A stretch of DNA of 64,000 nucleotides from Limisalsivibrio acetivorans (GTDB taxonomy: Bacteria > Chrysiogenota > Deferribacteres > Deferribacterales > Geovibrionaceae), in contig NZ_ATWF01000002.1 in assembly GCF_000421105.1 (NCBI RefSeq), forward strand, positions 496,001 through 560,000. Direction: 5' to 3'. The notes beneath the pieces were generated by a model that worked only from the letters and a program-made list of their open reading frames with translations, did not search any database and had not been told where the DNA came from. The translations under genes and the position numbers were made by a program. Below, one piece after another: positions 1 to 64,000 of this stretch. The number at the start of each line of letters is the position of its first letter. The stretch's first letter is position 1.

Positions 1-157
1 TACCGAGAAACGCCATGGCGCCGTCGTGGATCATGTCGCTGATTTCTCTCATCTTATCGTTGCCCACGGGCTGCTTCTTAACAGAACCGTAGATAACGAA
101 TGCGACAACGAGTCCTACTACGCCGAGCAGGGGAGCAAGGAACGTCAAGTTTGACAT
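1..157 (-). CDS. hppA: Membrane-bound pyrophosphatase, N-terminal part (cut by window edge)
   Basis: Only the first 52 codons are in the window. The start is ATG at 157, with AGGAGG 7 nt upstream (165-170). The peptide begins with a hydrophobic segment (FLAPLLGVVGLVVAFVIY, residues 5-22) followed by VKKQPVGNDKMREIS and HDGAMAFL. This is the N-terminal signature of the H+/Na+-translocating, usually K+-dependent, pyrophosphatases, which couple PPi hydrolysis to ion pumping across the inner membrane. The ion specificity residues lie outside the window. It follows pth but is separated from it by a strong terminator, so it is probably its own transcription unit. Confidence 0.85.
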   Translation of the reverse strand, partial: MSNLTFLAPLLGVVGLVVAFVIYGSVKKQPVGNDKMREISDMIHDGAMAFLG

Positions 158-193
158 CACAAAGCCTCCTTAGTTGTTACTGTATATTCTCTT

Positions 194-228
194 AAAAAAA
201 ACGCCCCGATATAAGGATCAGGACGTTT
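194..228 (-). terminator. Rho-independent terminator after pth
   Basis: Read on the minus strand, the last codons of pth form one arm of a 12 bp stem (199-210 with 217-228, including G-U pairs; loop of 6 nt). A run of T (200-194) follows at once. The stem overlaps the pth stop codon. It closes the long minus-strand operon and insulates hppA. Confidence 0.8.
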
Positions 229-811
229 TATTTTCAGAATCGTCTATTTCTTCCTCAACAACGCTTTTGTTGTTGAAGCTGTTCATTGCGGCCTGTATGC
301 CGCTTTTCAAGAACTCTTCGCAGGCATCTGCACCCAGCTTTACAAAATCATCCAACGGCTCTTCGCTGGTGAACTTGCCCAGAACATGCCCCACAGTCCC
401 CCTTCGCTCCGTTTTGCCTATCCCCATCTTAAGCCTGGGAAAGTCCTTGGAGCCGATGGACTGTATAATCGATTCGATGCCGTTGTGCCCACCGGAGGTT
501 CCACCCCGCTTCAGCTTTATCTTACCGAAAGGTATGTCCAGATCATCCTGAACAACCAGTACATCTGCGGGCTCCATCTTATAAAAGCGGAAGAGCTGTC
601 CGACACTCTGACCGCTGAGATTCATATATGTGAGGGGTTTAAGGAGCCAATGCTTCTCACCCCCGAGGACGAAATCACCGTAAAGGCCCTTGAATCCGTC
701 CCCGTAGGAAACCCCGAATCTGTCTGCAAGTTCATCCGCAACCATGAAACCGAGGTTATGCCTTGTTCCGGCATACTTTGTTCCCGGGTTTCCGAGTCCG
801 ACTATAAGCAA
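218..811 (-). CDS. pth: Peptidyl-tRNA hydrolase
   Basis: Releases tRNA from peptidyl-tRNAs that drop off the ribosome. It has the usual length of about 197 residues. The family motifs are present: GLGNPG near the start with catalytic-site Asn8, TRHNLGF with His18, LTYMNLSG, VQDDLD and SGGHNGIES. The start is TTG at 811, one base after the prs stop codon; no in-frame ATG precedes the conserved N-terminus, so translation is probably coupled to prs. The C-terminal about 20 residues are acidic and probably disordered. The order lolB-like, ispE, prs, pth mirrors the lolB-ispE-prs-pth neighbourhood known from E. coli. Confidence 0.95.
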   Translation of the reverse strand: MLIVGLGNPGTKYAGTRHNLGFMVADELADRFGVSYGDGFKGLYGDFVLGGEKHWLLKPLTYMNLSGQSVGQLFRFYKMEPADVLVVQDDLDIPFGKIKLKRGGTSGGHNGIESIIQSIGSKDFPRLKMGIGKTERRGTVGHVLGKFTSEEPLDDFVKLGADACEEFLKSGIQAAMNSFNNKSVVEEEIDDSENKTS

Positions 812-812
812 A

Positions 813-1763
813 TTATCCGCGCCCCATCTCGAAAAGGGAGCTGATGCTCTCCTTGTTCTGTATTCTGCTTATCGCCTTGGCGAATATTCCGGCAACGCTC
901 AGCTTCTCCACCTTGGAATTCGTCTTCTCCTGACCGAGCTCAACGGTATCTGTTACGATAACCTTATCGAGCACGCTGTTTGTAATGCGCTCGAGGGCGG
1001 GGCCGGAGAGTACGCCGTGGGTAGCCGTTGCGCATACCGACTTCGCACCGTTTGACAGGCAGGCCTGCGCCGCCTGGGTAAGCGTACCGGCGGTATCGAT
1101 CATATCATCAACTATAATAACGTGCTTATCCTTAACATCACCCACAACGTGCATCGCCTCTGCTGCGTTGGGTGCGCTTCTTCTCTTGTCCACGATGGCA
1201 AGGCTTGTCTCAAGAAGCTTTGCGTAAACCCTAGCACGAACCGCTCCTCCAGCATCGGGGGAAACAACCACGTAGTCATCGCCCATCATCTTGTTCTCTA
1301 TGAAATATTTCACGATAACGGGGGAGGAGTAGAGGTTGTCCACCGGGATATCGAAGAATCCCTGAATCTGACCCGCATGGAGGTTCATGGTCATAACCCT
1401 GTCGAAACCGGAGGTCTCGATAAGGTTTGCCACAAGCTTCGCTGTAATAGGAACACGGGGCTCGGATGTTCTATCCTGCCTTGCATAGCCGAAGTAGGGG
1501 ATAACAGCTGTGATGGTGCTTGCAGAGGCTCTCTTGAGTGCATCCGCCATTATCATCAGCTCCATCAGGTTCTTATCCTGAGGGTAGTTGGTGGACTGGA
1601 TAACGAACACGTCACGTCCACGCACACTCTCATTTATCTTAACGCGTATCTCACCGTCACTGAATGTGCTGACTACGGCATCGCCGAGCCGTACCCCAAG
1701 CTCCGTTGCGATCCCCTGAGCCAGGGATCTGTTTGCGTTGCCCGTAAAAAGCAGAATATCCAT
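813..1763 (-). CDS. prs: Ribose-phosphate pyrophosphokinase (PRPP synthetase)
   Basis: Makes PRPP from ribose 5-phosphate and ATP for purine, pyrimidine, His and Trp synthesis. The protein has 316 residues when started at ATG 1763, which shares one base with the ispE TGA; an in-frame TTG one codon earlier is less likely. Visible signatures are FSDGEIRVKINESVRG, the ATP-loop region YFGYARQDR, VVSPDAGGAVRAR and the PRPP-binding loop VIIVDDMIDTAGTL. This is class I PRPP synthetase. It is in the operon between ispE and pth. Confidence 0.96.
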   Translation of the reverse strand: MDILLFTGNANRSLAQGIATELGVRLGDAVVSTFSDGEIRVKINESVRGRDVFVIQSTNYPQDKNLMELMIMADALKRASASTITAVIPYFGYARQDRTSEPRVPITAKLVANLIETSGFDRVMTMNLHAGQIQGFFDIPVDNLYSSPVIVKYFIENKMMGDDYVVVSPDAGGAVRARVYAKLLETSLAIVDKRRSAPNAAEAMHVVGDVKDKHVIIVDDMIDTAGTLTQAAQACLSNGAKSVCATATHGVLSGPALERITNSVLDKVIVTDTVELGQEKTNSKVEKLSVAGIFAKAISRIQNKESISSLFEMGRG

Positions 1764-2608
1764 CAAGCCTCTCCTCTGAGATAAGTTTTATATATCATGT
1801 ATTTCGGAAATATGCTCCTGAAGGTGTCGTGGGCTTTGTCAAGCTTTGCAGAGTTGGAGAAAAGCCCGAACAGAGTGGAACCGCTTCCGCTCATGAGCGC
1901 ACCGTCCGCTCCGTTATCAAGGAGAAGCCTCTTAAGCCTTCCAACTGCGGGGTATTTCCCGAATACAACGGGCTCCATGGTGTTTTCCAGCATGTTTATA
2001 AGCCCCCTGTAGCCCACAACGAGGGGCATTCTAGACAGATCCTCGGGGTGCGTCAACTTCAAATTTTTGTCACGGTATATTTCGGGGGTTGACACATGCA
2101 TACCCGGATTAACAAGAAGCATATAACAGGAAGGGAGCTTTGGTCCATCACTCAGAATCTCACCACGCCCCTCGGCAAACATCGGGGAATCGTGGAGGAA
2201 ATAAGCCGTATCCGAACCCACACGGGACATTATCCTGTGCTTGTCATCATAGGAGAGCCCCATTCCGAAAAGCTCATCGGCAAGATTAAGGAACACAGCC
2301 GCATTACCGCTCCCGCCCCCAAGACCACCCCCCGCAGGGATGTTTTTAACAATAGATACATTAATTCCACTAGCCAGAGAGTAATCTTTTTTCAGGATAT
2401 CATAGACCTTCCAGACTATGTTGGAACTGTCCGAAGGGACCCATGTTTTGTCGCTTGTTATGGAGAAGTTATCGTCCTCTTCTACGGTAATAAGATCGAA
2501 GAGGCCGGTTTTTGCGAAGAGTGTCTGAATATTATGGTAGCCGTCTGTGCGCTTCTCTGTAACACGAAGGAATATGTTCACCTTCGCATAACTTCTGGCG
2601 CTTATCAT
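1763..2608 (-). CDS. ispE: 4-diphosphocytidyl-2-C-methyl-D-erythritol kinase
   Basis: GHMP-family kinase of the MEP isoprenoid pathway that phosphorylates CDP-methylerythritol. The 281 residues start with SYAKVNIFLRV, which holds the catalytic-site Lys. The glycine-rich ATP loop PAGGGLGGGSGNAA is near residue 90 and the C-terminal motif MSGSGSTLFGLF is intact. The ATG at 2608 overlaps the preceding lipoprotein stop by 4 bp (ATGA). A second MEP-pathway enzyme, IspH, occurs inside the fusion protein at 38.3-41.5 kb, so the organism uses the MEP route. Confidence 0.95.
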   Translation of the reverse strand: MISARSYAKVNIFLRVTEKRTDGYHNIQTLFAKTGLFDLITVEEDDNFSITSDKTWVPSDSSNIVWKVYDILKKDYSLASGINVSIVKNIPAGGGLGGGSGNAAVFLNLADELFGMGLSYDDKHRIMSRVGSDTAYFLHDSPMFAEGRGEILSDGPKLPSCYMLLVNPGMHVSTPEIYRDKNLKLTHPEDLSRMPLVVGYRGLINMLENTMEPVVFGKYPAVGRLKRLLLDNGADGALMSGSGSTLFGLFSNSAKLDKAHDTFRSIFPKYMIYKTYLRGEA

Positions 2609-3219
2609 CTTTTCAGCTCTATATAGATACTGCGTCCATCGTATGAGTACCCGATAGATGATATAAGGTGCTCATCCCACTCATATGTAAATACTGCGTC
2701 ACGAATGCGTATCCTTTTGATCCTGTAGTCATCATCCATGGTAAAGGTTGTGTCCCCCTTCTCCATAATATAGGCATCGCCGTCAAGATAAGCATCGTAG
2801 CTTTCGTCGGGGAGGATGTAGGGATAGCGCATTCCGGCCACAAAGCCGTCCAGTCCTCTGTTTGATATAAAGCTCTCCACGCCGCTACTCACATCGACAC
2901 CCTGCTTGGTGGCATTCACCTCGCCTGAATCGTACACAATGTCATACACAACGGCACCGAACATGCCTAGAACCTTCAATGCAAAGCTGTCCTCGCAGGG
3001 TTTGCTCAACAGCCCCCTGAAACGGACGGTCTCATCCTCGTCCTCGTATTTCACTATGATCCCCCCTTTGTAGGCGCATCTCTGCTCATTAACAGAACGC
3101 ACCTGCTCCGCAAGGGTTGCGGAATCCACCGGGATAACTGAGACCCGCTTGGAACATGCTGAAAAGATAAGAAGAACTGCAATAAGCAGGAGGGATTTAG
3201 AGCTCGTCGAGAATCTCAT
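2605..3219 (-). CDS. Outer-membrane lipoprotein, LolB-like (position and length based)
   Basis: About 204 residues if started at ATG 3219, which gives a compact lipoprotein signal (SLLLIAVLLIFSAC, lipobox Cys at residue 22). A longer reading from 3237 or 3285 would add residues overlapping the upstream gene. The mature part is predicted to be mostly beta (SFALKVLGMFGAVVYDIVYD, FRGLLSKP), resembling the open barrel of LolB-type lipoprotein acceptors. E. coli lolB also sits directly before ispE and has similar length. LolB assignment is therefore inference from size, signal and synteny; sequence identity to LolB is low by eye. It overlaps the TPR gene by 23 bp and ispE by 4 bp. Confidence 0.6.
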   Translation of the reverse strand: MRFSTSSKSLLLIAVLLIFSACSKRVSVIPVDSATLAEQVRSVNEQRCAYKGGIIVKYEDEDETVRFRGLLSKPCEDSFALKVLGMFGAVVYDIVYDSGEVNATKQGVDVSSGVESFISNRGLDGFVAGMRYPYILPDESYDAYLDGDAYIMEKGDTTFTMDDDYRIKRIRIRDAVFTYEWDEHLISSIGYSYDGRSIYIELKR

Positions 3220-4789
3220 CAAGGGTTTTATCTGCATCCACTCTTTCGAGGATGGCCTCCATGTGCTCACGAATCTCTTCCTCATCGGGGGCCCCTTTCA
3301 GAGCACGGAGCTGGTATCCGTAGGCCTCTTCATACTTCTCCATACGGTAGAGAACCCACGCCATGCTGTCAAGGTAAGCGGGGTTGTCCGGTTCCATGCT
3401 GAGAGCCTTTTCGATAAGAGTATAGGATTCATCGAGGTTTATGTTGAGATCGGCATACATATAGCCGAGAAAATTCATAAGGGATGGACTATCAGGGTTG
3501 AGCTCGAGGGAATTCTTCAGCACCTCGAAGCACTCATCGTAACGCTCCTGTTTCTCAAGCACTGTGGCCAGATCCAGGGCTATTTCAACACTCGCCGGGT
3601 TGTTCTCGTAACCCTCTCTAAGTATAAGATATGCCTCGTCAAGGTTCTCCATCTTCCTGTGGAGCGAGCCGGAGATGCGGTAGAAGTCCACATCCCTGTA
3701 CGTTTCATCTATCTCAACGATAACCTTGAGCCCTTCTTTGTACTTCTCCTGACGCATAAGGACGAAGGCTAGACGCTTGCGTACTTCGGGGTAGTCGCTT
3801 CTGATATCGAGAGCCCTTTGGTAAACATCCTCCGCACTCTCGAAATCCTCCATCATCTCCGCTGTTATTCCGGCGGAGTAGTAAGTCTTGATCTTGTCCG
3901 GATCCGCCTCAATGAGCTCCATAAAGGTTTCATGCGCCTTTTCATAGTTGTCCATGGAGTAGTGCAGAGTGGCTATCTGATTGAGAACGTAAAGTCTTTC
4001 CTTTCCATCCACCTTGGGAAGCACCTTGTTGAAAATCTCAAGCGCCTTCTCCCTGTCCTCGCTCTTGCGGTACATCTCAGCAAGCCGTATCTCCGGCAGG
4101 AGGAGGTTTGGTTTCTCCTCGGCCAGGATGGAGAGATACTTAATCGCTTTTTCTACGTTCTCTTCCTTCAGGTAGTAATCTGCAAGGGCGGCAACTGCGG
4201 AGATATTCTGATCCTGATCGAAGGATCTTTCGAGATCCTCAACACCTTTTTTATCAAAACCAAGCTTGAAATATGCTGTGGCCCTTTCGTAATAGAGCCT
4301 TCCAGAGGGCTCAACCTCTATTATTTCATCAAGAACGGTGATCATTGAGGATGTATCATTAAGGAGCTTATAGGTATCAGCCAGGGCGTATAGATATTCC
4401 GTTTTACGCTCTTTCTCAAGGGCGTCTTTAAGGAGCATCTCCGCCATGCCGTAATCCTCAAAGGTGTAGAGCTCAAGCTGGGCAAGGGCGAAGGTTATAT
4501 CGGGGTTGCGGAATTTCTTCAGCGCTTCCTTGAGCACAGCCCTTGCGGATTCTGGCCTGTCCATCTCACGGTAGATTTCGGCGAGTTTAAGGTGCAGGTA
4601 TCCGTCCTCGGCCGAGGCCTTTATCTGCTCCAGAATAACAGCGGCCTCTTCAAGTCTCCCCTCCTGCTTGAGAAGGGATGCCTCGAGAAATTTTGCATCG
4701 AGCCCCCCTCGCTGTTCCGATGCCACGGCACTCTCCTGTATTGTATAGGCGAGGAGCATCAGAAGGACTAGCGGGAGGATATATCTCAT
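3197..4789 (-). CDS. Exported TPR-repeat protein
   Basis: 530 residues. An N-terminal signal (LPLVLLMLLAYTIQ) is followed by tandem tetratricopeptide repeats almost to the end, visible as recurring A..Y...G....A......A motifs, for example NLDEAYLILREGYENNPASV and YEEAYGYQLRALKGAPDEEE. Solenoids of this kind act as protein-binding scaffolds in the periplasm; the partner cannot be read from sequence. The ATG at 4789 overlaps the accC stop as ATGA, and the end overlaps the LolB-like lipoprotein gene, so the two envelope proteins are translationally coupled and may work together. Confidence 0.8.
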   Translation of the reverse strand: MRYILPLVLLMLLAYTIQESAVASEQRGGLDAKFLEASLLKQEGRLEEAAVILEQIKASAEDGYLHLKLAEIYREMDRPESARAVLKEALKKFRNPDITFALAQLELYTFEDYGMAEMLLKDALEKERKTEYLYALADTYKLLNDTSSMITVLDEIIEVEPSGRLYYERATAYFKLGFDKKGVEDLERSFDQDQNISAVAALADYYLKEENVEKAIKYLSILAEEKPNLLLPEIRLAEMYRKSEDREKALEIFNKVLPKVDGKERLYVLNQIATLHYSMDNYEKAHETFMELIEADPDKIKTYYSAGITAEMMEDFESAEDVYQRALDIRSDYPEVRKRLAFVLMRQEKYKEGLKVIVEIDETYRDVDFYRISGSLHRKMENLDEAYLILREGYENNPASVEIALDLATVLEKQERYDECFEVLKNSLELNPDSPSLMNFLGYMYADLNINLDESYTLIEKALSMEPDNPAYLDSMAWVLYRMEKYEEAYGYQLRALKGAPDEEEIREHMEAILERVDADKTLDEILDEL

Positions 4790-6123
4790 CCGAAATACCT
4801 GTCTATAAATGAAGTACTGATGTTTCCTGTTATGAAGGCGTGGTGCTCAAGGATCCTCTCATGCAGAGGGATAGTTGTCTTGATGCCTTCGATCATAAAC
4901 TCATCAAGTGCCCTTCTCATCCTGGTTATGGCAACGTTTCTGTTTTCGCCGAAGGCGATAAGCTTCGCCACCATGGAATCGTAATAGGGGAGAACGTTGT
5001 AGCCCTGATAGCATGCGGAATCGACACGGATGCCGAACCCTCCCGGTACAACATAGCCTTCGATATGACCGGGGCTTGGCATAAACGTTTCGGGGTCCTC
5101 GGCATTAATCCTGCATTCGATGGCGTGGCCGAGGATCTTTATGTCCTCCTGCTCAAGGTCCAGTTCTTCACCTGCTGCAACCTTAAGCTGGAGTGCGAGG
5201 AGATCCACACCAGTTATCATCTCTGTGACGGGATGCTCAACCTGTATGCGTGTGTTCATCTCCATGAAGTAGAAGTTTTCATCATCGTCAACGAGGTATT
5301 CGATGGTAGCGGCGTTTTCATACTTGAGTTCCTGAACCGCTTTCACGGAGACCTCGCCCATCTTCCTTCTGGTTTCCTCACTGATCGCTGTGCTGGGCGC
5401 TTCCTCCAGAAGTTTCTGGTGTCGGCGCTGTATGGAGCATTCCCTTTCGAAGAAGTGAAGCCCCTTCCCTTTTCCGTCACCAAAGACCTGAATCTCCACA
5501 TGACGGGGGTTTTCGATATATTTTTCCAGATAGACCTCATCGGAGCCGAAGGCGTTCATGCTTTCATTTCTTGCAAGTTCGAAGCTGTTCAGGAAGGCCA
5601 TCTCGTTGTGGGCAACACGCATACCCTTACCACCACCACCTGCACTCGCCTTGATCATAACGGGGAAGCCGATCTCTTTGGCAAGCTTAAGGGCCTCATC
5701 AGCGGTTGTTACGGCGCCGTCACTTCCGGGAACGACAGGAACGCCCATGCGCTTCATTTCATCCTTTGCACGGGATTTATTACCCATAAGATTGATATGC
5801 TCTGCAGAGGGTCCTATGAATTTGAAACCGCATTCACTGCATATATTAGCAAAGGATGCATTCTCCGCCATGAAGCCGTAGCCGGGGTGGATTGCATCCA
5901 CATTGGCTATCTCTGCGGCAGCAATAATGCTTTTTGTGTCCAGATAACTTCTGCTGGAGGGGTATGGGCCTATGCAGACCGATTCATCGGCGAAGGCAAC
6001 ATGAAGCGCCTCCTTATCCACATCTGAATAGACGGCAACGGTTTTAATCCCCTGCTCTTTGCAGGCACGGATAACGCGAAGGGCTATCTCACCCCTGTTG
6101 GCAACGAGAACCTTTTCAAACAT
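4786..6123 (-). CDS. accC: Acetyl-CoA carboxylase, biotin carboxylase subunit
   Basis: ATP-dependent carboxylation of the biotin on AccB, the first step of fatty acid synthesis. The 445 residues match the family length. The N-terminal domain starts FEKVLVANRGEIALRVIRAC. The ATP-grasp domain has the glycine loop KASAGGGGKGMRV, FERECSIQRRHQKLLEEAPS and metal-binding/catalytic MEMNTRIQVEHPVTE. The C-terminal domain carries ECRINAEDP. It lies 9 bp after accB, the classical accB-accC pair. Confidence 0.97.
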   Translation of the reverse strand: MFEKVLVANRGEIALRVIRACKEQGIKTVAVYSDVDKEALHVAFADESVCIGPYPSSRSYLDTKSIIAAAEIANVDAIHPGYGFMAENASFANICSECGFKFIGPSAEHINLMGNKSRAKDEMKRMGVPVVPGSDGAVTTADEALKLAKEIGFPVMIKASAGGGGKGMRVAHNEMAFLNSFELARNESMNAFGSDEVYLEKYIENPRHVEIQVFGDGKGKGLHFFERECSIQRRHQKLLEEAPSTAISEETRRKMGEVSVKAVQELKYENAATIEYLVDDDENFYFMEMNTRIQVEHPVTEMITGVDLLALQLKVAAGEELDLEQEDIKILGHAIECRINAEDPETFMPSPGHIEGYVVPGGFGIRVDSACYQGYNVLPYYDSMVAKLIAFGENRNVAITRMRRALDEFMIEGIKTTIPLHERILEHHAFITGNISTSFIDRYFG

Positions 6124-6132
6124 AACAGCCCC

Positions 6133-6600
6133 TTACGCCGGCTCAACGATAAAGATCGTCTCACCATACTCCACAGGCTTAGCGTTTTCGCCAACCTTTC
6201 TTACGATGCGGCAGTCGAATTCAGCCTCGATCTCGTTCATGATCTTCATCGCTTCGATGATACAGAGGGTCTGCCCCTTCTTAACCGTGTCCCCCTCCTT
6301 AACGAAGGGCTCGGATCCGGGAGAGGAAGCCTCGTAGAAGGTTCCGACGATTGGTGATGCAATCTCGGACTGATTACCCGTTGCCGCAGGAGATGCAGCC
6401 TCAGCTGGTGCTTCGGGTGCAGGTGCAGCAGCCGGCGCCGCAGGGGCAACGGGTGCTGCGGGAGCGGCAGGGGGAGCTGCATAAACAGTCTCCTGATGCT
6501 TGGAGATATATATCCGCTCGCCTTCGTTCTCGAGCTCGAATTCTGTTACGTCTGATTTGTCAATAAACTTGATAAGTTCTTTTATCTCTTTAAGTTCCAA
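6133..6600 (-). CDS. accB: Biotin carboxyl carrier protein of acetyl-CoA carboxylase
   Basis: 155 residues. It has an N-terminal dimer region with KEIKELIKFIDKSDVTEFE, a central Ala/Pro-rich flexible linker (about residues 40-75, typical of BCCP), and a C-terminal biotinyl domain. The biotin acceptor Lys lies in the invariant EAMKIMNE motif. It is placed 10 bp after efp and just before accC, so carrier and carboxylase are co-expressed. Confidence 0.96.
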   Translation of the reverse strand: MELKEIKELIKFIDKSDVTEFELENEGERIYISKHQETVYAAPPAAPAAPVAPAAPAAAPAPEAPAEAASPAATGNQSEIASPIVGTFYEASSPGSEPFVKEGDTVKKGQTLCIIEAMKIMNEIEAEFDCRIVRKVGENAKPVEYGETIFIVEPA

Positions 6601-6610
6601 GATATCCTCC

Positions 6611-7183
6611 TTATTTGGCGGACCTAACCCTTTCCATGTAGCTTCCGTCCCTTGTATCTATCTTTATAACATCCCCTTCGTTAAGGAAGAGCGGAACGTT
6701 CACTGTGCCGCCTGTGGAAACGGTTGCGGGTTTTGATCCGCCGCTTACCGTATCACCCTTAAAGCCGGGGTCGGTCTGTGTGATCTCCAGCTCAACAAAG
6801 TTGGGGAGTTCAACGCCGATGGGCTTCTGGTTGAACAGCTGAACGTTTACGTTTATGTTCTCCTGCATGAAGTCCGCCATACCGCCGACATCCTCAGCAG
6901 GGATGTATATCTGGTCGTATGTTTCGTTATCCATAAAGACATAGGAATCGCCGTCCCTGTAGAGGTACTGCATATCCTTATCCTCGAAATCGGGCTGCTT
7001 GATCTTCTCGTCCGATTTAAAGGTACGCTCGATTACTTTTCCTGAGATAAGGCTCTTCATCTTTGTGCTGACGTTAGCACCGCCCCTTCCCATCTTAATA
7101 TGAAGATATTCGACAACGGAATAAGGTTCACCGTCGATTTCGATTTTAAGGCCCTTCTTGAACTGGTTGGGTGTTACCACCAT
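6611..7183 (-). CDS. efp: Translation elongation factor P
   Basis: Rescues ribosomes stalled at polyproline stretches. The 190 residues contain the KOW-like domain I followed by two OB domains; the C-terminus carries the conserved GDVIKIDTRDGSYMERV. In domain I the tip of the modification loop reads KMGRGGANV, so the residue equivalent to E. coli Lys34 is Arg33. The flanking residues resemble Lys-type EF-P rather than the KSGRNAA loop of EarP-rhamnosylated proteins. The gene sits in the pepP-efp-accB-accC order common in many bacteria. Confidence 0.96.
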   Translation of the reverse strand: MVVTPNQFKKGLKIEIDGEPYSVVEYLHIKMGRGGANVSTKMKSLISGKVIERTFKSDEKIKQPDFEDKDMQYLYRDGDSYVFMDNETYDQIYIPAEDVGGMADFMQENINVNVQLFNQKPIGVELPNFVELEITQTDPGFKGDTVSGGSKPATVSTGGTVNVPLFLNEGDVIKIDTRDGSYMERVRSAK

Positions 7184-7186
7184 TGA

Positions 7187-8245
7187 TCACCTCGGTTCTG
7201 TATTATAAACGTATTTATCTAACACAGAGGTCAGATTAAAACAACCATTTTCAGTTACGGCAACCGTGTCCTCAAGGCGCACACCGAAGCTTTCAGGGAG
7301 ATAAATCCCCGGTTCGACGGTTATTACCATCCCCTCTTTGAGCACGGTTTCATCACGGCTGTTGAAAACCGGAAGCTCATGGACATCAATACCCACACCA
7401 TGACCCAGGCCGTGGATAAACCGGTGACCATAACCCGCCTGGGCTATATATTCACGGGCGGCATAGTCCACATCGGAGCATTTAACCCCCGGCTTAATAA
7501 CATCGAAGGCAGCCTTAACCGCTCCACGGACTATCTCTATCACCCGATGCACCTTATCGTCATCACCATCGTAGACCATCCTCGTTATATCACTGCAGTA
7601 GCGGAGTTTTGCTCCGAAGTCCACCACAACCGGTTCCTCCGCTTCGACAATCTTATCCGAAGCCATACCGTGCGGGAGCGCACCTCTGGGTCCGGAGCCG
7701 ACTATGGTTTCAAAGCTCCTGTCCCTGGCACCCCGCTTTCGCATATTATACTCAAGGAGCGCCGCCCATTCCGTTTCCTTAACGCCGGAACGGAAGCCCG
7801 GAAGGGACTCCAAAAAGGCATCCGCCGCCACCTTAAAGGCTTTTTGTATCTCCTCTATCTCCTCTGCGTCCTTGACAGTTCGCAGGGAGCCTATCATATC
7901 ATCCGTATCTATCTGTACGCTTGAGGCTTCGCAGTGCATAAGAGAGTAGACGTTGAGGGGGCATTTCTGGGATACGCACAGTGCAGAACGGCCAACGGCG
8001 AGGGCCTTGAGCGATTCGGAATAGTTGGAAACGATCCTCACAGTTATCTCAGAGGGTATCTCCTGCTTTACCTGCTCCTCGTAACGTCCGTCTGTGAGGA
8101 ATATTATCTCCTCGGGGGACACGAAAAGGTACGCCGTGGTCCCTGTGAATCCTGTGAGGTAAAAGATATCGCTCATATCCGTAACGAGGATACAGCATGC
8201 ACCACGGGAATCCATAAGCTCCAGAAGTCTCTTTATCCGCTTCAT
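7187..8245 (-). CDS. M24 family aminopeptidase (Xaa-Pro peptidase type)
   Basis: 352 residues. An N-terminal creatinase-like domain (about 1-125) precedes a pita-bread metallopeptidase domain. The five dinuclear metal ligands are readable: Asp in VVDFGAKL, Asp in YCSDITRMV, His in [13 protein letters not shown], Glu in VITVEPGIY and Glu in VRLEDTVAV. Such enzymes remove N-terminal residues preceding proline. The position directly before efp, a factor for proline-rich translation, is conserved in many genomes. The ATG overlaps the aroQ stop by 4 bp. Confidence 0.9.
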
Positions 8246-8655
8246 CTTGATTCAAACCACCTCAGGGCGAGGCTGTAGGAATCTGCACCAAAGCCTGCTA
8301 TAACCCCTTCTGCAATATCGGAAAGGTACGATTTATGCCGGAAGTCTTCCCTTGCATATACATTAGACAGATGCACCTCAACAAAGGGGATCTTCACCGA
8401 TAGCAGGGCATCACGTATCGCTATGCTCGTATGGGTGTACGCCCCGGCGTTGATTATTATGCCGTCAAACTCCCCCGCCTGCTGTATCCTTGAGACGATA
8501 TTACCTTCGGAGTTGGATTGGAAGAAATCGAGATCTCCAGAACATTCCTCCTGGAGGCGTTTCTCTATATCTCCCAGGGTGAGCTTTCCGTAATGTTCGC
8601 TCTCCCTGCGTCCCAGCATGTTAAGGTTCGGTCCGTTAATTACCAGCAGCTTCAC
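8242..8655 (-). CDS. aroQ: 3-dehydroquinate dehydratase, type II
   Basis: Third step of the shikimate pathway. It has 137 residues. Family signatures are [18 protein letters not shown] with the catalytic Arg and Tyr, [21 protein letters not shown], and [17 protein letters not shown] with the catalytic-site His. It shares the operon with aroB and aroK, separated from them by the hyperacidic gene, whose stop it overlaps by 4 bp. Confidence 0.95.
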
Positions 8656-10664
8656 TCTCCCCTCCTGCCTTTACTCTTCTTTATAACACATGCGAGGGTG
8701 TCTTCCAGCCTCTGCACCTGCTCTTTGCGTTCCTTTTCTTCGGGGTCTTTCTCCCCCTCGTCCGGTTCTTCCCCTACGGGCTCTTCATCTGGGGGCTCTT
8801 CATCTGAGGATTCTTCGGATGTATCATCATCCTCCGGTTCATGCTCTTCGGCTTCCTCCGGCTCCTCTTCCATATCACCTGCCGCCTGCTCCGCACTTTC
8901 GGGGTCCGGCTCTTCCTCTTCCAAAGCGGCGGCTTCGTCCACAGCCGATTCCTCGATGATGTCGGGGACAGCCGTCTCGTCCTCACCTTCGAAAACATCG
9001 TCCTCTTCGGTCTCCTCCAGACCTTCGAAAAGGTCATCAAGGGTGGAATCCAGCTCGGGATCCTCGAAGTATTCCTCTGCGGGGATACCTTCTTCCTGCT
9101 CATCGTCATCGGAGGAGGCCTCTTCCAGACCTTCAAATATATCCGTTTCGTCAGCATCTTCGCCGGATTCCGTCTCAGCGAACCCATCCTGCGCAGGCTC
9201 TGATTCTACTGTTTCTACAGCTTCTGGCTCTTCAAACCCGTCAAGGTTCTCAACCTGTTCTTCCGGCTCCTGCTCTGCGGGGGTTTCGGCTTCCTGTTCG
9301 CTCTCGGAGCCATAGTCAGCATCAACCTCTTCGGGGGATTCTTCATCCTCCGGCTCATCGGCAGGTTCATCTTCATCTATAGAATCGAACAGAGCATCGA
9401 TATCGTCCTGTGAGGAGACACTGGATGGCTCCTCCGGTTCGGGTCCCTCTGTCTCTGGCTCTGTTTCTGGCTCTGGCTCTTCATCAGACGCAAGCTCTTT
9501 CGGCTCTTCATCCTGCTCAACGGCAGGCTCCGGCTCATCGGATTCGTTAGATTCATCATCCCCGATGGAGTCGAAGAGTGCATCAATATCGTCCTGGGAG
9601 CTCATACCGGAGTCCCCGCTTTTTTCGGATTCAGGCTCCGCTTCGGGTTCAGGCTCTTCGTCAGTTTCGGGCTCATCGGGTTCAGAGGCTTCATCCCCTT
9701 CGGAATCATCACTACCCCATGATATGGAACCTATCTTCCCCGCTATCCGCATAGCTTCCTCACGATCCACGGGCTTTTCCCTTCCCCCCTCTTCTTCGTC
9801 TATCTCTGCCATGGGCATATCGAGGTCATCACCCACATTATCCATCTTATTAAGAAGCTCCGCAGCCTCTTCCTCGGTGAGATCTTCCGCCTGCTGATCG
9901 AGGCGGACGGTGTCCCCTCTCTCCTTGGCCTTTATCTCTTCGGTGGCATCCGCTATTATGTCCTCTTTGAGCTCCTCCTCAAAATCATCCTCGTCGAAAT
10001 CCCCCACATCAAAGTCATCATCATCCGATTTATCGGCGATACCCTTTATGGTATCCTCAACCTCTTCATCGGCGAGCTCATCTTCCTTCTTCTCCTTCTC
10101 CTTCTCCTGTTTCTTCTTTTCTTTCTCCTCATCGCTGAGATCCTTCTGCACCTCATCGGCAAGCTCCTGGGCAAGCTCATCGATCATCTGGTTCTCACGA
10201 TCCAGAAGTTCCTCTTCGGTGGGGGGCTTCTCATTCCCGGCAAGGATCTGCTCGATCTCGGCAATGGCCTCCTCAAGGGGCTTGTCACCGGAATTGGCTG
10301 AAAGAGCCTTGCGATACATAACAAGGGCGTCCTCCAGCTCCTCCTCCGCTCTGTATATATCGCCGAGGAGCTTATACGCCCTGTAGTTTGCGGGATTAAT
10401 AAGGATAACCTGCTTAAGAAGCCCCTTGGCGTCCTCAACCTTTCCCTGACCCATATAGGCCTGGGCCATGACGGTTTTAGCACCGCTATACTCGGGGAAA
10501 ACATCAAGACCGTGGGAGCAGTAGTAGATTACATCATCGTATTTGCCCAGTTTGAGAAGGGCAACGGAGAGGGGCATGAACAGCTTGGAATCCGGATCTT
10601 CCTCCAGTTTCCGGGAAAAGTAGTCTATGTCGTTAAGGTATCTCGCCCGTGTCTGTTCATCCAT
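8652..10664 (-). CDS. Hyperacidic TPR protein with repeated [12 protein letters not shown] motifs, function unknown
   Basis: 670 residues, no signal peptide. Residues 1-140 form about three TPR units ([40 protein letters not shown]). Residues 170-200 are a charged Lys/Glu helix. From 200 to about 650 the chain is extremely rich in Glu and Asp and probably disordered. Within it the motif [13 protein letters not shown] occurs at 355-367 and 417-429, and FEGLEE occurs at 510-515 and 546-551. The last 25 residues return to a basic helix ([20 protein letters not shown]). The motif resembles the SQDEIDALL peptide at the start of FliM-type flagellar switch proteins; that similarity is suggestive only. 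It lies between aroB and aroQ in a shikimate/lipid operon with 4 bp overlap. Confidence 0.75.
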
Positions 10665-10683
10665 CTAAGGTTCCGTAAGTTAT

Positions 10684-11718
10684 TTATGACTGGAAAAAAC
10701 TGTGTACAGATCCGGGTTCCACCCCGTCTATAACAGTACCCGCCCCGATACGCTCTGTCAAGGCGAGGGAGAAGCCGCTCTTTCCGGCCTTTTTATCCGA
10801 AGCGAGTGCCTTAAAGAAGATCTCCTCGCTTTTGATGGTATATTCTTTTTCAAAACCGAAGGCATCAAGGATCTCTGCTATCTGCTCCGCAGTGCCTTTA
10901 TCGGTGTAGCCCTCCTTCTCACCCCAGAGGGTTTCGAGGTACATTCCGGCGGCAACGGCAAAGCCGTGCTTTATCCCGAAGCCGGAGTCGCTCTCTATGG
11001 CGTGACCGAAGGTGTGACCGTAGTTAAGGGTTTTCCGGTATCCCCCCTCCCGTTCATCCTTATTCACCACATCCGCCTTCATACGGCAGCAGGTCTCCAC
11101 AATCTCGGCCAGAAGCTCGGGCTCCCTGTCCAGAATCTCCTCCCGCTCCTCCATGAGAAGGCGGAAGAAGTCCTTATCGAACATTGCGCCGTACTTGATT
11201 ACCTCCGCAAGGCCGTTCAAATATTCCTCATCGGAGAGGGTGGAAAGGAAATCCATATCTATATAGACAGCCTCCGGCTGCCAGAAGGCGCCGATATTAT
11301 TCTTGGAACCGGAGAAGTTTATCCCCGTCTTACCGCCGACACTTGAGTCCACCATGGAAAGGAGGGTTGTGGGTATCTGGATGAAGCCGATCCCCCGCAT
11401 GTAGCACGATGCGGCAAAGCCGGCAAGATCTCCGGTTATGCCGCCCCCTATGGCGGTTATCACATCATCCCTGCGGCACCCGCTCCTCCTAAGCCATTCG
11501 AGTATATCCATCAGAGAATCGAAGCTCTTCGCATCCTCGCTCGGGGAGAATACAAAGCATTCCTTATCGCCGAAAAGCCTGGGATACAGTTGGTGAACGT
11601 TCATGTCCACCACGGGAAGGGCACATTTGGCGATGATATTCTTTATGTAGCCTCGGCCTATCTGTATGTCGTAGGAATTATCGGTAATCCCCTTTAGTTC
11701 AACCCTGAGAGTCCGCAT
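10684..11718 (-). CDS. aroB: 3-dehydroquinate synthase
   Basis: NAD- and metal-dependent second step of the shikimate pathway. It has 344 residues when started at ATG 11718 (MRTLRVELKG); the frame is open further upstream, but those residues overlap aroK and do not look like AroB. Signatures are the NAD site AIGGGITGDLAGFAAS, IPTTLLSMVDSSVGGKTGIN, AEVIKYG and the metal-binding NYGHTFGHAIES and KHGFAVAAGM. The start lies 20 bp inside the aroK end. Confidence 0.95.
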   Translation of the reverse strand: MRTLRVELKGITDNSYDIQIGRGYIKNIIAKCALPVVDMNVHQLYPRLFGDKECFVFSPSEDAKSFDSLMDILEWLRRSGCRRDDVITAIGGGITGDLAGFAASCYMRGIGFIQIPTTLLSMVDSSVGGKTGINFSGSKNNIGAFWQPEAVYIDMDFLSTLSDEEYLNGLAEVIKYGAMFDKDFFRLLMEEREEILDREPELLAEIVETCCRMKADVVNKDEREGGYRKTLNYGHTFGHAIESDSGFGIKHGFAVAAGMYLETLWGEKEGYTDKGTAEQIAEILDAFGFEKEYTIKSEEIFFKALASDKKAGKSGFSLALTERIGAGTVIDGVEPGSVHSFFQS

Positions 11719-12220
11719 TATTATAAAACTCCACAATCTGCTCCGCCGCCTCTTCGGGGGGAGTATCGGTGGTGTCCACGAGAAAATCCGTATCGATATA
11801 GAAATGCGCCCTGTCAAAGAGCATCTTCTTTATCTGATCCAGCGGATCCTCCACATTAAGCAGAGGGCGGCACTTATCGTTCTTCGTTCTCTCGAATATG
11901 ACATCCGCCGAGGCGAGGAGGCTTACAAGAAGACCCTCCTTTCTCATCATATCCATATTCCCTCTCGTTACAACGATTCCGCCGCCGGTGGAAACCACAA
12001 GGTTTTTGCGTGAGGTTATCTCGGTTAAAACCTCACTCTCTATATTACGGAAGACCTCTTCGCTTTCGTCCTCAAAGATCTCCTCAACGGTTTTGCCCGT
12101 CTTCATCTCTATCATGGAATCGGTGTCGCAGAACTCCATATCCAGCTTCTCGGCCAGAATCCTCCCCACCGTGCTTTTTCCTGTACCCATAAATCCGATG
12201 AGATATATATTTTTGCGCAT
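11699..12220 (-). CDS. aroK: Shikimate kinase
   Basis: Phosphorylates shikimate in aromatic amino acid synthesis. The 173 residues include the P-loop GFMGTGKSTVGR, the shikimate-binding DTDSMIE, the STGGGIV motif and the lid Arg in NDKCRPLL. Start is ATG at 12220. About 76 bp separate it from the upstream penicillin-binding protein gene. That gap contains an AT-rich stretch that could hold a promoter, but I see no convincing consensus boxes. Confidence 0.95.
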   Translation of the reverse strand: MRKNIYLIGFMGTGKSTVGRILAEKLDMEFCDTDSMIEMKTGKTVEEIFEDESEEVFRNIESEVLTEITSRKNLVVSTGGGIVVTRGNMDMMRKEGLLVSLLASADVIFERTKNDKCRPLLNVEDPLDQIKKMLFDRAHFYIDTDFLVDTTDTPPEEAAEQIVEFYNNADSQG

Positions 12221-12296
12221 AGATACTCCCTGTTTCGATTGTCCCCTTAGTTTATATCGAATTTCTTATATTGAAAAGGATTAGCTCGAAAAGAGA

Positions 12297-14198
12297 TCAG
12301 CGGCAGGGGTCGGGCATATTGCTTACGTCCAGAGCCTCGGTGTAGCTCCGCCTCCCCCGGCAGTCCGCTGTCATAAGCCCCCCGTAGCGGGATTCAACCT
12401 TCTTGAAAACGATCCCTTCGGGCACACTGAAATCGGCTCTGTATCTACTGCCGAGCAGCTCCTTCTGAAACCTAGCGATTATCGGAGCCGCCTTGGAGCC
12501 TCCGGTCCCCTTCTCCCCCATGGAGCGAAAGTCATCATACCCCACCCACGCAACGGCCACATATGGGGGAAATACTGCCGCTGTCCACGCATCCTTATAG
12601 TCATCGCTGGTGCCGGTCTTTGCCGCCGTCCCCCTCAGCAGTCCGGCACCTCTCGCTGTGCCTATGCGGGCAACGTCTTTCATAATGAAGAGTGTCTGAT
12701 AGGCCGCTCTGGCATTGACAACCTGCCTCCCCGTTCTGCCGAACTCCAGGACCTCTCCGTCAGCAAGCTCCACACGGCGCACGAGCCCCGTATCCCTCTG
12801 CTCGCCGAGCCTGCCGAGGGTTGAATACATCTCGGCCAGATTCACCGGCGTGGTGGGGAATATGCCCAGAGGCGTTGCGAGGAAGGGCTTGAGATCACCC
12901 TGAAAACCGAAGTTTCTGGCGGTTTCACACACCTTGGACAGCCCTGTGCGCTTGGCGAGCTGTATGGTGGCGTTATTCAGTGAATACACAAGACCTTTGC
13001 GGAGGGGGATCTTGCCGAGGTAAAGATCCTCGAAGTTTCTGGGGGAATAGACCGTATTCCCGAGATTGTATGAATACTGTTTATCCACTATGAGATTGGT
13101 GGGGCGGAAGCCGTTGGCGAAGGCTGTGCAGTATACCATAGGCTTAAAGGTAGAACCCGTCTGCCGCCTCCTGTAGAAGGCTCTTTTAAGGGTATCCGAA
13201 TACCTTGAGCCCACGGCGGCCTCTATGCCGGCGGTCTCCATGTTTATAAGCACGAAGGCCCCCTGCAGTTTGCCCTCCTCGCCTTGAAGGGAACCCTTTA
13301 GAACCTTGCGGGCAAGCCTCGTTTTATCGAGGTCTATGGATGTATAAACCCGCATCGGCCTTCCGGGCTCGAAACCTCTCCTTTTCAGCTCCAGCTCCAC
13401 AGCCCTCAGATAGTGAGGCTCGACGGGCTTAATCTTTTCAGGGGGTGTGAGCATGAGACGTTCGTTTCTGGCGGAAGCATAGGCGGAATGCTCGATTACT
13501 CCCGCAGTATACAGCTCATGGAGAACAACGTTCGCCCTCCTCTCCGCCGAAGGATAGTTTCCTGCGGGCTCGAAGCGTTCGTTATCTTTAAGCATGCCAG
13601 CCAGAAGAGCCCTCTCTTTCATGGATATTTCGGAGAATTCCTTATTAAACAGGGAGACCGCACCCGCCCGAACACCGAAGGCCTGGGAACCCACATACAC
13701 CCTGTTTGCGAGGATCGTATAAAGACCGTGGACACCGTAATGGTCTATAAGCCTCTTGGAGGTAAGTTTCTTGACAATAAGCCCCTCTATACCCTCAGGT
13801 TCCTTACCCTCGAGGAGCTCATCTGCAAACCGTCCAGCCGTATAGCTTTTGAGGGATACTTCATCTATGTGGAATAGTTCGTAGAGTTTTCTATGGATAA
13901 GGGAATCGGGGTAGCTAAGGGCATCTGCTCCTGTATCAAGGACTTCTATCCAGCGGCATATACCCGAACTACACTCCCCGACGGACAACGGCTCACTTCT
14001 CGTAAAGGTCTCACTGTAAAGTACGGTGCCGTCCGCTGTATGGACGGAGTATTCCTGGCTCTCCGGCTCGATAACAATACTTTCGAGCTCTTCGGGAACA
14101 AGGCTCAACAGATAGCGGTATTCATCCACAGCCGCCAGATAGAGGGATGATATAAGTATTACGGCAAGGAGGGTGTGGACAAGAAAAGCTTTTCTCAA
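12297..14198 (-). CDS. Class A-like penicillin-binding protein with degenerate transglycosylase half
   Basis: 633 residues with an N-terminal membrane anchor (FLVHTLLAVILISSLYLAAV). The C-terminal transpeptidase is complete: STFK (Ser349/Lys352), SLN (406-408) and KTGTS (527-531). The region 85-235 aligns with family 51 glycosyltransferases in its second half (NRVYVGSQAFGVRAGAVSLF, KERALLAGMLKDNERFEPAG). It lacks the catalytic EDxxFxxH motif, and GGSTITQQ is replaced by GIEGLIVKK, so glycan polymerisation is unlikely. Start is TTG at 14198 with AAGGAGG 5 nt upstream. It probably crosslinks peptidoglycan made by another polymerase. Confidence 0.88.
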   Translation of the reverse strand: MRKAFLVHTLLAVILISSLYLAAVDEYRYLLSLVPEELESIVIEPESQEYSVHTADGTVLYSETFTRSEPLSVGECSSGICRWIEVLDTGADALSYPDSLIHRKLYELFHIDEVSLKSYTAGRFADELLEGKEPEGIEGLIVKKLTSKRLIDHYGVHGLYTILANRVYVGSQAFGVRAGAVSLFNKEFSEISMKERALLAGMLKDNERFEPAGNYPSAERRANVVLHELYTAGVIEHSAYASARNERLMLTPPEKIKPVEPHYLRAVELELKRRGFEPGRPMRVYTSIDLDKTRLARKVLKGSLQGEEGKLQGAFVLINMETAGIEAAVGSRYSDTLKRAFYRRRQTGSTFKPMVYCTAFANGFRPTNLIVDKQYSYNLGNTVYSPRNFEDLYLGKIPLRKGLVYSLNNATIQLAKRTGLSKVCETARNFGFQGDLKPFLATPLGIFPTTPVNLAEMYSTLGRLGEQRDTGLVRRVELADGEVLEFGRTGRQVVNARAAYQTLFIMKDVARIGTARGAGLLRGTAAKTGTSDDYKDAWTAAVFPPYVAVAWVGYDDFRSMGEKGTGGSKAAPIIARFQKELLGSRYRADFSVPEGIVFKKVESRYGGLMTADCRGRRSYTEALDVSNMPDPCR

Positions 14199-14214
14199 TT
14201 ACCCCTCCTTTATT

Positions 14215-14802
14215 CTATACCTGACCTGCCAGATGATCCCGAAGCTTACGCAGCGCCTTTCCTCTGTGGCTTATGCTGTTCTTCTCAGCAGGGCTCAGCT
14301 CCGCCATACTTCTCCCATCGGGGGTTATCACAAGAGGATCGTAGCCGAAACCGTTTCCACCTTTAGGCTCATGGGCGAGCCTGCCCGGACATTCGCCACG
14401 GAAGGTTTTGAGCACCTCCCCGTTCTTCGCAAGGGCTATGGCGCATACGAAGGCGGCATCCCGCATCTCATCGGGAACATCCTTCATAACACGTAAGAGT
14501 TTATCGTTATTCTGGGCATCGGTGGCATTCTCTCCGGCAAACCTTGCGGAATACACGCCGGGAGCACCCTCCATAGCCTCCACTGAAAGACCGGAATCAT
14601 CCGCTATAACATGGGCATCGTTTATAAGCTTTGAAAGGGCTGCTGCCTTGATGGAGGCGTTCTCCTCATAGGTGGAACCAGTCTCCTCCACATCAAGGTC
14701 GCCGTCTATATAATCGTAGGCGGAGTAAACCTCGTTGCCTTCGAGGATCTTCTGTATCTCTTCCAGCTTGTGCATGTTTTTGGTCGCCACATATATACGC
14801 AT
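14215..14802 (-). CDS. rdgB: XTP/dITP diphosphatase (Ham1/RdgB)
   Basis: Hydrolyses non-canonical purine triphosphates to keep them out of nucleic acids. 195 residues with the family signatures VATKNMHKLEEI, TGSTYEENASIKA, ADDSGLSVEAMEGAPGVYSA, GGNGFGYDPL and SHRGKAL. It follows rph by 3 bp, a pair that is common in bacteria, and precedes the PBP gene by 16 bp. Confidence 0.95.
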   Translation of the reverse strand: MRIYVATKNMHKLEEIQKILEGNEVYSAYDYIDGDLDVEETGSTYEENASIKAAALSKLINDAHVIADDSGLSVEAMEGAPGVYSARFAGENATDAQNNDKLLRVMKDVPDEMRDAAFVCAIALAKNGEVLKTFRGECPGRLAHEPKGGNGFGYDPLVITPDGRSMAELSPAEKNSISHRGKALRKLRDHLAGQV

Positions 14803-14805
14803 AAT

Positions 14806-15522
14806 CTAAAGCTCCGCAATCTTCCGCTGTGCCTCAAAGAGCACTTCGAGCCCCTTATAACCGTAGTCGAGGAGATCGTTCAGCCTGTCACGTCCGAAGG
14901 TAACCTTCTCCGAGGAACCCTGTATCTCTATAATACTTCCGTCATCCATAGCCACAAGGTTAAGATCAACATCTGCAGTGGAGTCCTCGGTGTAGTCGAG
15001 ATCCAGCATAACCTCGCCGTTCACTATACCGACACTCACAGCCGCCGCCTGCCCCTTAAGGGGATTCTCGGCCAGCACGCCCTCTTTCATCATCTTCTCA
15101 ACCGCAAGTGCCATGGCTATCCAGCCTCCGGTGACCGAAGCGGTTCTTGTGCCGCCGTCCGCCTGAATCACATCGCAGTCGATCACTATGGTGTTCTCAC
15201 CAAGCTTTTCCATATCCACAGCCGCCCGCAGGCTTCTGCCTATGAGTCGGGATATCTCCTGGGTTCTTCCGCCAAGCTTACCCTTCTGCGCCTCTCGCTG
15301 GCTTCTGGTATGGGTGGAGCGGGGAAGCATCGAGTACTCCGCAGTTACCCACCCCTGCCCTGTATCACGCAGGAAAGGGGGAACCCCTTCTGTGAAGGAG
15401 GCGTTGCAGATAACCTTTGTGTTGCCGAACTCCATAAGTACGGAGCCTTCGGGATGGATTATGTAGTCCTTCTGGGCACGGACAGTGCGCATCATATCGT
15501 TTGCTCTTGATTCAGAACGCAT
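14806..15522 (-). CDS. rph: Ribonuclease PH
   Basis: Phosphorolytic 3'-5' exoribonuclease that trims tRNA 3' ends. 238 residues, full length. Signatures include GNTKVICNASF, GWVTAEYSMLPRSTHTRSQRE with phosphate-binding Arg residues, RLIGRSLRAAVD, VIQADGGTRTASVTGGW and DLDYTEDSTADVD. It is coupled with rdgB in the same transcription unit. Confidence 0.96.
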   Translation of the reverse strand: MRSESRANDMMRTVRAQKDYIIHPEGSVLMEFGNTKVICNASFTEGVPPFLRDTGQGWVTAEYSMLPRSTHTRSQREAQKGKLGGRTQEISRLIGRSLRAAVDMEKLGENTIVIDCDVIQADGGTRTASVTGGWIAMALAVEKMMKEGVLAENPLKGQAAAVSVGIVNGEVMLDLDYTEDSTADVDLNLVAMDDGSIIEIQGSSEKVTFGRDRLNDLLDYGYKGLEVLFEAQRKIAEL

Positions 15523-15535
15523 TAAAACTCCTTAT

Positions 15536-16417
15536 CTATCTTGTTACATATGCTCCGGGATACTCTCCCAGCATTCTTTCCTTAAACCTCTCAGCTTCTG
15601 CTCTATCGGAAAAACCTTCCACACGGACACGGAAATAACGCTTACCCTTAACATCCGCCTCCACGATCTCGCCTTGTTCATATTCTCCGGCGAGCTCCTC
15701 CGCATTCTTGCGCAGGGTGAAAGAGGCAAGCTGAACCGCATATCCTCCCTCTGCAATCTCCCGGGCACGTTCGCCGTCCACTTTATCATCAAGGAGGGTG
15801 ACACGAACCTTTACGGTTCCCTGATCCAGGAAACCGAGTAGCTTCGCCCCTTTCTTGGAGAGGTCTATGACCCTCCCCGGAACGTGGGGGCCCCGATCGT
15901 TTATGGTGACATCCAGCTTCCGGCCGTTCTCAAGGTTATGCACCCTGACCCTGCTCCCCAGCGGGAGTTCCTTATGAGCCGCTGTCATCGCATACATGTT
16001 AAACGCTTCGCCGGAGGCTGTGGGCTTGCCGTGCTCGGGGCTTCCATACCAGCTTGCAAGGCCTGTCTGAACAAACTTTTCCACCGCCTTGAGCCTGTGG
16101 TAAGTTATCCCCCGTACGCTGTAGGGTGTATCAAAGACAGCACCCTCCATCTTCGCACCTTCAGGTATCCACGACTTCGGGTACGGGCGTTGTTTATCCT
16201 TGTCCGGCTTCTTCTCAGGCACCTTCTCGATCTCTATCTTATCCCTCGGCACCGGTTCAGGCTCCGGAACAACAAGCTCTTCGGGTTCAATGCTTACAAA
16301 CGGTTTAGGCTCCTCAACAGGTTCCGGAACCGGCTCCGGTGTCGGTGCTTTTGTGGAGCAGGCGAAGGTGAATAAAAGCAGAAATGTAATACTAGGCAGT
16401 ACTCTTATATATCTCAC
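15536..16417 (-). CDS. rlpA: RlpA-like septal/lytic transglycosylase lipoprotein with SPOR domain
   Basis: 293 residues. A lipoprotein signal (ITFLLLFTFACS) is followed by a Pro/Glu-rich linker (about 23-70). Next is a double-psi beta-barrel domain with QTGLASWYG, KPTASGEAFN, MTAAHKELPLG, VTINDRGPHVPGRVIDLS, and a C-terminal SPOR peptidoglycan-binding domain (YAVQLASFTLRKNAEELAG). RlpA proteins act at septa on denuded glycan strands. The start is GTG at 16417, 26 bp inside the mnmH gene end, implying translational coupling. Confidence 0.9.
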   Translation of the reverse strand: MRYIRVLPSITFLLLFTFACSTKAPTPEPVPEPVEEPKPFVSIEPEELVVPEPEPVPRDKIEIEKVPEKKPDKDKQRPYPKSWIPEGAKMEGAVFDTPYSVRGITYHRLKAVEKFVQTGLASWYGSPEHGKPTASGEAFNMYAMTAAHKELPLGSRVRVHNLENGRKLDVTINDRGPHVPGRVIDLSKKGAKLLGFLDQGTVKVRVTLLDDKVDGERAREIAEGGYAVQLASFTLRKNAEELAGEYEQGEIVEADVKGKRYFRVRVEGFSDRAEAERFKERMLGEYPGAYVTR

Positions 16418-17432
16418 TAAGCAGTCTCTCCCCCTCTTCGAGGCTGTTTATTCGGATAACGTGATCCGCCGCTTCCGGGAATGAACGACGGTACATAGGG
16501 TCATAATACTCATCAAGGAGCACCTTTGTAAAGGTTTCATAGTCTCCGGCATCGAGCATACCCTTGAGCTCGGCAACCCTGTTTTTCCCCAGGTAGCGTT
16601 TTATGTTCATGAGGGATTCGGTTATCTCGTCCAGATAAAGCTCGGGCTTGTAGTTCTCAATGGTAAAACGTATGCGGAACTCCATGGGTGCATCAAGGAG
16701 TACGGACACTCCCTCCCCCATTCGCTCGAAGACGGAGCCGGGTATGGAGACCTTGCCGATCTTGCGGCTTTCCCCTTCGGTGAGGAATGTCTTGGCACCT
16801 GATTCATAGAATTCATGCCAGAGGGAGGTCTCAAAGCTCTTCTGGGTAACGGCAGGGTAACCGGGTTCATCCACGTTACCGAAGGTGGAGCCCTTATGGC
16901 AAGCCGCCGCTTCCAGATCCGCCACAGGATACTCCTTCCCTTTCATGCTTCTGAGGATCTCCGTTTTAGCACAACCCGTGGGGCCGTATACCGTTATGAA
17001 GCGGTAGGCGGGATCAAAGTTGTCAAAGAAGGAGTTTATGTGACCACGGAAGGATTTATAGCCTCCGTTGAGGCGAAAGACATTAAAGCCCGCAAGGCGC
17101 ACAAGGCCGACAGAGGCGGCACTGCGCAGACCACCACGCCAGCAGTACACAACGGTAAGCCTGTTGTTGCGCTTTACCTCAAAATAGCGGTCTATAAAAT
17201 CTGGGAGCTTGGGGGAAACCAGCTTAACGCCGAGCATACGGGCATCCTGCGGCCCCTGCTGTTTGTAGCAGGTGCCCACCTCTCTGCGTTCATCATCATC
17301 AAGGAGAGGGATGTTCACCGCACCGGGGATATGATCCTCAGCAAACTCGGAGGGGGAGCGGGCATCTACAATATTAATCCGCTCCAGCCCTTTGTTTAGA
17401 AGTTCTTCAAGCTCGAGGAGTTCCTGATTCAT
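16392..17432 (-). CDS. mnmH: tRNA 2-selenouridine synthase
   Basis: Replaces sulfur by selenium at the wobble 2-thiouridine of certain tRNAs, using selenophosphate. The 346 residues comprise an N-terminal rhodanese domain with catalytic Cys97 in YCWRGGLRSAA and a P-loop domain with GPTGCAKT (150-157), the architecture of SelU/MnmH. Its presence implies a selenophosphate synthetase elsewhere. It overlaps the LysR gene by 4 bp (ATGA), linking it to that regulator. Confidence 0.93.
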   Translation of the reverse strand: MNQELLELEELLNKGLERINIVDARSPSEFAEDHIPGAVNIPLLDDDERREVGTCYKQQGPQDARMLGVKLVSPKLPDFIDRYFEVKRNNRLTVVYCWRGGLRSAASVGLVRLAGFNVFRLNGGYKSFRGHINSFFDNFDPAYRFITVYGPTGCAKTEILRSMKGKEYPVADLEAAACHKGSTFGNVDEPGYPAVTQKSFETSLWHEFYESGAKTFLTEGESRKIGKVSIPGSVFERMGEGVSVLLDAPMEFRIRFTIENYKPELYLDEITESLMNIKRYLGKNRVAELKGMLDAGDYETFTKVLLDEYYDPMYRRSFPEAADHVIRINSLEEGERLLSEIYKSTA

Positions 17433-18325
17433 TCCTTGATATGCTTAAGAAGCGTGTCGGTGAAGTGCTTGAGGAGCTTTTTGTTCGTCCTCTTCTTGCT
17501 GTAAACCACGTATATATCTTTCTCCACGACAAGATCCGTAATCGGAACCGCTTTAATCGCCCTGCCGCACTCATCCTCAGAGAGCGCCATATGGCTCATG
17601 AAGGCAATACCAAGCTCACGCTTGACGGCGTGCTTGATGGAGTATGTGGAGCTGAGCATGGCAACGGCATCGAGGGATTCGAAATCATACCCCTTCTGTT
17701 TGAAGGCATGCTCCACAGCCGCCCTTGTGCCCGAACCCATCTCACGTATGATAAAGGGCTCGTCCAGTATCTCCTCAAGGAAAACGCTGTCACGCTCGTA
17801 GAAGCGGTGGTTTTTATGAACGATGAGAACGATCTTGTCACGCAGGAGCACCTTGTACTCCAGATCTTTCTTAGGGATCTTCCTTGCAACGATGGCAAGG
17901 TCGAGGATACCGTCCGAAAGACGCTGGATGATGTTCTGTGTTCCCTGTATATCGAGGGTGAAGAATGTTTTTGAATACTCGTTCTTGAACTTGCGGATAA
18001 CCTCGGGGAGGATGAACTCCGCAGGTACGGTGCTGTATCCGATATGCAGATGGCCGCTGATCTCGTTGAGGAACTCCTTAACGGCTTCCTGGGAACGCTC
18101 ACGCAGATCAAGGATGTCAACGGCGTAGGGGAAGAAGACCTGCCCCGCCTCGGTGAGGATAACCTCTTTGGAGAGACGGTCAAAAAGCTTAACGCCGAGC
18201 TGTTCCTCCAGAGTGCTTATATGGGTGGAGATGGTGGGCTGGCTGAGGAGAAGCTTCTCCGCCGCCCTTGAGAATGACTTATACTTTGCTACATATACAA
18301 AAGCTTCTATCTGCTTAAAATCCAT
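17429..18325 (-). CDS. LysR-family regulator, probably the selenium-metabolism-associated subgroup
   Basis: 298 residues. The N-terminal winged helix-turn-helix (MDFKQIEAFVYVAKYKSFSR, LLLSQPTISTHISTLEEQLG) is followed by a substrate-binding domain (SGHLHIGYSTVPAEFILPEV, DLAIVARK). The MDFKQ.EAFV.V.KYKSFS start and the S/TQPTISTHI helix match the LysR group known to occur with selenium genes. The 4 bp overlap with mnmH supports that reading. The ligand is unknown; I infer control of selenium-related genes including mnmH. Confidence 0.88.
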   Translation of the reverse strand: MDFKQIEAFVYVAKYKSFSRAAEKLLLSQPTISTHISTLEEQLGVKLFDRLSKEVILTEAGQVFFPYAVDILDLRERSQEAVKEFLNEISGHLHIGYSTVPAEFILPEVIRKFKNEYSKTFFTLDIQGTQNIIQRLSDGILDLAIVARKIPKKDLEYKVLLRDKIVLIVHKNHRFYERDSVFLEEILDEPFIIREMGSGTRAAVEHAFKQKGYDFESLDAVAMLSSTYSIKHAVKRELGIAFMSHMALSEDECGRAIKAVPITDLVVEKDIYVVYSKKRTNKKLLKHFTDTLLKHIKE

Positions 18326-18353
18326 GGATACCTCTTGATTTGTTTAATAAATG

Positions 18354-18368
18354 TCATAATTGCTATGA
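18354..18368. promoter_or_regulatory. Candidate LysR operator
   Basis: The dyad TCATA-ATTGC-TATGA lies 29-43 bp upstream of the LysR start codon. LysR proteins bind short interrupted dyads of this type and often autoregulate from such positions. This is the only site seen and has not been compared with other copies. Confidence 0.3.
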
Positions 18369-18391
18369 TAAGGAAGTTAAGCAAAAATATA

Positions 18392-18420
18392 GAAAAAATC
18401 AATACCTGATTTCAGGTTTT
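18392..18420 (-). terminator. Probable terminator after the STT3 gene
   Basis: Hairpin ACCTGA-TT-TCAGGT at 18404-18417 lies downstream of the STT3 stop. On the minus strand it is followed by a T-rich stretch (ATTGATTTTTTC). The stem is short, so termination may be partial. Confidence 0.45.
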
Positions 18421-18447
18421 TATTAAACGATATTTTTATACAAATAA

Positions 18448-20463
18448 TCAACCACGGGGCTTCACCTCAAAAAGGCGCAGGTAGGGGTATGAGCTGTAAA
18501 CCTCTTCGAAGAGCTCATTATCAGCATCACCGATAACATACATCTTAAACAGGTTGGAATTGTAGGTTCTGTCGTCAACGAGCACAACCCCCGTAACCCT
18601 CCCGTTATTGACATTCTGAACAAAATGGTAGCCTGTACTGTAGGGGTACTCCTTCTTCTGATTCAGCTTGCCGTTCACGATAATATTCAGGCTCTTCAGA
18701 GGCATACCTCCGTTTACGATACCCTTTGCAAGGTCCACACGGTTATTGCCGCATATAAGCGTATCACCCCGTCTGTCTGTGCAGCGCAGCCTTGTCATGC
18801 GAAAAGGTAGAGACTCCTTCGTATCGAAGTTCCAGCTCCCTATGCCACCTATGGCGGCAAGTTTCGGGAACATATCCGATGTTATGAGAACGTAGTATTT
18901 TTTGTCCGGTATAGGTATATCGTTGTTCGTAACCCTCTGAACAACATCGCTAACGCTCTCACCCTCGGCTATCAGCTCATTCACACCCTTGAGGCCTCTG
19001 GAACCGAGAAAGGCCACCGTATCGGCAAGGACTTCCTGATCACCCGATGAGAGAGCCTTTGCAATGAAGTAAGTCTTCGGCGTCCTCTGGCTCATACCGT
19101 CATGGAAGGTCGCTCTCCCTGTGCTTTCCTCAATACCGAGACCGTAATCCCACCATGAAAGGATTACCCCGTCCTCGGGGACAAACTCCTTAACCTTGTC
19201 GAACCGCGCATACACCTTCGGTTCGATGGATGGGATCGGGGTAAAGCTGAACGAGGGGAGATAGTTAACAACAAGGATCCCGAAGGCGAGACCCATGGTA
19301 AGAAATCCCCTTACCAGAGGGCGCAGATTCATCCTTTCTGCTGCATATTTACCCGCCACTGCAATTATATAGCCTATCCCCATCCCGATAAAGGGCGCAA
19401 GGAACATGCCGAAACGATTCGAGCTCTTGAATACGAGTATTCCAAGCATAAATACGGGGGCAAGGGGGAGCATACGGCGGAAATTGGCAAGCCCGGCGAT
19501 GATAAAAGCTCCAAGACCGAGAACACCCATAAACATATTGGGATTCATAATACTCAGCGCTCTCTGGAAGGAGGCCTTCTTCGCCTCGGATATGGTTTCG
19601 TAAACGTCGGGGAATCCTGCATCGATATGACCGGCGGGTGCGATATATGTCATTGCGAATTCAAATATATGCCGTACACCGTTATAGAATATCAAGGGGT
19701 TGGAGCATATTATAAACAGGAGCGTACCGTAGAGAACATGGAGCAGACGCACCCTGCCGATTAGCATAAGGAATACGAATACCGCCATGTATACGATGGT
19801 GATTCCGGGGTGGGCATACCACCACCAGAACAGGAGCATACTTAAGCCCGAAAGGGCGGAATATATGAGATACTGCTTATAGTTACCCCGTTTATCAAAG
19901 GCGAGAAGCATAAACATCGAGGCGAGAAAGGGGAAGAACAGGTTCAGCGCATCGGTGTCTATCCGTCCGAAGGAGCTTCGATTCATATAAACAACGGCCA
20001 TGCTCCCCGCTATGGAGCCCGCAATCCCCATGGCCGGAAAGCCCATAAAATAGAAATAGAGCCCAAGGGGGATCACGAACAGGGAGGCGAGTATCGGAAA
20101 GATATATATACCAGCCTTCTGTACGCTGCCACCGAAAAAGTCCGCAGTTACCGCCATGATCCAGCTCGGCATGGGGAAGGGATCATGCTTCGTTTTGAGG
20201 TCGGGATAGAACATCAGGGTGTCATTGTCCGCAGGGTAGTAGGCCCCCTCCCTGTACTCCTGGGCGTAGCGGATCCATTTATAGCTGTCCAGCGTTGTGG
20301 TCTGCGGGGTGTCCCCCACAAAGTATCTGTCAGGGTTCTGCTTCCACCGGAGGAGGTGGTTATACCTCGCCCCTGCTGATATTGCAAAGCATAGCGCTAT
20401 GAATATCAGTACAAGCCAGAGTGCGGTCTGTCGCTTTGCGGTGAGAAGCTCCCTGAAGTCCAT
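18448..20463 (-). CDS. STT3/PglB family oligosaccharyltransferase
   Basis: 671 residues. Many membrane helices fill residues 1-420, followed by a soluble C-terminal domain. The catalytic metal-site motif in the second external loop reads RSSFGRIDTDALN, and the acceptor-recognition motif WWDYG is at about residue 437. Both are hallmarks of STT3-type enzymes that transfer lipid-linked glycans to Asn in sequons. The first loop carries LDSYKWIRYA where PglB has its first acidic metal ligand. No glycan assembly genes are nearby, so the donor is unknown. The ATG overlaps the pepA stop by one base. General N-glycosylation in this organism is inference. Confidence 0.88.
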   Translation of the reverse strand: MDFRELLTAKRQTALWLVLIFIALCFAISAGARYNHLLRWKQNPDRYFVGDTPQTTTLDSYKWIRYAQEYREGAYYPADNDTLMFYPDLKTKHDPFPMPSWIMAVTADFFGGSVQKAGIYIFPILASLFVIPLGLYFYFMGFPAMGIAGSIAGSMAVVYMNRSSFGRIDTDALNLFFPFLASMFMLLAFDKRGNYKQYLIYSALSGLSMLLFWWWYAHPGITIVYMAVFVFLMLIGRVRLLHVLYGTLLFIICSNPLIFYNGVRHIFEFAMTYIAPAGHIDAGFPDVYETISEAKKASFQRALSIMNPNMFMGVLGLGAFIIAGLANFRRMLPLAPVFMLGILVFKSSNRFGMFLAPFIGMGIGYIIAVAGKYAAERMNLRPLVRGFLTMGLAFGILVVNYLPSFSFTPIPSIEPKVYARFDKVKEFVPEDGVILSWWDYGLGIEESTGRATFHDGMSQRTPKTYFIAKALSSGDQEVLADTVAFLGSRGLKGVNELIAEGESVSDVVQRVTNNDIPIPDKKYYVLITSDMFPKLAAIGGIGSWNFDTKESLPFRMTRLRCTDRRGDTLICGNNRVDLAKGIVNGGMPLKSLNIIVNGKLNQKKEYPYSTGYHFVQNVNNGRVTGVVLVDDRTYNSNLFKMYVIGDADNELFEEVYSSYPYLRLFEVKPRG

Positions 20464-21959
20464 TAGTGCTGTTCTTTGTAGTACTTTTCGAGGAAAGTAT
20501 ATATCAGCCTTACGCCGAAACCGGAGGCGTGTTTGCCGAATATGGGGTGCTCCTCCTCAAGGTATGCAGGGCCTGCAATATCAAGGTGTATCCAGGGCCA
20601 GTTATCTACAAACTCCTTAAGGAAAAGGGCTGCTATGGTCGAGCCGGCCTCACCCTTCTGTTTGGAGATGTTGCGCAGGTCGGCAATATCGCTCTTAATG
20701 CGCTTTTCGTAGGCCTTGAGCATGGGAAGCTCCCATATGTCCTCGCCGAGATCGTCGGAGATATCCGTAATATTCTTTGCAAGGAACTTGCGGTTGCTGA
20801 AAAGGCCTGCACAATGGCTTCCGAGTGCCACAACGCATGCACCTGTGAGGGTTGCCACATCAACGATGACCTCGGGGTCTGTGAGCCTTGCAGTGTAAAG
20901 GGCGTCCGCCAGTATAAGGCGTCCCTCAGCATCGGTGTTGAGCACCTCAATGGTTTTCCCTTCTGCAGAAGTCAGCACATCGCCGGGGCGATAGGCGCAT
21001 CCACCGATGGTGTTCTCCACCAGAGGTATGTAGGTTTTTACGTTTATCTTCATTCCCACATCACGGATAAGTTTGGCAACGGCGAAAACGGTTGCCGCAC
21101 CGGACATATCCGTCTTCATCGTTTCAATGCTTCCGGTGGGCTTGAGGTTTGTTCCCCCGGAGTCGAAGGTAACACCCTTGCCCACAAGGGCAACGTGCTT
21201 TTCGGTCGTGGGATCACCCTTATAGTCGATGGTTACAAAACGGGGCGGGTTCGCGCTCCCCATGCCAACGGTTTTAACAAGGTTAAGCCCCCGCTCTACG
21301 ATCTGCTTATCATCGAGCACCTCAACGGAGAAGTTCTCGCTCTCGTGCTCCTTTATAAACCCGGCGAAGATCTCCGGAGTGAGGTCCATGGCGGGGGTGT
21401 TTATAAGATCCCTTGCCATATAGATATTCTCAAAGGCTGTGTTCCAGTTCTCCGCCTCGGTATCCACATACTTCTTGAGCCTTGTGAAGGCGGTTATAAC
21501 CTCAACCTCTTCGAAGTTGAAATTCTCCTTCTTCCCTTTATATCTCTCATACTTGTAAAGGCCGAAGAACAGCCCCTCTATGAAGGATTTTGTGTAGCTC
21601 AGCTCCTTTTTCTCCATATATAGATCCTCGAAGGAGATTATGGAAAAGGAGGTTAGCCTGTCCTGACGTACAATTTTGGAGAAACGAGCTCCGAGCTCAA
21701 GATAGAAGCGGCTATCCTCGGGATCCTTGGGGATACTGACGAGGAAGATGCGCTTAAGCTTCTTCTTAACCTCTATATAAAAACTTTTGATCTCCTTGTC
21801 CTCAAAATTGAAGTAGTCCGAGGAGATTATGCTTGCTATCTCATCATCGATCCTCTTACCCGTAAGGGTTTTGAGGGTTTCGATATTCTTGTAGACGGGA
21901 ATGATAATCGCTTCTTTTCTGGAATTAAAAGCGGTCTTCTTTCTGCAGGAGATCTTCAT
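20463..21959 (-). CDS. pepA: Leucyl aminopeptidase (M17 family)
   Basis: 498 residues. The C-terminal catalytic domain has the full two-metal site and catalytic residues: VGKGVTFDSGGTNLKP, METMKTDMSGAA-type ETMKTDMSGAATVF, and the family signature NTDAEGRLILADAL with its Asp, Glu and Arg. The N-terminal 170 residues are the variable M17 domain. It removes N-terminal residues from peptides in the cytoplasm. The start is ATG at 21959 with GGAG about 8 nt upstream and a good promoter (22004-22031). Confidence 0.94.
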   Translation of the reverse strand: MKISCRKKTAFNSRKEAIIIPVYKNIETLKTLTGKRIDDEIASIISSDYFNFEDKEIKSFYIEVKKKLKRIFLVSIPKDPEDSRFYLELGARFSKIVRQDRLTSFSIISFEDLYMEKKELSYTKSFIEGLFFGLYKYERYKGKKENFNFEEVEVITAFTRLKKYVDTEAENWNTAFENIYMARDLINTPAMDLTPEIFAGFIKEHESENFSVEVLDDKQIVERGLNLVKTVGMGSANPPRFVTIDYKGDPTTEKHVALVGKGVTFDSGGTNLKPTGSIETMKTDMSGAATVFAVAKLIRDVGMKINVKTYIPLVENTIGGCAYRPGDVLTSAEGKTIEVLNTDAEGRLILADALYTARLTDPEVIVDVATLTGACVVALGSHCAGLFSNRKFLAKNITDISDDLGEDIWELPMLKAYEKRIKSDIADLRNISKQKGEAGSTIAALFLKEFVDNWPWIHLDIAGPAYLEEEHPIFGKHASGFGVRLIYTFLEKYYKEQH

Positions 21960-21976
21960 TAATATCGCTCCATTTT

Positions 21977-22006
21977 TTGAAATAACTTAAATCTTGATGC
22001 TAGATT
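21977..22006 (+). promoter_or_regulatory. Candidate parA operon promoter
   Basis: TTGAAA at 21977-21982, 18 bp spacer, TAGATT at 22001-22006. It overlaps the -10 of the divergent pepA promoter, so the two units may compete for polymerase. Confidence 0.3.
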
Positions 22007-22031
22007 ATAAAGAATAATGTTCCGTTTTCAA
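22004..22031 (-). promoter_or_regulatory. Sigma-70 type promoter for pepA
   Basis: On the minus strand TTGAAA (22031-22026), 16 bp spacer, TATAAT (22009-22004). The start codon is 45 bp further downstream. Confidence 0.55.
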
Positions 22032-22176
22032 CTGTTTTACATAAACACCCCCTCCTTGCGAAGTTAAATATTTTAAAAGTCAAACCATGGATAACGTGGG
22101 GATACGCTCCTGGGAGAGTTTCCGGGGAGTGATTGATCTTGATTTTTATGACGGGTTTAATTACTCTATGAATCCT

Positions 22177-22944
22177 ATGGGAAAAGTCATCGCCATCGCC
22201 AACCAGAAGGGGGGCGTAGGAAAAACAACCACAGCGATCAACCTCAGCTCCTCCCTCGCCTTTGCAGAGGCGAAGGTGCTCTTGGTTGACATGGATCCTC
22301 AGGGCAACGCCAGCAGCGGTATCGGCTTCGACACCTCCGAAAAGGGGTACACAAGCCTTTACGAGGTGCTAATAGGCGATGCAGAAGCTGAGGATGCGGT
22401 TATAGATACGAAGGTGGAAAACCTCTCCCTCCTGCCCAGCAACATAAACCTTACTGCGGCGGAGGTTGAGCTTGTTACCACGCTCAGCCGTGAGACGAGG
22501 CTTAAGAAATCTCTTGAGAAACTTAGAGAAGAATATCAGGTAATCATTATAGACTGTCCGCCCTCACTCGGACTTCTAACCGTTAACGCGCTCACAGCGG
22601 CGGATTCGGTTCTTATCCCTCTTCAGTGCGAATACTACGCCATGGAGGGGCTGGGTCAGCTTCTCAACACCATAAGGCTTATCAGAGAGAGCCTTAATGA
22701 AAACCTTTCCCTTGAGGGGATACTGCTGACCATGTACGACCCAAGAAACAACCTTTCCAAAGAGGTACTCAATCAGGTTGAGGAGTATTTCAGCGAAAGT
22801 ATTTTTAAGACCATAGTACCCAGAAACGTGCGGCTTTCCGAAGCCCCGAGCTACGGGATGTCTATCATCGAGTACGATGTTAAGTCCCGGGGGGCGGCGA
22901 GCTATATCGAACTGGCGAAGGAGATACTTCCAAAGCTCTCATGA
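22177..22944 (+). CDS. parA: Chromosome partitioning ATPase ParA/Soj
   Basis: Deviant Walker ATPase that works with ParB to segregate origins. The conserved protein starts MGKVIAIANQKGGVGKTT, containing the Walker A loop with the signature Lys, followed by LLVDMDPQGNAS and IIIDCPPSLGLLT. Starting at ATG 22177 gives 255 residues, the usual length. In-frame ATGs at 22168 and 22087 would add 3 or 30 non-conserved residues; none of the three has a clear Shine-Dalgarno sequence, so the start is uncertain. It overlaps parB by 4 bp. Confidence 0.93.
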   Translation: MGKVIAIANQKGGVGKTTTAINLSSSLAFAEAKVLLVDMDPQGNASSGIGFDTSEKGYTSLYEVLIGDAEAEDAVIDTKVENLSLLPSNINLTAAEVELVTTLSRETRLKKSLEKLREEYQVIIIDCPPSLGLLTVNALTAADSVLIPLQCEYYAMEGLGQLLNTIRLIRESLNENLSLEGILLTMYDPRNNLSKEVLNQVEEYFSESIFKTIVPRNVRLSEAPSYGMSIIEYDVKSRGAASYIELAKEILPKLS

Positions 22945-23801
22945 AAAAGAAACCGCTCGGCAGGGGTCTTGAATCCCTCATACCCAAGAACGAAAAACCT
23001 GAAGAACCTAAAGGAAACGTCACAGAGCTTGAGCTCGCCATGGTCGTTCCCAACGAACAGCAGCCCAGAACACGCTTTGATGACGAGCCTCTGGACGAGC
23101 TAGTTCACTCCATAAAAGAGAAGGGTGTTATCCAGCCCATCATCGTGACAAAGACCGATGAAGGGTATATGATAATCGCCGGAGAACGCCGCTGGCGTGC
23201 ATCCGGACTCGCCGGACTGAAGACAATACCTGCCGTTGTCAAGGATATATCCACCGAGGTGGAACGCCTTGAACTGGCACTCATTGAGAACATCCAGCGT
23301 CAGGATCTTAACGCCTACGATCTCGCCACAGCCTACAAGAACCTCATGGACAAACACGGCTACCGTCAAGAGGACGTGGCAAGGGTCATCGGCAAGAGCA
23401 GAAGCGCCGTTGCGAACACCCTTCGACTCATAAACCTCCCCGGCAAGGCCCTTGAAGCTCTCAGGGAAGAGCTTATAAGTGAAGGTCACGCCAGAGCCCT
23501 GCTTTCCGTTGAGGATGAAAAAGAATGTATAGGGATCCTTAAGAAGATAATAGAGAACGGTCTGTCTGTGCGTGAAACCGAACGCCTCGCCGCCAAGGCT
23601 GGAAAGGAAACTAGCGAAAGCGAGAATAAGCGTGAGGAGAAGGAGGATGTTTTCCTCCTCGGGCTCAGGGACGAGATGGAAGAGTTTTTTAAAACAAAGA
23701 TTGTAATGCGCCCCAAAAAGAATGGGGGCACAATTGAGATAAAGTACACCTCCGATGAGGAACTGGACAGAATCATAAAAACTATCAGGGGCGAAGAATG
23801 A
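22941..23801 (+). CDS. parB: Chromosome partitioning protein ParB
   Basis: 286 residues. The start is KKKPLGRGLESLIP, the typical ParB N-terminus that stimulates ParA. The CTPase/clamp domain has NEQQPRTRFD, SIKEKGVIQPIIV, AGERRWRAS and ENIQRQDLNAYDLA. A helix-turn-helix (YRQEDVARVIGKSRSAVANT) binds parS, and the C-terminus forms a dimer domain. No parS site matching the well-known TGTTTCACGTGAAACA palindrome was noticed in the window. Confidence 0.96.
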   Translation: MKKKPLGRGLESLIPKNEKPEEPKGNVTELELAMVVPNEQQPRTRFDDEPLDELVHSIKEKGVIQPIIVTKTDEGYMIIAGERRWRASGLAGLKTIPAVVKDISTEVERLELALIENIQRQDLNAYDLATAYKNLMDKHGYRQEDVARVIGKSRSAVANTLRLINLPGKALEALREELISEGHARALLSVEDEKECIGILKKIIENGLSVRETERLAAKAGKETSESENKREEKEDVFLLGLRDEMEEFFKTKIVMRPKKNGGTIEIKYTSDEELDRIIKTIRGEE

Positions 23802-24178
23802 TGAAAGGAAAAGAAACCGGCGGAATCGATGCATTCCTCGGTAAAAACACGACCTTTAACGGAACTCTCATTTTCGACGGCCTTGTCCGCATGGACGGCA
23901 ACTTCGAAGGAAATATAAAGACAAAAGATACTCTCGTTGTGGCGAATTCCGGCAACATAAAGGCTGATGTAGAGGCTGGCGTTGTCAAGGTATCCGGCAA
24001 GTTTGACGGTAGCATCACCGCCAAGGACAAGGTTGAACTTTACAAACCCGCCGTTGTCACAGGAACCATAAGAACACCCGCCATCAAAATGGAAGAGGGT
24101 GTTGTCTTTAACGGAAACCTTGAGATGGGGGGCAACATCAAAACAGTTTCAACCCCCGCAAAGGAGGAGAAGGAATGA
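23798..24178 (+). CDS. Bactofilin
   Basis: 126 residues. A short N-terminus is followed by the repetitive beta-helix typical of bactofilins (GKNTTFNGTLIFDGLVRMDG, GNIKADVEAGVVKVSGKFDG, GTIRTPAIKMEEGVVFNGNL). These proteins form nucleotide-free filaments and, in Myxococcus and others, cooperate with ParABS in chromosome positioning. The direct overlap with parB (4 bp) and with tpiA fits that role. Start may be Met1 or Met2. Confidence 0.93.
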   Translation: MMKGKETGGIDAFLGKNTTFNGTLIFDGLVRMDGNFEGNIKTKDTLVVANSGNIKADVEAGVVKVSGKFDGSITAKDKVELYKPAVVTGTIRTPAIKMEEGVVFNGNLEMGGNIKTVSTPAKEEKE

Positions 24179-24936
24179 GAAAGCCCTACATTGTAGGCAA
24201 CTGGAAGATGAATCTGGACATACAGCAAGGTGTTGAACTCGCAGCGGGTCTCACCTTTTCAGAATATAACAGCGACGCCGTGGACGTGGCCATTGCACCA
24301 AGCTTTGTAAGCCTCGCACCCATAAACTATTACCTCAACGACAACAATTCCACAGTCGCCCTCGCCGCCCAGAATGTTTCCGAACACGAAGAGGGAGCAT
24401 TTACAGGCGAAGTCTCCGTTTCTATGCTTAAATCCGCTGGCGTTTCAACAATTATTGTAGGGCATTCCGAAAGAAGAGCAATCTACAATGAGGATGACGA
24501 AGCAATAAACAAAAAGCTCAGAATCGCCCTCAGTAACGGCTTTGAGGTTATCCTATGTGTCGGCGAGACCCTCTTTCAGAGGGATGCGGATGCGGCATAC
24601 GATGTGGTTCTTTCGCAAATCGCACTCGGACTGAACGATGTTCCCATTGACAAAATAGAGCGTGTTACTGTAGCTTATGAGCCCGTTTGGGCCATCGGCA
24701 CCGGTAAAACAGCCACACCTGCGGATGCACAGAAGATGCATGCGGCTATCAGGGAAAAGCTTAAAAGCCTCTACGGACCCGTTATGGCGGGCAAGATAAG
24801 AATCCTTTACGGCGGGAGCGTTAAACCCCAGAACATCAAAGGGCTGATGAATCAGCCGGATGTGGACGGAGCTCTTGTCGGCGGGGCTAGTCTTAAATAC
24901 GAAGACTTTCTCAGCATTATAAACTACAACGACTAA
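24175..24936 (+). CDS. tpiA: Triosephosphate isomerase
   Basis: 253 residues, complete. The catalytic residues are readable: Lys in NWKMN, His in VGHSERR and Glu in VAYEPVWAIGTG, plus the phosphate-binding LYGGSVKPQN. It interconverts DHAP and glyceraldehyde 3-phosphate. The tpiA-secG pair is very common, and here it follows the parAB-bactofilin block with 4 bp overlap. Confidence 0.97.
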   Translation: MRKPYIVGNWKMNLDIQQGVELAAGLTFSEYNSDAVDVAIAPSFVSLAPINYYLNDNNSTVALAAQNVSEHEEGAFTGEVSVSMLKSAGVSTIIVGHSERRAIYNEDDEAINKKLRIALSNGFEVILCVGETLFQRDADAAYDVVLSQIALGLNDVPIDKIERVTVAYEPVWAIGTGKTATPADAQKMHAAIREKLKSLYGPVMAGKIRILYGGSVKPQNIKGLMNQPDVDGALVGGASLKYEDFLSIINYND

Positions 24937-24947
24937 AAGAGGAAAAG

Positions 24948-25274
24948 ATGTACACCTATCTTCTTGTACTGCACATTTTTGTTTGTGTTCTGCTTGTTAT
25001 CGCCGTACTTCTCCAGTCCGGCAAAGGCTCAGATCTCGGAGCAGCACTCGGCGGCGGTTCCGGCGACATGTTCGGTCCCGGCTCCCCTGCAAACATCATG
25101 AACAAGGTGACCACCATCATCGCTGTTACCTTTATGATCACCTCGCTCACACTCGCTATTCTCTCCAGGGATAAGTCATCGGGAAGCGTTACCGATAAGC
25201 TCAGGAATCAGCCTGCTCAGCAACAGCAGGAGCAGCAGCCTGCGAACCCTCAGGTTCCCGCAGAGAGTAAATAG
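24948..25274 (+). CDS. secG: Preprotein translocase subunit SecG
   Basis: 108 residues. Two hydrophobic segments (LLVLHIFVCVLLVIAVLLQ and VTTIIAVTFMITSLTLAIL) flank the conserved loop with GKGSDLGAALGGGSGDMFG. The C-terminal 30 residues are Gln/Pro-rich. It is the accessory SecYEG channel component and sits right after tpiA as usual. Confidence 0.93.
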   Translation: MYTYLLVLHIFVCVLLVIAVLLQSGKGSDLGAALGGGSGDMFGPGSPANIMNKVTTIIAVTFMITSLTLAILSRDKSSGSVTDKLRNQPAQQQQEQQPANPQVPAESK

Positions 25275-25276
25275 AA

Positions 25277-26959
25277 GTGCGAAGGCTTCTCCTTTTACTA
25301 AGCACAGCCCTTGTTATATCCTGCTCATCCCAGCCTGAAAGCGGGGATAAGAAGGACTCGGGCTCTGCACAGAAAAAAGGGGGAGCAGAAGTCTCTGATA
25401 AAATTGAGGCCTCCGGCAAGGCAGCTGAGAAGCCCGTCGATGGCGGAGCCCTCATTAACCCGACCCTTGCGGATGCTTCGGGGCTTATCTACAACATAAC
25501 CAGCGACTCAGCCTCCCATGAGGTATCAAATTATATCTACAACGGCCTTGTGGAGTACGACAAAAACCTTGAAGTTAAGCCGGATCTGGCCGAATCGTGG
25601 GATGTTTCAGAGGACCAGAAAAGCATAACCTTTCACCTGCGTAAAGATGTTACCTGGCATGACGGCGAGCCGTTCAATGCTGATGACGTTGAATTTACCT
25701 ACAAGTTCATGATCGACAACAACACGCCAACCTCCTACGACGCAGACTACCGTCTTGTTAAGCAATTCGAGAAGCTCGACAACTATACCGTAAGGGTCAG
25801 CTACGATAAGCCTTACGCCCCCGCTCTCATAAGTTGGGGGATGGCTGTTCTGCCCGAGCACCTTCTCAAGGGGGAGGATCCCGCAAAATCACCCCTTATG
25901 CGTGAGCCCGTGGGAACGGGTCCATACGTATTCGAAGAGTGGAAGACGGGTGAGTCCATAACCCTTGTAGCCAACGATGAATATTTCGAGGGCAGACCTC
26001 ATATTGACAGGCTCATCTTCCGTGTTATCCCCGACATCGCCACGACATTCATGGAGCTCCTCAACGGCGCCATCGATATTATGGGGCTCACACCTCTGCA
26101 GTGGACTAAGCAGACGGATAACGCAAAGTTCAAAGAGCAGTACAACAAATATACCTACCTTGCCTCAAGCTACACATATATAGGCTATAACCTGAACAAC
26201 CCGATGTTCAAGGATAAGCGTGTGCGTCAAGCTCTGACCCATGCCACGCCTAAACAGAAAATTGTGGACGGAATCCTCTTCGGCCTCGGCAGACCCGCCA
26301 CAGGGCCCTATAAGCCGGGTACCATCTGGCACAATCCTGATGTTAAAACCTACCCCTACGACGTGGAGCAGGCCAAAGCTCTCCTCGCAGAGGCGGGCTG
26401 GAGCGACAGCGACGGGGATGGAATAATCGATAAAGATGGTAAGCCCTTCAAGTTCCAGCTCATGACCAATCAGGGGAACAGTGTGCGTATAAAGATAGCA
26501 GAAACTATCCAGCAGCACTGGAAGGAGCTGGGTATCGATGTTGAGATACGTGTCCTCGAGTGGGCAACATTCATCAATGAATACATCGACAATCAGAAGT
26601 TTGACGCCGTTGTTATGGGATGGAACATTATACACGATCCTGATATATACGATGTTTGGCACTCCAAAAACTGTGCTCCCAAGAAGCTGAACTTCGTCTG
26701 CTTCCAGAACGAAGAGGCGGATGAACTCATAGAGCAGGGTCGCCACGAACTGAATCCCGAGAAGCGCAAGGAATACTACCACCGTTTCCAGGAGATTTTG
26801 GCCGAGGAACAGCCCTATACATTCCTGTATATTCCAGATGCCCTTGTGGCTCTCAGCAAGCGGTTCAAGAATGTTGAACCCGCACCCGCAGGCATAGCCT
26901 ACAACGTGGAGGAATGGTATATTCCTGCCGCCGAGCAAAAATATCACTTCACAAAGTAA
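25277..26959 (+). CDS. ABC transporter substrate-binding lipoprotein (peptide type, SBP family 5)
   Basis: 560 residues. The start is GTG at 25277, two bases after the secG stop. A lipoprotein signal (LLLLLSTALVISCSS) and a Ser/Gly/Lys linker precede the DppA/OppA-like fold: PDLAESWDVSEDQKSITFHL, HDGEPFNADDVEFTYKFM, GTGPYVFEEWKTGESITLVA. It should capture peptides or other large solutes and pass them to the two permeases downstream. No ATPase subunits are in this cluster, so DppD/F-type partners must be elsewhere. Confidence 0.9.
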   Translation: MRRLLLLLSTALVISCSSQPESGDKKDSGSAQKKGGAEVSDKIEASGKAAEKPVDGGALINPTLADASGLIYNITSDSASHEVSNYIYNGLVEYDKNLEVKPDLAESWDVSEDQKSITFHLRKDVTWHDGEPFNADDVEFTYKFMIDNNTPTSYDADYRLVKQFEKLDNYTVRVSYDKPYAPALISWGMAVLPEHLLKGEDPAKSPLMREPVGTGPYVFEEWKTGESITLVANDEYFEGRPHIDRLIFRVIPDIATTFMELLNGAIDIMGLTPLQWTKQTDNAKFKEQYNKYTYLASSYTYIGYNLNNPMFKDKRVRQALTHATPKQKIVDGILFGLGRPATGPYKPGTIWHNPDVKTYPYDVEQAKALLAEAGWSDSDGDGIIDKDGKPFKFQLMTNQGNSVRIKIAETIQQHWKELGIDVEIRVLEWATFINEYIDNQKFDAVVMGWNIIHDPDIYDVWHSKNCAPKKLNFVCFQNEEADELIEQGRHELNPEKRKEYYHRFQEILAEEQPYTFLYIPDALVALSKRFKNVEPAPAGIAYNVEEWYIPAAEQKYHFTK

Positions 26960-26982
26960 TACTGTTCTCTTAAAATTCTAGC

Positions 26983-27972
26983 ATGTTCGCATACATCCTC
27001 AGGAGACTGGCAGGGATGATCCCCCTGCTGATAGGTATAACTTTCATAAGCTTCATCGTTATCCATCTCGCTCCCGGCGATCCGGTGCAGTTCATATCGT
27101 CCATGAACCCCAAATTCTCCGAAACAGCCTATGAGAAATTCGAGAGGATGTATGATCTGGACAAGCCTGTACACATCCGCTATGCAAACTGGCTAAAGAA
27201 GTTTGCAACACTCGACTTCGGCAACTCATTCTCCCCCGATGCAAAGCCCGTTCTTGAAAAGATCTCCGAGAGGCTCCCCGTAACTATCTGGCTGAATGTT
27301 GCCGGGCTTGTGCTGGTCTTCTTCATCGCCCTGCCACTGGGGGCATTATCAGCTTATTACAAGGATACCCTCTTTGACCGGGGTGTGACGGTATTCGTCT
27401 TTGTGGGCTTTGCTGTGCCTACTTTTTGGCTCGCCCTGCTCTGCATGTACTACTTCGGCGTGCAGAAGGGTTGGATACCTATATCCGGACTCCGTTCATA
27501 TAATTACGATCAGCTCTCCACCATCGGGCAGATAAAGGATATCCTCTGGCATGCTACACTCCCCGTTGTGCTCTCCGTCTTCGGCGGTCTTGCTGGTCTC
27601 AGCCGTTTCGCGAGGAACAGTATGCTCGATGTGCTGAAGGAAGAATATATCACGGCGGCGAGGGCAAGGGGATTGAGCGAACGAAAGGTTGTCTTCCGCC
27701 ATGCGCTCAAGAATGCCTTGCTCCCTGTGGTTACGATACTCGGCCTTTCGATCCCCGGCCTTATTGGGGGTAGTGTAATATTCGAATCGATATTCAGCAT
27801 CCCGGGAATGGGTCAGCTCTTCTATCAATCGGTTCTGAGCCGTGACTACCCCGTTGTTATGGGTGTTCTGGTTATCGGTGCGGTGCTTACCCTTCTGGGG
27901 AATCTAATAGCGGATATCGCCTATGCAGGCGTTGATCCGAGGATAAGGTATGGCAAGAAGAAGAGCAGCTGA
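26983..27972 (+). CDS. ABC transporter permease, DppB/OppB type
   Basis: 329 residues with about six membrane helices. The start MFAYILRRLAGMIPLLIGIT is the classical DppB N-terminus. The EAA loop for ATPase contact reads EEYITAARARGLSERKVVFR. It lies 23 bp after the binding protein gene and overlaps the second permease by 23 bp. Confidence 0.93.
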   Translation: MFAYILRRLAGMIPLLIGITFISFIVIHLAPGDPVQFISSMNPKFSETAYEKFERMYDLDKPVHIRYANWLKKFATLDFGNSFSPDAKPVLEKISERLPVTIWLNVAGLVLVFFIALPLGALSAYYKDTLFDRGVTVFVFVGFAVPTFWLALLCMYYFGVQKGWIPISGLRSYNYDQLSTIGQIKDILWHATLPVVLSVFGGLAGLSRFARNSMLDVLKEEYITAARARGLSERKVVFRHALKNALLPVVTILGLSIPGLIGGSVIFESIFSIPGMGQLFYQSVLSRDYPVVMGVLVIGAVLTLLGNLIADIAYAGVDPRIRYGKKKSS

Positions 27973-28780
27973 GAAGGCGAAGGGCAACTTTCTGTTCATC
28001 TTCGGCGGGAGCATCGTTTTGTTCTTCATATTCGTTGCCGCCCTCGCCCCTGTCATAGCACCCTATGATCCGGCTAATATCGACTTCGACTCCATCTTCC
28101 TACCCCCATCAGCCGAACATTATTTCGGCACGGACGAGCTCGGCAGGGACGTTTTCTCGAGGGTGGTCTACGGGACAAGGATCTCGCTCTTTGTGGGCTT
28201 TGTGGCCGTGGGGATATCGGTTATAATAGGAACCGTCCTTGGACTCATTTCGGGCTACTTCGGCAGTCTTGCGGACACAGTAATAATGCGCTTCGTTGAT
28301 ATAATGCTCTGCTTCCCCTCATTCTTTCTGATACTTGCAGTGATAGCCTTTCTGAACCCCTCCATATTCAACGTCATGCTCATCATAGGGCTTACCAGCT
28401 GGATGGGTGTTACAAGGCTTGTGCGGGCGGAGACGATGAGTGTAAAAACCAGAGACTACATAGCTGCAGCAAAGACTCAGGGCTTAAGCTCAAGCAAGAT
28501 CCTGTTCAAGCATATATTCCCCAACGTGTTCACGCCGATATTCATAACCGCCACACTGGGAATCGCAGGGGCGATACTCACAGAATCCGCCCTCAGCTTC
28601 CTCGGCCTTGGCGTTCAGCCCCCCACCCCCTCATGGGGCAATATTCTCACATCGGGCAAAGACAACATCATGTTCGCCTGGTGGCTCTCCTTCTTCCCAG
28701 GTATGGCCATATTTATTACCGTACTCGGCTACAACCTCCTCGGCGAAGGGCTGAGAGATATCCTTGATCCGAAGGAATAG
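27950..28780 (+). CDS. ABC transporter permease, DppC/OppC type
   Basis: 276 residues with about six membrane helices. It has the DppC hallmarks HYFGTDELGRDVFSRVVYGT and the EAA loop RDYIAAAKTQGLSSSKILFK, and ends with LGEGLRDILDPKE. It is the heteromeric partner of the preceding permease. It is the last gene of the parA-led plus-strand unit; its 3' flank is shared with the convergent transketolase terminator. Confidence 0.93.
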   Translation: MARRRAAEKAKGNFLFIFGGSIVLFFIFVAALAPVIAPYDPANIDFDSIFLPPSAEHYFGTDELGRDVFSRVVYGTRISLFVGFVAVGISVIIGTVLGLISGYFGSLADTVIMRFVDIMLCFPSFFLILAVIAFLNPSIFNVMLIIGLTSWMGVTRLVRAETMSVKTRDYIAAAKTQGLSSSKILFKHIFPNVFTPIFITATLGIAGAILTESALSFLGLGVQPPTPSWGNILTSGKDNIMFAWWLSFFPGMAIFITVLGYNLLGEGLRDILDPKE

Positions 28781-28783
28781 GGC

Positions 28784-28840
28784 AAAAAAATAGCCACCGA
28801 TTTGAGCATCTCACCTTTAAGGTGGATAGGCTTGGTGGCT
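28784..28840 (-). terminator. Terminator of the transketolase gene
   Basis: Minus-strand reading gives an outer stem AGCCACC/GGTGGCT (28840-28834 with 28798-28792), an inner hairpin CACCTT-T-AAGGTG (28812-28824), and then a T7 run (28790-28784). It lies between convergent genes. On the plus strand no T-run follows, so it serves mainly the minus strand. Confidence 0.65.
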
Positions 28841-28863
28841 CCGTTATTGAAAATATCGAATTA

Positions 28864-28894
28864 ATCCGTGATTCCCCCAACAGAAACCACGGAT
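28864..28894. other. Hairpin just downstream of the transketolase stop
   Basis: Inverted repeat ATCCGTG (28864-28870) and CACGGAT (28888-28894) with a 17 nt loop. It could protect the mRNA 3' end or act with the adjacent terminator. No T-run of its own. Confidence 0.4.
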
Positions 28895-28906
28895 CGTTGT
28901 CCTCTT

Positions 28907-30817
28907 TTACAGTTCCTTCTCTATCTTCCCAGCAACGGTTTCGGGGTCGAGACCGATGAGCTTGAGTACATCATCGGGCTTGCCGGAGTAGGCATAGCTT
29001 TCTGCTCCGAAACGGCGCACCTTCATATTAAGCCCCTCATCGCAGGCCTTCATCGCTATAATCGAGCCGAGCCCTGTATCCGCATTGTGATCCTCGTAGG
29101 TGAATACCGGCTTATCGGCAAACCTCTTGAGCATCTCCATATCGGGCTCGAGGGGTGAGCTCATATTGATAACAGCAACGCTTATCCCCTTCTCTGCAAG
29201 TATCTCACGCACCTTGAGTGCTCTGTGCACCATGGAGCCGCAGGAAACGAGTGCAACATCGCCATCTGCAAGGAGGTCCGCCCTGCCGTATTCGAAGGTG
29301 TAGCCTTCGCCGAAGAAGGGCTTACCGTTGGCGTCTGTTATTGTGGCAACCTTAGAGCGTCCCATGGCAACGAGCCAGTTGCCGTCGGTATCGATGGCGG
29401 TTCTGGTGGCTCTATCCGTCTGGTTCGGATCCGCAGGCACAACAACCTTGAAACCGTATATATTGCGCATGGCACCAATATAGTCGAGGCACTGGTGCGT
29501 CTTGCCGTCCTCGCCCACATCGATACCTACGTGTGTTGTGAACACCTTGAGATTAGAGGAGTTTATATCGTTAAGCCTCTGCTGGTTGTAGGCCTCGTCC
29601 ACACCGAATACGCCGAAATCTGCAAAAACGGAGATAACACCGTTTACGCTGGCTGCACCGGCGCATGTAGCCGTATGATGCTCCTGAATACCCGACTGTA
29701 TAAAGTTCTCTGCGTACTCCTTTTCGATTCCCCCTGTTTTAACGGAACCGGCAAGGTCACAGTCGAAGACGGCTATGGGTGTTCCGCTTGCATCCTTCGT
29801 TTCCTTCACAACATCAAGGAGTGCGTTGCCGAAGCCGGAGCGGTTGTCTGTATTCTCCTCTGCGGAGTAGGTACGGGGTGTGCCTGTTTTCACTGCACTT
29901 GAAAAGGGTCGAAGAACGTGGAGGGATTCATCGAACTGGAACCCGGCTCTCTTCTCCTTCAGATCTGCGAAGTTGTTCTCAACCTCGAGCTCCTCAAGGG
30001 CCTCTTTCAGCTGTTCCTCTGTGAGGGGTTTACCGTGGTATCCGGCGATGTTCTCCATAAAGCCCACGTCTTTGCCCATCACAGTGTTTGCGAGGACCAG
30101 AACGGGTTTATCTATCTTCTTGGCCGCTGTAACGGCATTGTATATCTGGGAAAAATCGTGACCATCGATCTCGATCACGTGCCAGCCGTCCGCCTCGTAC
30201 TCGCCTCGGATGTTCTGGGGCATAACATCTGCGATATCACCGCTGATCTGGAGCTTGTTATAATCGATGAATGCTGTGATGTTGTTGAGGCCGAACTTAA
30301 CGGCGAATCGTCTCGCCTCGGGTATCTGCCCCTTCTGCTGTTCGCCGTCACCCATGAATACGAAGATGCTGAAATCCTCGCCCCTCAGCTTGCCGGCAAT
30401 GGCCGCACCGCATCCGGCGGATAGACCCTGGCCGAGGTTTCCTGTGGACCACTCCACGCCGGGAACCATCCGCTCGATATGCCCTTCATAGATGGAACCT
30501 GCAAGCCTGAAGTAGGCTGTGGCATCGTCTATGTCGAAGAAACCGTTCCTCGCAAGGGCGGAATATACACCGGGGGAGGTATGGCCGTGGGAAACAAATA
30601 CTCGATCCCTCTTCGTGGAATCCCAGTTTTCTGGGGTGATATTAGCGAACTCATAAACTGTGAGGTACATATCTATGGACGACATGGAACCGCCGGGGTG
30701 ACCGCTTGCGGAAAGGGTTGTCATCTTGAGGATATCCCCTCTGCAAAGGCGGGCTTTCTCCGCCAGATCCTTCCTCTCCTGATCGGAGAGTGTCTTCTCG
30801 AATCCTCTGTTGGACAT
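28907..30817 (-). CDS. tkt: Transketolase
   Basis: 636 residues in one chain. The thiamine pyrophosphate domain carries SGHPGGSMSSIDMYL, EWSTGNLGQGLS and FMGDGEQQKGQIPEARRFA. The pyrimidine-binding domain carries ENFIQSGIQEHH, where the catalytic Glu lies, and a C-terminal transketolase domain follows. It transfers two-carbon units in the pentose phosphate pathway and supplies erythrose 4-phosphate for the aromatic pathway encoded nearby. Start is ATG at 30817 with an AGGAGC site. An excellent promoter lies at 30850-30879. Confidence 0.95.
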   Translation of the reverse strand: MSNRGFEKTLSDQERKDLAEKARLCRGDILKMTTLSASGHPGGSMSSIDMYLTVYEFANITPENWDSTKRDRVFVSHGHTSPGVYSALARNGFFDIDDATAYFRLAGSIYEGHIERMVPGVEWSTGNLGQGLSAGCGAAIAGKLRGEDFSIFVFMGDGEQQKGQIPEARRFAVKFGLNNITAFIDYNKLQISGDIADVMPQNIRGEYEADGWHVIEIDGHDFSQIYNAVTAAKKIDKPVLVLANTVMGKDVGFMENIAGYHGKPLTEEQLKEALEELEVENNFADLKEKRAGFQFDESLHVLRPFSSAVKTGTPRTYSAEENTDNRSGFGNALLDVVKETKDASGTPIAVFDCDLAGSVKTGGIEKEYAENFIQSGIQEHHTATCAGAASVNGVISVFADFGVFGVDEAYNQQRLNDINSSNLKVFTTHVGIDVGEDGKTHQCLDYIGAMRNIYGFKVVVPADPNQTDRATRTAIDTDGNWLVAMGRSKVATITDANGKPFFGEGYTFEYGRADLLADGDVALVSCGSMVHRALKVREILAEKGISVAVINMSSPLEPDMEMLKRFADKPVFTYEDHNADTGLGSIIAMKACDEGLNMKVRRFGAESYAYSGKPDDVLKLIGLDPETVAGKIEKEL

Positions 30818-30849
30818 TTTTTCGCTCCTGAATTTGTTGAGTGTGGGGT

Positions 30850-30879
30850 GTTATAGCAGTTTGTACTTGGAAATGTCAA
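30850..30879 (-). promoter_or_regulatory. Strong sigma-70 promoter for transketolase
   Basis: Minus strand: TTGACA (30879-30874), 18 bp spacer, TATAAC (30855-30850) preceded by TGC (extended -10). It lies just after the heptosyltransferase stop codon, so transketolase is likely transcribed independently. Confidence 0.65.
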
Positions 30880-30881
30880 TC

Positions 30882-31814
30882 TTACCTGATTGCCTGCAGA
30901 ACCCGCTCTATATCTATCTCTTTCATACACTTAAAATGTTCTTTCGGACAATTATCGAGCCCATGCACATGGCACGGCCGGCACTCCGCATCGTTATTCT
31001 CAATAACATCCACCCCCTCAAAGCATGGGTAGAAGCCGAACTCTCTGGTCGTGCTCCCGAAAATGGCCACCGTATGCACCTTGAGTGCTACTGCGGCATG
31101 CATGGGGCCGGAATCGGTTGTTATCACATGCTGGGCGGAGGCGAGTATATCGAAAAGCTCGGTTATCCCGGTGGTGCCGGACAGATCCGTAACACCTTCG
31201 ATACTTGGGAAATCTCCGCTCCCCACAACAGCCACCCTGCGCCCCTGCTTAACAAGCTCACCGGCAAGCTCGGGGAACTTGTCCCATACCTTCGTGTTTC
31301 TGCTCGCATAGGGGTGTATCACAACCCTGCCGGGAACTGCAGACTCCTTCGAATGAACAACCGGCCTGAGCTCCTCTATATCATCGTATTCCAAGCCGAA
31401 CTGTCTGTTCAGAGCCTCGGCGTACTTCTGCGTAACATGCAGATCAAGGCGCTTGGTACGCCTGCCGGTCTTTACAAACCTGCGCCGCTCCGCCGAATCT
31501 TTTTTATAGGACACAAACTCCGCCTCGGTCATGAAACGCATCGCCTTGGAGCGGAGGTTTGAATGCAGATCGATCACACGATCGTAACCGTTTATCTTCT
31601 GCTGGAGGGTTCTGCCAAACTCTGCCATTCCCTTGCTTCTGTCGAGGGTTACAACATGATTTATGAAATCGAGACCGTTATATACCGGCGCAAACTCTTT
31701 GGATGTAAATACATGTACCTCAGCAGTGGGATGATGCTGTTTAAAGAGCCTGATTACGCCCGTGGTTAGTATAACATCGCCGAGTGAGCCGAAGCGAACA
31801 AAGAGAACCTTCAC
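30882..31814 (-). CDS. Glycosyltransferase family 9, LPS heptosyltransferase-like
   Basis: 310 residues. The start MKVLFVRFGSLGDVILTTGV and the C-terminal TTDSGPMHAAVALKVHTVAI are GT9 hallmarks; the second forms the nucleotide-heptose site. The C-terminus has a Cys-rich motif (ECRPCHVHG, CPKEHFKCM) shared with the neighbouring paralogue. It probably adds heptose to the LPS inner core on the cytoplasmic face. It overlaps the second heptosyltransferase gene by 4 bp. Confidence 0.9.
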   Translation of the reverse strand: MKVLFVRFGSLGDVILTTGVIRLFKQHHPTAEVHVFTSKEFAPVYNGLDFINHVVTLDRSKGMAEFGRTLQQKINGYDRVIDLHSNLRSKAMRFMTEAEFVSYKKDSAERRRFVKTGRRTKRLDLHVTQKYAEALNRQFGLEYDDIEELRPVVHSKESAVPGRVVIHPYASRNTKVWDKFPELAGELVKQGRRVAVVGSGDFPSIEGVTDLSGTTGITELFDILASAQHVITTDSGPMHAAVALKVHTVAIFGSTTREFGFYPCFEGVDVIENNDAECRPCHVHGLDNCPKEHFKCMKEIDIERVLQAIR

Positions 31815-32851
31815 AGAAGTCCCTCCGCCGTTTCATAGACCCTTTCGGGGGTTATATCAAGCATACAGCGGAAATGCTCTTCGGGGCATTCGTTTCCGCC
31901 ATGCAGTCCGCATGGACGGCAGTACAGATCCTCCTCCACAACTGCGCTGTTATCCGTGTAGGGGAAGAATCCGAGCCCTTTTACTGTGGGGCCGAATATC
32001 GCAGTGGCAGGTGTGCCCACGGCAACTGCTATGTGCAATGGCCCGCTATCGTTTGTTATAAGAAGATCACAGGCATCTATGAGCGCAGGGAGCCTTCGAA
32101 GGGGAATGAATCCGCAGAAGTCTGCCGGGGTGTGCCTCATATGTGATTTGAGCTCATCCGCCGCATCCCTGTCCATCGGTCCCCCGATAATCAGAGGGAT
32201 ATCACCCGCCTCGTATATCATATCCGCCACCTTTGCGAAACGTTGTGCAGGCCATTTCTTCGTCGCCCAGACAGAACCTGGCGCAAGGGCTATAACACGC
32301 CCACCTGGTCTGGCGGCCTTGAAATATCTTGAAACCTTTTCGGAGTAGCTCTCATCAATGAATACCTCCGGTCTTCCACCCCTCCGCTTAGCATCTTCCA
32401 GGGCAAAATCCGTAATGAACGGCTCCAGGAGCATAAGATTGCGCTCAACCTCGTGGAGTTCCATATTACGCTCCACCTTTTCAGGGTATACAAAAGAGAA
32501 CGCCGCCTGCCTGAAGCCTATACGCCTGATGACACCTGTCATGCCGAGCAGTAAGGTTGAACGGAAGGATTTATGGGGTGATATGATCACGTCATATTCA
32601 CCCAGCTTGAGGAATCCTGCAAAACGGAATATCCCCGACAGCCCCTTCTCGTTCCCCCTCTTATCGAAGGGGATCACCTTATTTATGAGTTCAAGACCTT
32701 CAAACAGGGGGGCGAACTCCGGCCGGACGCAGAAGTCCACAACGGCCTCTTCCTCAGGGTTGTCGGATAGGTATGACTTAACAGCCTTTATCAGCGGGGT
32801 TGTCAGCACAGAATCGCCGAGAAAGGAGGGGTTGAAAACGAGGATTTTCAA
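31811..32851 (-). CDS. waaF: Lipopolysaccharide heptosyltransferase II (WaaF-like)
   Basis: 346 residues. GT9 motifs are MKILVFNPSFLGDSVLTTPL, LAPGSVWATKKWPAQRFAKV (the WaaF-type loop) and TNDSGPLHIAVAVGTPATAI. A C-terminal YCRPCGLHG and CPEEHFRCM cluster parallels the gene downstream. Heptosyltransferase II adds the second inner-core heptose. WaaF versus WaaC assignment rests on the APGSVWATKKWP motif. Confidence 0.87.
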   Translation of the reverse strand: MKILVFNPSFLGDSVLTTPLIKAVKSYLSDNPEEEAVVDFCVRPEFAPLFEGLELINKVIPFDKRGNEKGLSGIFRFAGFLKLGEYDVIISPHKSFRSTLLLGMTGVIRRIGFRQAAFSFVYPEKVERNMELHEVERNLMLLEPFITDFALEDAKRRGGRPEVFIDESYSEKVSRYFKAARPGGRVIALAPGSVWATKKWPAQRFAKVADMIYEAGDIPLIIGGPMDRDAADELKSHMRHTPADFCGFIPLRRLPALIDACDLLITNDSGPLHIAVAVGTPATAIFGPTVKGLGFFPYTDNSAVVEEDLYCRPCGLHGGNECPEEHFRCMLDITPERVYETAEGLL

Positions 32852-32951
32852 ATTCGTATCTCCGAAAATGCTTTGGAAGAATCATTAACCGCAGGGGGTG
32901 AGGATGTCAAGAACCAATAGAAGAATAAAGCGGTACTAAACGCCTTTCATG

Positions 32952-32980
32952 TTGCCTAAACAGGCCTATTCTGGTACATT
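32952..32980 (+). promoter_or_regulatory. Promoter of the aromatic amino acid operon
   Basis: TTGCCT (32952-32957), 17 bp spacer, TACATT (32975-32980). A start about 7 nt later would fall at the pheA ATG (32989), so the transcript may be leaderless. No Shine-Dalgarno sequence precedes that ATG. Confidence 0.45.
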
Positions 32981-32988
32981 TTGCAATT

Positions 32989-34059
32989 ATGAAAGAGCTT
33001 GAAAAATACCGCCAGGAGATCGACCGTCTGGACGGCGAGATCCTCAAACTTCTTAACGAAAGGGCAAAGCAGGCCATTGAGGTCGGGGAGATCAAGAAAA
33101 AGGCAGGCAAGCCCCTCTATGTACCCTCCCGGGAGCGTAAGGTTTACGAACGCCTCAAGGAGATGAACACAGGTCCCCTTCCCAATGAGGCTATCCGCAG
33201 GGTTTATCGTGAGGTTATCTCCGCATCCCTCTCCCTTGAAGAGGTGCAGAAGGTGGGCTACCTGGGTCCCGAGGGAACCTTCACAAACCTTGCCGCCATA
33301 AAGAACTTCGGCCTCTCAGCAGAGCTTGTGCCGGTACGAAGCATACCCGAGGTATTCGACAGCGTGGAGAGGGGGAGGCTCGATTACGGTATTATCCCCA
33401 TAGAAAACTCCCTTGAGGGTGTTGTAAACCATACCCTCGATATGTTTGTGGACAGCAGCCTGCGTATTTGCGGCGAGGTTTTCATTGAGGTTAGCCATCA
33501 TCTCATGAGCCAGTCGGGAAAGATAAAGGACATAAAGAAGATCTATTCCCACAGCCATGCCATAGCCCAGTGCCGTAAATGGCTGGGTGAGAACCTGAAC
33601 GATATACCCGTTTACGAGGTGAACTCCACGGCCAAGGCAGCGGAGATGGCGGCTAACGATCCCGAATGTGCGGCGATTGCCTCCGAAATGGCGGAGATGC
33701 TATACAACCTGCGCATCGTGGAACGAAGCATAGAGGACAGCTCAAACAACTTCACCCGTTTCCTCATAATAGGGGACTTCGACCCCCAGGCCACCGGTAA
33801 CGACAAGACCTCCATAGTCTTCTCCGTTGCCCACCAGCCGGGTGCGCTTTATACAGCCCTGCATGAGTTCGCAGAGCACAACATCAGCATGACAAAGATA
33901 GAATCCCGCCCTTCACGCAAGAAGGCGTGGGAATACGTTTTCTACGTAGATATAGACGGACATAAGGATGAGGAGCCCGTTAAAGGGGTACTTGCGAATT
34001 TCAACACGAACGTACAGTACATGAAGGTTCTAGGCTCCTATCCCAAGGGGGAAAAATGA
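32989..34059 (+). CDS. pheA: Bifunctional chorismate mutase/prephenate dehydratase
   Basis: 356 residues. Residues 1-85 are an AroQ-type chorismate mutase (YRQEIDRLDGEILKLLNERA, EIKKKAGKPLYVPSRE). Residues 88-270 are prephenate dehydratase (GYLGPEGTFTNLAA, IIPIENSLEGVVNHTLDMF, SNNFTRFLII). The C-terminal ACT domain (HQPGALYTALHEFAEHNISM, ESRPSRKKAWEYVFYVDI) binds Phe for feedback inhibition. It opens the operon and overlaps hisC by 4 bp. The start has no visible ribosome-binding site. Confidence 0.96.
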   Translation: MKELEKYRQEIDRLDGEILKLLNERAKQAIEVGEIKKKAGKPLYVPSRERKVYERLKEMNTGPLPNEAIRRVYREVISASLSLEEVQKVGYLGPEGTFTNLAAIKNFGLSAELVPVRSIPEVFDSVERGRLDYGIIPIENSLEGVVNHTLDMFVDSSLRICGEVFIEVSHHLMSQSGKIKDIKKIYSHSHAIAQCRKWLGENLNDIPVYEVNSTAKAAEMAANDPECAAIASEMAEMLYNLRIVERSIEDSSNNFTRFLIIGDFDPQATGNDKTSIVFSVAHQPGALYTALHEFAEHNISMTKIESRPSRKKAWEYVFYVDIDGHKDEEPVKGVLANFNTNVQYMKVLGSYPKGEK

Positions 34060-35153
34060 TAGACTACAAAAAACTTGCAGGAAAAGAGATAGAGAGCCTC
34101 AAACCCTATATACCCGGAAAGCCCGTTAAGGAACTTGAGCGGGAGCTTGGCGTTGAGAAGGCTCTTAAGATGGCATCAAACGAGAATCCCCTCGGCCCAT
34201 CGCCCAAGGCTATGGAGGCATTGAAGGATTTCATGCCCGAGATGGGAAGATACCCCTACGGGGATGTGTACTACCTGCGCAAGAAGCTTGCTAAAAGGCT
34301 GAATGTGGACGGAGACAGGATCATCTTCGGAACGGGCTCCAACGAGATCATCGAGCTCGCCATGCGTACCTTCGTCAGTACGGACGAGCATGTTATGAGC
34401 CCCGCACCCTCCTTCAGCGTATACGGTATCATAGCCCAGGCAATGAGAGCCTCCTGCAAATGGATCCCCACCAAAGAGGACTTCAGCTACGATTTCGAAA
34501 AGCTCGCCGAAGAGATAGACGATAAGACAAGGATCATATTCCTTGCAAACCCCAACAACCCCACCGGTCTTCACTTCACCGATGAGGAACTCGTAAACTT
34601 CATGGAGAAGGTCCCCGCAGACTGCATAGTCGTTATGGACGAGGCGTACTACGAATACGTCGATGCTAATGACTACCCTGACACCATCAAGATGCTGGAC
34701 AAGTACCCCAACATGATGGTCATGCGCACATTCTCCAAGGCATACGGCCTCGCCGCACTCCGTGTGGGATTCGCCGTAGGACACCCCGATGCAATCGACA
34801 TGCTGAACCGTGTCCGCCAGCCCTTCAACACCAACATGGGGGGACAGATTGCGGCAGAGGCTGCACTGGACGATTCCGACTTTCTCCGCAGGGTTATCCA
34901 TGAAAACCGTCAGGGGAAGGCATACATATACAGAGAGCTGGAAAGGCTCGGCATCGAATACGTACCCACCCAGGCAAACTTCATGCTCGTTAAGGTGGGG
35001 GACGGTGAGAAGGTCTTCAACGAACTCCTCAAAGAAGGAGTCATCGTGCGCTACCTCGGCCCCGGACTCGGTGAATACATAAGGGTATCCATCGGAACGG
35101 CGGACGAGAACGGAACCTTCATCGAAAAACTCGAAAAAATCCTCAAGAGGTAA
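34056..35153 (+). CDS. hisC: Histidinol-phosphate/aromatic aminotransferase
   Basis: 365 residues of PLP fold type I. Motifs are MASNENPLGPSP, GTGSNEIIELAMRTF, LANPNNPTGLHF, MDEAYYEYV and TFSKAYGLAALRVG, which contains the PLP Lys, and the C-terminal GEYIRVSIGT. HisC enzymes also transaminate phenylpyruvate and hydroxyphenylpyruvate. The position between pheA and aroF suggests that aromatic amino acids are at least one product. Confidence 0.92.
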   Translation: MIDYKKLAGKEIESLKPYIPGKPVKELERELGVEKALKMASNENPLGPSPKAMEALKDFMPEMGRYPYGDVYYLRKKLAKRLNVDGDRIIFGTGSNEIIELAMRTFVSTDEHVMSPAPSFSVYGIIAQAMRASCKWIPTKEDFSYDFEKLAEEIDDKTRIIFLANPNNPTGLHFTDEELVNFMEKVPADCIVVMDEAYYEYVDANDYPDTIKMLDKYPNMMVMRTFSKAYGLAALRVGFAVGHPDAIDMLNRVRQPFNTNMGGQIAAEAALDDSDFLRRVIHENRQGKAYIYRELERLGIEYVPTQANFMLVKVGDGEKVFNELLKEGVIVRYLGPGLGEYIRVSIGTADENGTFIEKLEKILKR

Positions 35154-35159
35154 AAGAAT

Positions 35160-36173
35160 ATGATCATCGTAATGAAAAACAGTGCAACCGAGCAGGAGCT
35201 TGATCACATCGTAGAAAAGCTTCAGGAGTTCGGTTTTGCAACCCACATCTCCAAGGGTACTGAGAAAACCATCATCGGCGCCATAGGCGACGAAAGAACA
35301 CTGCGTGACCGCCCCCTCTCCTCCTTCCCCGGAGTGGAGACGGTGGTGCCTATCGTTAAGCCCTTCAAGCTTGTGAGCAAGGACTTCAAACAGGAGCCCA
35401 CCGTTATCGACATCAACGGGATCAAGATCGGCGGCGACAACGTCGGTGTTATGGCCGGCCCCTGCTCCGTAGAAAACAGAGACATGCTCTTCAAGATAGC
35501 CGAAAGAACAAGCAAGGCGGGAGCAAAGATACTCCGTGGCGGAGCCTTCAAGCCCAGAACTTCCCCCTATGCCTTCCAGGGGCTCGGTGTTGAGGGTCTC
35601 AAATACCTCCGTGAAGCGGCGGATGAATACGGCATGCTCGTTATCACAGAGATGATGGACCCCCGTGATATGGACGATATACTCAAATACACCGACATCA
35701 TTCAGATCGGCGCAAGGAACATGCAGAACTTCCGCCTCCTTCGTGAGCTTGGAACCATCGACAAGCCTGTTATGCTCAAGAGGGGTATGTGCGCAACGAT
35801 CAAAGAGTTCCTCATGGCGGCGGAATACGTATGCGCCGGCGGGAACTATCAGGTTCTCCTTTGCGAAAGGGGTATAAGAACTTACGAGACTGAGACGAGA
35901 AACACCCTCGATCTCTCCGCTGTTCCCGTTATCCAGAGCAACACCCATCTCCCCGTTATCGTGGATCCCAGCCACGGAACAGGCAGAAGGGACTGCATCC
36001 TCCCCATGGCACAGGCCGCCGTTGCAGCAGGTGCGGACGGAATCATGGTAGAGGTGCACAACAACCCCGAAGAGGCTATGTCCGACGGGGACCAGAGCAT
36101 CGTGCCCGATGATTTCGACGTCCTGATGAAGCGTGTACGCATCATTGCGGAAACGGTCGGCAAACAGCTCTAA
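35160..36173 (+). CDS. aroF: 3-deoxy-7-phosphoheptulonate (DAHP) synthase, type I-beta
   Basis: 337 residues. Residues 1-70 form a ferredoxin-like regulatory domain ([20 protein letters not shown]), as in Thermotoga DAHP synthase where it mediates Tyr/Phe inhibition. The barrel carries [49 protein letters not shown] and the metal-binding [11 protein letters not shown]. It condenses PEP and erythrose 4-phosphate, the entry step to the aromatic pathway. Confidence 0.95.
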
Positions 36174-36182
36174 AAGTAAGTA

Positions 36183-37004
36183 ATGGCATTTAATAATATC
36201 GGAATCATAGGCCCGGGGCTTATCGGGGGCTCTCTCGCAAGAGCCTTCGCCGCCTCGGGTCTTTGTGTATATGCACTGGACAGCTCGGCGGACACCCTTG
36301 CAGAGGCCGCAGGTTCCCAGATTTTCGAAGGGCTCACAGATGATATGGAGACCTTCCTCTCCTTCCCTCTGGATCTTATCTATATCTGCGTCCCCGTCAA
36401 AACAGCCGTTAGGGTGATCGAGGAGCTTAAAGGCTGCAGTGTGCCCGTAACCGATGCTTCCAGCACCAAAGGTACCGTTATAAATGCGGCAAGGGATGCG
36501 GGGCTGAACTTCTGTGGAGGGCACCCCATTGCGGGGAGCGAGAAGTCCGGCTTCAAACACTCCGATGCAGAACTATTCAGCGGCGCATACCATATAGTAA
36601 CACCCGTATCAGAAGATTTTGACATAGCCGCACTTGAAGAGATCCACAGGAATATCGGCATGAAGACCAAGCGGATGGATGCGGATAAGCACGATCTTAT
36701 CTTCGGTGCCATAAGCCATCTGCCCCATATAACTGCCTTCTCTCTTGTGGAAACGGTTCGTGGGGCGGAATCAACAGCACTCGAATACACTGGCGGAGGC
36801 TTTCGGGATTTCACAAGGATAGCCGCCAGCGATGCCAGGATGTGGACGGATATATTCCTCGATAATCAGGATAATATGATTGAACTCATCGACAGCTATA
36901 TAGAATCGCTCATCAGGTGGCGTGAGGAGATCCGGCAGGGTGACGAAGAAAGCATCTTCAAACGGATCGAAGAGGCCGCCGCCATCAGGAGGGGACTGCA
37001 ATGA
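36183..37004 (+). CDS. tyrA: Prephenate dehydrogenase
   Basis: 273 residues. The NAD-binding Rossmann motif is GIIGPGLIGGSLARAF. The substrate site includes VTDASSTKG, GGHPIAGSEKSGF and AISHLPHITAFSL with the catalytic-site His. It makes 4-hydroxyphenylpyruvate for tyrosine. No ACT domain is present, so feedback control is probably exerted through DAHP synthase. It overlaps aroA by 4 bp. Confidence 0.95.
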   Translation: MAFNNIGIIGPGLIGGSLARAFAASGLCVYALDSSADTLAEAAGSQIFEGLTDDMETFLSFPLDLIYICVPVKTAVRVIEELKGCSVPVTDASSTKGTVINAARDAGLNFCGGHPIAGSEKSGFKHSDAELFSGAYHIVTPVSEDFDIAALEEIHRNIGMKTKRMDADKHDLIFGAISHLPHITAFSLVETVRGAESTALEYTGGGFRDFTRIAASDARMWTDIFLDNQDNMIELIDSYIESLIRWREEIRQGDEESIFKRIEEAAAIRRGLQ

Positions 37005-38284
37005 CAACATACGAAATGATAAAAGGGCTTCGCGGGGAGATTGAGGTTCCCACCGATAAATCCATAACCCACCGCTCCTTCATGCTCGGCGGTATGGCAG
37101 AAGGTACAACACGGGTCACGAATCCTCTTATGTCAAGGGACACCAAGGCCACCATGGCCGCCATGCAGGCACTCGGTGCAGAATTCAGCCCCATCGAAAA
37201 CGGATTCATAATAGAATCCAAAGGCTTCAGGAACTTTATCGAGCCTTCGAACATAATCAACTGCGAGAACTCCGGCACAACGGCCAGGCTCCTGACAGGT
37301 GTTATCACGCCAGCAGGTGTATACGCAGTTCTCACGGGGGATGACTCGCTACGCAAACGCCCCATGGACAGGGTTATCAAGCCACTCTCCGAGCTCGGAG
37401 CAAGGATGGAGGCGGCCTCCGGCGGAAGCCTTATGCCCCTGACGATCCTCCCCTCGGTTATGAAGCCGGGAGTTATCGATGCCGTCACCAAGAGTGCCCA
37501 GGTAAAAAGCTCCATCCTCCTCGCAGGTGTACAGCTTGAAGGAACCACAATATATAATGAAAAGGTTCCCACCCGTAACCATTCGGAGATTATGCTCAGA
37601 CAGTTTGGTGCGGATGTACAGACTGACGGCCTCTCCATAGCCGTACACGGAGCGGAGAAGCTCACCCCCAGCGATGTTCAGGTCCCCGGCGACATCTCCT
37701 CAGCCGCATTCTTCATCGGTGCGGCTCTCATGTTTGAAAACAGCTCCGTTACCATCAAAAACGTAGGGCTCAACCCCACAAGAACCGGAATAATCGAGGC
37801 ACTGGAAGGCTTCGGAGTTAAGATAGAGAAACACCTCCACCCCACCGAAGGCGAGCCCATAGGTGACATCCATATTGAATCCCAGAATTTCAAGGGGGGA
37901 TGCGTGAAGGGGGAGATCATCGCAAACATGATAGACGAGCTCCCCATGCTCGCCCATCTCGGTCTTTTTGCCGAAAACCCCGTGGAGATAAGGGAGGCGG
38001 CGGAGCTTCGTGTAAAGGAATCGGACAGGATTTCAGCAGTTGTCCACAACCTCCGCCAGCTCGGTGCACAGGTTGAGGAATATGAGGACGGCCTTAAGGT
38101 TTATCCGCTGGAGAAACTTACGGGGGAAGGAAAGCTGAAGAGCTTCGATGATCACAGGATAGCGATGCTCAGTATTCTGCTCTGCAAACGCTTCGGATCA
38201 AATGTTTCTGTTGACGAAACCGCCTCTATTGATGTATCGTTTCCGAACTTTCCGGAAATTCTCAGTACAATAGAGGTTCGATGA
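37001..38284 (+). CDS. aroA: 3-phosphoshikimate 1-carboxyvinyltransferase (EPSP synthase)
   Basis: 427 residues, full length. Motifs are GEIEVPTDKSITHRSFMLGG with PEP/shikimate-phosphate Lys, NCENSGTTARLLTGVI, DDSLRKRPMDRVI, PGDISSAAFFI, ELRVKESDRIS and DHRIAMLSILL. The conserved NSGTTxRL segment is of the class II kind rather than the LGNAGTAMRP of class I enzymes; class II EPSP synthases are generally less glyphosate-sensitive, which is family knowledge only. It overlaps the following fusion gene by 4 bp. Confidence 0.95.
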   Translation: MTTYEMIKGLRGEIEVPTDKSITHRSFMLGGMAEGTTRVTNPLMSRDTKATMAAMQALGAEFSPIENGFIIESKGFRNFIEPSNIINCENSGTTARLLTGVITPAGVYAVLTGDDSLRKRPMDRVIKPLSELGARMEAASGGSLMPLTILPSVMKPGVIDAVTKSAQVKSSILLAGVQLEGTTIYNEKVPTRNHSEIMLRQFGADVQTDGLSIAVHGAEKLTPSDVQVPGDISSAAFFIGAALMFENSSVTIKNVGLNPTRTGIIEALEGFGVKIEKHLHPTEGEPIGDIHIESQNFKGGCVKGEIIANMIDELPMLAHLGLFAENPVEIREAAELRVKESDRISAVVHNLRQLGAQVEEYEDGLKVYPLEKLTGEGKLKSFDDHRIAMLSILLCKRFGSNVSVDETASIDVSFPNFPEILSTIEVR

Positions 38285-41200
38285 ACATCAGAATCGCCGT
38301 TGACGGACCGGCAGGGAGCGGCAAAAGCACCGTTTCCAAACTTGTTGCAGGAAAATTCAATATAACCTATCTCGACACTGGCGCAATGTACCGTGCCTGT
38401 GCCTTCGTTAAGAATAATTGGAACATTTCCGACGAAGAACTACCCGAACTCCTCGGGCGGGTGGAGATGCGTTTCGAGCCCGATTCTGATATCCAGAGAA
38501 TGTATATTACTGTCGATAATGATGATATAGACGTCACAAACGATATCCGCACACCGGAGATAACCTCCATGGTTGGGCAGGTAGCCTCCAACCCGAAGGT
38601 TCGGGAAATAATGACCACAAAGCAGAAGGAGATAGCCGCCAAGAGCTCTGTCGTAATGGACGGAAGGGATATCGGCACAGTCGTTATCCCCGATGCGGAG
38701 GTTAAGTTCTTCCTCGTTGCCGGTGTGGAAGAGAGAGCAAAACGCCGCAGGGAAGAATGGCTTTCCAAGGGTGAGGACGTTCCGCTGGAAGAAATCATCG
38801 AAGATATACGCAAAAGGGATGAGATGGACTCGAAAAGAGCGAGCGCACCCCTTAAAAAAGCGGAAGATGCCATAGAAATTGACACAACAAACTTGACAAT
38901 AGATGAAGTTGTAACAATAATGGTTGCTGCGATTGAGCAGCACGCCGGAAAGTCACGCATAGATGTACACCTTGCGGAGAATGCCGGATTCTGCTTTGGA
39001 GTGGAAAGAGCCGTGGGTCTTGTGGAGCAAACCGCAAGGCAGAAGACAAATGTTTACACACTCGGCCCCATTATCCACAACCCGCAGGTCGTGGGACGCT
39101 TCGCCGCCAGCGGCGTTCATGTCTGCAACGACCTCAACGAACTGGAAAAGGATGCCACTGTTGTTATCCGTTCCCACGGTGTCAGCAGTGATACTTATAA
39201 AGATATCGACGCTAAAGACGTCGGAATGGTCGACGCCACATGCCCATTCGTAAAAAGGGCCCAGAAGAAGGCCCGCCAAAGCAGTGAAAAAGGGCATACT
39301 GTGGCGGTATATGGAGAAAAGGAACACCCTGAAGTTGCAGGAATTGTCAGCTTCATCAATGGCGAATATTTCATCATCTCCGGTCCGGACGAAGCCGAAG
39401 AGCTTCCAAGACGGGAGTCCTACTCCTTAATTGCACAGACCACCCAAAATAGAGAAGAGTTCGAAAGAATCAGAAAGATTCTTGAAGATAAATGCAGCAG
39501 CCTGGTAGTTGAAAACACTATCTGCAGTGCCACTGACCAACGCCAGACCTCCGCAATAAACCTTGCGGAAGAGATGGACGCCATGATCATAATCGGCGGT
39601 AAAAACAGCGGCAATACTAAAAGGCTGTATGAAATCTGCAGGAGCATCTGTCCCAGGTCCTATCATATAGAGACAAAGGAAGAGATCACTCCTGATATGT
39701 ATAAAGACTGTAAAAACATCGGGGTTACCGCGGGCGCTAGTACGCCGGGGGACCTCATAAAGGATGTTATAGAATACTTTGGAAGGGGTCAGGATATGAG
39801 TGAAAATAACACAAACAGTAACGACGAAATGAGAATGGAGGATTTTGAAACGCTTCTTGAAGAATCGTTTCAGCTTCCCGAGAAAGGTTCCATCATCAAA
39901 GGAGTCGTTGCCCAAATCAACGACAACGAAATCCTCGTAAACATCGGCTACAAGACCGAGGGAATCGTTCCCAGGAGCGAGTTCGAGAAGAAAGGCGAGC
40001 TCGAGATTGAGTCCGGTGACGAGGTAGAGATCATGTATCAGGGCATGACCGGCGGCGGAGGCTACATCAAGCTTTCCAGAAAGGCCATCGAAAAAGAAGC
40101 GGACTGGATAGCGGTTGAGAAGGCCCTCGAATCAGGCGAATACGTGCCTGTAAAAATCGTTAACAACGTAGAGAAAGGCTTCCTCGGCAAGTTCGGCGAG
40201 GTGGACTGCTTCATCCCTGAAAACCACATCGACTTCAAGAACAGAATGCAGGCTCCCGAAGAGTATGTCGGACAGGAGTTTGAATGCAAGGTTCTTAAAA
40301 TAAACAAGAAACAGCGTTCGTTCCTCGGCTCAAGGCGTATCGCCATGAGCGAAACACTCGATAAAGACCGCAAGGATTTCTTCGAGAAGGTTGAAGAGGA
40401 GCAGGTTCTTAAGGGCTACGTTAAGACCATCAAGAACTACGGCGTTTTCATGAACTTCGGAGCAGTAGACGGCTTCATGCACAAGAACAATATCGGCTGG
40501 GGCGTTGTTAAGCACCCCTCACAGTTCCTTGAGGAAGGTGATGAGCTCGAGGTTCTCGTACTTGGCGTTGACAGAGAGAACGAAAAACTCGAAGTAGGCC
40601 TTAAGCAGATGAGCGAGGATCCCTGGCTCTCAGCAGCAGAGAAGTATCCCGAAGGAACTCAGGTTAAAGGAACCGTTATCACACGCAAGAGCAAAGGCTT
40701 CGTGCTTGAGCTTGAGCCCGGTGTGGACGGATTCATACCCCAGGATGAAATCAGCTGGCTTAAAAACTCCAAGGTTAAGCTTGAGCCCAAGGATGTTGTG
40801 GAAGGAAGCGTTATCGGAATCGACAACAATAACAAAAAGGTTCTCGTTTCCCTCAAGCTCCTCACAGACAACCCCTGGAACAGCCTCAAGGACAAGCATC
40901 CCGAAGGTTCGGTTGTTAAAGGTACCATCAAGAGCGTTACCGAATTCGGACTTTTCATCGATTTCGGCGAATTCCTCGATGGACTCATCCGTAAGAAGGA
41001 TATCTCATGGACAGACGAGCCCGAGGATCTCTCAGACTTCTCCGAAGGTCAGGAGATCGATGTTAAGATACTCAAGATCGACCCCGAAAGGGAGCGTATC
41101 AGCCTCGGTATCAAACAGCTTGAGCCCAACCCCTGGAGAGAGATAGGCAAGCTTCTTCCCAACGGAAAGGTAACCGAAGTTGAGATAACCGGCCTCACAA

Positions 41201-41514
41201 AAGACGGTATCCAGGTTGCTCTTCCCAAGGATCTCACAGGCTTTATACCCGCCTCTGAGGTAGATGTAGATAAGGTAGACCCCACTGAAAAATTCAAGGT
41301 GGGCGATAAGATAAAAGCTATCGTACTCAGAAACGACCAGAAAGAGAAGAACGTTATCCTCTCCATCCGCAGATATATGCAGGATTCAGAGAAGCGCGAG
41401 GTTAAGGAATTCCTCAAGAAGATGGATGACGGCAACAGCACCTTCAGCCTCGGAAGCATGCTGAAGGATAAGCTCAACGCCCTCGACAACGGCGAGGAAA
41501 ACGAAGAGCAGTAA
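38281..41514 (+). CDS. cmk/ispH/rpsA: Cytidylate kinase - IspH - ribosomal protein S1 fusion
   Basis: 1077 residues without interruption. Residues 1-222 are cytidylate kinase (DGPAGSGKSTVSKLVAGKFN, YLDTGAMYRA, MDGRDIGTVVIPDAEVK). Residues 227-500 are 4-hydroxy-3-methylbut-2-enyl diphosphate reductase, with all three Fe-S Cys ligands: Cys238 in AGFCFGVERAV, Cys321 in DATCPFV, Cys415 in NTICSATDQRQ. From 506 onward there are about six S1 RNA-binding repeats (for example GYVKTIKNYGVFMNFGAVDG, GTIKSVTEFGLFIDFGEFLD). Cmk is often followed by rpsA, and IspH-S1 fusions are known in other phyla. An internal ribosome-binding site before Met506 suggests that separate S1 is also made. Confidence 0.93.
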   Translation: MNIRIAVDGPAGSGKSTVSKLVAGKFNITYLDTGAMYRACAFVKNNWNISDEELPELLGRVEMRFEPDSDIQRMYITVDNDDIDVTNDIRTPEITSMVGQVASNPKVREIMTTKQKEIAAKSSVVMDGRDIGTVVIPDAEVKFFLVAGVEERAKRRREEWLSKGEDVPLEEIIEDIRKRDEMDSKRASAPLKKAEDAIEIDTTNLTIDEVVTIMVAAIEQHAGKSRIDVHLAENAGFCFGVERAVGLVEQTARQKTNVYTLGPIIHNPQVVGRFAASGVHVCNDLNELEKDATVVIRSHGVSSDTYKDIDAKDVGMVDATCPFVKRAQKKARQSSEKGHTVAVYGEKEHPEVAGIVSFINGEYFIISGPDEAEELPRRESYSLIAQTTQNREEFERIRKILEDKCSSLVVENTICSATDQRQTSAINLAEEMDAMIIIGGKNSGNTKRLYEICRSICPRSYHIETKEEITPDMYKDCKNIGVTAGASTPGDLIKDVIEYFGRGQDMSENNTNSNDEMRMEDFETLLEESFQLPEKGSIIKGVVAQINDNEILVNIGYKTEGIVPRSEFEKKGELEIESGDEVEIMYQGMTGGGGYIKLSRKAIEKEADWIAVEKALESGEYVPVKIVNNVEKGFLGKFGEVDCFIPENHIDFKNRMQAPEEYVGQEFECKVLKINKKQRSFLGSRRIAMSETLDKDRKDFFEKVEEEQVLKGYVKTIKNYGVFMNFGAVDGFMHKNNIGWGVVKHPSQFLEEGDELEVLVLGVDRENEKLEVGLKQMSEDPWLSAAEKYPEGTQVKGTVITRKSKGFVLELEPGVDGFIPQDEISWLKNSKVKLEPKDVVEGSVIGIDNNNKKVLVSLKLLTDNPWNSLKDKHPEGSVVKGTIKSVTEFGLFIDFGEFLDGLIRKKDISWTDEPEDLSDFSEGQEIDVKILKIDPERERISLGIKQLEPNPWREIGKLLPNGKVTEVEITGLTKDGIQVALPKDLTGFIPASEVDVDKVDPTEKFKVGDKIKAIVLRNDQKEKNVILSIRRYMQDSEKREVKEFLKKMDDGNSTFSLGSMLKDKLNALDNGEENEEQ
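39781..39798 (+). promoter_or_regulatory. Internal ribosome-binding site and start codon for stand-alone S1
   Basis: GGAAGGGG (39781-39788) and AGGA (39791-39794) precede an in-frame ATG at 39796-39798. Translation from it gives a 572-residue S1 protein, close to the 557 residues of E. coli S1. The junction region (MSENNTNSNDEMRMEDFE) looks like the N-terminus of a free S1 protein. Confidence 0.55.
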
Positions 41515-41545
41515 GCTTCCCACTAAATTCCGGAAAACTGACCCC

Positions 41546-41580
41546 GCCCCCTCCCTAAAAAGAGGGGGCGTTTTCTTTTA
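41546..41580 (+). terminator. Rho-independent terminator of the aromatic/cmk-ispH-rpsA operon
   Basis: Perfect stem GCCCCCTC/GAGGGGGC (41546-41553 with 41562-41569), 8 nt loop, followed by GTTTTCTTTT. It lies about 30 bp after the stop codon. Confidence 0.9.
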
Positions 41581-41730
41581 TGGCTGATTAATACTGCGGA
41601 ACTTACCGTCCATCAAATCAAAACTTATTTCATATATAATCATGTATATAAGTTACTTAAAGGATACCTTTGCACGAAACACATAGATATCTTACTTATT
41701 CAGAATTAAAACACTCAAAGAAAGATCGCA

Positions 41731-41985
41731 GGGAACTTTTTAGGGAACAAAGTTCCCCGCACCCCTCAAAAACTCCTTTAGAAGATAATAGTTAAGGCTG
41801 ATACATAATCAGCCAACATGGATGTTGGCTCTGAAGGCGTAGCTGAATTGAGCTCTGCTCACTTCACGTAGCCGGAAGTGCGAGAGGGCAAGGTCTCCTT
41901 GCCCGAACAACAATGGAATTTCCATGGACGGGAAATTCCATAAATAATATTAAGCCAGGGAAATTCTCAGGATGATGAATTTCCC
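41731..41985 (+). repeat. Multi-hairpin repeat, copy A
   Basis: A string of hairpins in non-coding DNA. GGGAACTTT/AAAGTTCCC is at 41731-41757. GGCTGAT/ATCAGCC at 41796-41814 overlaps the palindrome AGCCAACAT-GG-ATGTTGGCT (41811-41830) by 4 nt. CACTTC/GAAGTG is at 41860-41880, GGGCAAGG/CCTTGCCC at 41886-41904, TGGAATTTCC/GGAAATTCCA at 41914-41940, and GGGAAATTC/GAATTTCCC at 41958-41985. The first loop, the palindrome, CTGAAGGCG, GCCGGAAGT and the last hairpin with its whole loop recur in the same order in copy B (43537-43832). No coding frame explains it. Confidence 0.8.
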
Positions 41986-42443
41986 AGACTAATGACGAAG
42001 TAGTTCGTTATAAGGCATGCTGTCACGTGCCCGATGCGAGCAAAACAACGTGCCCCGTGTGAACCTGTTTTGCCTACAATCATAACTCACATCACTAAGA
42101 TATTGTGACCACGTCTCTTTCTTTTCTTCCCCGAATGTTTTTAAGCCGAGCAAGTGCTTACTTTTCCGCCCGGAATATTTCCCGCACGACAACCATTGCT
42201 GAATCTATGAATAATGGCTTCGGTTAACTGTGATAAGTTAATAACCTCCTCAGAATCAGGAAATATTCAGGAAAAGGGAGTGCGAAGTGAGGGAACCGTT
42301 ATCAGTTATCAGTATTTTAGTAAAATACTGATAACAATGACGGATTAAAAACCCTGAGGGAATAGTTTTGCATACTTTTCTAAAAAGTATGTGGCGCGAA
42401 AGCGCAAGACAAATAAATTAGTGACTTATTTCGAATGTTATTT
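41986..42443. other. Non-coding, AT-rich spacer with further hairpins
   Basis: No convincing gene. Inverted repeats seen are GCAAAACA/TGTTTTGC (42040-42073), a perfect 14+14 bp palindrome at 42306-42334, CATACTTTT/AAAAGTATG (42371-42391) and GCGC-GAAA-GCGC (42394-42405). A 67-codon minus-strand open frame at 41989-42192 has no ribosome-binding site and no recognisable domain. The stretch ends at the IS target site. Confidence 0.6.
42306..42334. repeat. Perfect 29 bp palindrome
   Basis: TTATCAGTATTTTA and its exact reverse complement flank a single central G (42320). It is a possible operator, recombination site or stable hairpin in the spacer left of the IS30 element. Confidence 0.6.
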
Positions 42444-42446
42444 ATG
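42444..42446. repeat. Left target-site duplication of the IS
   Basis: ATG immediately outside the left inverted repeat, matching ATG at 43520-43522 outside the right one. A 2-3 bp duplication is usual for IS30 insertions. Confidence 0.65.
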
Positions 42447-43519
42447 CCTGGATTCAATAATTAAGTGCAACTTTTAAGTAGTGGTCAAAAGAGGTCAGGT
42501 GCGTTAGCATCGTAGCTCTTTAACCACCACGTCAAAGGAGCACCGAATGAAGAACTATACACACCTGACCCGTGAACAAAGGTACCAGATTTATGTGCTG
42601 AGGAAAACCGGACATTCTCAGACGGACATAGCTGATTTGCTTAAAGTACATAAATCTACCATCAGCCGAGAGTTACGCAGAAACACAGGAGGTCGTGGTT
42701 ATCGCCCAAAGCAAGCTCATCGCAAAGCTATTGAACGAAGAATGGACAAGGTCCCAAGACGGATTGCACAAACTGAATGGTATTTTGTTGAACGTCTTCT
42801 GCTTGAAGACTGGAGCCCTGAGCAGGTGAGCAATTGGCTAAATCAAAATTATGGAATAAACGTAAGTCATGAGCGTATCTACCAGCACATTCTTGAAGAT
42901 AAAAGTCATGGTGGAACACTTTATACTCACCTGCGTTGCCGAAGAAAACGCAGGAAGCGATATGGTGTTTATGAACGCAGAGGAGAGATACATGGCAAGT
43001 TAAGCATTGAGCAGCGTCCAAGTATTGTAGAAGAGAAAGCGAGATTCGGAGACTGGGAAGTGGATACAGTTATAGGAAAAGGGAACAAGCAGGCGATTGT
43101 TTCTCTTATTGAGCGGAAGTCTTATCTGACACTTATACGCAAGGTAGAAAGAAAGACTGCTGTACTGGTGACAAAAGCGGTTATAGAAATGTTGAAACCG
43201 ATATCACACCTAGTCCATACAATCACTTCCGATAACGGGAAAGAGTTTGCAGGACATGCCGAAATATCTGAGATACTAGGGGCTGAATTCTACTTTGCTC
43301 ATCCATATGCTTCGTGGGAACGCGGAATAAACGAAAATACAAACGGACTCATTAGGCAGTATGTACCAAAGAGTAGGATGCTTGAAAGTGTTGATGATAT
43401 AGAGATTCAGAATATTATGCAGAAACTAAACAACAGACCAAGAAAAGCAACTGGATATAAAACTCCTAACCAGATACTATTCTCTATAGACCCCGTTGCA
43501 CTTGCTAGTTGAATTCAGG
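42447..43519 (+). mobile_element. Complete IS30-family insertion sequence, 1073 bp
   Basis: Bounded by 25 bp imperfect terminal inverted repeats: left 42447-42471 (CCTGGATTCAA...AAGTGCAAC) and right 43495-43519 (reverse complement CCTGAATTCAA...AAGTGCAAC). 20 of 25 positions match. ATG duplications flank both ends. It carries one intact DDE transposase in the plus direction. The insertion sits inside the non-coding hairpin region, so no gene is disrupted. Removing the element and one ATG restores a continuous spacer. Confidence 0.88.
42547..43512 (+). CDS. IS30-family transposase
   Basis: 321 residues, apparently intact. An N-terminal helix-turn-helix (LTREQRYQIYVLRKTGHSQT, IADLLKVHKSTISRELRRN) recognises the inverted repeats. 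The catalytic DDE triad is visible as GDWEVDTVIG, TITSDNGKEFAGH and GINENTNGLIRQY, the last being the IS30 signature. AGGAG lies 6 nt before the ATG. The TGA stop is inside the right inverted repeat, a compact arrangement. Confidence 0.95.
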   Translation: MKNYTHLTREQRYQIYVLRKTGHSQTDIADLLKVHKSTISRELRRNTGGRGYRPKQAHRKAIERRMDKVPRRIAQTEWYFVERLLLEDWSPEQVSNWLNQNYGINVSHERIYQHILEDKSHGGTLYTHLRCRRKRRKRYGVYERRGEIHGKLSIEQRPSIVEEKARFGDWEVDTVIGKGNKQAIVSLIERKSYLTLIRKVERKTAVLVTKAVIEMLKPISHLVHTITSDNGKEFAGHAEISEILGAEFYFAHPYASWERGINENTNGLIRQYVPKSRMLESVDDIEIQNIMQKLNNRPRKATGYKTPNQILFSIDPVALAS

Positions 43520-43536
43520 ATGTATGGAAAAGACTT

Positions 43537-43832
43537 AAGGGGTGCTTTTTAGGAACAAACCACCCCTTAACAACCCCTCAAAAACCCATCTTAATCTATC
43601 TGAATAATTTTTCATCCATGGAAATTGTTCTGCCGTTCGAAGAAAGAAGCTTTCACCCATGAAAGCTTATGATAATCACACATTTGAAGTTGATACAATA
43701 AAGCCAACATGGATGTTGGCTCTGAAGGCGAAAGGAAGAACAGCTTTGCTGGTCTGACAGAGCCGGAAGTAAGCGGAGCGAAGGCTTTGCCGAGCAGAGC
43801 GGCAGGGAAATTCTCAGGATGATGAATTTCCC
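43537..43832 (+). repeat. Multi-hairpin repeat, copy B
   Basis: Collinear with copy A. AAGGGGTG/CACCCCTT at 43537-43568 encloses the loop CTTTTTAGGAACAAA, nearly the same as in copy A although the stem sequence differs. AAGCTTTC/GAAAGCTT is at 43647-43668. The palindrome AGCCAACAT-GG-ATGTTGGCT is identical (43702-43721) and is followed by CTGAAGGCG. GCCGGAAGT is at 43762-43770, and GGGAAATTC/GAATTTCCC with an identical 10 nt loop is at 43805-43832. Between conserved blocks the sequence diverges strongly. Confidence 0.8.
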
Positions 43833-43844
43833 AGATTAATACAT

Positions 43845-43868
43845 AAAAAAAGGGGTGCCAAGCACCCC
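43845..43868 (-). terminator. Terminator of the kinase/receptor/small-protein operon
   Basis: Minus strand: GGGGTGC/GCACCCC stem (43868-43862 with 43858-43852), 3 nt loop, followed by T7 (43851-43845). It lies 14 bp after the stop codon of the 80-residue protein. Confidence 0.88.
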
Positions 43869-43881
43869 GTTATAACTATAC

Positions 43882-44124
43882 CTACTCTACTCTTTCCCCT
43901 GTCTCTGGGTCGATAAGGGCAATATTACCATTTGTAAGCTCTATACCTATCTCGATACAGCTGTATACGAACTCTTCAAAGCTAAGCTTATTAGCCTGAG
44001 CAGCTTCGTTGATCTCATTCATAAACTCTTTATCCATGGCAAATGCCAGGTTTACAAGCTCTTCCTCTTCGTGGCTGTGGTTGTTGTCACCACCGCCGCA
44101 GCTTCCGCCGCAATCGCAACTCAT
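43882..44124 (-). CDS. Small Cys/His-rich protein, unknown function
   Basis: 80 residues, starting at ATG 44124 with AAGGAG about 8 nt upstream. The N-terminus (MSCDCGGSCGGGDNNHSH) offers Cys3, Cys5, Cys9, His16 and His18 as possible metal ligands; Cys56 is internal. The middle (MDKEFMNEINEAAQANKLSF, EEFVYSCIEIGIEL) looks like two helices, with a spacing reminiscent of ribbon-helix-helix proteins. No signal peptide. It starts 10 bp after the TonB-dependent receptor gene and ends the operon. A role as metal-binding sensor or carrier linked to that receptor is inference. Confidence 0.65.
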   Translation of the reverse strand: MSCDCGGSCGGGDNNHSHEEEELVNLAFAMDKEFMNEINEAAQANKLSFEEFVYSCIEIGIELTNGNIALIDPETGERVE

Positions 44125-44134
44125 AGGATTCTCC

Positions 44135-46129
44135 TTAAAAATTGATATCTGCTTTAATGTAGTAGCTCTGCTCCACAGCAGCACTATAACTCTGCTGGGT
44201 TGTCTCTTCCATAAGATTCTGACCAACAACACTGATTTCAGTGTTTTCGGAAGGCCGCCATGCGAGCCTAACATCAAGCTTAGTGTAAGGGTCAATCCTA
44301 TATAGGTCAACAGCATCCGATCGATAAATCATAATATCAATGTCATAATCGTCCTTAAATGTATAGTATGAGCGAACGGACCATTGGTTTTGCGGTGTAT
44401 CCCCTTCTGCAATATTTTCATCAAGCCTGTTTGCATTATCAGCTGTAAGGGTCATATCCAGATCGATATAAGAATAACTGAAGAGAAGCTTCCAGTTTGA
44501 CACAGGGCGCCAGTCCGCAAGAACCTCAACACCCCTTGAGAGCCCCTTAACGTCGTTTGACTTGTACTCATATAGATATAGATGCGTTATCGGATCATTT
44601 GAGATCCCGAGATCCGATTCCGAGGAAACATAGCTTGCTAGATCATAGTAGTCGTTATAGAAGAATGCAGTGTCTATGAGAAGCTTACCCGTGGGTGTAT
44701 ACCGAAATCCAGCCTCGTATGCCTTCATCTTCTCCGAGGTAAACTCATCCGTACCGGCAAGAATGTGTACAGCAGGTATAGGCACCTCATCGTACGGTGG
44801 CGGGCCCTGCCCCGGGAGATAAACCGTTCTTGTTTCACTGTCCTTATCCCACCTTGATGGATTCCTGACAGCTTTTGCAGCGGATGCCCAGAGGAAGATA
44901 TCCTCATTCATTGTGTAGGCAAGCCTGAGATTCGGCATTATATCTCCATCGGTGTAATCGGATTTTTCATACTTGATACCACCGGAAAGCTTGAGCGAAT
45001 CGGTTATTGTTATTTCATCGTGGATAAACGCACTAAATATATGCCGAACAGCTTTTTCCGGCTTCATGAAGAAGTTATAGGTATTATGGAAACTGTCTGT
45101 TACGTACCTGTACCCCAGCCCCCAATAGAGCTTGTTCCTTTTATAAACGGGGAGTTCATGCTGGAAATCGACATCGTAGGTGTTGATCTGCATGCCCCGG
45201 CTGAGGCTGTCCTGGCTGTGATGATCCACATATGCCTGTATAGAATATTTACCGCTGTCGGCCTCGTGATCCAGCTTTCCCATGAGATGGGCACGCTTGG
45301 TTGTCCTGCTTGAATCTACGATCTCCCACTCAAGGGGGTCCAGATCAACCTTTTGCGGATGGTACCACATATAGCCCTGAAAGCCCTCGCCCTGAATAGT
45401 CCAGTTCGTTTTAATGCTTCCCCTGGAGTCCATCCTGAAGCCTGCGAGTGCGTTTCTATAGTAATCTGCCAGAGGTGTTACGTAGTTTTCAACGTTCTCA
45501 GATCCATCTGTCTCGGATGCTTTGGAGTAAACTCTGTAGTAGAAGTTCTCCGCCTTACCACCATAGCGTGTAACTGCCTGGTATGTGTCTTCATTGCCAC
45601 CCAGTGCAGTGACCATCGTGCCCTGAGTTTCAGCAGCAGACTTTGTTATTATATTGATGACGCCATTAACTGCATTGGTGCCCCACATAGTTGCACCGGG
45701 GCCCCTTATAACCTCGATCTGCGCTATATCCTCAAGAACAATGTCCTGAAAGTTCCATAGAACGCCGGAGAACATGGGAGTGTATATGCTTCTGCCGTCC
45801 ACAAGAACCATAAGCTTGTTCGAGTGGAGCATTGGAAACCCTCTTATGCCAAGGCCCCAGTCCTTCGCATCGAAGCGTGTTGATGTAACACCAGGTGCGA
45901 GACGAAGAATCTCAGGGATACTTGTTGCTCCGCTGCGCTTGATCTCCTCGGATGTTATCACATAGATAGCTGAGGGAGCTTCCTTAAGCTTTTCAGGGCG
46001 TTTATTGAGAGTGGTTATCTCCACTGTCATAAGTTCTTCAATGGAAAGAAGCGACAATTCATCTTGAGCAATACACAAAGTGCTTGTTAATAAAGTTAGA
46101 ATCACAATGAGTAAAATAGATCTCATCAT
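44135..46129 (-). CDS. TonB-dependent outer-membrane receptor
   Basis: 664 residues with a signal peptide (SILLIVILTLLTSTLCIAQ). The N-terminus LSIEELMTVEITTLNKRPEK is typical of a subgroup of such receptors. The plug domain carries SAIYVITSEEIKRSGATSI, IRGFPMLHSNKLMVLVDGRS and IEVIRGPGATMWGTNAVNGV. A beta barrel of about 450 residues ends with an aromatic C-terminal residue (YYIKADINF). The ligand (siderophore, metal complex, vitamin) is not readable. The start lies 3 bp after the histidine kinase stop, so kinase and receptor are translationally coupled. Confidence 0.92.
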   Translation of the reverse strand: MMRSILLIVILTLLTSTLCIAQDELSLLSIEELMTVEITTLNKRPEKLKEAPSAIYVITSEEIKRSGATSIPEILRLAPGVTSTRFDAKDWGLGIRGFPMLHSNKLMVLVDGRSIYTPMFSGVLWNFQDIVLEDIAQIEVIRGPGATMWGTNAVNGVINIITKSAAETQGTMVTALGGNEDTYQAVTRYGGKAENFYYRVYSKASETDGSENVENYVTPLADYYRNALAGFRMDSRGSIKTNWTIQGEGFQGYMWYHPQKVDLDPLEWEIVDSSRTTKRAHLMGKLDHEADSGKYSIQAYVDHHSQDSLSRGMQINTYDVDFQHELPVYKRNKLYWGLGYRYVTDSFHNTYNFFMKPEKAVRHIFSAFIHDEITITDSLKLSGGIKYEKSDYTDGDIMPNLRLAYTMNEDIFLWASAAKAVRNPSRWDKDSETRTVYLPGQGPPPYDEVPIPAVHILAGTDEFTSEKMKAYEAGFRYTPTGKLLIDTAFFYNDYYDLASYVSSESDLGISNDPITHLYLYEYKSNDVKGLSRGVEVLADWRPVSNWKLLFSYSYIDLDMTLTADNANRLDENIAEGDTPQNQWSVRSYYTFKDDYDIDIMIYRSDAVDLYRIDPYTKLDVRLAWRPSENTEISVVGQNLMEETTQQSYSAAVEQSYYIKADINF

Positions 46130-46132
46130 TTA

Positions 46133-49100
46133 TTATCCCTTGTCTTTCGATGATTTTCTAATCATAATTATTGACATGACAAACCCTCTTTTGTCAAGGG
46201 GTTTGGATATGTACGAGTCGAATCCTGCGTCCTTGCATTTCTGAACATGCTCCGGAAATGCGTGTGCTGTCATTGCTATACACGGTGTGTACATATTAAG
46301 GCTATCTGCACGAATATTTGAAATAGCATCAAAACCGTCCATCTCAGGCATTTCAATATCCATAATTATAAGGTCATACTCTTTCTCACAAGCCATCTGG
46401 ACAGCTAGGCGTCCGTTCTCTGCAAAACTGATGGTAAAGGGGTAATCCTTCAGCAGGGTTTCCACCACGAGCCTGTTATTCTCTGAATCCTCTGCAACAA
46501 GTATATCAAGCTCCGGAGCCTCCTCCGGAGGGGGTGTTTCCTGCAAAAATTCTTCGTTAATTATGTATCCCGGCTGGGCAATGCTCAGCAGTGTAGCCTC
46601 TATCTGGCTTAGTTTGAGAGGTTTTCTGAGAAATCCCTGCACACCTGCTGCTGCGTATCTTCCGATCGCTTCTGAATCAGCCCTTCTGTCGATTACAGAT
46701 ATGATATACCTGCCATCCCCTTTGTAAAGCTCAATGATCTCTGCCGATGATTTATCCGTAACAACGATCTCAGCCTGAGCGAACTCATTCACCTCTGCAC
46801 CGCCGTATCCTGTGAAAATCTCTGATATGTAGCCGCTGAGCACGCTGCTTTTAAGATCAACATAGAACCGATCTGAGCTGAGGTCAGGAAGGGGTGTAGA
46901 ATCAAATTCTCCAGGGGCATGCTCAAGCACCGCAGAAAAACTGAACACACTACCTCTGCCCGGCTCACTTTGAACGGTTATTGTCCCCTCCATCATATTC
47001 ACAAGGTGCCTGCAGATGGAGAGCCCGAGCCCTGTTCCGCCGAACCTTCTTGTTGCTGAAGTGTCCGCCTGTGTGAAACGGTCGAAGATGAGCTCCTTCT
47101 TATCTTCGGCTATACCTATACCCGTATCCTCAATGTCGAATCTCAGCTTAAGGGTTTTACTCTCCTCTGTGCTGATATTTGAAACCCTGATGATAACATA
47201 ACCCTCTTCGGTGAACTTGACTGCATTGCTGAGGAAATTTGATAAAATCTGACGCAGTCTCAGGGGGTCCCCGACTGCGGCTTTTGGCACACCATCGCCG
47301 ATATAGCAGACCATATCGACACCCTTTTCCGTAGCCCGTATTCCGCTGATATCCGTACACTGCTCCAGAAGCTCTCTTACGTTAAAGATACTTCTGTCCA
47401 GCTTAAGCATCCCCGACTCAACCCTTGAGATGTCGAGGATATCATTAATGATAGACATAAGGTTGTCGCTTGCGTTTGAGATTATATTGATAAACTGCTT
47501 CTGCTCTGGATCATCAACGGATTCCTTCAGCGTATCAGTCATACCTATAATGGCATTCATCGGGGTTCTTATCTCGTGGCTCATGGCGGCAAGGAATCTT
47601 GATTTCGCTTCGTTTGCATCCTCGGCGGTTTTCCTTGCCTGAACAAGTTCTCGCTCAATATTCTTTCTTTCGGTTATATCTATAAACGTCCCAACGATCC
47701 CTGCTGCTTCTCCATCCTTATCGGGCACAACGGCTTTGTAGAATATTACATCCGCATAAACATCATCAAAACGCTTAACCTTTGCTTCATAGATCTGAGT
47801 TTCCCCTGCACCCTGCTCAAGGAGCTGTCTATCCATCTCAAAATCCTTTTCAGCCAGACGGGATGGCGAGAGCTCCAGTGATGTCTTCCCCAGAACATCC
47901 TGAGCCGAAACACCGTTAAAATCAGCGAAGGCCTTATTCACTATAATATACTTACCATCGCTCCCCTTATAAAAGAACGGATTAGGCATGGTATCCAGGG
48001 CGGCGTTTCTGAACAGGTTTGCCTGGATATTCTCCTCCAGAGCCTTCTCCAGCTCAGCTGTGCGCTCTGCAACCATAACCTCAAGGTTCTCTTTGTATAT
48101 ATGAAGGGTGTTAACCAATTCACCTGCACGTACTCCAACCTCTTTAAGGTCGCTGATAAAAAGGCTGTCTGTATCCATTTCGGACTTTTCAGTTTCCGAG
48201 CGGCGGAAGAATGCGGTGAGCCTGTCAAAATCCGCAGATAATCTGGCGGAGAAAAGGATGGAGAAGATAAAGATCATTATCGATGAGGCGGCGAGGATAA
48301 ATATCGTGTACTTGACATCGCGTCTGAGCCTTTCGTCAATACTACTCCTTATGTTGGCGACCTCCTTTTCCAGATCCTCAAGATACATTCCACCTACGAC
48401 TATCCATCCCCATTTCTCATAAACCATTGCATAGCCATACTTCTTTATATATTCGTCTGTCCCGATGATTCCCGGCCTGCTCCATTTATATGTAAAGAAA
48501 CCTTTCCCCGTCTTGGACACTGCATCATCTATGGAAGCCATTATCGCATTAAGCTGTTTATTTTCGGAGCTGTAATGGTTTACGCCTATGAGAGATTTAT
48601 CCGCATGGGCATGGATCGTTCCCGAAAGATCCATAACCACAAGGTAGTAGTTATTTCCAAAACGGATGGATGAGAGGTGGGCAAGGGCATCACGCTTAAG
48701 CCTCTGTTCAACGGCGCCGGGATAGTCTCCCGTATAGATGATAGTATCCATCTCGGGCGAATACTGATAGAAGGTTGTCTTCTCGTAGAAACGCCCCTTC
48801 TTTTTGCCGGGGAGTTGCCAGTAATACTTCAGATATCCGGCTCCGCCAGAGGAGCAGACGCTGAGAGACGAGGGCAGAAACACCCTTCCCTCTCCGTCAC
48901 GAATCTCTGAAACATGCCTTCCAAGAACCTCCTGATCAGAGGGGTGCATGCTCACAGTTTCAGTTTTGCAATCCACAGTGAAGAAGTAATCACCCTCATG
49001 CCTCCCTTTGGTGTGCTTCAGGAAGAGGAGTGCGGACTTTTTAAGCTGTTCGGGGTCAAGTATCGAGGAGTTTTCTCTATAGAGGGAGCTTATCATTTCA

Positions 49101-49372
49101 AGGGCTCGGCCAGACCTTTTGGATTTATCCTCACGCAAAAGCTCATTCGTGTAGGAATCTCTGAACTCAAGATAGGAAACCGCTTCCGTAACGGTGCGGC
49201 GGGCATTCTTTTTCTCCAGTTCGGTATACTGCCGCTTGAGCCTTTCAATCTCATCCTCGGCGCTTTGCCTGTGCCCCTGGATAAAGAAAACGCCCATGGT
49301 TACTGTGACAACGATAAGTATAGCCGCGGAGTAGAGCATGAAAAGGCTTCTGGCTCTGATGCTCTTTTTCAT
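46133..49372 (-). CDS. Hybrid sensor histidine kinase with periplasmic Cache domains
   Basis: 1079 residues. Membrane segments at 11-32 and 355-377 enclose a periplasmic region with two Cache-like units (about 100-230 and 235-340; GDYFFTVDCKTETVSMHPSD and NNYYLVVMDLSGTIHAHADK). A coiled coil, a PAS domain (about 452-570) and HisKA with His599 in MSHEIRTPMN follow. The ATPase domain has SNAVKFTEEG, IEDTGIGI and FGGTGLGLSI. Then come a receiver-like domain without a phospho-acceptor (about 835-935) and a true receiver with Asp1005 in IIMDIEMPEMDG. No Hpt domain or output regulator is encoded nearby. It is co-transcribed with the TonB receptor. Confidence 0.93.
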   Translation of the reverse strand: MKKSIRARSLFMLYSAAILIVVTVTMGVFFIQGHRQSAEDEIERLKRQYTELEKKNARRTVTEAVSYLEFRDSYTNELLREDKSKRSGRALEMISSLYRENSSILDPEQLKKSALLFLKHTKGRHEGDYFFTVDCKTETVSMHPSDQEVLGRHVSEIRDGEGRVFLPSSLSVCSSGGAGYLKYYWQLPGKKKGRFYEKTTFYQYSPEMDTIIYTGDYPGAVEQRLKRDALAHLSSIRFGNNYYLVVMDLSGTIHAHADKSLIGVNHYSSENKQLNAIMASIDDAVSKTGKGFFTYKWSRPGIIGTDEYIKKYGYAMVYEKWGWIVVGGMYLEDLEKEVANIRSSIDERLRRDVKYTIFILAASSIMIFIFSILFSARLSADFDRLTAFFRRSETEKSEMDTDSLFISDLKEVGVRAGELVNTLHIYKENLEVMVAERTAELEKALEENIQANLFRNAALDTMPNPFFYKGSDGKYIIVNKAFADFNGVSAQDVLGKTSLELSPSRLAEKDFEMDRQLLEQGAGETQIYEAKVKRFDDVYADVIFYKAVVPDKDGEAAGIVGTFIDITERKNIERELVQARKTAEDANEAKSRFLAAMSHEIRTPMNAIIGMTDTLKESVDDPEQKQFINIISNASDNLMSIINDILDISRVESGMLKLDRSIFNVRELLEQCTDISGIRATEKGVDMVCYIGDGVPKAAVGDPLRLRQILSNFLSNAVKFTEEGYVIIRVSNISTEESKTLKLRFDIEDTGIGIAEDKKELIFDRFTQADTSATRRFGGTGLGLSICRHLVNMMEGTITVQSEPGRGSVFSFSAVLEHAPGEFDSTPLPDLSSDRFYVDLKSSVLSGYISEIFTGYGGAEVNEFAQAEIVVTDKSSAEIIELYKGDGRYIISVIDRRADSEAIGRYAAAGVQGFLRKPLKLSQIEATLLSIAQPGYIINEEFLQETPPPEEAPELDILVAEDSENNRLVVETLLKDYPFTISFAENGRLAVQMACEKEYDLIIMDIEMPEMDGFDAISNIRADSLNMYTPCIAMTAHAFPEHVQKCKDAGFDSYISKPLDKRGFVMSIIMIRKSSKDKG

Positions 49373-49402
49373 AGCAAACCCTGTAATTGAAAAATGTTAT
49401 TA

Positions 49403-49411
49403 ATTATAGCA
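49403..49411 (-). promoter_or_regulatory. Extended -10 promoter for the histidine kinase
   Basis: Minus strand TGCTATAAT (49411-49403), about 31 bp upstream of the ATG. No good -35 is seen, consistent with an extended -10 promoter. Confidence 0.4.
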
Positions 49412-49456
49412 CATAATAGCAGAAGCCATAACTCTTACCAGATACCACTGGTTAGT

Positions 49457-49600
49457 TTATCCATGACTATTGAAACCTTTCACTGGATTAATCCGCCCAC
49501 TGACATTGCGCCGCAGCCATTCTTTACCATATTCGTTGGCAAGCACACCTATAAAGGCCCAAGGTATCTCATTCCCTGGAAGAGGCTCCTTTGAGATTCT
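49457..49600 (-). pseudogene. Possible coding remnant after the binding protein gene
   Basis: An open stretch of 47 sense codons in the minus direction, in a different frame from the binding-protein gene, overlaps the end of that gene and runs 112 bp past it. The peptide (EIPWAFIGVLANEYGKEWLR, then RNVSGRINPVKGFNSHG) has protein-like composition but no start codon or ribosome-binding site. It may be the tail of a lost gene or of a frameshifted version of the binding protein. Weak evidence. Confidence 0.3.
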
Positions 49601-50708
49601 TCAGAGTCTCGGGGATACTAAAGCTGTAGTCGTTCATGTCGGGATTATAGTATCTTGAATAGGCCTTGAAATCTATTCGTTTAACAGTATCTGAATCCTG
49701 CATTTTTATCAGATCTGCAAACTCAGAGATATTTGAACCGGTGAGCGGGAACATCTCTGTTTTGAAGGAAAGCCTTCCCGTCTCAGCGAAATCTACACCT
49801 TTGAGGTAATCGTGTATAAGAATAACAGCCCAGGCTCCCTCGATGTAGTGCCCGCCCACCGATGCGGCCAGTGTGCCATCCTCTATCATATGGATAACCT
49901 CCGGCAGCCAGTCCATCCCTCCGGTTACGAAGTCTTCACCCGGCATATAACCGAGCCTTGTGAGCTGTTCCGCCGTCGTCTTCGCTATGGCATCGCTAGC
50001 AGCCCAGTATAAGGCAACCTCCGGATACCTCGAAGCAAGGGGCGGAATCATAAGGGCAACCTTTTCCGGGTCCCAGTCTGTATTGAAGATCTGGCGCATA
50101 TTTATCCCTTTGTTGCCATTAAGGTAACGGTTCATCCCCTTTACTCTCAATATGGAGGGATTTGAATCCCTTCCACCTGCAAAGGCTACAGCCTGAATGG
50201 TGCCCTCCTTATGGATAAGCCTGCATTCCTCTGCCAGAGCCTCCATGAGTACAAATCCGGCAAACTCGTCATCGGGGAGTATCTCCCCAATCCATTTTTT
50301 GTATTTGCCCCTCGGCTCCCCCTGCTCATCCGTGGTGAATCCTGCGTTGAACACAAAGGCAGGAACACCAAACTCCTCGGCTATCTCCAAAACATCCTCT
50401 CCCCGCATTTTATGGTTATGAAACAATACGGCATCGGGGGGATTATTAGATCCTAGATACCCCTTGGCAAGGTTTACAAAGAGATTGTAATCATCAAAGT
50501 AAGGAGCGTGGACTATCTCGACCCCCAGATCTTCCGCTGCGGCCTCGATATAGTATTTGGTTCTCATCCAGAAAGGGGAGGGCTCCTGCGTCTTAATATC
50601 GTAGGGGAGCGAGGAGAGCCAGAGTATCCGGAGCTTATCCCCCGATAAAGCATCTTTGGGTGCGTACAGCGACAGAGCAATAATCACAGCACAAATAATA
50701 CGGAACAT
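49569..50708 (-). CDS. Periplasmic sugar/autoinducer-type binding protein without transporter
   Basis: 379 residues from ATG 50708 (GGAGG 5 nt upstream), with a signal peptide (FRIICAVIIALSLYAPKDALSG). The fold is of the type I periplasmic binding protein class (KLRILWLSSLPYDIKTQEPS, YYIEAAAEDLGVEIVHAPYF, VPAFVFNAGFTTDEQGEPRG, YPEVALYWAASDAIAKTTAE), the class that includes ribose-binding protein and LuxP. No ABC permease or ATPase is next to it; instead the next gene in the same direction is the Cache-type hybrid kinase. It may deliver a ligand to that sensor, as LuxP does for LuxQ; this is inference. Confidence 0.82.
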   Translation of the reverse strand: MFRIICAVIIALSLYAPKDALSGDKLRILWLSSLPYDIKTQEPSPFWMRTKYYIEAAAEDLGVEIVHAPYFDDYNLFVNLAKGYLGSNNPPDAVLFHNHKMRGEDVLEIAEEFGVPAFVFNAGFTTDEQGEPRGKYKKWIGEILPDDEFAGFVLMEALAEECRLIHKEGTIQAVAFAGGRDSNPSILRVKGMNRYLNGNKGINMRQIFNTDWDPEKVALMIPPLASRYPEVALYWAASDAIAKTTAEQLTRLGYMPGEDFVTGGMDWLPEVIHMIEDGTLAASVGGHYIEGAWAVILIHDYLKGVDFAETGRLSFKTEMFPLTGSNISEFADLIKMQDSDTVKRIDFKAYSRYYNPDMNDYSFSIPETLKNLKGASSRE

Positions 50709-50734
50709 ACCGGCCTCCAAAGTTATGTTCAGCA

Positions 50735-50763
50735 ATTACAGAAATATAGGAGTCAAATGTCAA
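50735..50763 (-). promoter_or_regulatory. Promoter of the periplasmic binding protein gene
   Basis: Minus strand TTGACA (50763-50758), 17 bp spacer, TGTAAT (50740-50735), 27 bp before the ATG. The -35 lies just beyond the T-run of the upstream gene's terminator. Confidence 0.6.
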
Positions 50764-50767
50764 ATAT

Positions 50768-50797
50768 AAAAAAGCTACCCTCCCCGGTTGGGGAGGG
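50768..50797 (-). terminator. Terminator of the crotonase operon
   Basis: Perfect stem CCCTCCCC/GGGGAGGG (50778-50785 with 50790-50797), 4 nt loop, then a T-rich tail on the minus strand (AGCTTTTTTATA). Confidence 0.85.
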
Positions 50798-50807
50798 TTT
50801 TGGTTAT

Positions 50808-51587
50808 CTATACATCCTTAAATTCGGGTTTTCTTTTCTCGATAAAGGCAGAAACACCCTCTTTCTTATCCGCAGAGGAGAAGCTGAGACCGAAGAGATC
50901 CGCCTCATAAAGGCATCCCTTATCAAGATCCATCTCCGTGCCGTTCACTATGGCCTCTTTGGAAAGCTTAAGAGCTGTCCTGCTCTTCTCTGCAATCTTC
51001 ACGGCCATCTCAAGGGCCTTGTCCATAAGCTCGCCGTCTTCATACACATGATTCACAAGACCGATTCTCTCTGCATACTCGGCTGTAACCATCTCGCCTG
51101 TGAATATCATCTCACTGGCGAGACCTCTCCCCACAAGCCTCGGAAGCCGCTGGGTTCCGCCAAAACCTGGTATAATGCCGAGGTTCACCTCGGGCTGGCC
51201 AATCTTGGCGGACTTCGCCGCAAGACGTATGTCACAGCAGAGTGCAAGCTCGCATCCTCCGCCGAGGGCGTAGCCGTTGATGGCCGCAATCACAGGCTTC
51301 GGGCACTTCTCCACAAGGTTAAAGACGGACTGGGCATCAAGGGCCATCTCCCTTCCCCCCATTCCGTCGAGCTCGGTCATCCCCTTTATGTCGCCACCAG
51401 CCACGAAGGCCTTCTCCCCTGCTCCTGTGAGTATTATAACAGAGACATCGGGATCAACTGCCAGATCCGCCACAGCCTCGCCAAGGGCGGAGATCGTATC
51501 CGGGTCTATGGAGTTCATAGCCTTAGGTCTGTTTATCGTAACAACTGCAACGTCATCCTTCATTTCAACAAGGACTGTTTCTTCCAT
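50808..51587 (-). CDS. Enoyl-CoA hydratase/isomerase family protein (crotonase)
   Basis: 259 residues. The oxyanion-hole motifs are KAFVAGGDIKGM and NGYALGGGCELALCCDIR. The two catalytic-site Glu of hydratases are found in GGGCELA and in GQPEVNLGIIPGFGGTQRL. It hydrates short enoyl-CoAs in the cytoplasm. AGGAGG precedes the ATG, 9 bp after the AcuI-like gene. The pairing with an acryloyl-CoA reductase homologue suggests acryloyl-CoA as a substrate, as for AcuH; that is inference. Confidence 0.9.
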   Translation of the reverse strand: MEETVLVEMKDDVAVVTINRPKAMNSIDPDTISALGEAVADLAVDPDVSVIILTGAGEKAFVAGGDIKGMTELDGMGGREMALDAQSVFNLVEKCPKPVIAAINGYALGGGCELALCCDIRLAAKSAKIGQPEVNLGIIPGFGGTQRLPRLVGRGLASEMIFTGEMVTAEYAERIGLVNHVYEDGELMDKALEMAVKIAEKSRTALKLSKEAIVNGTEMDLDKGCLYEADLFGLSFSSADKKEGVSAFIEKRKPEFKDV

Positions 51588-51596
51588 CTCTTCCTC

Positions 51597-52589
51597 CTAT
51601 CCCATATCCACAACGACACGCCCCTTTAGGCCGCCCTTGAGTATGAGATCGATTTTATCACTAAGACCGTCAAGGTCCGTTTCTTCCACAATATCTTCTA
51701 GATTTTCCGGGAGCCATTCACCGCTGAGCTTCTCCCAGACCTTCTTCCTGGGATCCATGGGGCATTCAACACTGTCTATGCCGATAAGGCTTACTCCCCT
51801 TAGGATAAATGGGAATACGTTTGTGTTAAGCTCCGGTGAGCCCACAAGGCCGCAGCAGGTAACTGCGCCAAGGTAATGAACCGACTTGAGAACTGCGGAG
51901 AGCATATCCCCTCCCACAACATCCACAGCACCGGCCCATCTTGTTTTGGACATCATCTTCTCGTTCGCCTGCATAAGTTCATCCCGTCCGAGAATCTCTT
52001 CTGCACCCAGTTTTTTAAGGAATTCCGCCTGATCGGGCTTTCCGGTAACCGCTGTAACGCTGAAACCCGCCGCAGCGAGTATAGAAACAGCTATACTCCC
52101 CACTCCGCCGGTGGCGCCTGTAACGATAACGCCACCCTTATCAGGGGTAACGCCCGCTTCCATAAGCTTGTAAACAGAGAGTCCGGCGGTGAAGCCTGCT
52201 GTACCGAGGGCCATGGCAGAGCGCTCATTAAGCCCGCTGGGTATGGGGAGTGCCCAACCGGAGGGGATCCGGATATACTCGCCGTAACCTCCGGAGGTGT
52301 TCATGCCCAGGTCATAACCTGTTACCAGAACGATATCGCCCGGTGAGAACCTGCTATCGGAGCACTCCACAACCTCACCGGCAGCATCTATGCCGGGAGT
52401 ATGGGGGAAGTTTCTCGTAACACCTTTATTTCCAATGGCGGAGAGCGCATCTTTGAAGTTAAGGGATGAATAGCGTACACGCACAACAAGCTCACCCTCA
52501 GGGAGCTCCTCCACGCTCTTCTCGCCTATCCTTCTTTCGTACCCTTTCTCGCCCTTTTCGACTATCATAGCTCTGAATTTTTCAGACAT
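51597..52589 (-). CDS. acuI: YhdH/AcuI-type zinc-free alcohol dehydrogenase family (acryloyl-CoA reductase-like)
   Basis: 330 residues from ATG 52589, which has GGAGG 7 nt upstream. Medium-chain reductase fold: SSLNFKDALSAIGNKGVTRN, FPHTPGIDAAGEVV, GTAGFTAGLSVYKLMEAGV, VTGATGGVGSIAVSILAAAG and IGIDSVECPM are typical of the YhdH group, which includes the NADPH-dependent acryloyl-CoA reductase AcuI. The structural zinc Cys cluster of classical ADHs is absent. It forms a two-gene unit with the crotonase. Confidence 0.85.
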   Translation of the reverse strand: MSEKFRAMIVEKGEKGYERRIGEKSVEELPEGELVVRVRYSSLNFKDALSAIGNKGVTRNFPHTPGIDAAGEVVECSDSRFSPGDIVLVTGYDLGMNTSGGYGEYIRIPSGWALPIPSGLNERSAMALGTAGFTAGLSVYKLMEAGVTPDKGGVIVTGATGGVGSIAVSILAAAGFSVTAVTGKPDQAEFLKKLGAEEILGRDELMQANEKMMSKTRWAGAVDVVGGDMLSAVLKSVHYLGAVTCCGLVGSPELNTNVFPFILRGVSLIGIDSVECPMDPRKKVWEKLSGEWLPENLEDIVEETDLDGLSDKIDLILKGGLKGRVVVDMG

Positions 52590-52686
52590 CTTTACCTCCA
52601 ATTAATTCTGACTGCATACAATAATATTATCACCAGGAGGGAAAGAATTCACTACGGATCCACAGACGAAAAGTAAGAAGTATCCT

Positions 52687-53502
52687 TTACTGCTTCACAA
52701 ACAAGTAGCGGTCATCCTTGCGCATGTCGTAGTAGGGCTTGTAGTCCACCTGAAAGAGAACAGATGGGGGAACCATCGGGTAGTAGCCCATACATGTGAA
52801 CCAGCTCCGGTTGTACTTGAACACCGTATGGTCGTTCGCATCCGCCTGTTCATCGATGAACTCCTCAAAGCCGTTGTCATCGCCAAAGGGTGTATCCAGA
52901 CAGAATTCGGATGAGTAAAGCTCCATAAACTTTCTCGTGCGCCAAGGATCCTCAATTATCTCATCGATATTTGTTTTCATCCAGAGGTTGAATGTGGGGC
53001 AGTACATCTCGTACCCGTCCCCGGTATCCACCTCCATAAAAGCGTGGCTCCAGTTCTGTGTATCGGCAAACTGGACGTAGCGGCATTTTATATCGAGGGT
53101 CTTCAACAGCTTGAGAAGGGACTCCGCCTTGACATCGCATCCCGCAAAGGGTGCATCCAGATATTCCCTGAGGCTTTGGGGTACAGACTTATTAGCCGCC
53201 GTCTCCCTTTTGCCCATGGGGGTAAAAGGAACGGCCCTGTGAAGAAGATCTGTGAAGAAGAGGATCTTCTGCTGGGAATCGCTGAAGCCCCGTCCTTCAA
53301 GGGCTGAATCGACCTCGTCCTTAACGGAGTCGTACATCTCCTCCATACGGGCGGCAAGACCTGCATCGTCATCCAGTTGTTTCAGGGGCTCCAAATCCGC
53401 CTCGGGGAGGCGTGCCGGGAAAACCTCTACTATGACGGAGGGACGTATCTCTCTGGAATAGTAGTTATAGGTTGTGTTCATGTTAATTATTCTTTTATTC
53501 AT
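52687..53502 (-). CDS. Transglutaminase-like protein
   Basis: 271 residues when started at ATG 53502; TTG 53538 and ATG 53481 are alternatives and none has a clear ribosome-binding site. A transglutaminase-like core is visible: APFAGCDVKAESLLKLLKTL with the nucleophile-position Cys122, then NWSHAFMEVD with His153. Where the family normally has the third catalytic Asp (DPT) the chain reads YCPTFNLW, with Cys168. Activity is therefore uncertain. No signal peptide. It lies between the alcohol dehydrogenase and the AcuI-like gene, all on the minus strand, but with gaps of about 90 bp. Confidence 0.65.
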   Translation of the reverse strand: MNKRIINMNTTYNYYSREIRPSVIVEVFPARLPEADLEPLKQLDDDAGLAARMEEMYDSVKDEVDSALEGRGFSDSQQKILFFTDLLHRAVPFTPMGKRETAANKSVPQSLREYLDAPFAGCDVKAESLLKLLKTLDIKCRYVQFADTQNWSHAFMEVDTGDGYEMYCPTFNLWMKTNIDEIIEDPWRTRKFMELYSSEFCLDTPFGDDNGFEEFIDEQADANDHTVFKYNRSWFTCMGYYPMVPPSVLFQVDYKPYYDMRKDDRYLFVKQ

Positions 53503-53553
53503 ACTAGAAAGTTTCTCATAGAAGGGATCTTGTAACAAGTAAAATAATAATCA

Positions 53554-53579
53554 GGGATACCCCTATTGCAGGATATCCC
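53554..53579 (-). terminator. Weak terminator-like hairpin after the alcohol dehydrogenase
   Basis: GGGATA/TATCCC (53554-53559 with 53574-53579) with a 14 nt loop, followed on the minus strand by TGATTATTATTTTAC. The stem is short and the T-run interrupted. Confidence 0.35.
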
Positions 53580-53590
53580 CGTTGGCGTAA

Positions 53591-54760
53591 CTATTTATAC
53601 GATGATTTGAGGATCTGGAGTATATCAGCTTCGCTCAGCTTTTTAAAATGCCCCGGCTCCCCGAAGAAAACCGCCCTTTCCGCCATTTCGGGGAGGCTCT
53701 GCTCCTCAACCTTTTCTTCGGCAAGGGTCGCCGGCATGCCGATGGAGCTGAAAAACTCCCGAAGGCGGGTTATTCCTTTGCCTGCATCCGCCATTTTGTC
53801 ACCGCTGGGCTGAACACCAAAGACGTTAACGGCCAAATCGAAGAACTTGTCCACATTCCCCTCATCCATAACGTGCTCCATCCAGTGGGGGTACAGTACG
53901 GCGAGCCCTGCACCGTGGGTAATATCAAACATGGCGCTGACCTCATGCTCTATGACATGGACTGCCCAGTCGCCGACCCTGCCGGAGCTTATCAGGCTGT
54001 TGAGCGCAAGGGTTCCTGCCCAGAGTATATTTGCCCTTGCCTCGTAGTCGTCGGGATTTTCGATGGCCTTCGGTCCGTATTCGATACAGGTTTTCACAAG
54101 CGCATCGCATATCCGGTCCTGCAGGTAAACCCCTTCTGTGGGGGTGAAATACTGCTCCAGCACATGGACGATGATATCAACAACACCCGCCGCAGTCTGA
54201 TACGGTGGAACGCTGTAGGTATACTCTGGATCAAGTATGGAGAATGCCGGATGAAGTATGGGTGAATATATGGGAAGTTTCTGCTTGGTTTCGATATTTG
54301 ATATAACTGCATTTCCGTTACTCTCAGAGCCCGTGGCAGCGAGTGTGAGAACGGAGCCGAGGGGGAGCGCCTTGCTTATGGCCGCCTTGCGCAGATTGAA
54401 ATCCCATGGATCCCCATCGTAGCAAGCTCCAGCGGCGATGGCCTTTGTGCAGTCCAGAACACTTCCGCCGCCGACGGCGAGTATAAAGTCGATATCATCC
54501 TCTCTGCAAATCCTTACACCCTCACGGACGCTGGTAATGCGTGGATTAGGCTCGATGCCGCCCATCGTAGTGTGGTATATATTCCTCTCGTCCAGCTTCC
54601 CCTTCACAGCGTCAAGCAGACCGCTACTGCGTACACGATCACTGCCGTAGGTGATGAGAACACGGGTTCCCCCCGCTTTCTGAACCTGCCTTGCCAGCAC
54701 CTTTATCTGATTCCTGCCGAAGAATATCTTCGTCGGGATACTGAATGTAAAGTTTTCCAT
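53591..54760 (-). CDS. Iron-containing alcohol dehydrogenase
   Basis: 389 residues. The NAD(P) site is AVGGGSVLDCTKAIAAGACY, and the metal ligands are in GVVDIIVHVLEQYF (Asp, His) and in VHVIEHEVSAMFDITHGAGL (two His). The sequence resembles the YqhD/butanol dehydrogenase group, which usually reduce aldehydes with NADPH. AAGGAGG lies 6 nt before the ATG and directly follows the upstream terminator's T-run. The substrate is not readable. Confidence 0.92.
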   Translation of the reverse strand: MENFTFSIPTKIFFGRNQIKVLARQVQKAGGTRVLITYGSDRVRSSGLLDAVKGKLDERNIYHTTMGGIEPNPRITSVREGVRICREDDIDFILAVGGGSVLDCTKAIAAGACYDGDPWDFNLRKAAISKALPLGSVLTLAATGSESNGNAVISNIETKQKLPIYSPILHPAFSILDPEYTYSVPPYQTAAGVVDIIVHVLEQYFTPTEGVYLQDRICDALVKTCIEYGPKAIENPDDYEARANILWAGTLALNSLISSGRVGDWAVHVIEHEVSAMFDITHGAGLAVLYPHWMEHVMDEGNVDKFFDLAVNVFGVQPSGDKMADAGKGITRLREFFSSIGMPATLAEEKVEEQSLPEMAERAVFFGEPGHFKKLSEADILQILKSSYK

Positions 54761-54772
54761 GGAACCCTCCTT

Positions 54773-54802
54773 AAAAAAAGACGGGCCGCATAAAGCAGCC
54801 CG
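54773..54802 (-). terminator. Terminator of the chemotaxis receptor operon
   Basis: Minus strand: CGGGC/GCCCG stem, extended by GC pairs inward, at 54802-54782, followed by TCTTTTTTT (54781-54773). It separates the receptor operon from the alcohol dehydrogenase gene. Confidence 0.8.
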
Positions 54803-54850
54803 CTAATCGCTCAAAGAAAGAATACCATTTTATGGGGGTTATGAAAAGGC

Positions 54851-56506
54851 TCAGACCTTGAATGCGCCTATACGCACGTTTAGATCCTCCATAAGCGAGT
54901 TGAGATGATCGATGGCAGTGCTTATCTCCTGAATATTCCTTGCGGAGGTTGAGGACATCTCGCTTATCTGGGTAATCTTCTCTATCATTCCCGAGGTTTG
55001 CCTTGCCACCTCTCTGGAATCCTCTATGGAGGAGGTGGTAACACGGGCAGTGTTGTCCATTATCCCTGCAAACCTGTCCATTTCAGCCTTTACAGAGGCG
55101 GATATGCCTGAGAGACGGTTCATGTTTTCGATGTTTCTCTCAACAACAGAGTTAGACTCGTTTATACCATTCAGGATGATATTCATTGTTTTTGTAATCT
55201 CACTGAGGTTTGCCTTCGTCTTATCCGCAAGCTTTCTCACCTCATCGGCAACAACGGCAAAACCCCTTCCATGCTCGCCAGCTCTTGCGGCTTCTATGGC
55301 TGCATTCAGGGCAAGGAGATCGGTCTGCTCTGCCACATCATTGATGATGTTAAGGACGTTCTTTATATTATCCGCAGCCTCAAGGAGCTCCTTGAAATCA
55401 TCGTAAAGCTCCTCCTCCATCTCTTTGGAGCTGTTTATCTCATCCACAAGGTTAACGACCTCATCCGTTGTGCTCCCCAGTGTTGTCTGGGCAACCTCCA
55501 TCTCATCGTTCACCCTGTTCAGCCCCTCCACAGAGCTCTCCAGGATAGTTTCCACATTGCGCCCCTGCTCGGTAACATCGTGGACAATCCTAAGCTCCTC
55601 CTCAACCATATTGCTTATCTCTGTTGTATTAACGTTGAGTTCCGCCGTAGTGGAGGTGTTCTCATTGCTCGTTGTTATAACCTCATGGATTATCCTCTGC
55701 ATAGCTTCGGTGAGCTCGTTGAGCGCAGAGGAGATCTCTTCAATCTCATCACCGGAGGATATATCGGAACGTATGGTGAGGTCTCTGGATTCGGTAATCT
55801 CGTTGATATGGGTTTTAAGCTCTCTTACGGAGCCTGTTATAAGCCTGACAAGGATTGTGCCCATGATGAATATCAGAACGATTATAACGCCGCTGCCCGT
55901 CATCATATGCCTAAGCGTTTTATCCATAAAGGTTTCAAGCTCGTTAAACGAAGCGGTGAGATCCTTGTTTGCAAACTGAATGAGCAGCTTAAGCTCCTCC
56001 TCCATCTTCTGGGCGATTATATTAAGACCCTCGGCGGCAAATACACCTTCCTCAAAGTCCTCTTCAAAGGCGGAGGATAGGGTTCCGCCGATATTATAGA
56101 AAGAATTGAAGCGCACACGGGATTTCTCGATTATGTCCTCGAGCTCTTCCATGCCGTTCCTGCTGGCAATATCCTTAATCTTTGTGAGCTTCCCGGAGAT
56201 CTCCTCCGCCTTGGCACGGAACTCGTCCCTGTCGTAAGTCTTGGAGAGAGCAGAGGAGAAGAAATCAGACTTCATCGCCTGTATCATTGAAACAGCATCA
56301 TTACTGAGCATGCTTATCTGAAGCTGTACAGTGCTGAGCCTTTTCTGCCTGGTGGAGATCTCTTTTAGTGCATTGGCGTTGGCACCAAGCATAACTATAA
56401 GTGCAAGGGCGGCGATTATAAGGATGCCGAATATCTTTGTGCGCAGGCTTCTGCGCATGAGAACGCTCTTAAGGCGGGGGGCAAGCCCCCCTTTATCTTT
56501 CTTCAT
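54851..56506 (-). CDS. Methyl-accepting chemotaxis protein
   Basis: 551 residues. Membrane helices at 24-43 and 203-223 bracket a helical periplasmic domain of about 155 residues (four-helix bundle type). A HAMP domain (about 222-275) and the cytoplasmic signalling coiled coil follow, with the conserved tip [20 protein letters not shown] and [16 protein letters not shown]. Signals are passed to CheA/CheW. No pentapeptide for CheR docking is seen at the C-terminus. It starts 6 bp after the porin-like gene. Confidence 0.95.
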
Positions 56507-56512
56507 CGTTTA

Positions 56513-58000
56513 TCAGAACCTGGCCTCAAGCTCCAGATACATGCTGTTTATACCGTAGTCTGTATCCATTACAGGGTAGTACCATGTGTTTGAGCCTGTG
56601 TGGTCGTATGCAACCTGAATAATTCCACCTCTTAGGAAGAGCTTGTTCTGGAGCATCGGCTGAAGGAAATAAAGCTCCCATGCCTGTCCTCTGGTTCCCA
56701 GTTTCTCCACAGGGTTATCCGATGCAACAGGCCTGTACCAGTATTCGGAGCCCTGGTTGTATTCAAGACCGATCTTTGTCTTGAAGCTGGGGAGTGTATA
56801 GCGTACGCCGGCATAAAAGGCTCTGCCTGTCTGCTCATCGGTCTCTGTACCGAAGAAAGCTTTGTCATCCTCGGGTGTAAACTTCATCTGGCCGTAGGAG
56901 GCAAAAAGATCGACCCCGCTTCTCATTATGTTATCAAACTGGAGATGGGCGCCTGTGAAAGCCATATCACCAAGAACAGTATCACCCGTTGTGAGCCCCT
57001 GTGAGTTAGGGCCGTAGAAATCGTTTATGCTGTAATAGCCAAGTACAAAAAGCTGGTTGGAGGCGATCTTAAAGGGTAATCCTGTTTCGAAGAACAGCCC
57101 GTAGACCTCACCGTCCATTCCCTCTTCATCTTTCATATATCTGCCATAGTATGCATTTACATCATTCTGCAGAGTTTTTGCATAGGTAAAGCGCAGCCCT
57201 GTTCCGGGTATCTTGGTAACGTTTGAAAGGTTGAAGTTAACGATAGCCGCATCCACAACCACATCGAAGAAGAGCTGGGGGTATACAGATTTACGGGGGG
57301 AATCCGCCTTAAGCTCATAGGGAGGTCCATCAAAGGAGGGCTGACGTCCCAGAAGCAGTGTTGCAGGAACAGCACCTTTAGCCATATCCCATTCTATATA
57401 AGCCTTATCCAGAAGCATTTCGGAGGAGCTGCTCGGGTAGCGTCCCTGCTGGGGCTGGCGGATACTGTTATCATCATCCTGGTCTGCCCAGTTATAGAAA
57501 GCTGTCATAGAACCTCTGAATCTGAGCCTTTCGTGGGCCTCTCCACTGAATGTAATGCGTGCTCTGCTTGTCCAGAAATTGCTGGACTCCTCTTTGACAC
57601 CCGCCTCCTCGGCTGTGAGGTAGGGCTTGCCGTGTGTGTCGTAGGGTGTTCCGAAGTATCTGTTGTATGCATAGGGCTCGCTGTCCCATCCGGAGGAGAA
57701 GGATGTGTTAGTGACCCTGGTGAGCATCTCTGCGCCGAGGCTGAGTCTGTCTGTCCATGCTCTGATCTCAACATCCGAAAGACGCTCCTCGTTCTCCTCT
57801 ATAAGCTCTTCAACGCCGCTTATCTTTTTCTCCTGCTCCACCATCTTTGTATCGGTGGTCTCTTTCTGTTCCATCAGGAGCTTCTCGAGCTGTTCGATGC
57901 GCTTTTCGAGCATCTTGATCTTTTCATCGTTATCAGCCGCAAAAGCAGCAGGAACTGTCATTATTAAAATTGCAACCAGCAGTATCTGTATATTTTTCAT
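56513..58000 (-). CDS. Porin-like outer-membrane protein with N-terminal coiled coil
   Basis: 495 residues. A signal peptide (ILLVAILIMTVPAAFA) is followed by a Glu/Lys-rich coiled coil (about 23-70: MLEKRIEQLEKLLMEQKETT). A predicted beta barrel of about 400 residues ends in SMYLELEARF, the C-terminal Phe signal for outer-membrane assembly. It resembles the uncharacterised DUF3373-type putative porins found with c-type cytochromes in several anaerobes; the family call is from memory. It is sandwiched between a cytochrome-like gene and a chemotaxis receptor in one operon. Confidence 0.75.
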   Translation of the reverse strand: MKNIQILLVAILIMTVPAAFAADNDEKIKMLEKRIEQLEKLLMEQKETTDTKMVEQEKKISGVEELIEENEERLSDVEIRAWTDRLSLGAEMLTRVTNTSFSSGWDSEPYAYNRYFGTPYDTHGKPYLTAEEAGVKEESSNFWTSRARITFSGEAHERLRFRGSMTAFYNWADQDDDNSIRQPQQGRYPSSSSEMLLDKAYIEWDMAKGAVPATLLLGRQPSFDGPPYELKADSPRKSVYPQLFFDVVVDAAIVNFNLSNVTKIPGTGLRFTYAKTLQNDVNAYYGRYMKDEEGMDGEVYGLFFETGLPFKIASNQLFVLGYYSINDFYGPNSQGLTTGDTVLGDMAFTGAHLQFDNIMRSGVDLFASYGQMKFTPEDDKAFFGTETDEQTGRAFYAGVRYTLPSFKTKIGLEYNQGSEYWYRPVASDNPVEKLGTRGQAWELYFLQPMLQNKLFLRGGIIQVAYDHTGSNTWYYPVMDTDYGINSMYLELEARF

Positions 58001-58018
58001 AGGTCCTTCATCTCCGTT

Positions 58019-58291
58019 TTAGTTGAATGTGTCGCCTTCGGGCTGATCGGAATCCGCCGCATGACTCACCAAATAATTCTTAAGCGCATCTACCTCATCG
58101 GGGGTAACCCCTTCACAGCACTTTTCATACTTCTTTTTCTCAACCCACCGGTTCCACTGGATAGATACCTTATCAGCGGGTTTCTTGCCGCATCCTCCGC
58201 ATTTTGTAGCATAAATGTCTCTACCGGATTCAGCGAAGGCAGAACCTGAAAATATGAGAAGAGTCACAAGAAAAACAAACAGTCTCGCCAT
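58019..58291 (-). CDS. Small exported cytochrome c-like protein with CxxCG instead of CxxCH
   Basis: 90 residues from ATG 58291 (GGAGA 7 nt upstream). The signal peptide is MARLFVFLVTLLIFSGSAFA. The mature part has the layout of a small monohaem cytochrome (GRDIYATKCGGCGKKPAD, then WNRWV and VTPDEVDALKNYL), but the residue after the second Cys is Gly35 rather than the haem-ligating His. A Cys58-Cys59 pair follows. Covalent haem attachment by the Ccm system normally needs CxxCH, so it may bind no haem or another metal. First gene of the operon with the porin-like protein and the chemotaxis receptor. Confidence 0.75.
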   Translation of the reverse strand: MARLFVFLVTLLIFSGSAFAESGRDIYATKCGGCGKKPADKVSIQWNRWVEKKKYEKCCEGVTPDEVDALKNYLVSHAADSDQPEGDTFN

Positions 58292-58492
58292 AATGGTCTC
58301 CTTAATTAATTTCAAAAATACTTACATATAGTGAATAAGATTATTTATCGAAAGCCGCACCTTCATCTCATGCAGCCTTTTTGGATTTTATATTCATATA
58401 AAATATCTAGTTTAAATACATGATACGGTTTTGTTAAAAATTGGTCAAAAAACGAACGATTGTTCTAATAATGTAGAAACCATTCTCAAGGC

Positions 58493-58522
58493 TGTACAAA
58501 TCACAACATTGGTGTATATAAT
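58493..58522 (+). promoter_or_regulatory. Promoter for the SH3-domain lipoprotein
   Basis: TGTACA (58493-58498), 18 bp spacer, TATAAT (58517-58522), about 28 bp before the TTG start. The rest of the 58316-58549 spacer is AT-rich and must also hold the divergent promoter of the cytochrome-like gene, which I could not place. Confidence 0.45.
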
Positions 58523-58549
58523 CCATGTAGTGACATATGGAGGTTTCAG

Positions 58550-59278
58550 TTGTCTCGAACTTTTATACTTATACTATTAACTGCAACCCTTTACGGGTGC
58601 GCCGGCGTAGATAACACTCCGCCTATGGAGAAACGGGTCGATGACCTGACCATCCTGTTGGTAAGACACCAGAAGGTTATTGCCGAAATGGCTGAGCGTC
58701 AGCAGGCTATTGAAACTAAACTCAGCGCCAATGAAAAGAGCATTGAGAGGCTTGCTGTAAAGTCCGAAGAGGTTCTGGAAAAAACCAACACCCTTGCCGA
58801 AAAGGCGCTTGAACTTGTGGAACAGAGGGAGAGCAAACTGGTGGAAGGCGGAGACGGTCTGAGGATATACGCCTATGTCCGCCCCCTGCTTCTGAATGTA
58901 AGGAAAGATGCTGATCCTCGCTCCGATGTAGTAACGCAGCTGGTTCACAACAGTCGTGTATCCATTGAAGAAGAGGTGTTCACCATCAACGGCACATGGA
59001 GAAAGGTGCGTTACCAGAACACCGAAGGCTATGTAAAGAGCTCGCTTCTATCAAGAAAACCCGTCATGCAACTTGATAAGCGGGGGAGGGTAAGCCCACC
59101 AGTGCTTAACATTCGTGAAAAGCCCGACCACCAAAGCCCCGTAATAATGAAACTAAAGGGGGGCGAGGACCTTGCTTTATTGAAGGAGATAAAGGATTCT
59201 AAAGGTTTCTGGTGGCAGATTCGAAAGGATGGAAGAATAGGCTATGCTAGGGGTCGATATATCAAAGTTCTCCCATGA
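58550..59278 (+). CDS. Lipoprotein with coiled coil and two bacterial SH3 domains
   Basis: 242 residues. The start is TTG at 58550 with GGAGG 8 nt upstream; the signal ends in the lipobox LYGC. Residues 25-95 form a coiled coil (VIAEMAERQQAIETKLSANE). Two SH3b domains follow: LNVRKDADPRSDVVTQLVHN ending GYVKSSLLS, and LNIREKPDHQSPVIMKLKGG ending GYARGRYIKVLP. Such domains bind peptidoglycan or peptides in the envelope. The last 17 bp overlap the convergent Fe-S protein gene. Confidence 0.82.
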   Translation: MSRTFILILLTATLYGCAGVDNTPPMEKRVDDLTILLVRHQKVIAEMAERQQAIETKLSANEKSIERLAVKSEEVLEKTNTLAEKALELVEQRESKLVEGGDGLRIYAYVRPLLLNVRKDADPRSDVVTQLVHNSRVSIEEEVFTINGTWRKVRYQNTEGYVKSSLLSRKPVMQLDKRGRVSPPVLNIREKPDHQSPVIMKLKGGEDLALLKEIKDSKGFWWQIRKDGRIGYARGRYIKVLP

Positions 59279-60146
59279 ACATCGCCTCAGCTGTTTCCCG
59301 GTTTGATTTAACAGGGATCCTCGTTGCACATGGTACCCCTGCCTGACACAATCCACAGCTGGTAACCACCTCGCCTGTCTGCTTAAGGGCGTGGGCGGAG
59401 GTTACCTCTCTTATATATTTTTTACATTTATCCTTGTCATGGCCGTCAGAGCTTATCGCATCCACGGGGCACCGCTTAATACACACTCCACATTTTCCCT
59501 CGGATATGTACAGACAGTTCTCCGTATGGTCGGTGTAAAGCCGCCTGTCCGGCTCGATATCAGCCTCCACAACGGTTGTACCAACACGTATAGCCTTTCC
59601 TGCAACGCTTATGAAACCGTCTGACAGCCCGAACGTTCCAAGCCCTGCGGCGAAGGCGGTATGCCTCTCGCTCCAGTTGGAGCATACCCCGACCTTGTCG
59701 GACTGCTGATAGTCCCAACCCTCTGCGATAATAGGTGATACGGCTCTGTAGCCCATATCACGCAGGCTGTTCTGCACCACGGCACGAAGGTGATGATTGA
59801 ATTCCTCGCCGTAAAGCCTTGCAAGGGTCCATCTTCGGGAGGGGAGATCTTTATATGATCTATGTTCCTTGAGGGTTTCATCGGTTTGGGGAAGGATCCA
59901 GCAGACAATGCTAAGCCTTGAGGAATCGAAGGATTCGCCGGGGTAACCCGCACGCATAGCGTCCTCGGGGAGCCAGTAGAAGTCACCAATCATTTCACGA
60001 TACTTCATGAAAAGGGGATCATCACCGGCGGCGAAGGCCACAACCGGCTTCTCCCAGGCCTTCTCTGCAATATCTACAAGGCTGTTCTCCGGCGAATTCA
60101 GCACCTCATCGGTGATAATACGCCTTATCTGCTCTTTTAGCTCCAT
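59262..60146 (-). CDS. Epoxyqueuosine reductase-like iron-sulfur protein
   Basis: 294 residues. The N-terminal domain resembles QueG (SIVCWILPQTDE, WTLARLYGEEFNHHLRAVVQ, RHTAFAAGLGTFGLSDGFIS). The ferredoxin part has GKCGVCIKRCPVDAIS plus an upstream Cys in ENCLYISEG, and a second Cys group in TSCGLCQAGVPC. The C-terminal HEAT repeats of true QueG are missing. Probably a corrinoid or redox 4Fe-4S enzyme of the COG1600 kind; substrate unknown. It has TTGACA upstream at about 60186 but no well-spaced -10. Confidence 0.8.
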   Translation of the reverse strand: MELKEQIRRIITDEVLNSPENSLVDIAEKAWEKPVVAFAAGDDPLFMKYREMIGDFYWLPEDAMRAGYPGESFDSSRLSIVCWILPQTDETLKEHRSYKDLPSRRWTLARLYGEEFNHHLRAVVQNSLRDMGYRAVSPIIAEGWDYQQSDKVGVCSNWSERHTAFAAGLGTFGLSDGFISVAGKAIRVGTTVVEADIEPDRRLYTDHTENCLYISEGKCGVCIKRCPVDAISSDGHDKDKCKKYIREVTSAHALKQTGEVVTSCGLCQAGVPCATRIPVKSNRETAEAMFMGEL

Positions 60147-60199
60147 ACATGCACACCTCTATATAATTTGAAGTGTACACGATGAAATGTCAAATCATA

Positions 60200-60868
60200 T
60201 CAGCTTTGGAGGGAATACATAATAACTGCGGCACTCTGGGAGACGTTAAGTGAATCGATATCACCTTCGATCTGGATACGGAAGGTTACATCCGCATTCT
60301 CAAGAACGCCGGGGCGTATCCCCTTACCTTCGGAGCCGAGTATAACGGCGGATTTTTCAGAGAATTCAACATCCTTAAGCCTCGTTTCACCCTTAACATC
60401 AGCGGCATAGATGGTGAACCCCTGCTTCTTGAGATCCGCTGCGGCGTTGCTTATGTTCGTAGTCTCGTAGATGTTCGCATGGAAGATCGTACCGCTTGAG
60501 GCCTTGCAAACAGCGGCTGTTATGGGAGATTGGTGGTATCTTGCCACCACAAAGTTCTTTACACCGAAGCAGTTCGCCGCCCTAATGATAGTTCCGTAGT
60601 TATGGGGGTCCTGAATGCGGTCAAGTATCAGGGTGTGCCCCTGAATCTTTTTACGTTCCTTGACGAACTCCTTGGGTTCAATATCGTTAATCTCTGCGGC
60701 GATACCCTGGGCCTCGCCGCCGAAGCGGTGGTCGAATTCCTTTCTGCCGTATTCCTCAACGGGTACATCGGAGCTATATTCAAAGGTGGAGCCCTTTCTA
60801 AGGAAAAGGTGCTTCACAATATTAAGCTTAAGAGCCTCTGCAACGGTGTTGCGGCCGTGTATAATCAT
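60200..60868 (-). CDS. rlmB: 23S rRNA (guanosine-2'-O-)-methyltransferase RlmB/TrmH family
   Basis: 222 residues of the SPOUT fold. Motif 1 is ILDRIQDPHNYGTIIRAANC, motif 2 VILGSEGKGIRPGV and motif 3 IEGDIDSLNVSQSAAVIMY, together forming the AdoMet-binding knot. The short N-terminal domain IIHGRNTVAEAL is typical of RlmB, which methylates G2251 of 23S rRNA. GAGGTG precedes the ATG. Confidence 0.9.
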   Translation of the reverse strand: MIIHGRNTVAEALKLNIVKHLFLRKGSTFEYSSDVPVEEYGRKEFDHRFGGEAQGIAAEINDIEPKEFVKERKKIQGHTLILDRIQDPHNYGTIIRAANCFGVKNFVVARYHQSPITAAVCKASSGTIFHANIYETTNISNAAADLKKQGFTIYAADVKGETRLKDVEFSEKSAVILGSEGKGIRPGVLENADVTFRIQIEGDIDSLNVSQSAAVIMYSLQS

Positions 60869-60928
60869 CTATTCACCTCGGGGAGTATCTATAGCGTTTC
60901 GGTGGTATTAAGGCAAGGGAAATCTGTT

Positions 60929-61438
60929 CTACTCGGCATCCAGCTCATCAAAGGCATCCTCAGCCCGCTTATGGGTGAGGGCTGTTTTTGCCTCGGCAAT
61001 GCGCTTCGTTTCATAATCAAGTATGAGCGCCTTATCTATGCACGATTTGCCGAAGGTACGCCCGGATTCCTCGTCGTACTCAATTTGTTCATGGCGGATA
61101 TTACCACGTACGAAAAGGGGGAGATCCCGATCCTTTGTGAGTGCGAGAAGGAAGTCCTTCTCCTCATCGGATGTTATATCCCTGTACTCACCCTGTATAA
61201 CAATGTCCAGCAGTTCGGCTATGCGGTTTTCCATCTTCCGAACCGCTCCGGTTCTGACCTGCTCCACAGCCTCATGCTCAGATTTTGCAGAGGTGAATAC
61301 GCAGACCTTGGAACGCTCCTCCACGTAATACCAAGAAGGTGCGCCGTCTATGGCCACATTGGGGGTTGCAACGATATACGCCTTAAAAAGGAGTGCGGCC
61401 AAAGATTTAACCACGGAAAGGGCGAGAGATTCTATCAT
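60929..61438 (-). CDS. Conserved-looking exported or membrane-anchored protein, unknown
   Basis: 169 residues. The first 25 residues are hydrophobic (LALSVVKSLAALLFKAYIVA) and may be a signal or anchor. The rest is soluble: GAPSWYYVEERSKVCVFTSA followed by a long charged helical segment (SEHEAVEQVRTGAVRKMENR) and an acidic C-terminus. The PSWY start followed by an Ala-rich helix recalls LPP20-type proteins, but no lipobox is present and the match is weak. AGGAG lies 9 nt before the ATG. It lies 62 bp after ccmC and may be co-transcribed with it. Confidence 0.6.
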   Translation of the reverse strand: MIESLALSVVKSLAALLFKAYIVATPNVAIDGAPSWYYVEERSKVCVFTSAKSEHEAVEQVRTGAVRKMENRIAELLDIVIQGEYRDITSDEEKDFLLALTKDRDLPLFVRGNIRHEQIEYDEESGRTFGKSCIDKALILDYETKRIAEAKTALTHKRAEDAFDELDAE

Positions 61439-61500
61439 CTGCTGAAACTCCTGCTAACGAGATTCAGAGCTAAGGGATCATATCCAGATGTTCAGATAAA

Positions 61501-62166
61501 CTATTCTCCGCTCATCTTAAGGGCATCGATCCTTCTCTCCATAACCGCCAGAGCTGTTCGCTTGGAGAGAAGAGCAAAATAGAGTATCGTAAATGCTATC
61601 ACAGAGAATATAAGCGCCTTAAGCATATCGGGATGAAGACCGCCACCACCCTTCTGCATAACATTGGGGTGGATGGTGCGCCACATCCTGATAGAGAAGT
61701 ATACCACCGGAACATCGAGAAAACCGATTATTCCCACTGCGGCGGCGAACCTTGCACGCTTGCCCGGCTCATCGATGAATTTGCGCAACATAAGATAGCC
61801 CATATAGATAAACCAGAGGATCGTTGTTGTTGTTAGTCTCGGATCCCATGTCCACCAAACACCCCATGCGGGCCTTGCCCATATGGGTCCGGTTATCAGC
61901 ACGATGGTACAGAAGAGGAGCCCTATCTCCGCAGAGCTTGCCGCCACATCGTCGAAGGTGAAGGAATCCTTTACGAGGAATGCGATACTACAGATGAATG
62001 TCACAAAGAAAGCAAAGAATGACAGCCAGGCACTGGCCACGTGGAAGTAGAATATCTTCTGCACAGCCCCCATAACACGCTCTTCGGGAGCGAAGATAAA
62101 CGCCATATAGAGTGCGCCGAGTATGGCAATAACTGCTGCAATATCAAGGATCCTGTCTTTGTTCAT
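61501..62166 (-). CDS. ccmC: Haem transport protein CcmC
   Basis: 221 residues, six membrane helices. The tryptophan-rich haem-handling motif is WGVWWTWDPRLTTTTILWFI, flanked by conserved His in FYFHVASAW and in RTIHPNVM. CcmC loads haem onto CcmE in system I cytochrome c maturation. It follows ccmB by 4 bp. Confidence 0.94.
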   Translation of the reverse strand: MNKDRILDIAAVIAILGALYMAFIFAPEERVMGAVQKIFYFHVASAWLSFFAFFVTFICSIAFLVKDSFTFDDVAASSAEIGLLFCTIVLITGPIWARPAWGVWWTWDPRLTTTTILWFIYMGYLMLRKFIDEPGKRARFAAAVGIIGFLDVPVVYFSIRMWRTIHPNVMQKGGGGLHPDMLKALIFSVIAFTILYFALLSKRTALAVMERRIDALKMSGE

Positions 62167-62170
62167 ATCA

Positions 62171-62848
62171 CTATTCCTCTACAATGAAGTCAAACACGGC
62201 GAAGATAACCGCCGTAAAGATAATATCGAAAATAGCCACAAGCTTCAACCACATGAATGCCTCGGAGGTGTCCCTTCCCATGACAAACACGTTAAGTGAC
62301 TGCACAGAAGCAAGAATCACCGGCACAAGAATCGGAAGAAGCAGAAGGGGGAGCATAACCTCCCTAGTACGTGTGTTCACCGAAATCAGTGAGAATATTG
62401 TACCCAGCACCGCAAACCCGTAAGTTCCCAGTAAGAAGGTTACAAAGGTCCATATGCCGCCGCCGAAGAGATTCACGTTGTAAAGAACCGTAAAAAGCGG
62501 GATGGTAATGATCTCCACGATGGCGATGAAGGTGAAGTTACTAATGACCTTGCCGAAAAAGACCGCACTCTTATCCACAGGAGCGAGCATGAGGGCGTTC
62601 AGGTTGCCACCCTGCACCTCGGTCATCATCGATTTATTGAGCCCGAGAATACCGGCGAAAACGATGGACATCCATAGAATGCCCCCCACCGTCTCCTCTT
62701 TTGCGGAGCTTCCCGGCTCGAAAACGAAGCTGAAAACGATAACAACGAGCAGGGAGAAGATGAGCATGGAGTTCACCACCTCCCTCGATTTCAGCTCCTC
62801 GATGACGTCCTTGCGGAATATGTTGTATACCGTTGAGAAGTATCCCAT
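62171..62848 (-). CDS. ccmB: Haem exporter permease CcmB
   Basis: 225 residues, six membrane helices. Family features are an early cytoplasmic IFRKDVIEELKSREVVNSML, LGLNKSMMTEVQGGNLNALM and TYGFAVLGTIFSLISVNTRT. It forms the CcmABCD complex that releases holo-CcmE. It overlaps the ccmA stop by one base. Confidence 0.93.
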   Translation of the reverse strand: MGYFSTVYNIFRKDVIEELKSREVVNSMLIFSLLVVIVFSFVFEPGSSAKEETVGGILWMSIVFAGILGLNKSMMTEVQGGNLNALMLAPVDKSAVFFGKVISNFTFIAIVEIITIPLFTVLYNVNLFGGGIWTFVTFLLGTYGFAVLGTIFSLISVNTRTREVMLPLLLLPILVPVILASVQSLNVFVMGRDTSEAFMWLKLVAIFDIIFTAVIFAVFDFIVEE

Positions 62849-63555
62849 CAGCCCACCGCCCTGAGATAAACATCCTCAAACTCACGCTCGGGTATATTGT
62901 TCTTATCCTCCATAAGGGTGAAGCGACCGCTCTTCATAACAGCGATGCGAGAGGCTAGCTCATACCCCCTGGGGAGGTTGTGGGTAACCATTACGATGGA
63001 TTTATTTCTGGTGAACTGCTCCCTCAGGATCCCCGTAAGCACCATGGAGGCGTGCTGATCAAGGCCTGTGTAAGGTTCATCGAGCAGTATTATATCGGGG
63101 TCGTGGATTAATGCTCTGGCAATGGAGAGTCTCTGGAGCATACCCCTAGAAAAGGTTCTTACACGATCGTGCTTGCGGTGGGAAAGCTCAACACGTTCAA
63201 GGATCTCTGCAATGCGGTCACTCAGTTCCTTAACCCCGTAGAGCCTTCCGTAGAAGTCAAGATTCTCTCTGGCTGTGAGGTTTTCATATAGATAGGGCTG
63301 GTGGGATATTATCCCGAAGTGCCTTCTGAAATCATCCTTCAGCTTTTTGAGAGGTGTGCCTTCGAAGAGTATATCCCCTTCGGTGGGTTTGGTAAGAGTG
63401 GAGAGGAGCTTGAGGAGGGTGGACTTCCCCGCTCCGTTCGGTCCAAAAACCGAGAGGAACTCCCCCCGGGCGAGAGTAAAACTCACGCCTCGGAGGGCCT
63501 CTGTATGTCCGTATCTTTTCTTTACTTTATCAAGTTCAAAGATAGCCTCAGCCAT
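62848..63555 (-). CDS. ccmA: Cytochrome c maturation ABC ATPase CcmA
   Basis: 235 residues from ATG 63555 (AGGAGA 5 nt upstream). The ABC motifs are Walker A FGPNGAGKSTLLKLL, Q-loop ISHQPYLYENLTARENLDF, signature FSRGMLQRLSIARALIH, Walker B IILLDEPYTGLD and the H-loop His in MVTHNLPRGYE. It works with CcmB and CcmC. The start lies 8 bp inside the ccmF end. Confidence 0.93.
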   Translation of the reverse strand: MAEAIFELDKVKKRYGHTEALRGVSFTLARGEFLSVFGPNGAGKSTLLKLLSTLTKPTEGDILFEGTPLKKLKDDFRRHFGIISHQPYLYENLTARENLDFYGRLYGVKELSDRIAEILERVELSHRKHDRVRTFSRGMLQRLSIARALIHDPDIILLDEPYTGLDQHASMVLTGILREQFTRNKSIVMVTHNLPRGYELASRIAVMKSGRFTLMEDKNNIPEREFEDVYLRAVG

Positions 63556-64000
63556 CTTTTCTCCTGTCGGAGATTGCATAAGCTCCGCCCAGGCACATTA
63601 TAGCGCAACCGATCCATATCCACACAATGAGCGGCTGGAACACCGCCTGTATGCCGATATAGTTGTCCGGCTTGGAGTAGCTGGCGAGGATGAGGTAAAG
63701 ATCACCCTTAAGCTTGGAGTGGATGGCAACCTCCGCCCAGGCCTCTTCGTTGTTTACGTAGTATCTTCTCTGGGGAGCAAGGGTGACGACCTTTTTACCG
63801 GTTTCCTTATTAACAACCTTCACCGGTGCAAACACCGCTGTAAAGTTACGTCTCTCGCTGAACCGGAGATCGCCGACTTGCATCTCGTATTTGCCGAAGT
63901 CAAAGGATTCACCCGGTGCCACAACGGCCTCGGTCTTCGCATTATAGAAGGATGATGCGATGATTCCGTATGCCATTATAACCACTCCGAAATGAACAAG
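63548..64000 (-). CDS. ccmF: Cytochrome c-type biogenesis protein CcmF, C-terminal part (cut by window edge)
   Basis: The last 150 residues are in the window and the frame is open to the edge. LVHFGVVIMAYGIIASSFYN matches the conserved CcmF segment with a haem-ligand His, followed by a periplasmic domain (APGESFDFGKYEMQVGDLRF, GKKVVTLAPQRRYYVNNEEA, LKGDLYLILASY) and a last helix (VFQPLIVWIWIGCAIMCLGG). CcmF ligates haem to apocytochromes. The order ccmF-ccmA-ccmB-ccmC is readable. Confidence 0.88.
   Translation of the reverse strand, partial: LVHFGVVIMAYGIIASSFYNAKTEAVVAPGESFDFGKYEMQVGDLRFSERRNFTAVFAPVKVVNKETGKKVVTLAPQRRYYVNNEEAWAEVAIHSKLKGDLYLILASYSKPDNYIGIQAVFQPLIVWIWIGCAIMCLGGAYAISDRRKDG

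Follow-up and report, generated by a model that had tools for sequence, protein, structure and literature searches.

A Cmk-IspH-ribosomal protein S1 fusion frame in Limisalsivibrio acetivorans, likely a nested gene with two products

A single open reading frame in Limisalsivibrio acetivorans joins CMP kinase (Cmk), IspH, and ribosomal protein S1, and is judged likely to be a nested dual-product gene, from which a minor Cmk-IspH-S1 chain and, by way of an internal start, abundant free S1 would be made. The window analysed comprised 64,000 nucleotides of contig NZ_ATWF01000002.1 (assembly GCF_000421105.1), and all positions are counted from its first letter. In the proposed course of events, the ancestor had cmk, ispH, and rpsA next to one another or with slight overlaps, and small indels would have brought ispH and rpsA, and in the lineage of the window also cmk and ispH, into one frame. 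Initiation at 38281 would now yield a minor chain of 1077 aa, besides which no source of Cmk and IspH is evident, and independent initiation at the ATG at 39796 would yield a free S1 of 572 aa as the main S1 product, probably aided by mRNA from a putative promoter inside cmk. The attachment of Cmk and IspH to S1 would accordingly be a tolerated by-product and not a selected three-way machine. The features that can be read from the sequence itself are the common frame, the intact S1 start signals, a step in codon usage, the lost ispH start, and the repeated occurrence of fusions.

The three-part frame and its genomic setting

The frame (38281..41514, + strand) runs from ATG 38281 to a TAA ending at 41514 and comprises 1077 codons without internal stop, as the initial annotation had described; its domain limits, three cluster cysteines, and estimate of about six S1 repeats were recovered as well by profile matches and motif positions. 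The CMP kinase domain (residues 5-219, 38293..38937, +) was matched by PF02224 (Cytidylate_kin, 234 bits) and passed the cut-off of the (d)CMP kinase model TIGR00017 (239.3 bits, cut-off 135.55), with the P-loop GPAGSGKST at residues 9-17. The IspH domain (residues 229-499, 38965..39777, +; PF02401 (LYTB), 314 bits) was aligned with PDB 3dnf and carries the cluster cysteines C238 (in AGFCFGV), C321 (in DATCPF), and C415 (in NTICSA); the remaining IspH active-site motifs and the Cmk motifs were all found in the frame by motif position and by the 3dnf alignment. Six S1 repeats (PF00575) were located at 39877-40080, 40129-40320, 40387-40596, 40645-40857, 40894-41115, and 41161-41370 (+), together spanning 39877..41370 and starting at about residue 520 of the fusion. 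The stretch MEDFETLLEESF (residues 519-530, 39835..39870, +) is placed like the N-terminal helix that anchors E. coli S1 to the ribosome. Against the NCBIfam IspH/S1 model NF000907 the fusion scored 768.4 bits (cut-off 624), the cluster cysteines and the six S1 repeats sharing one open frame and IspH activity being predicted.

The aroA gene (EPSP synthase, named from its translation; 37001..38284, +) shares four bases (ATGA) with the start of cmk, and genes for DAHP synthase and prephenate dehydrogenase, also named from translations, lie 5' of aroA. A terminator-like hairpin with a T-rich stretch behind it (41545..41570, +) stands 3' of the fusion frame. About 1 kb downstream of the fusion lies an IS30-like transposase ORF (42547-43512, 321 aa, named from its translation). 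It lies where the GC content of the window is lowest (0.418), and its codon adaptation (0.469) is below that of all other window genes.

The genome (2.97 Mb, three contigs, 99.99% complete) contained no second ispH, no second full-length cmk (the sole other cmk-like match being weak and partial), and no second multi-repeat S1 gene by S1-domain search, in which two further open frames, 719 and 730 codons long, matched only by single repeats. The weak partial Cytidylate_kin match (E 2.5e-5; 12005-12196, - strand) falls within a 173-aa ORF (11699-12220), which probably encodes another P-loop kinase.

The Cmk/IspH junction and a promoter-like site within cmk

The cmk-ispH-rpsA operons of about 40 relatives were compared, and a tree of 39 genomes was used. 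The gene order was kept, with small gaps or overlaps, in nearly all of the 40 relatives, and all three genes were found in one frame in this genome alone. The unfused operons of other Deferribacterota agree with the window in gene order and in the S1 start site, but their genes lie in separate frames with stops and with ispH start codons. Where relatives start ispH (ATG in 25, GTG in 13, and an ATG one codon later in 2), the window has ATA (38959..38961, +; residue 227), with a weak Shine-Dalgarno (SD) sequence (synonymous recoding p = 0.43). Because the loss of the ispH start accompanies the open frame, the junction argues for a real and settled fusion and against a sequencing indel, and with ATA at this position IspH would be made efficiently only within the long chain. 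A triple fusion arising by chance or artefact is unlikely, since the genome is in three contigs and two changes coincide at this junction (the open frame and the lost ispH start codon).

It is quite improbable that the first junction is a sequencing or assembly error, by which cmk would be separate and the real fusion, like that of the sister genus, would be IspH-S1 only. A single indel among the final cmk codons would indeed close the frame, and no other of the roughly 40 genomes is fused there; however, with an ATA in place of ATG or GTG and a weak SD, a separate ispH would be without an ordinary start, and the completeness of the three-contig assembly speaks against the error as well.

At the 3' end of the cmk part, a promoter-like site was found (TTGACA-17-AATAAT, 11 of 12; 38893..38921, +). 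In all 12 family genomes listed, the site retains its TTG ACA codons, even though TTG mostly makes up 1-7% of leucine codons there. A comparable site is present outside the family as well, in genomes of f4 and in one of f8. Synonymous recoding reaches the window site about 3% of the time (p = 0.028). Promoter-like sites across the region occur at chance level (5 found, 5.7 expected), so that the case for a promoter rests on conservation. On mRNA from such a promoter within cmk, S1 alone could be started by an ordinary start codon.

Separate initiation of IspH, which would make the Cmk-IspH linkage partial too, would have to use the AUA at 38959 or the in-frame ATG at 38920 (residue 214). AUA is a weak initiator in E. 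coli; here it stands exactly at the ancestral start position, with the promoter-like site just upstream. The SD energies of the two candidates (-3.5 and -0.5) are nevertheless no better than those of synonymous recodings (p = 0.43 and 1.0), and ATG 38920 overlaps the second hexamer of the promoter-like site, which leaves this possibility highly improbable.

In four relatives (G021, locus L038; G033 and G039, L039/L040; G046, L042), cmk and ispH were already in one frame with in-frame stops between them, in G021 a single TAG. Since only in-frame stops separate the two genes, these operons are one or few substitutions away from the same fusion.

The predicted internal S1 start at the IspH/S1 junction

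In the reading as a nested gene, free S1 would start at the second junction, at a predicted internal start codon (ATG, 39796..39798, +; residue 506) that aligns with the position at which unfused relatives start rpsA. The SD sequence GGAAGGGG (39781..39788, +; duplex energy -7.4) before it is the strongest among the 40 in-frame ATG, GTG, and TTG codons of the frame, whose own start has -6.4. The ATG and a purine-rich SD are kept in seven of seven fused genomes, the window included. With this start codon and SD, the S1 part is complete in itself and would give the predicted free product of 572 aa (39796..41514, +). As synonymous recoding reaches the window SD 8% of the time (p = 0.08), in part because the C-terminal residues of IspH favour purines, the SD of the window is not significant and on its own no more than suggestive. 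In G030, G006, and others, the automatic choice of the best SD fell on a nearby later ATG and not on the rpsA start position.

Codon adaptation was calculated with 19 genes for ribosomal proteins and EF-Tu, taken from ribosomal clusters, as the reference, and rises from 0.62 upstream (Cmk 0.617, IspH 0.616) to 0.813 in S1, which exceeds every reference gene (0.64-0.81) and all other genes of the window. The step at S1 was matched by none of 20000 permutations. Uniform translation of one chain would not be expected to give such a step; it is also possible that the step is a relic predating the fusion. However, relatives of genus g2, in which ispH and S1 are fused as in the window, retain the step too.

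Because the S1 start codon, its SD, and the very high codon adaptation are all intact within the frame, most S1 is probably made free of Cmk and IspH. The tie between the parts would thus probably be one-way: with no stop before S1, Cmk and IspH stay joined to S1 unless cleavage separates them. The proposal of the initial annotation, that three functions are tied to one chain, therefore appears to hold for Cmk and IspH, barring cleavage, and is not supported for S1, which has its own start signals.

Recurrence and meaning of IspH-S1 fusions

L. acetivorans belongs to the same family as Geovibrio (PMC13186404), and the window adjoins genus g2 of this family in the tree. Fused ispH-rpsA genes were found in seven of the genomes examined, including that of the window. 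The fused or split state changed at least four times on the 39-genome tree, counted by parsimony only on a tree with an open fork near its base and with some draft genomes. Within genus g4, one genome (G003) is fused and two others are unfused, with a difference of two bases between their junctions, immediately 5' of the rpsA ATG. The repeated changes of state and the two-base difference suggest that ispH-rpsA fusion is a minor accident that has happened repeatedly to adjacent frames. In the survey of Deferribacterota that the initial annotation had suggested, then, the ispH-rpsA fusion recurred, and the triple fusion was confined to the window among about 40 relatives.

Further triple fusions were sought across genome sets and none was confirmed: no fused cmk-ispH appeared among the matches listed for 291 genomes of the phylum of G054, and among the matches listed for 291 genomes of the clostridial class the cmk frames were at most 512 aa long. 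Apparent long frames in G470, G350, G497, G409, G398, and others were rejected, as the frames crossed stops and the loci were separate genes. A whole-protein scan of named genomes returned one relative, a Deferribacterales MAG, with 71% identity in the best segment. In two relatives, single genes seem interrupted in frame, namely cmk of G009 (L044), ending near locus position 441, and rpsA of G010 (L050), in which the S1 frame ends near 2111; draft-assembly errors may account for both.

The three-part architecture is not unprecedented: a CMP kinase-IspH-RPS1 protein of Candidatus Arthromitus is listed by Rao et al. 2015 (Fig. 2a; PMC4746011), in which, by its published description, the three parts follow one another as they do in the frame of the window. 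Candidatus Arthromitus belongs to the Bacillota, unlike the Deferribacterota fusion, and all examined relatives of the window are without the triple fusion; the present case is therefore apparently a second, independent instance of a known architecture. The mention of IspH-S1 fusions in other bacteria was well founded, as 447 IspH-RPS1 proteins have been described and a joint function proposed for them (Rao et al. 2015, PMC4746011). In these 'Rosetta stone' proteins (NF000907), IspH is joined directly to S1 as in the window, and the junction has an SD and a putative start within the frame in both, namely in 34 of 34 fusion genes examined; the window differs by its N-terminal CMP kinase and by six S1 repeats, compared with four in most clostridial members (PMC4746011). 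The text of Rao et al. 2015 (PMC4746011) contains neither the word 'internal' nor the term 'start codon', and in the part of the literature covered no published report of an internal S1 start in IspH-S1 fusions was found; clostridial proteomics papers gave no fragment sizes for IspH-S1, and a Ribo-seq paper on C. ljungdahlii does not discuss the fusion.

The junction was further examined in 34 IspH-S1 fusion genes of Clostridia and Fusobacterium, taken from 30 loci of the class of G534 and from G534, Pusillibacter, Subdoligranulum, and Fusobacterium, the last from another phylum (L152-L181, L139, L142, L144, L151). In all 34, the strongest SD of the ORF lies at the IspH/S1 junction, usually as AAGGAGGT, a few bases 5' of an in-frame ATG or GTG. 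The Lys-Glu pair encoded by this SD is written AAG GAG in all 26 genes having the pair, so that 52 of 52 codons end in G, where the usage of the individual genes would predict 17.6 +/- 3.2, and neighbouring codons vary; the 34 genes are related to each other and do not represent independent trials. Recoding of the whole seven-codon stretch gene by gene was weaker (clostridial median p 0.047). The tails of 12 standalone IspH proteins were mostly without the SD sequence, the strongest exception (L193) having S1 directly downstream. S1 was richer than IspH in C-ending codons in 23 of the 34 genes (p = 0.006). From codon choice at the junction, the internal S1 start of IspH-S1 fusions is apparently under selection.

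A single functional chain, selected to place IspH, and here also Cmk, on the ribosome, e.g., to sense redox state or iron and so to act on translation or the stringent response, is considered unlikely. The open frame with intact catalytic motifs would fit it, as would the recurrence of fusions and their frequency in anaerobic Clostridia (81 of 99 genomes above the NF000907 cut-off); the IspH-RPS1 of C. thermocellum, when expressed in E. coli, was an active single polypeptide, and a sensor role has been proposed by Rao et al. (PMC4746011). On the other hand, the S1 start signals and the codon step are still present inside the frame, and fused and split states occur within one genus (g4), in which the linkage would be dispensable because the state varies.

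The evidence tips slightly towards IspH-S1 fusions in general being nested dual-product genes as well, in which a selected internal start would supply S1 in abundance as a free protein, next to a minor chain in which all IspH (here also Cmk) would be permanently tagged with S1 and possibly recruited to the ribosome. Such fusions occur in hundreds of anaerobes and have been taken as evidence linking isoprenoid synthesis to translation; if the nested reading is true, operon collapse, and not joint function, would explain them. Were the internal S1 start universal, both the inference of a functional link and the annotation as 'bifunctional' would be misleading, and S1 start sites would be mis-annotated in many genomes. 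The triple fusion would be the extreme case: apparently, the cell can produce its CMP kinase and this Fe-S enzyme in no other form than N-terminally joined to S1. Cmk is fused to other partners in AroA-Cmk (NF008816), Cmk-Der (NF007071), and PanC-Cmk (NF010004), and the window scores far below the cut-offs of these three models.
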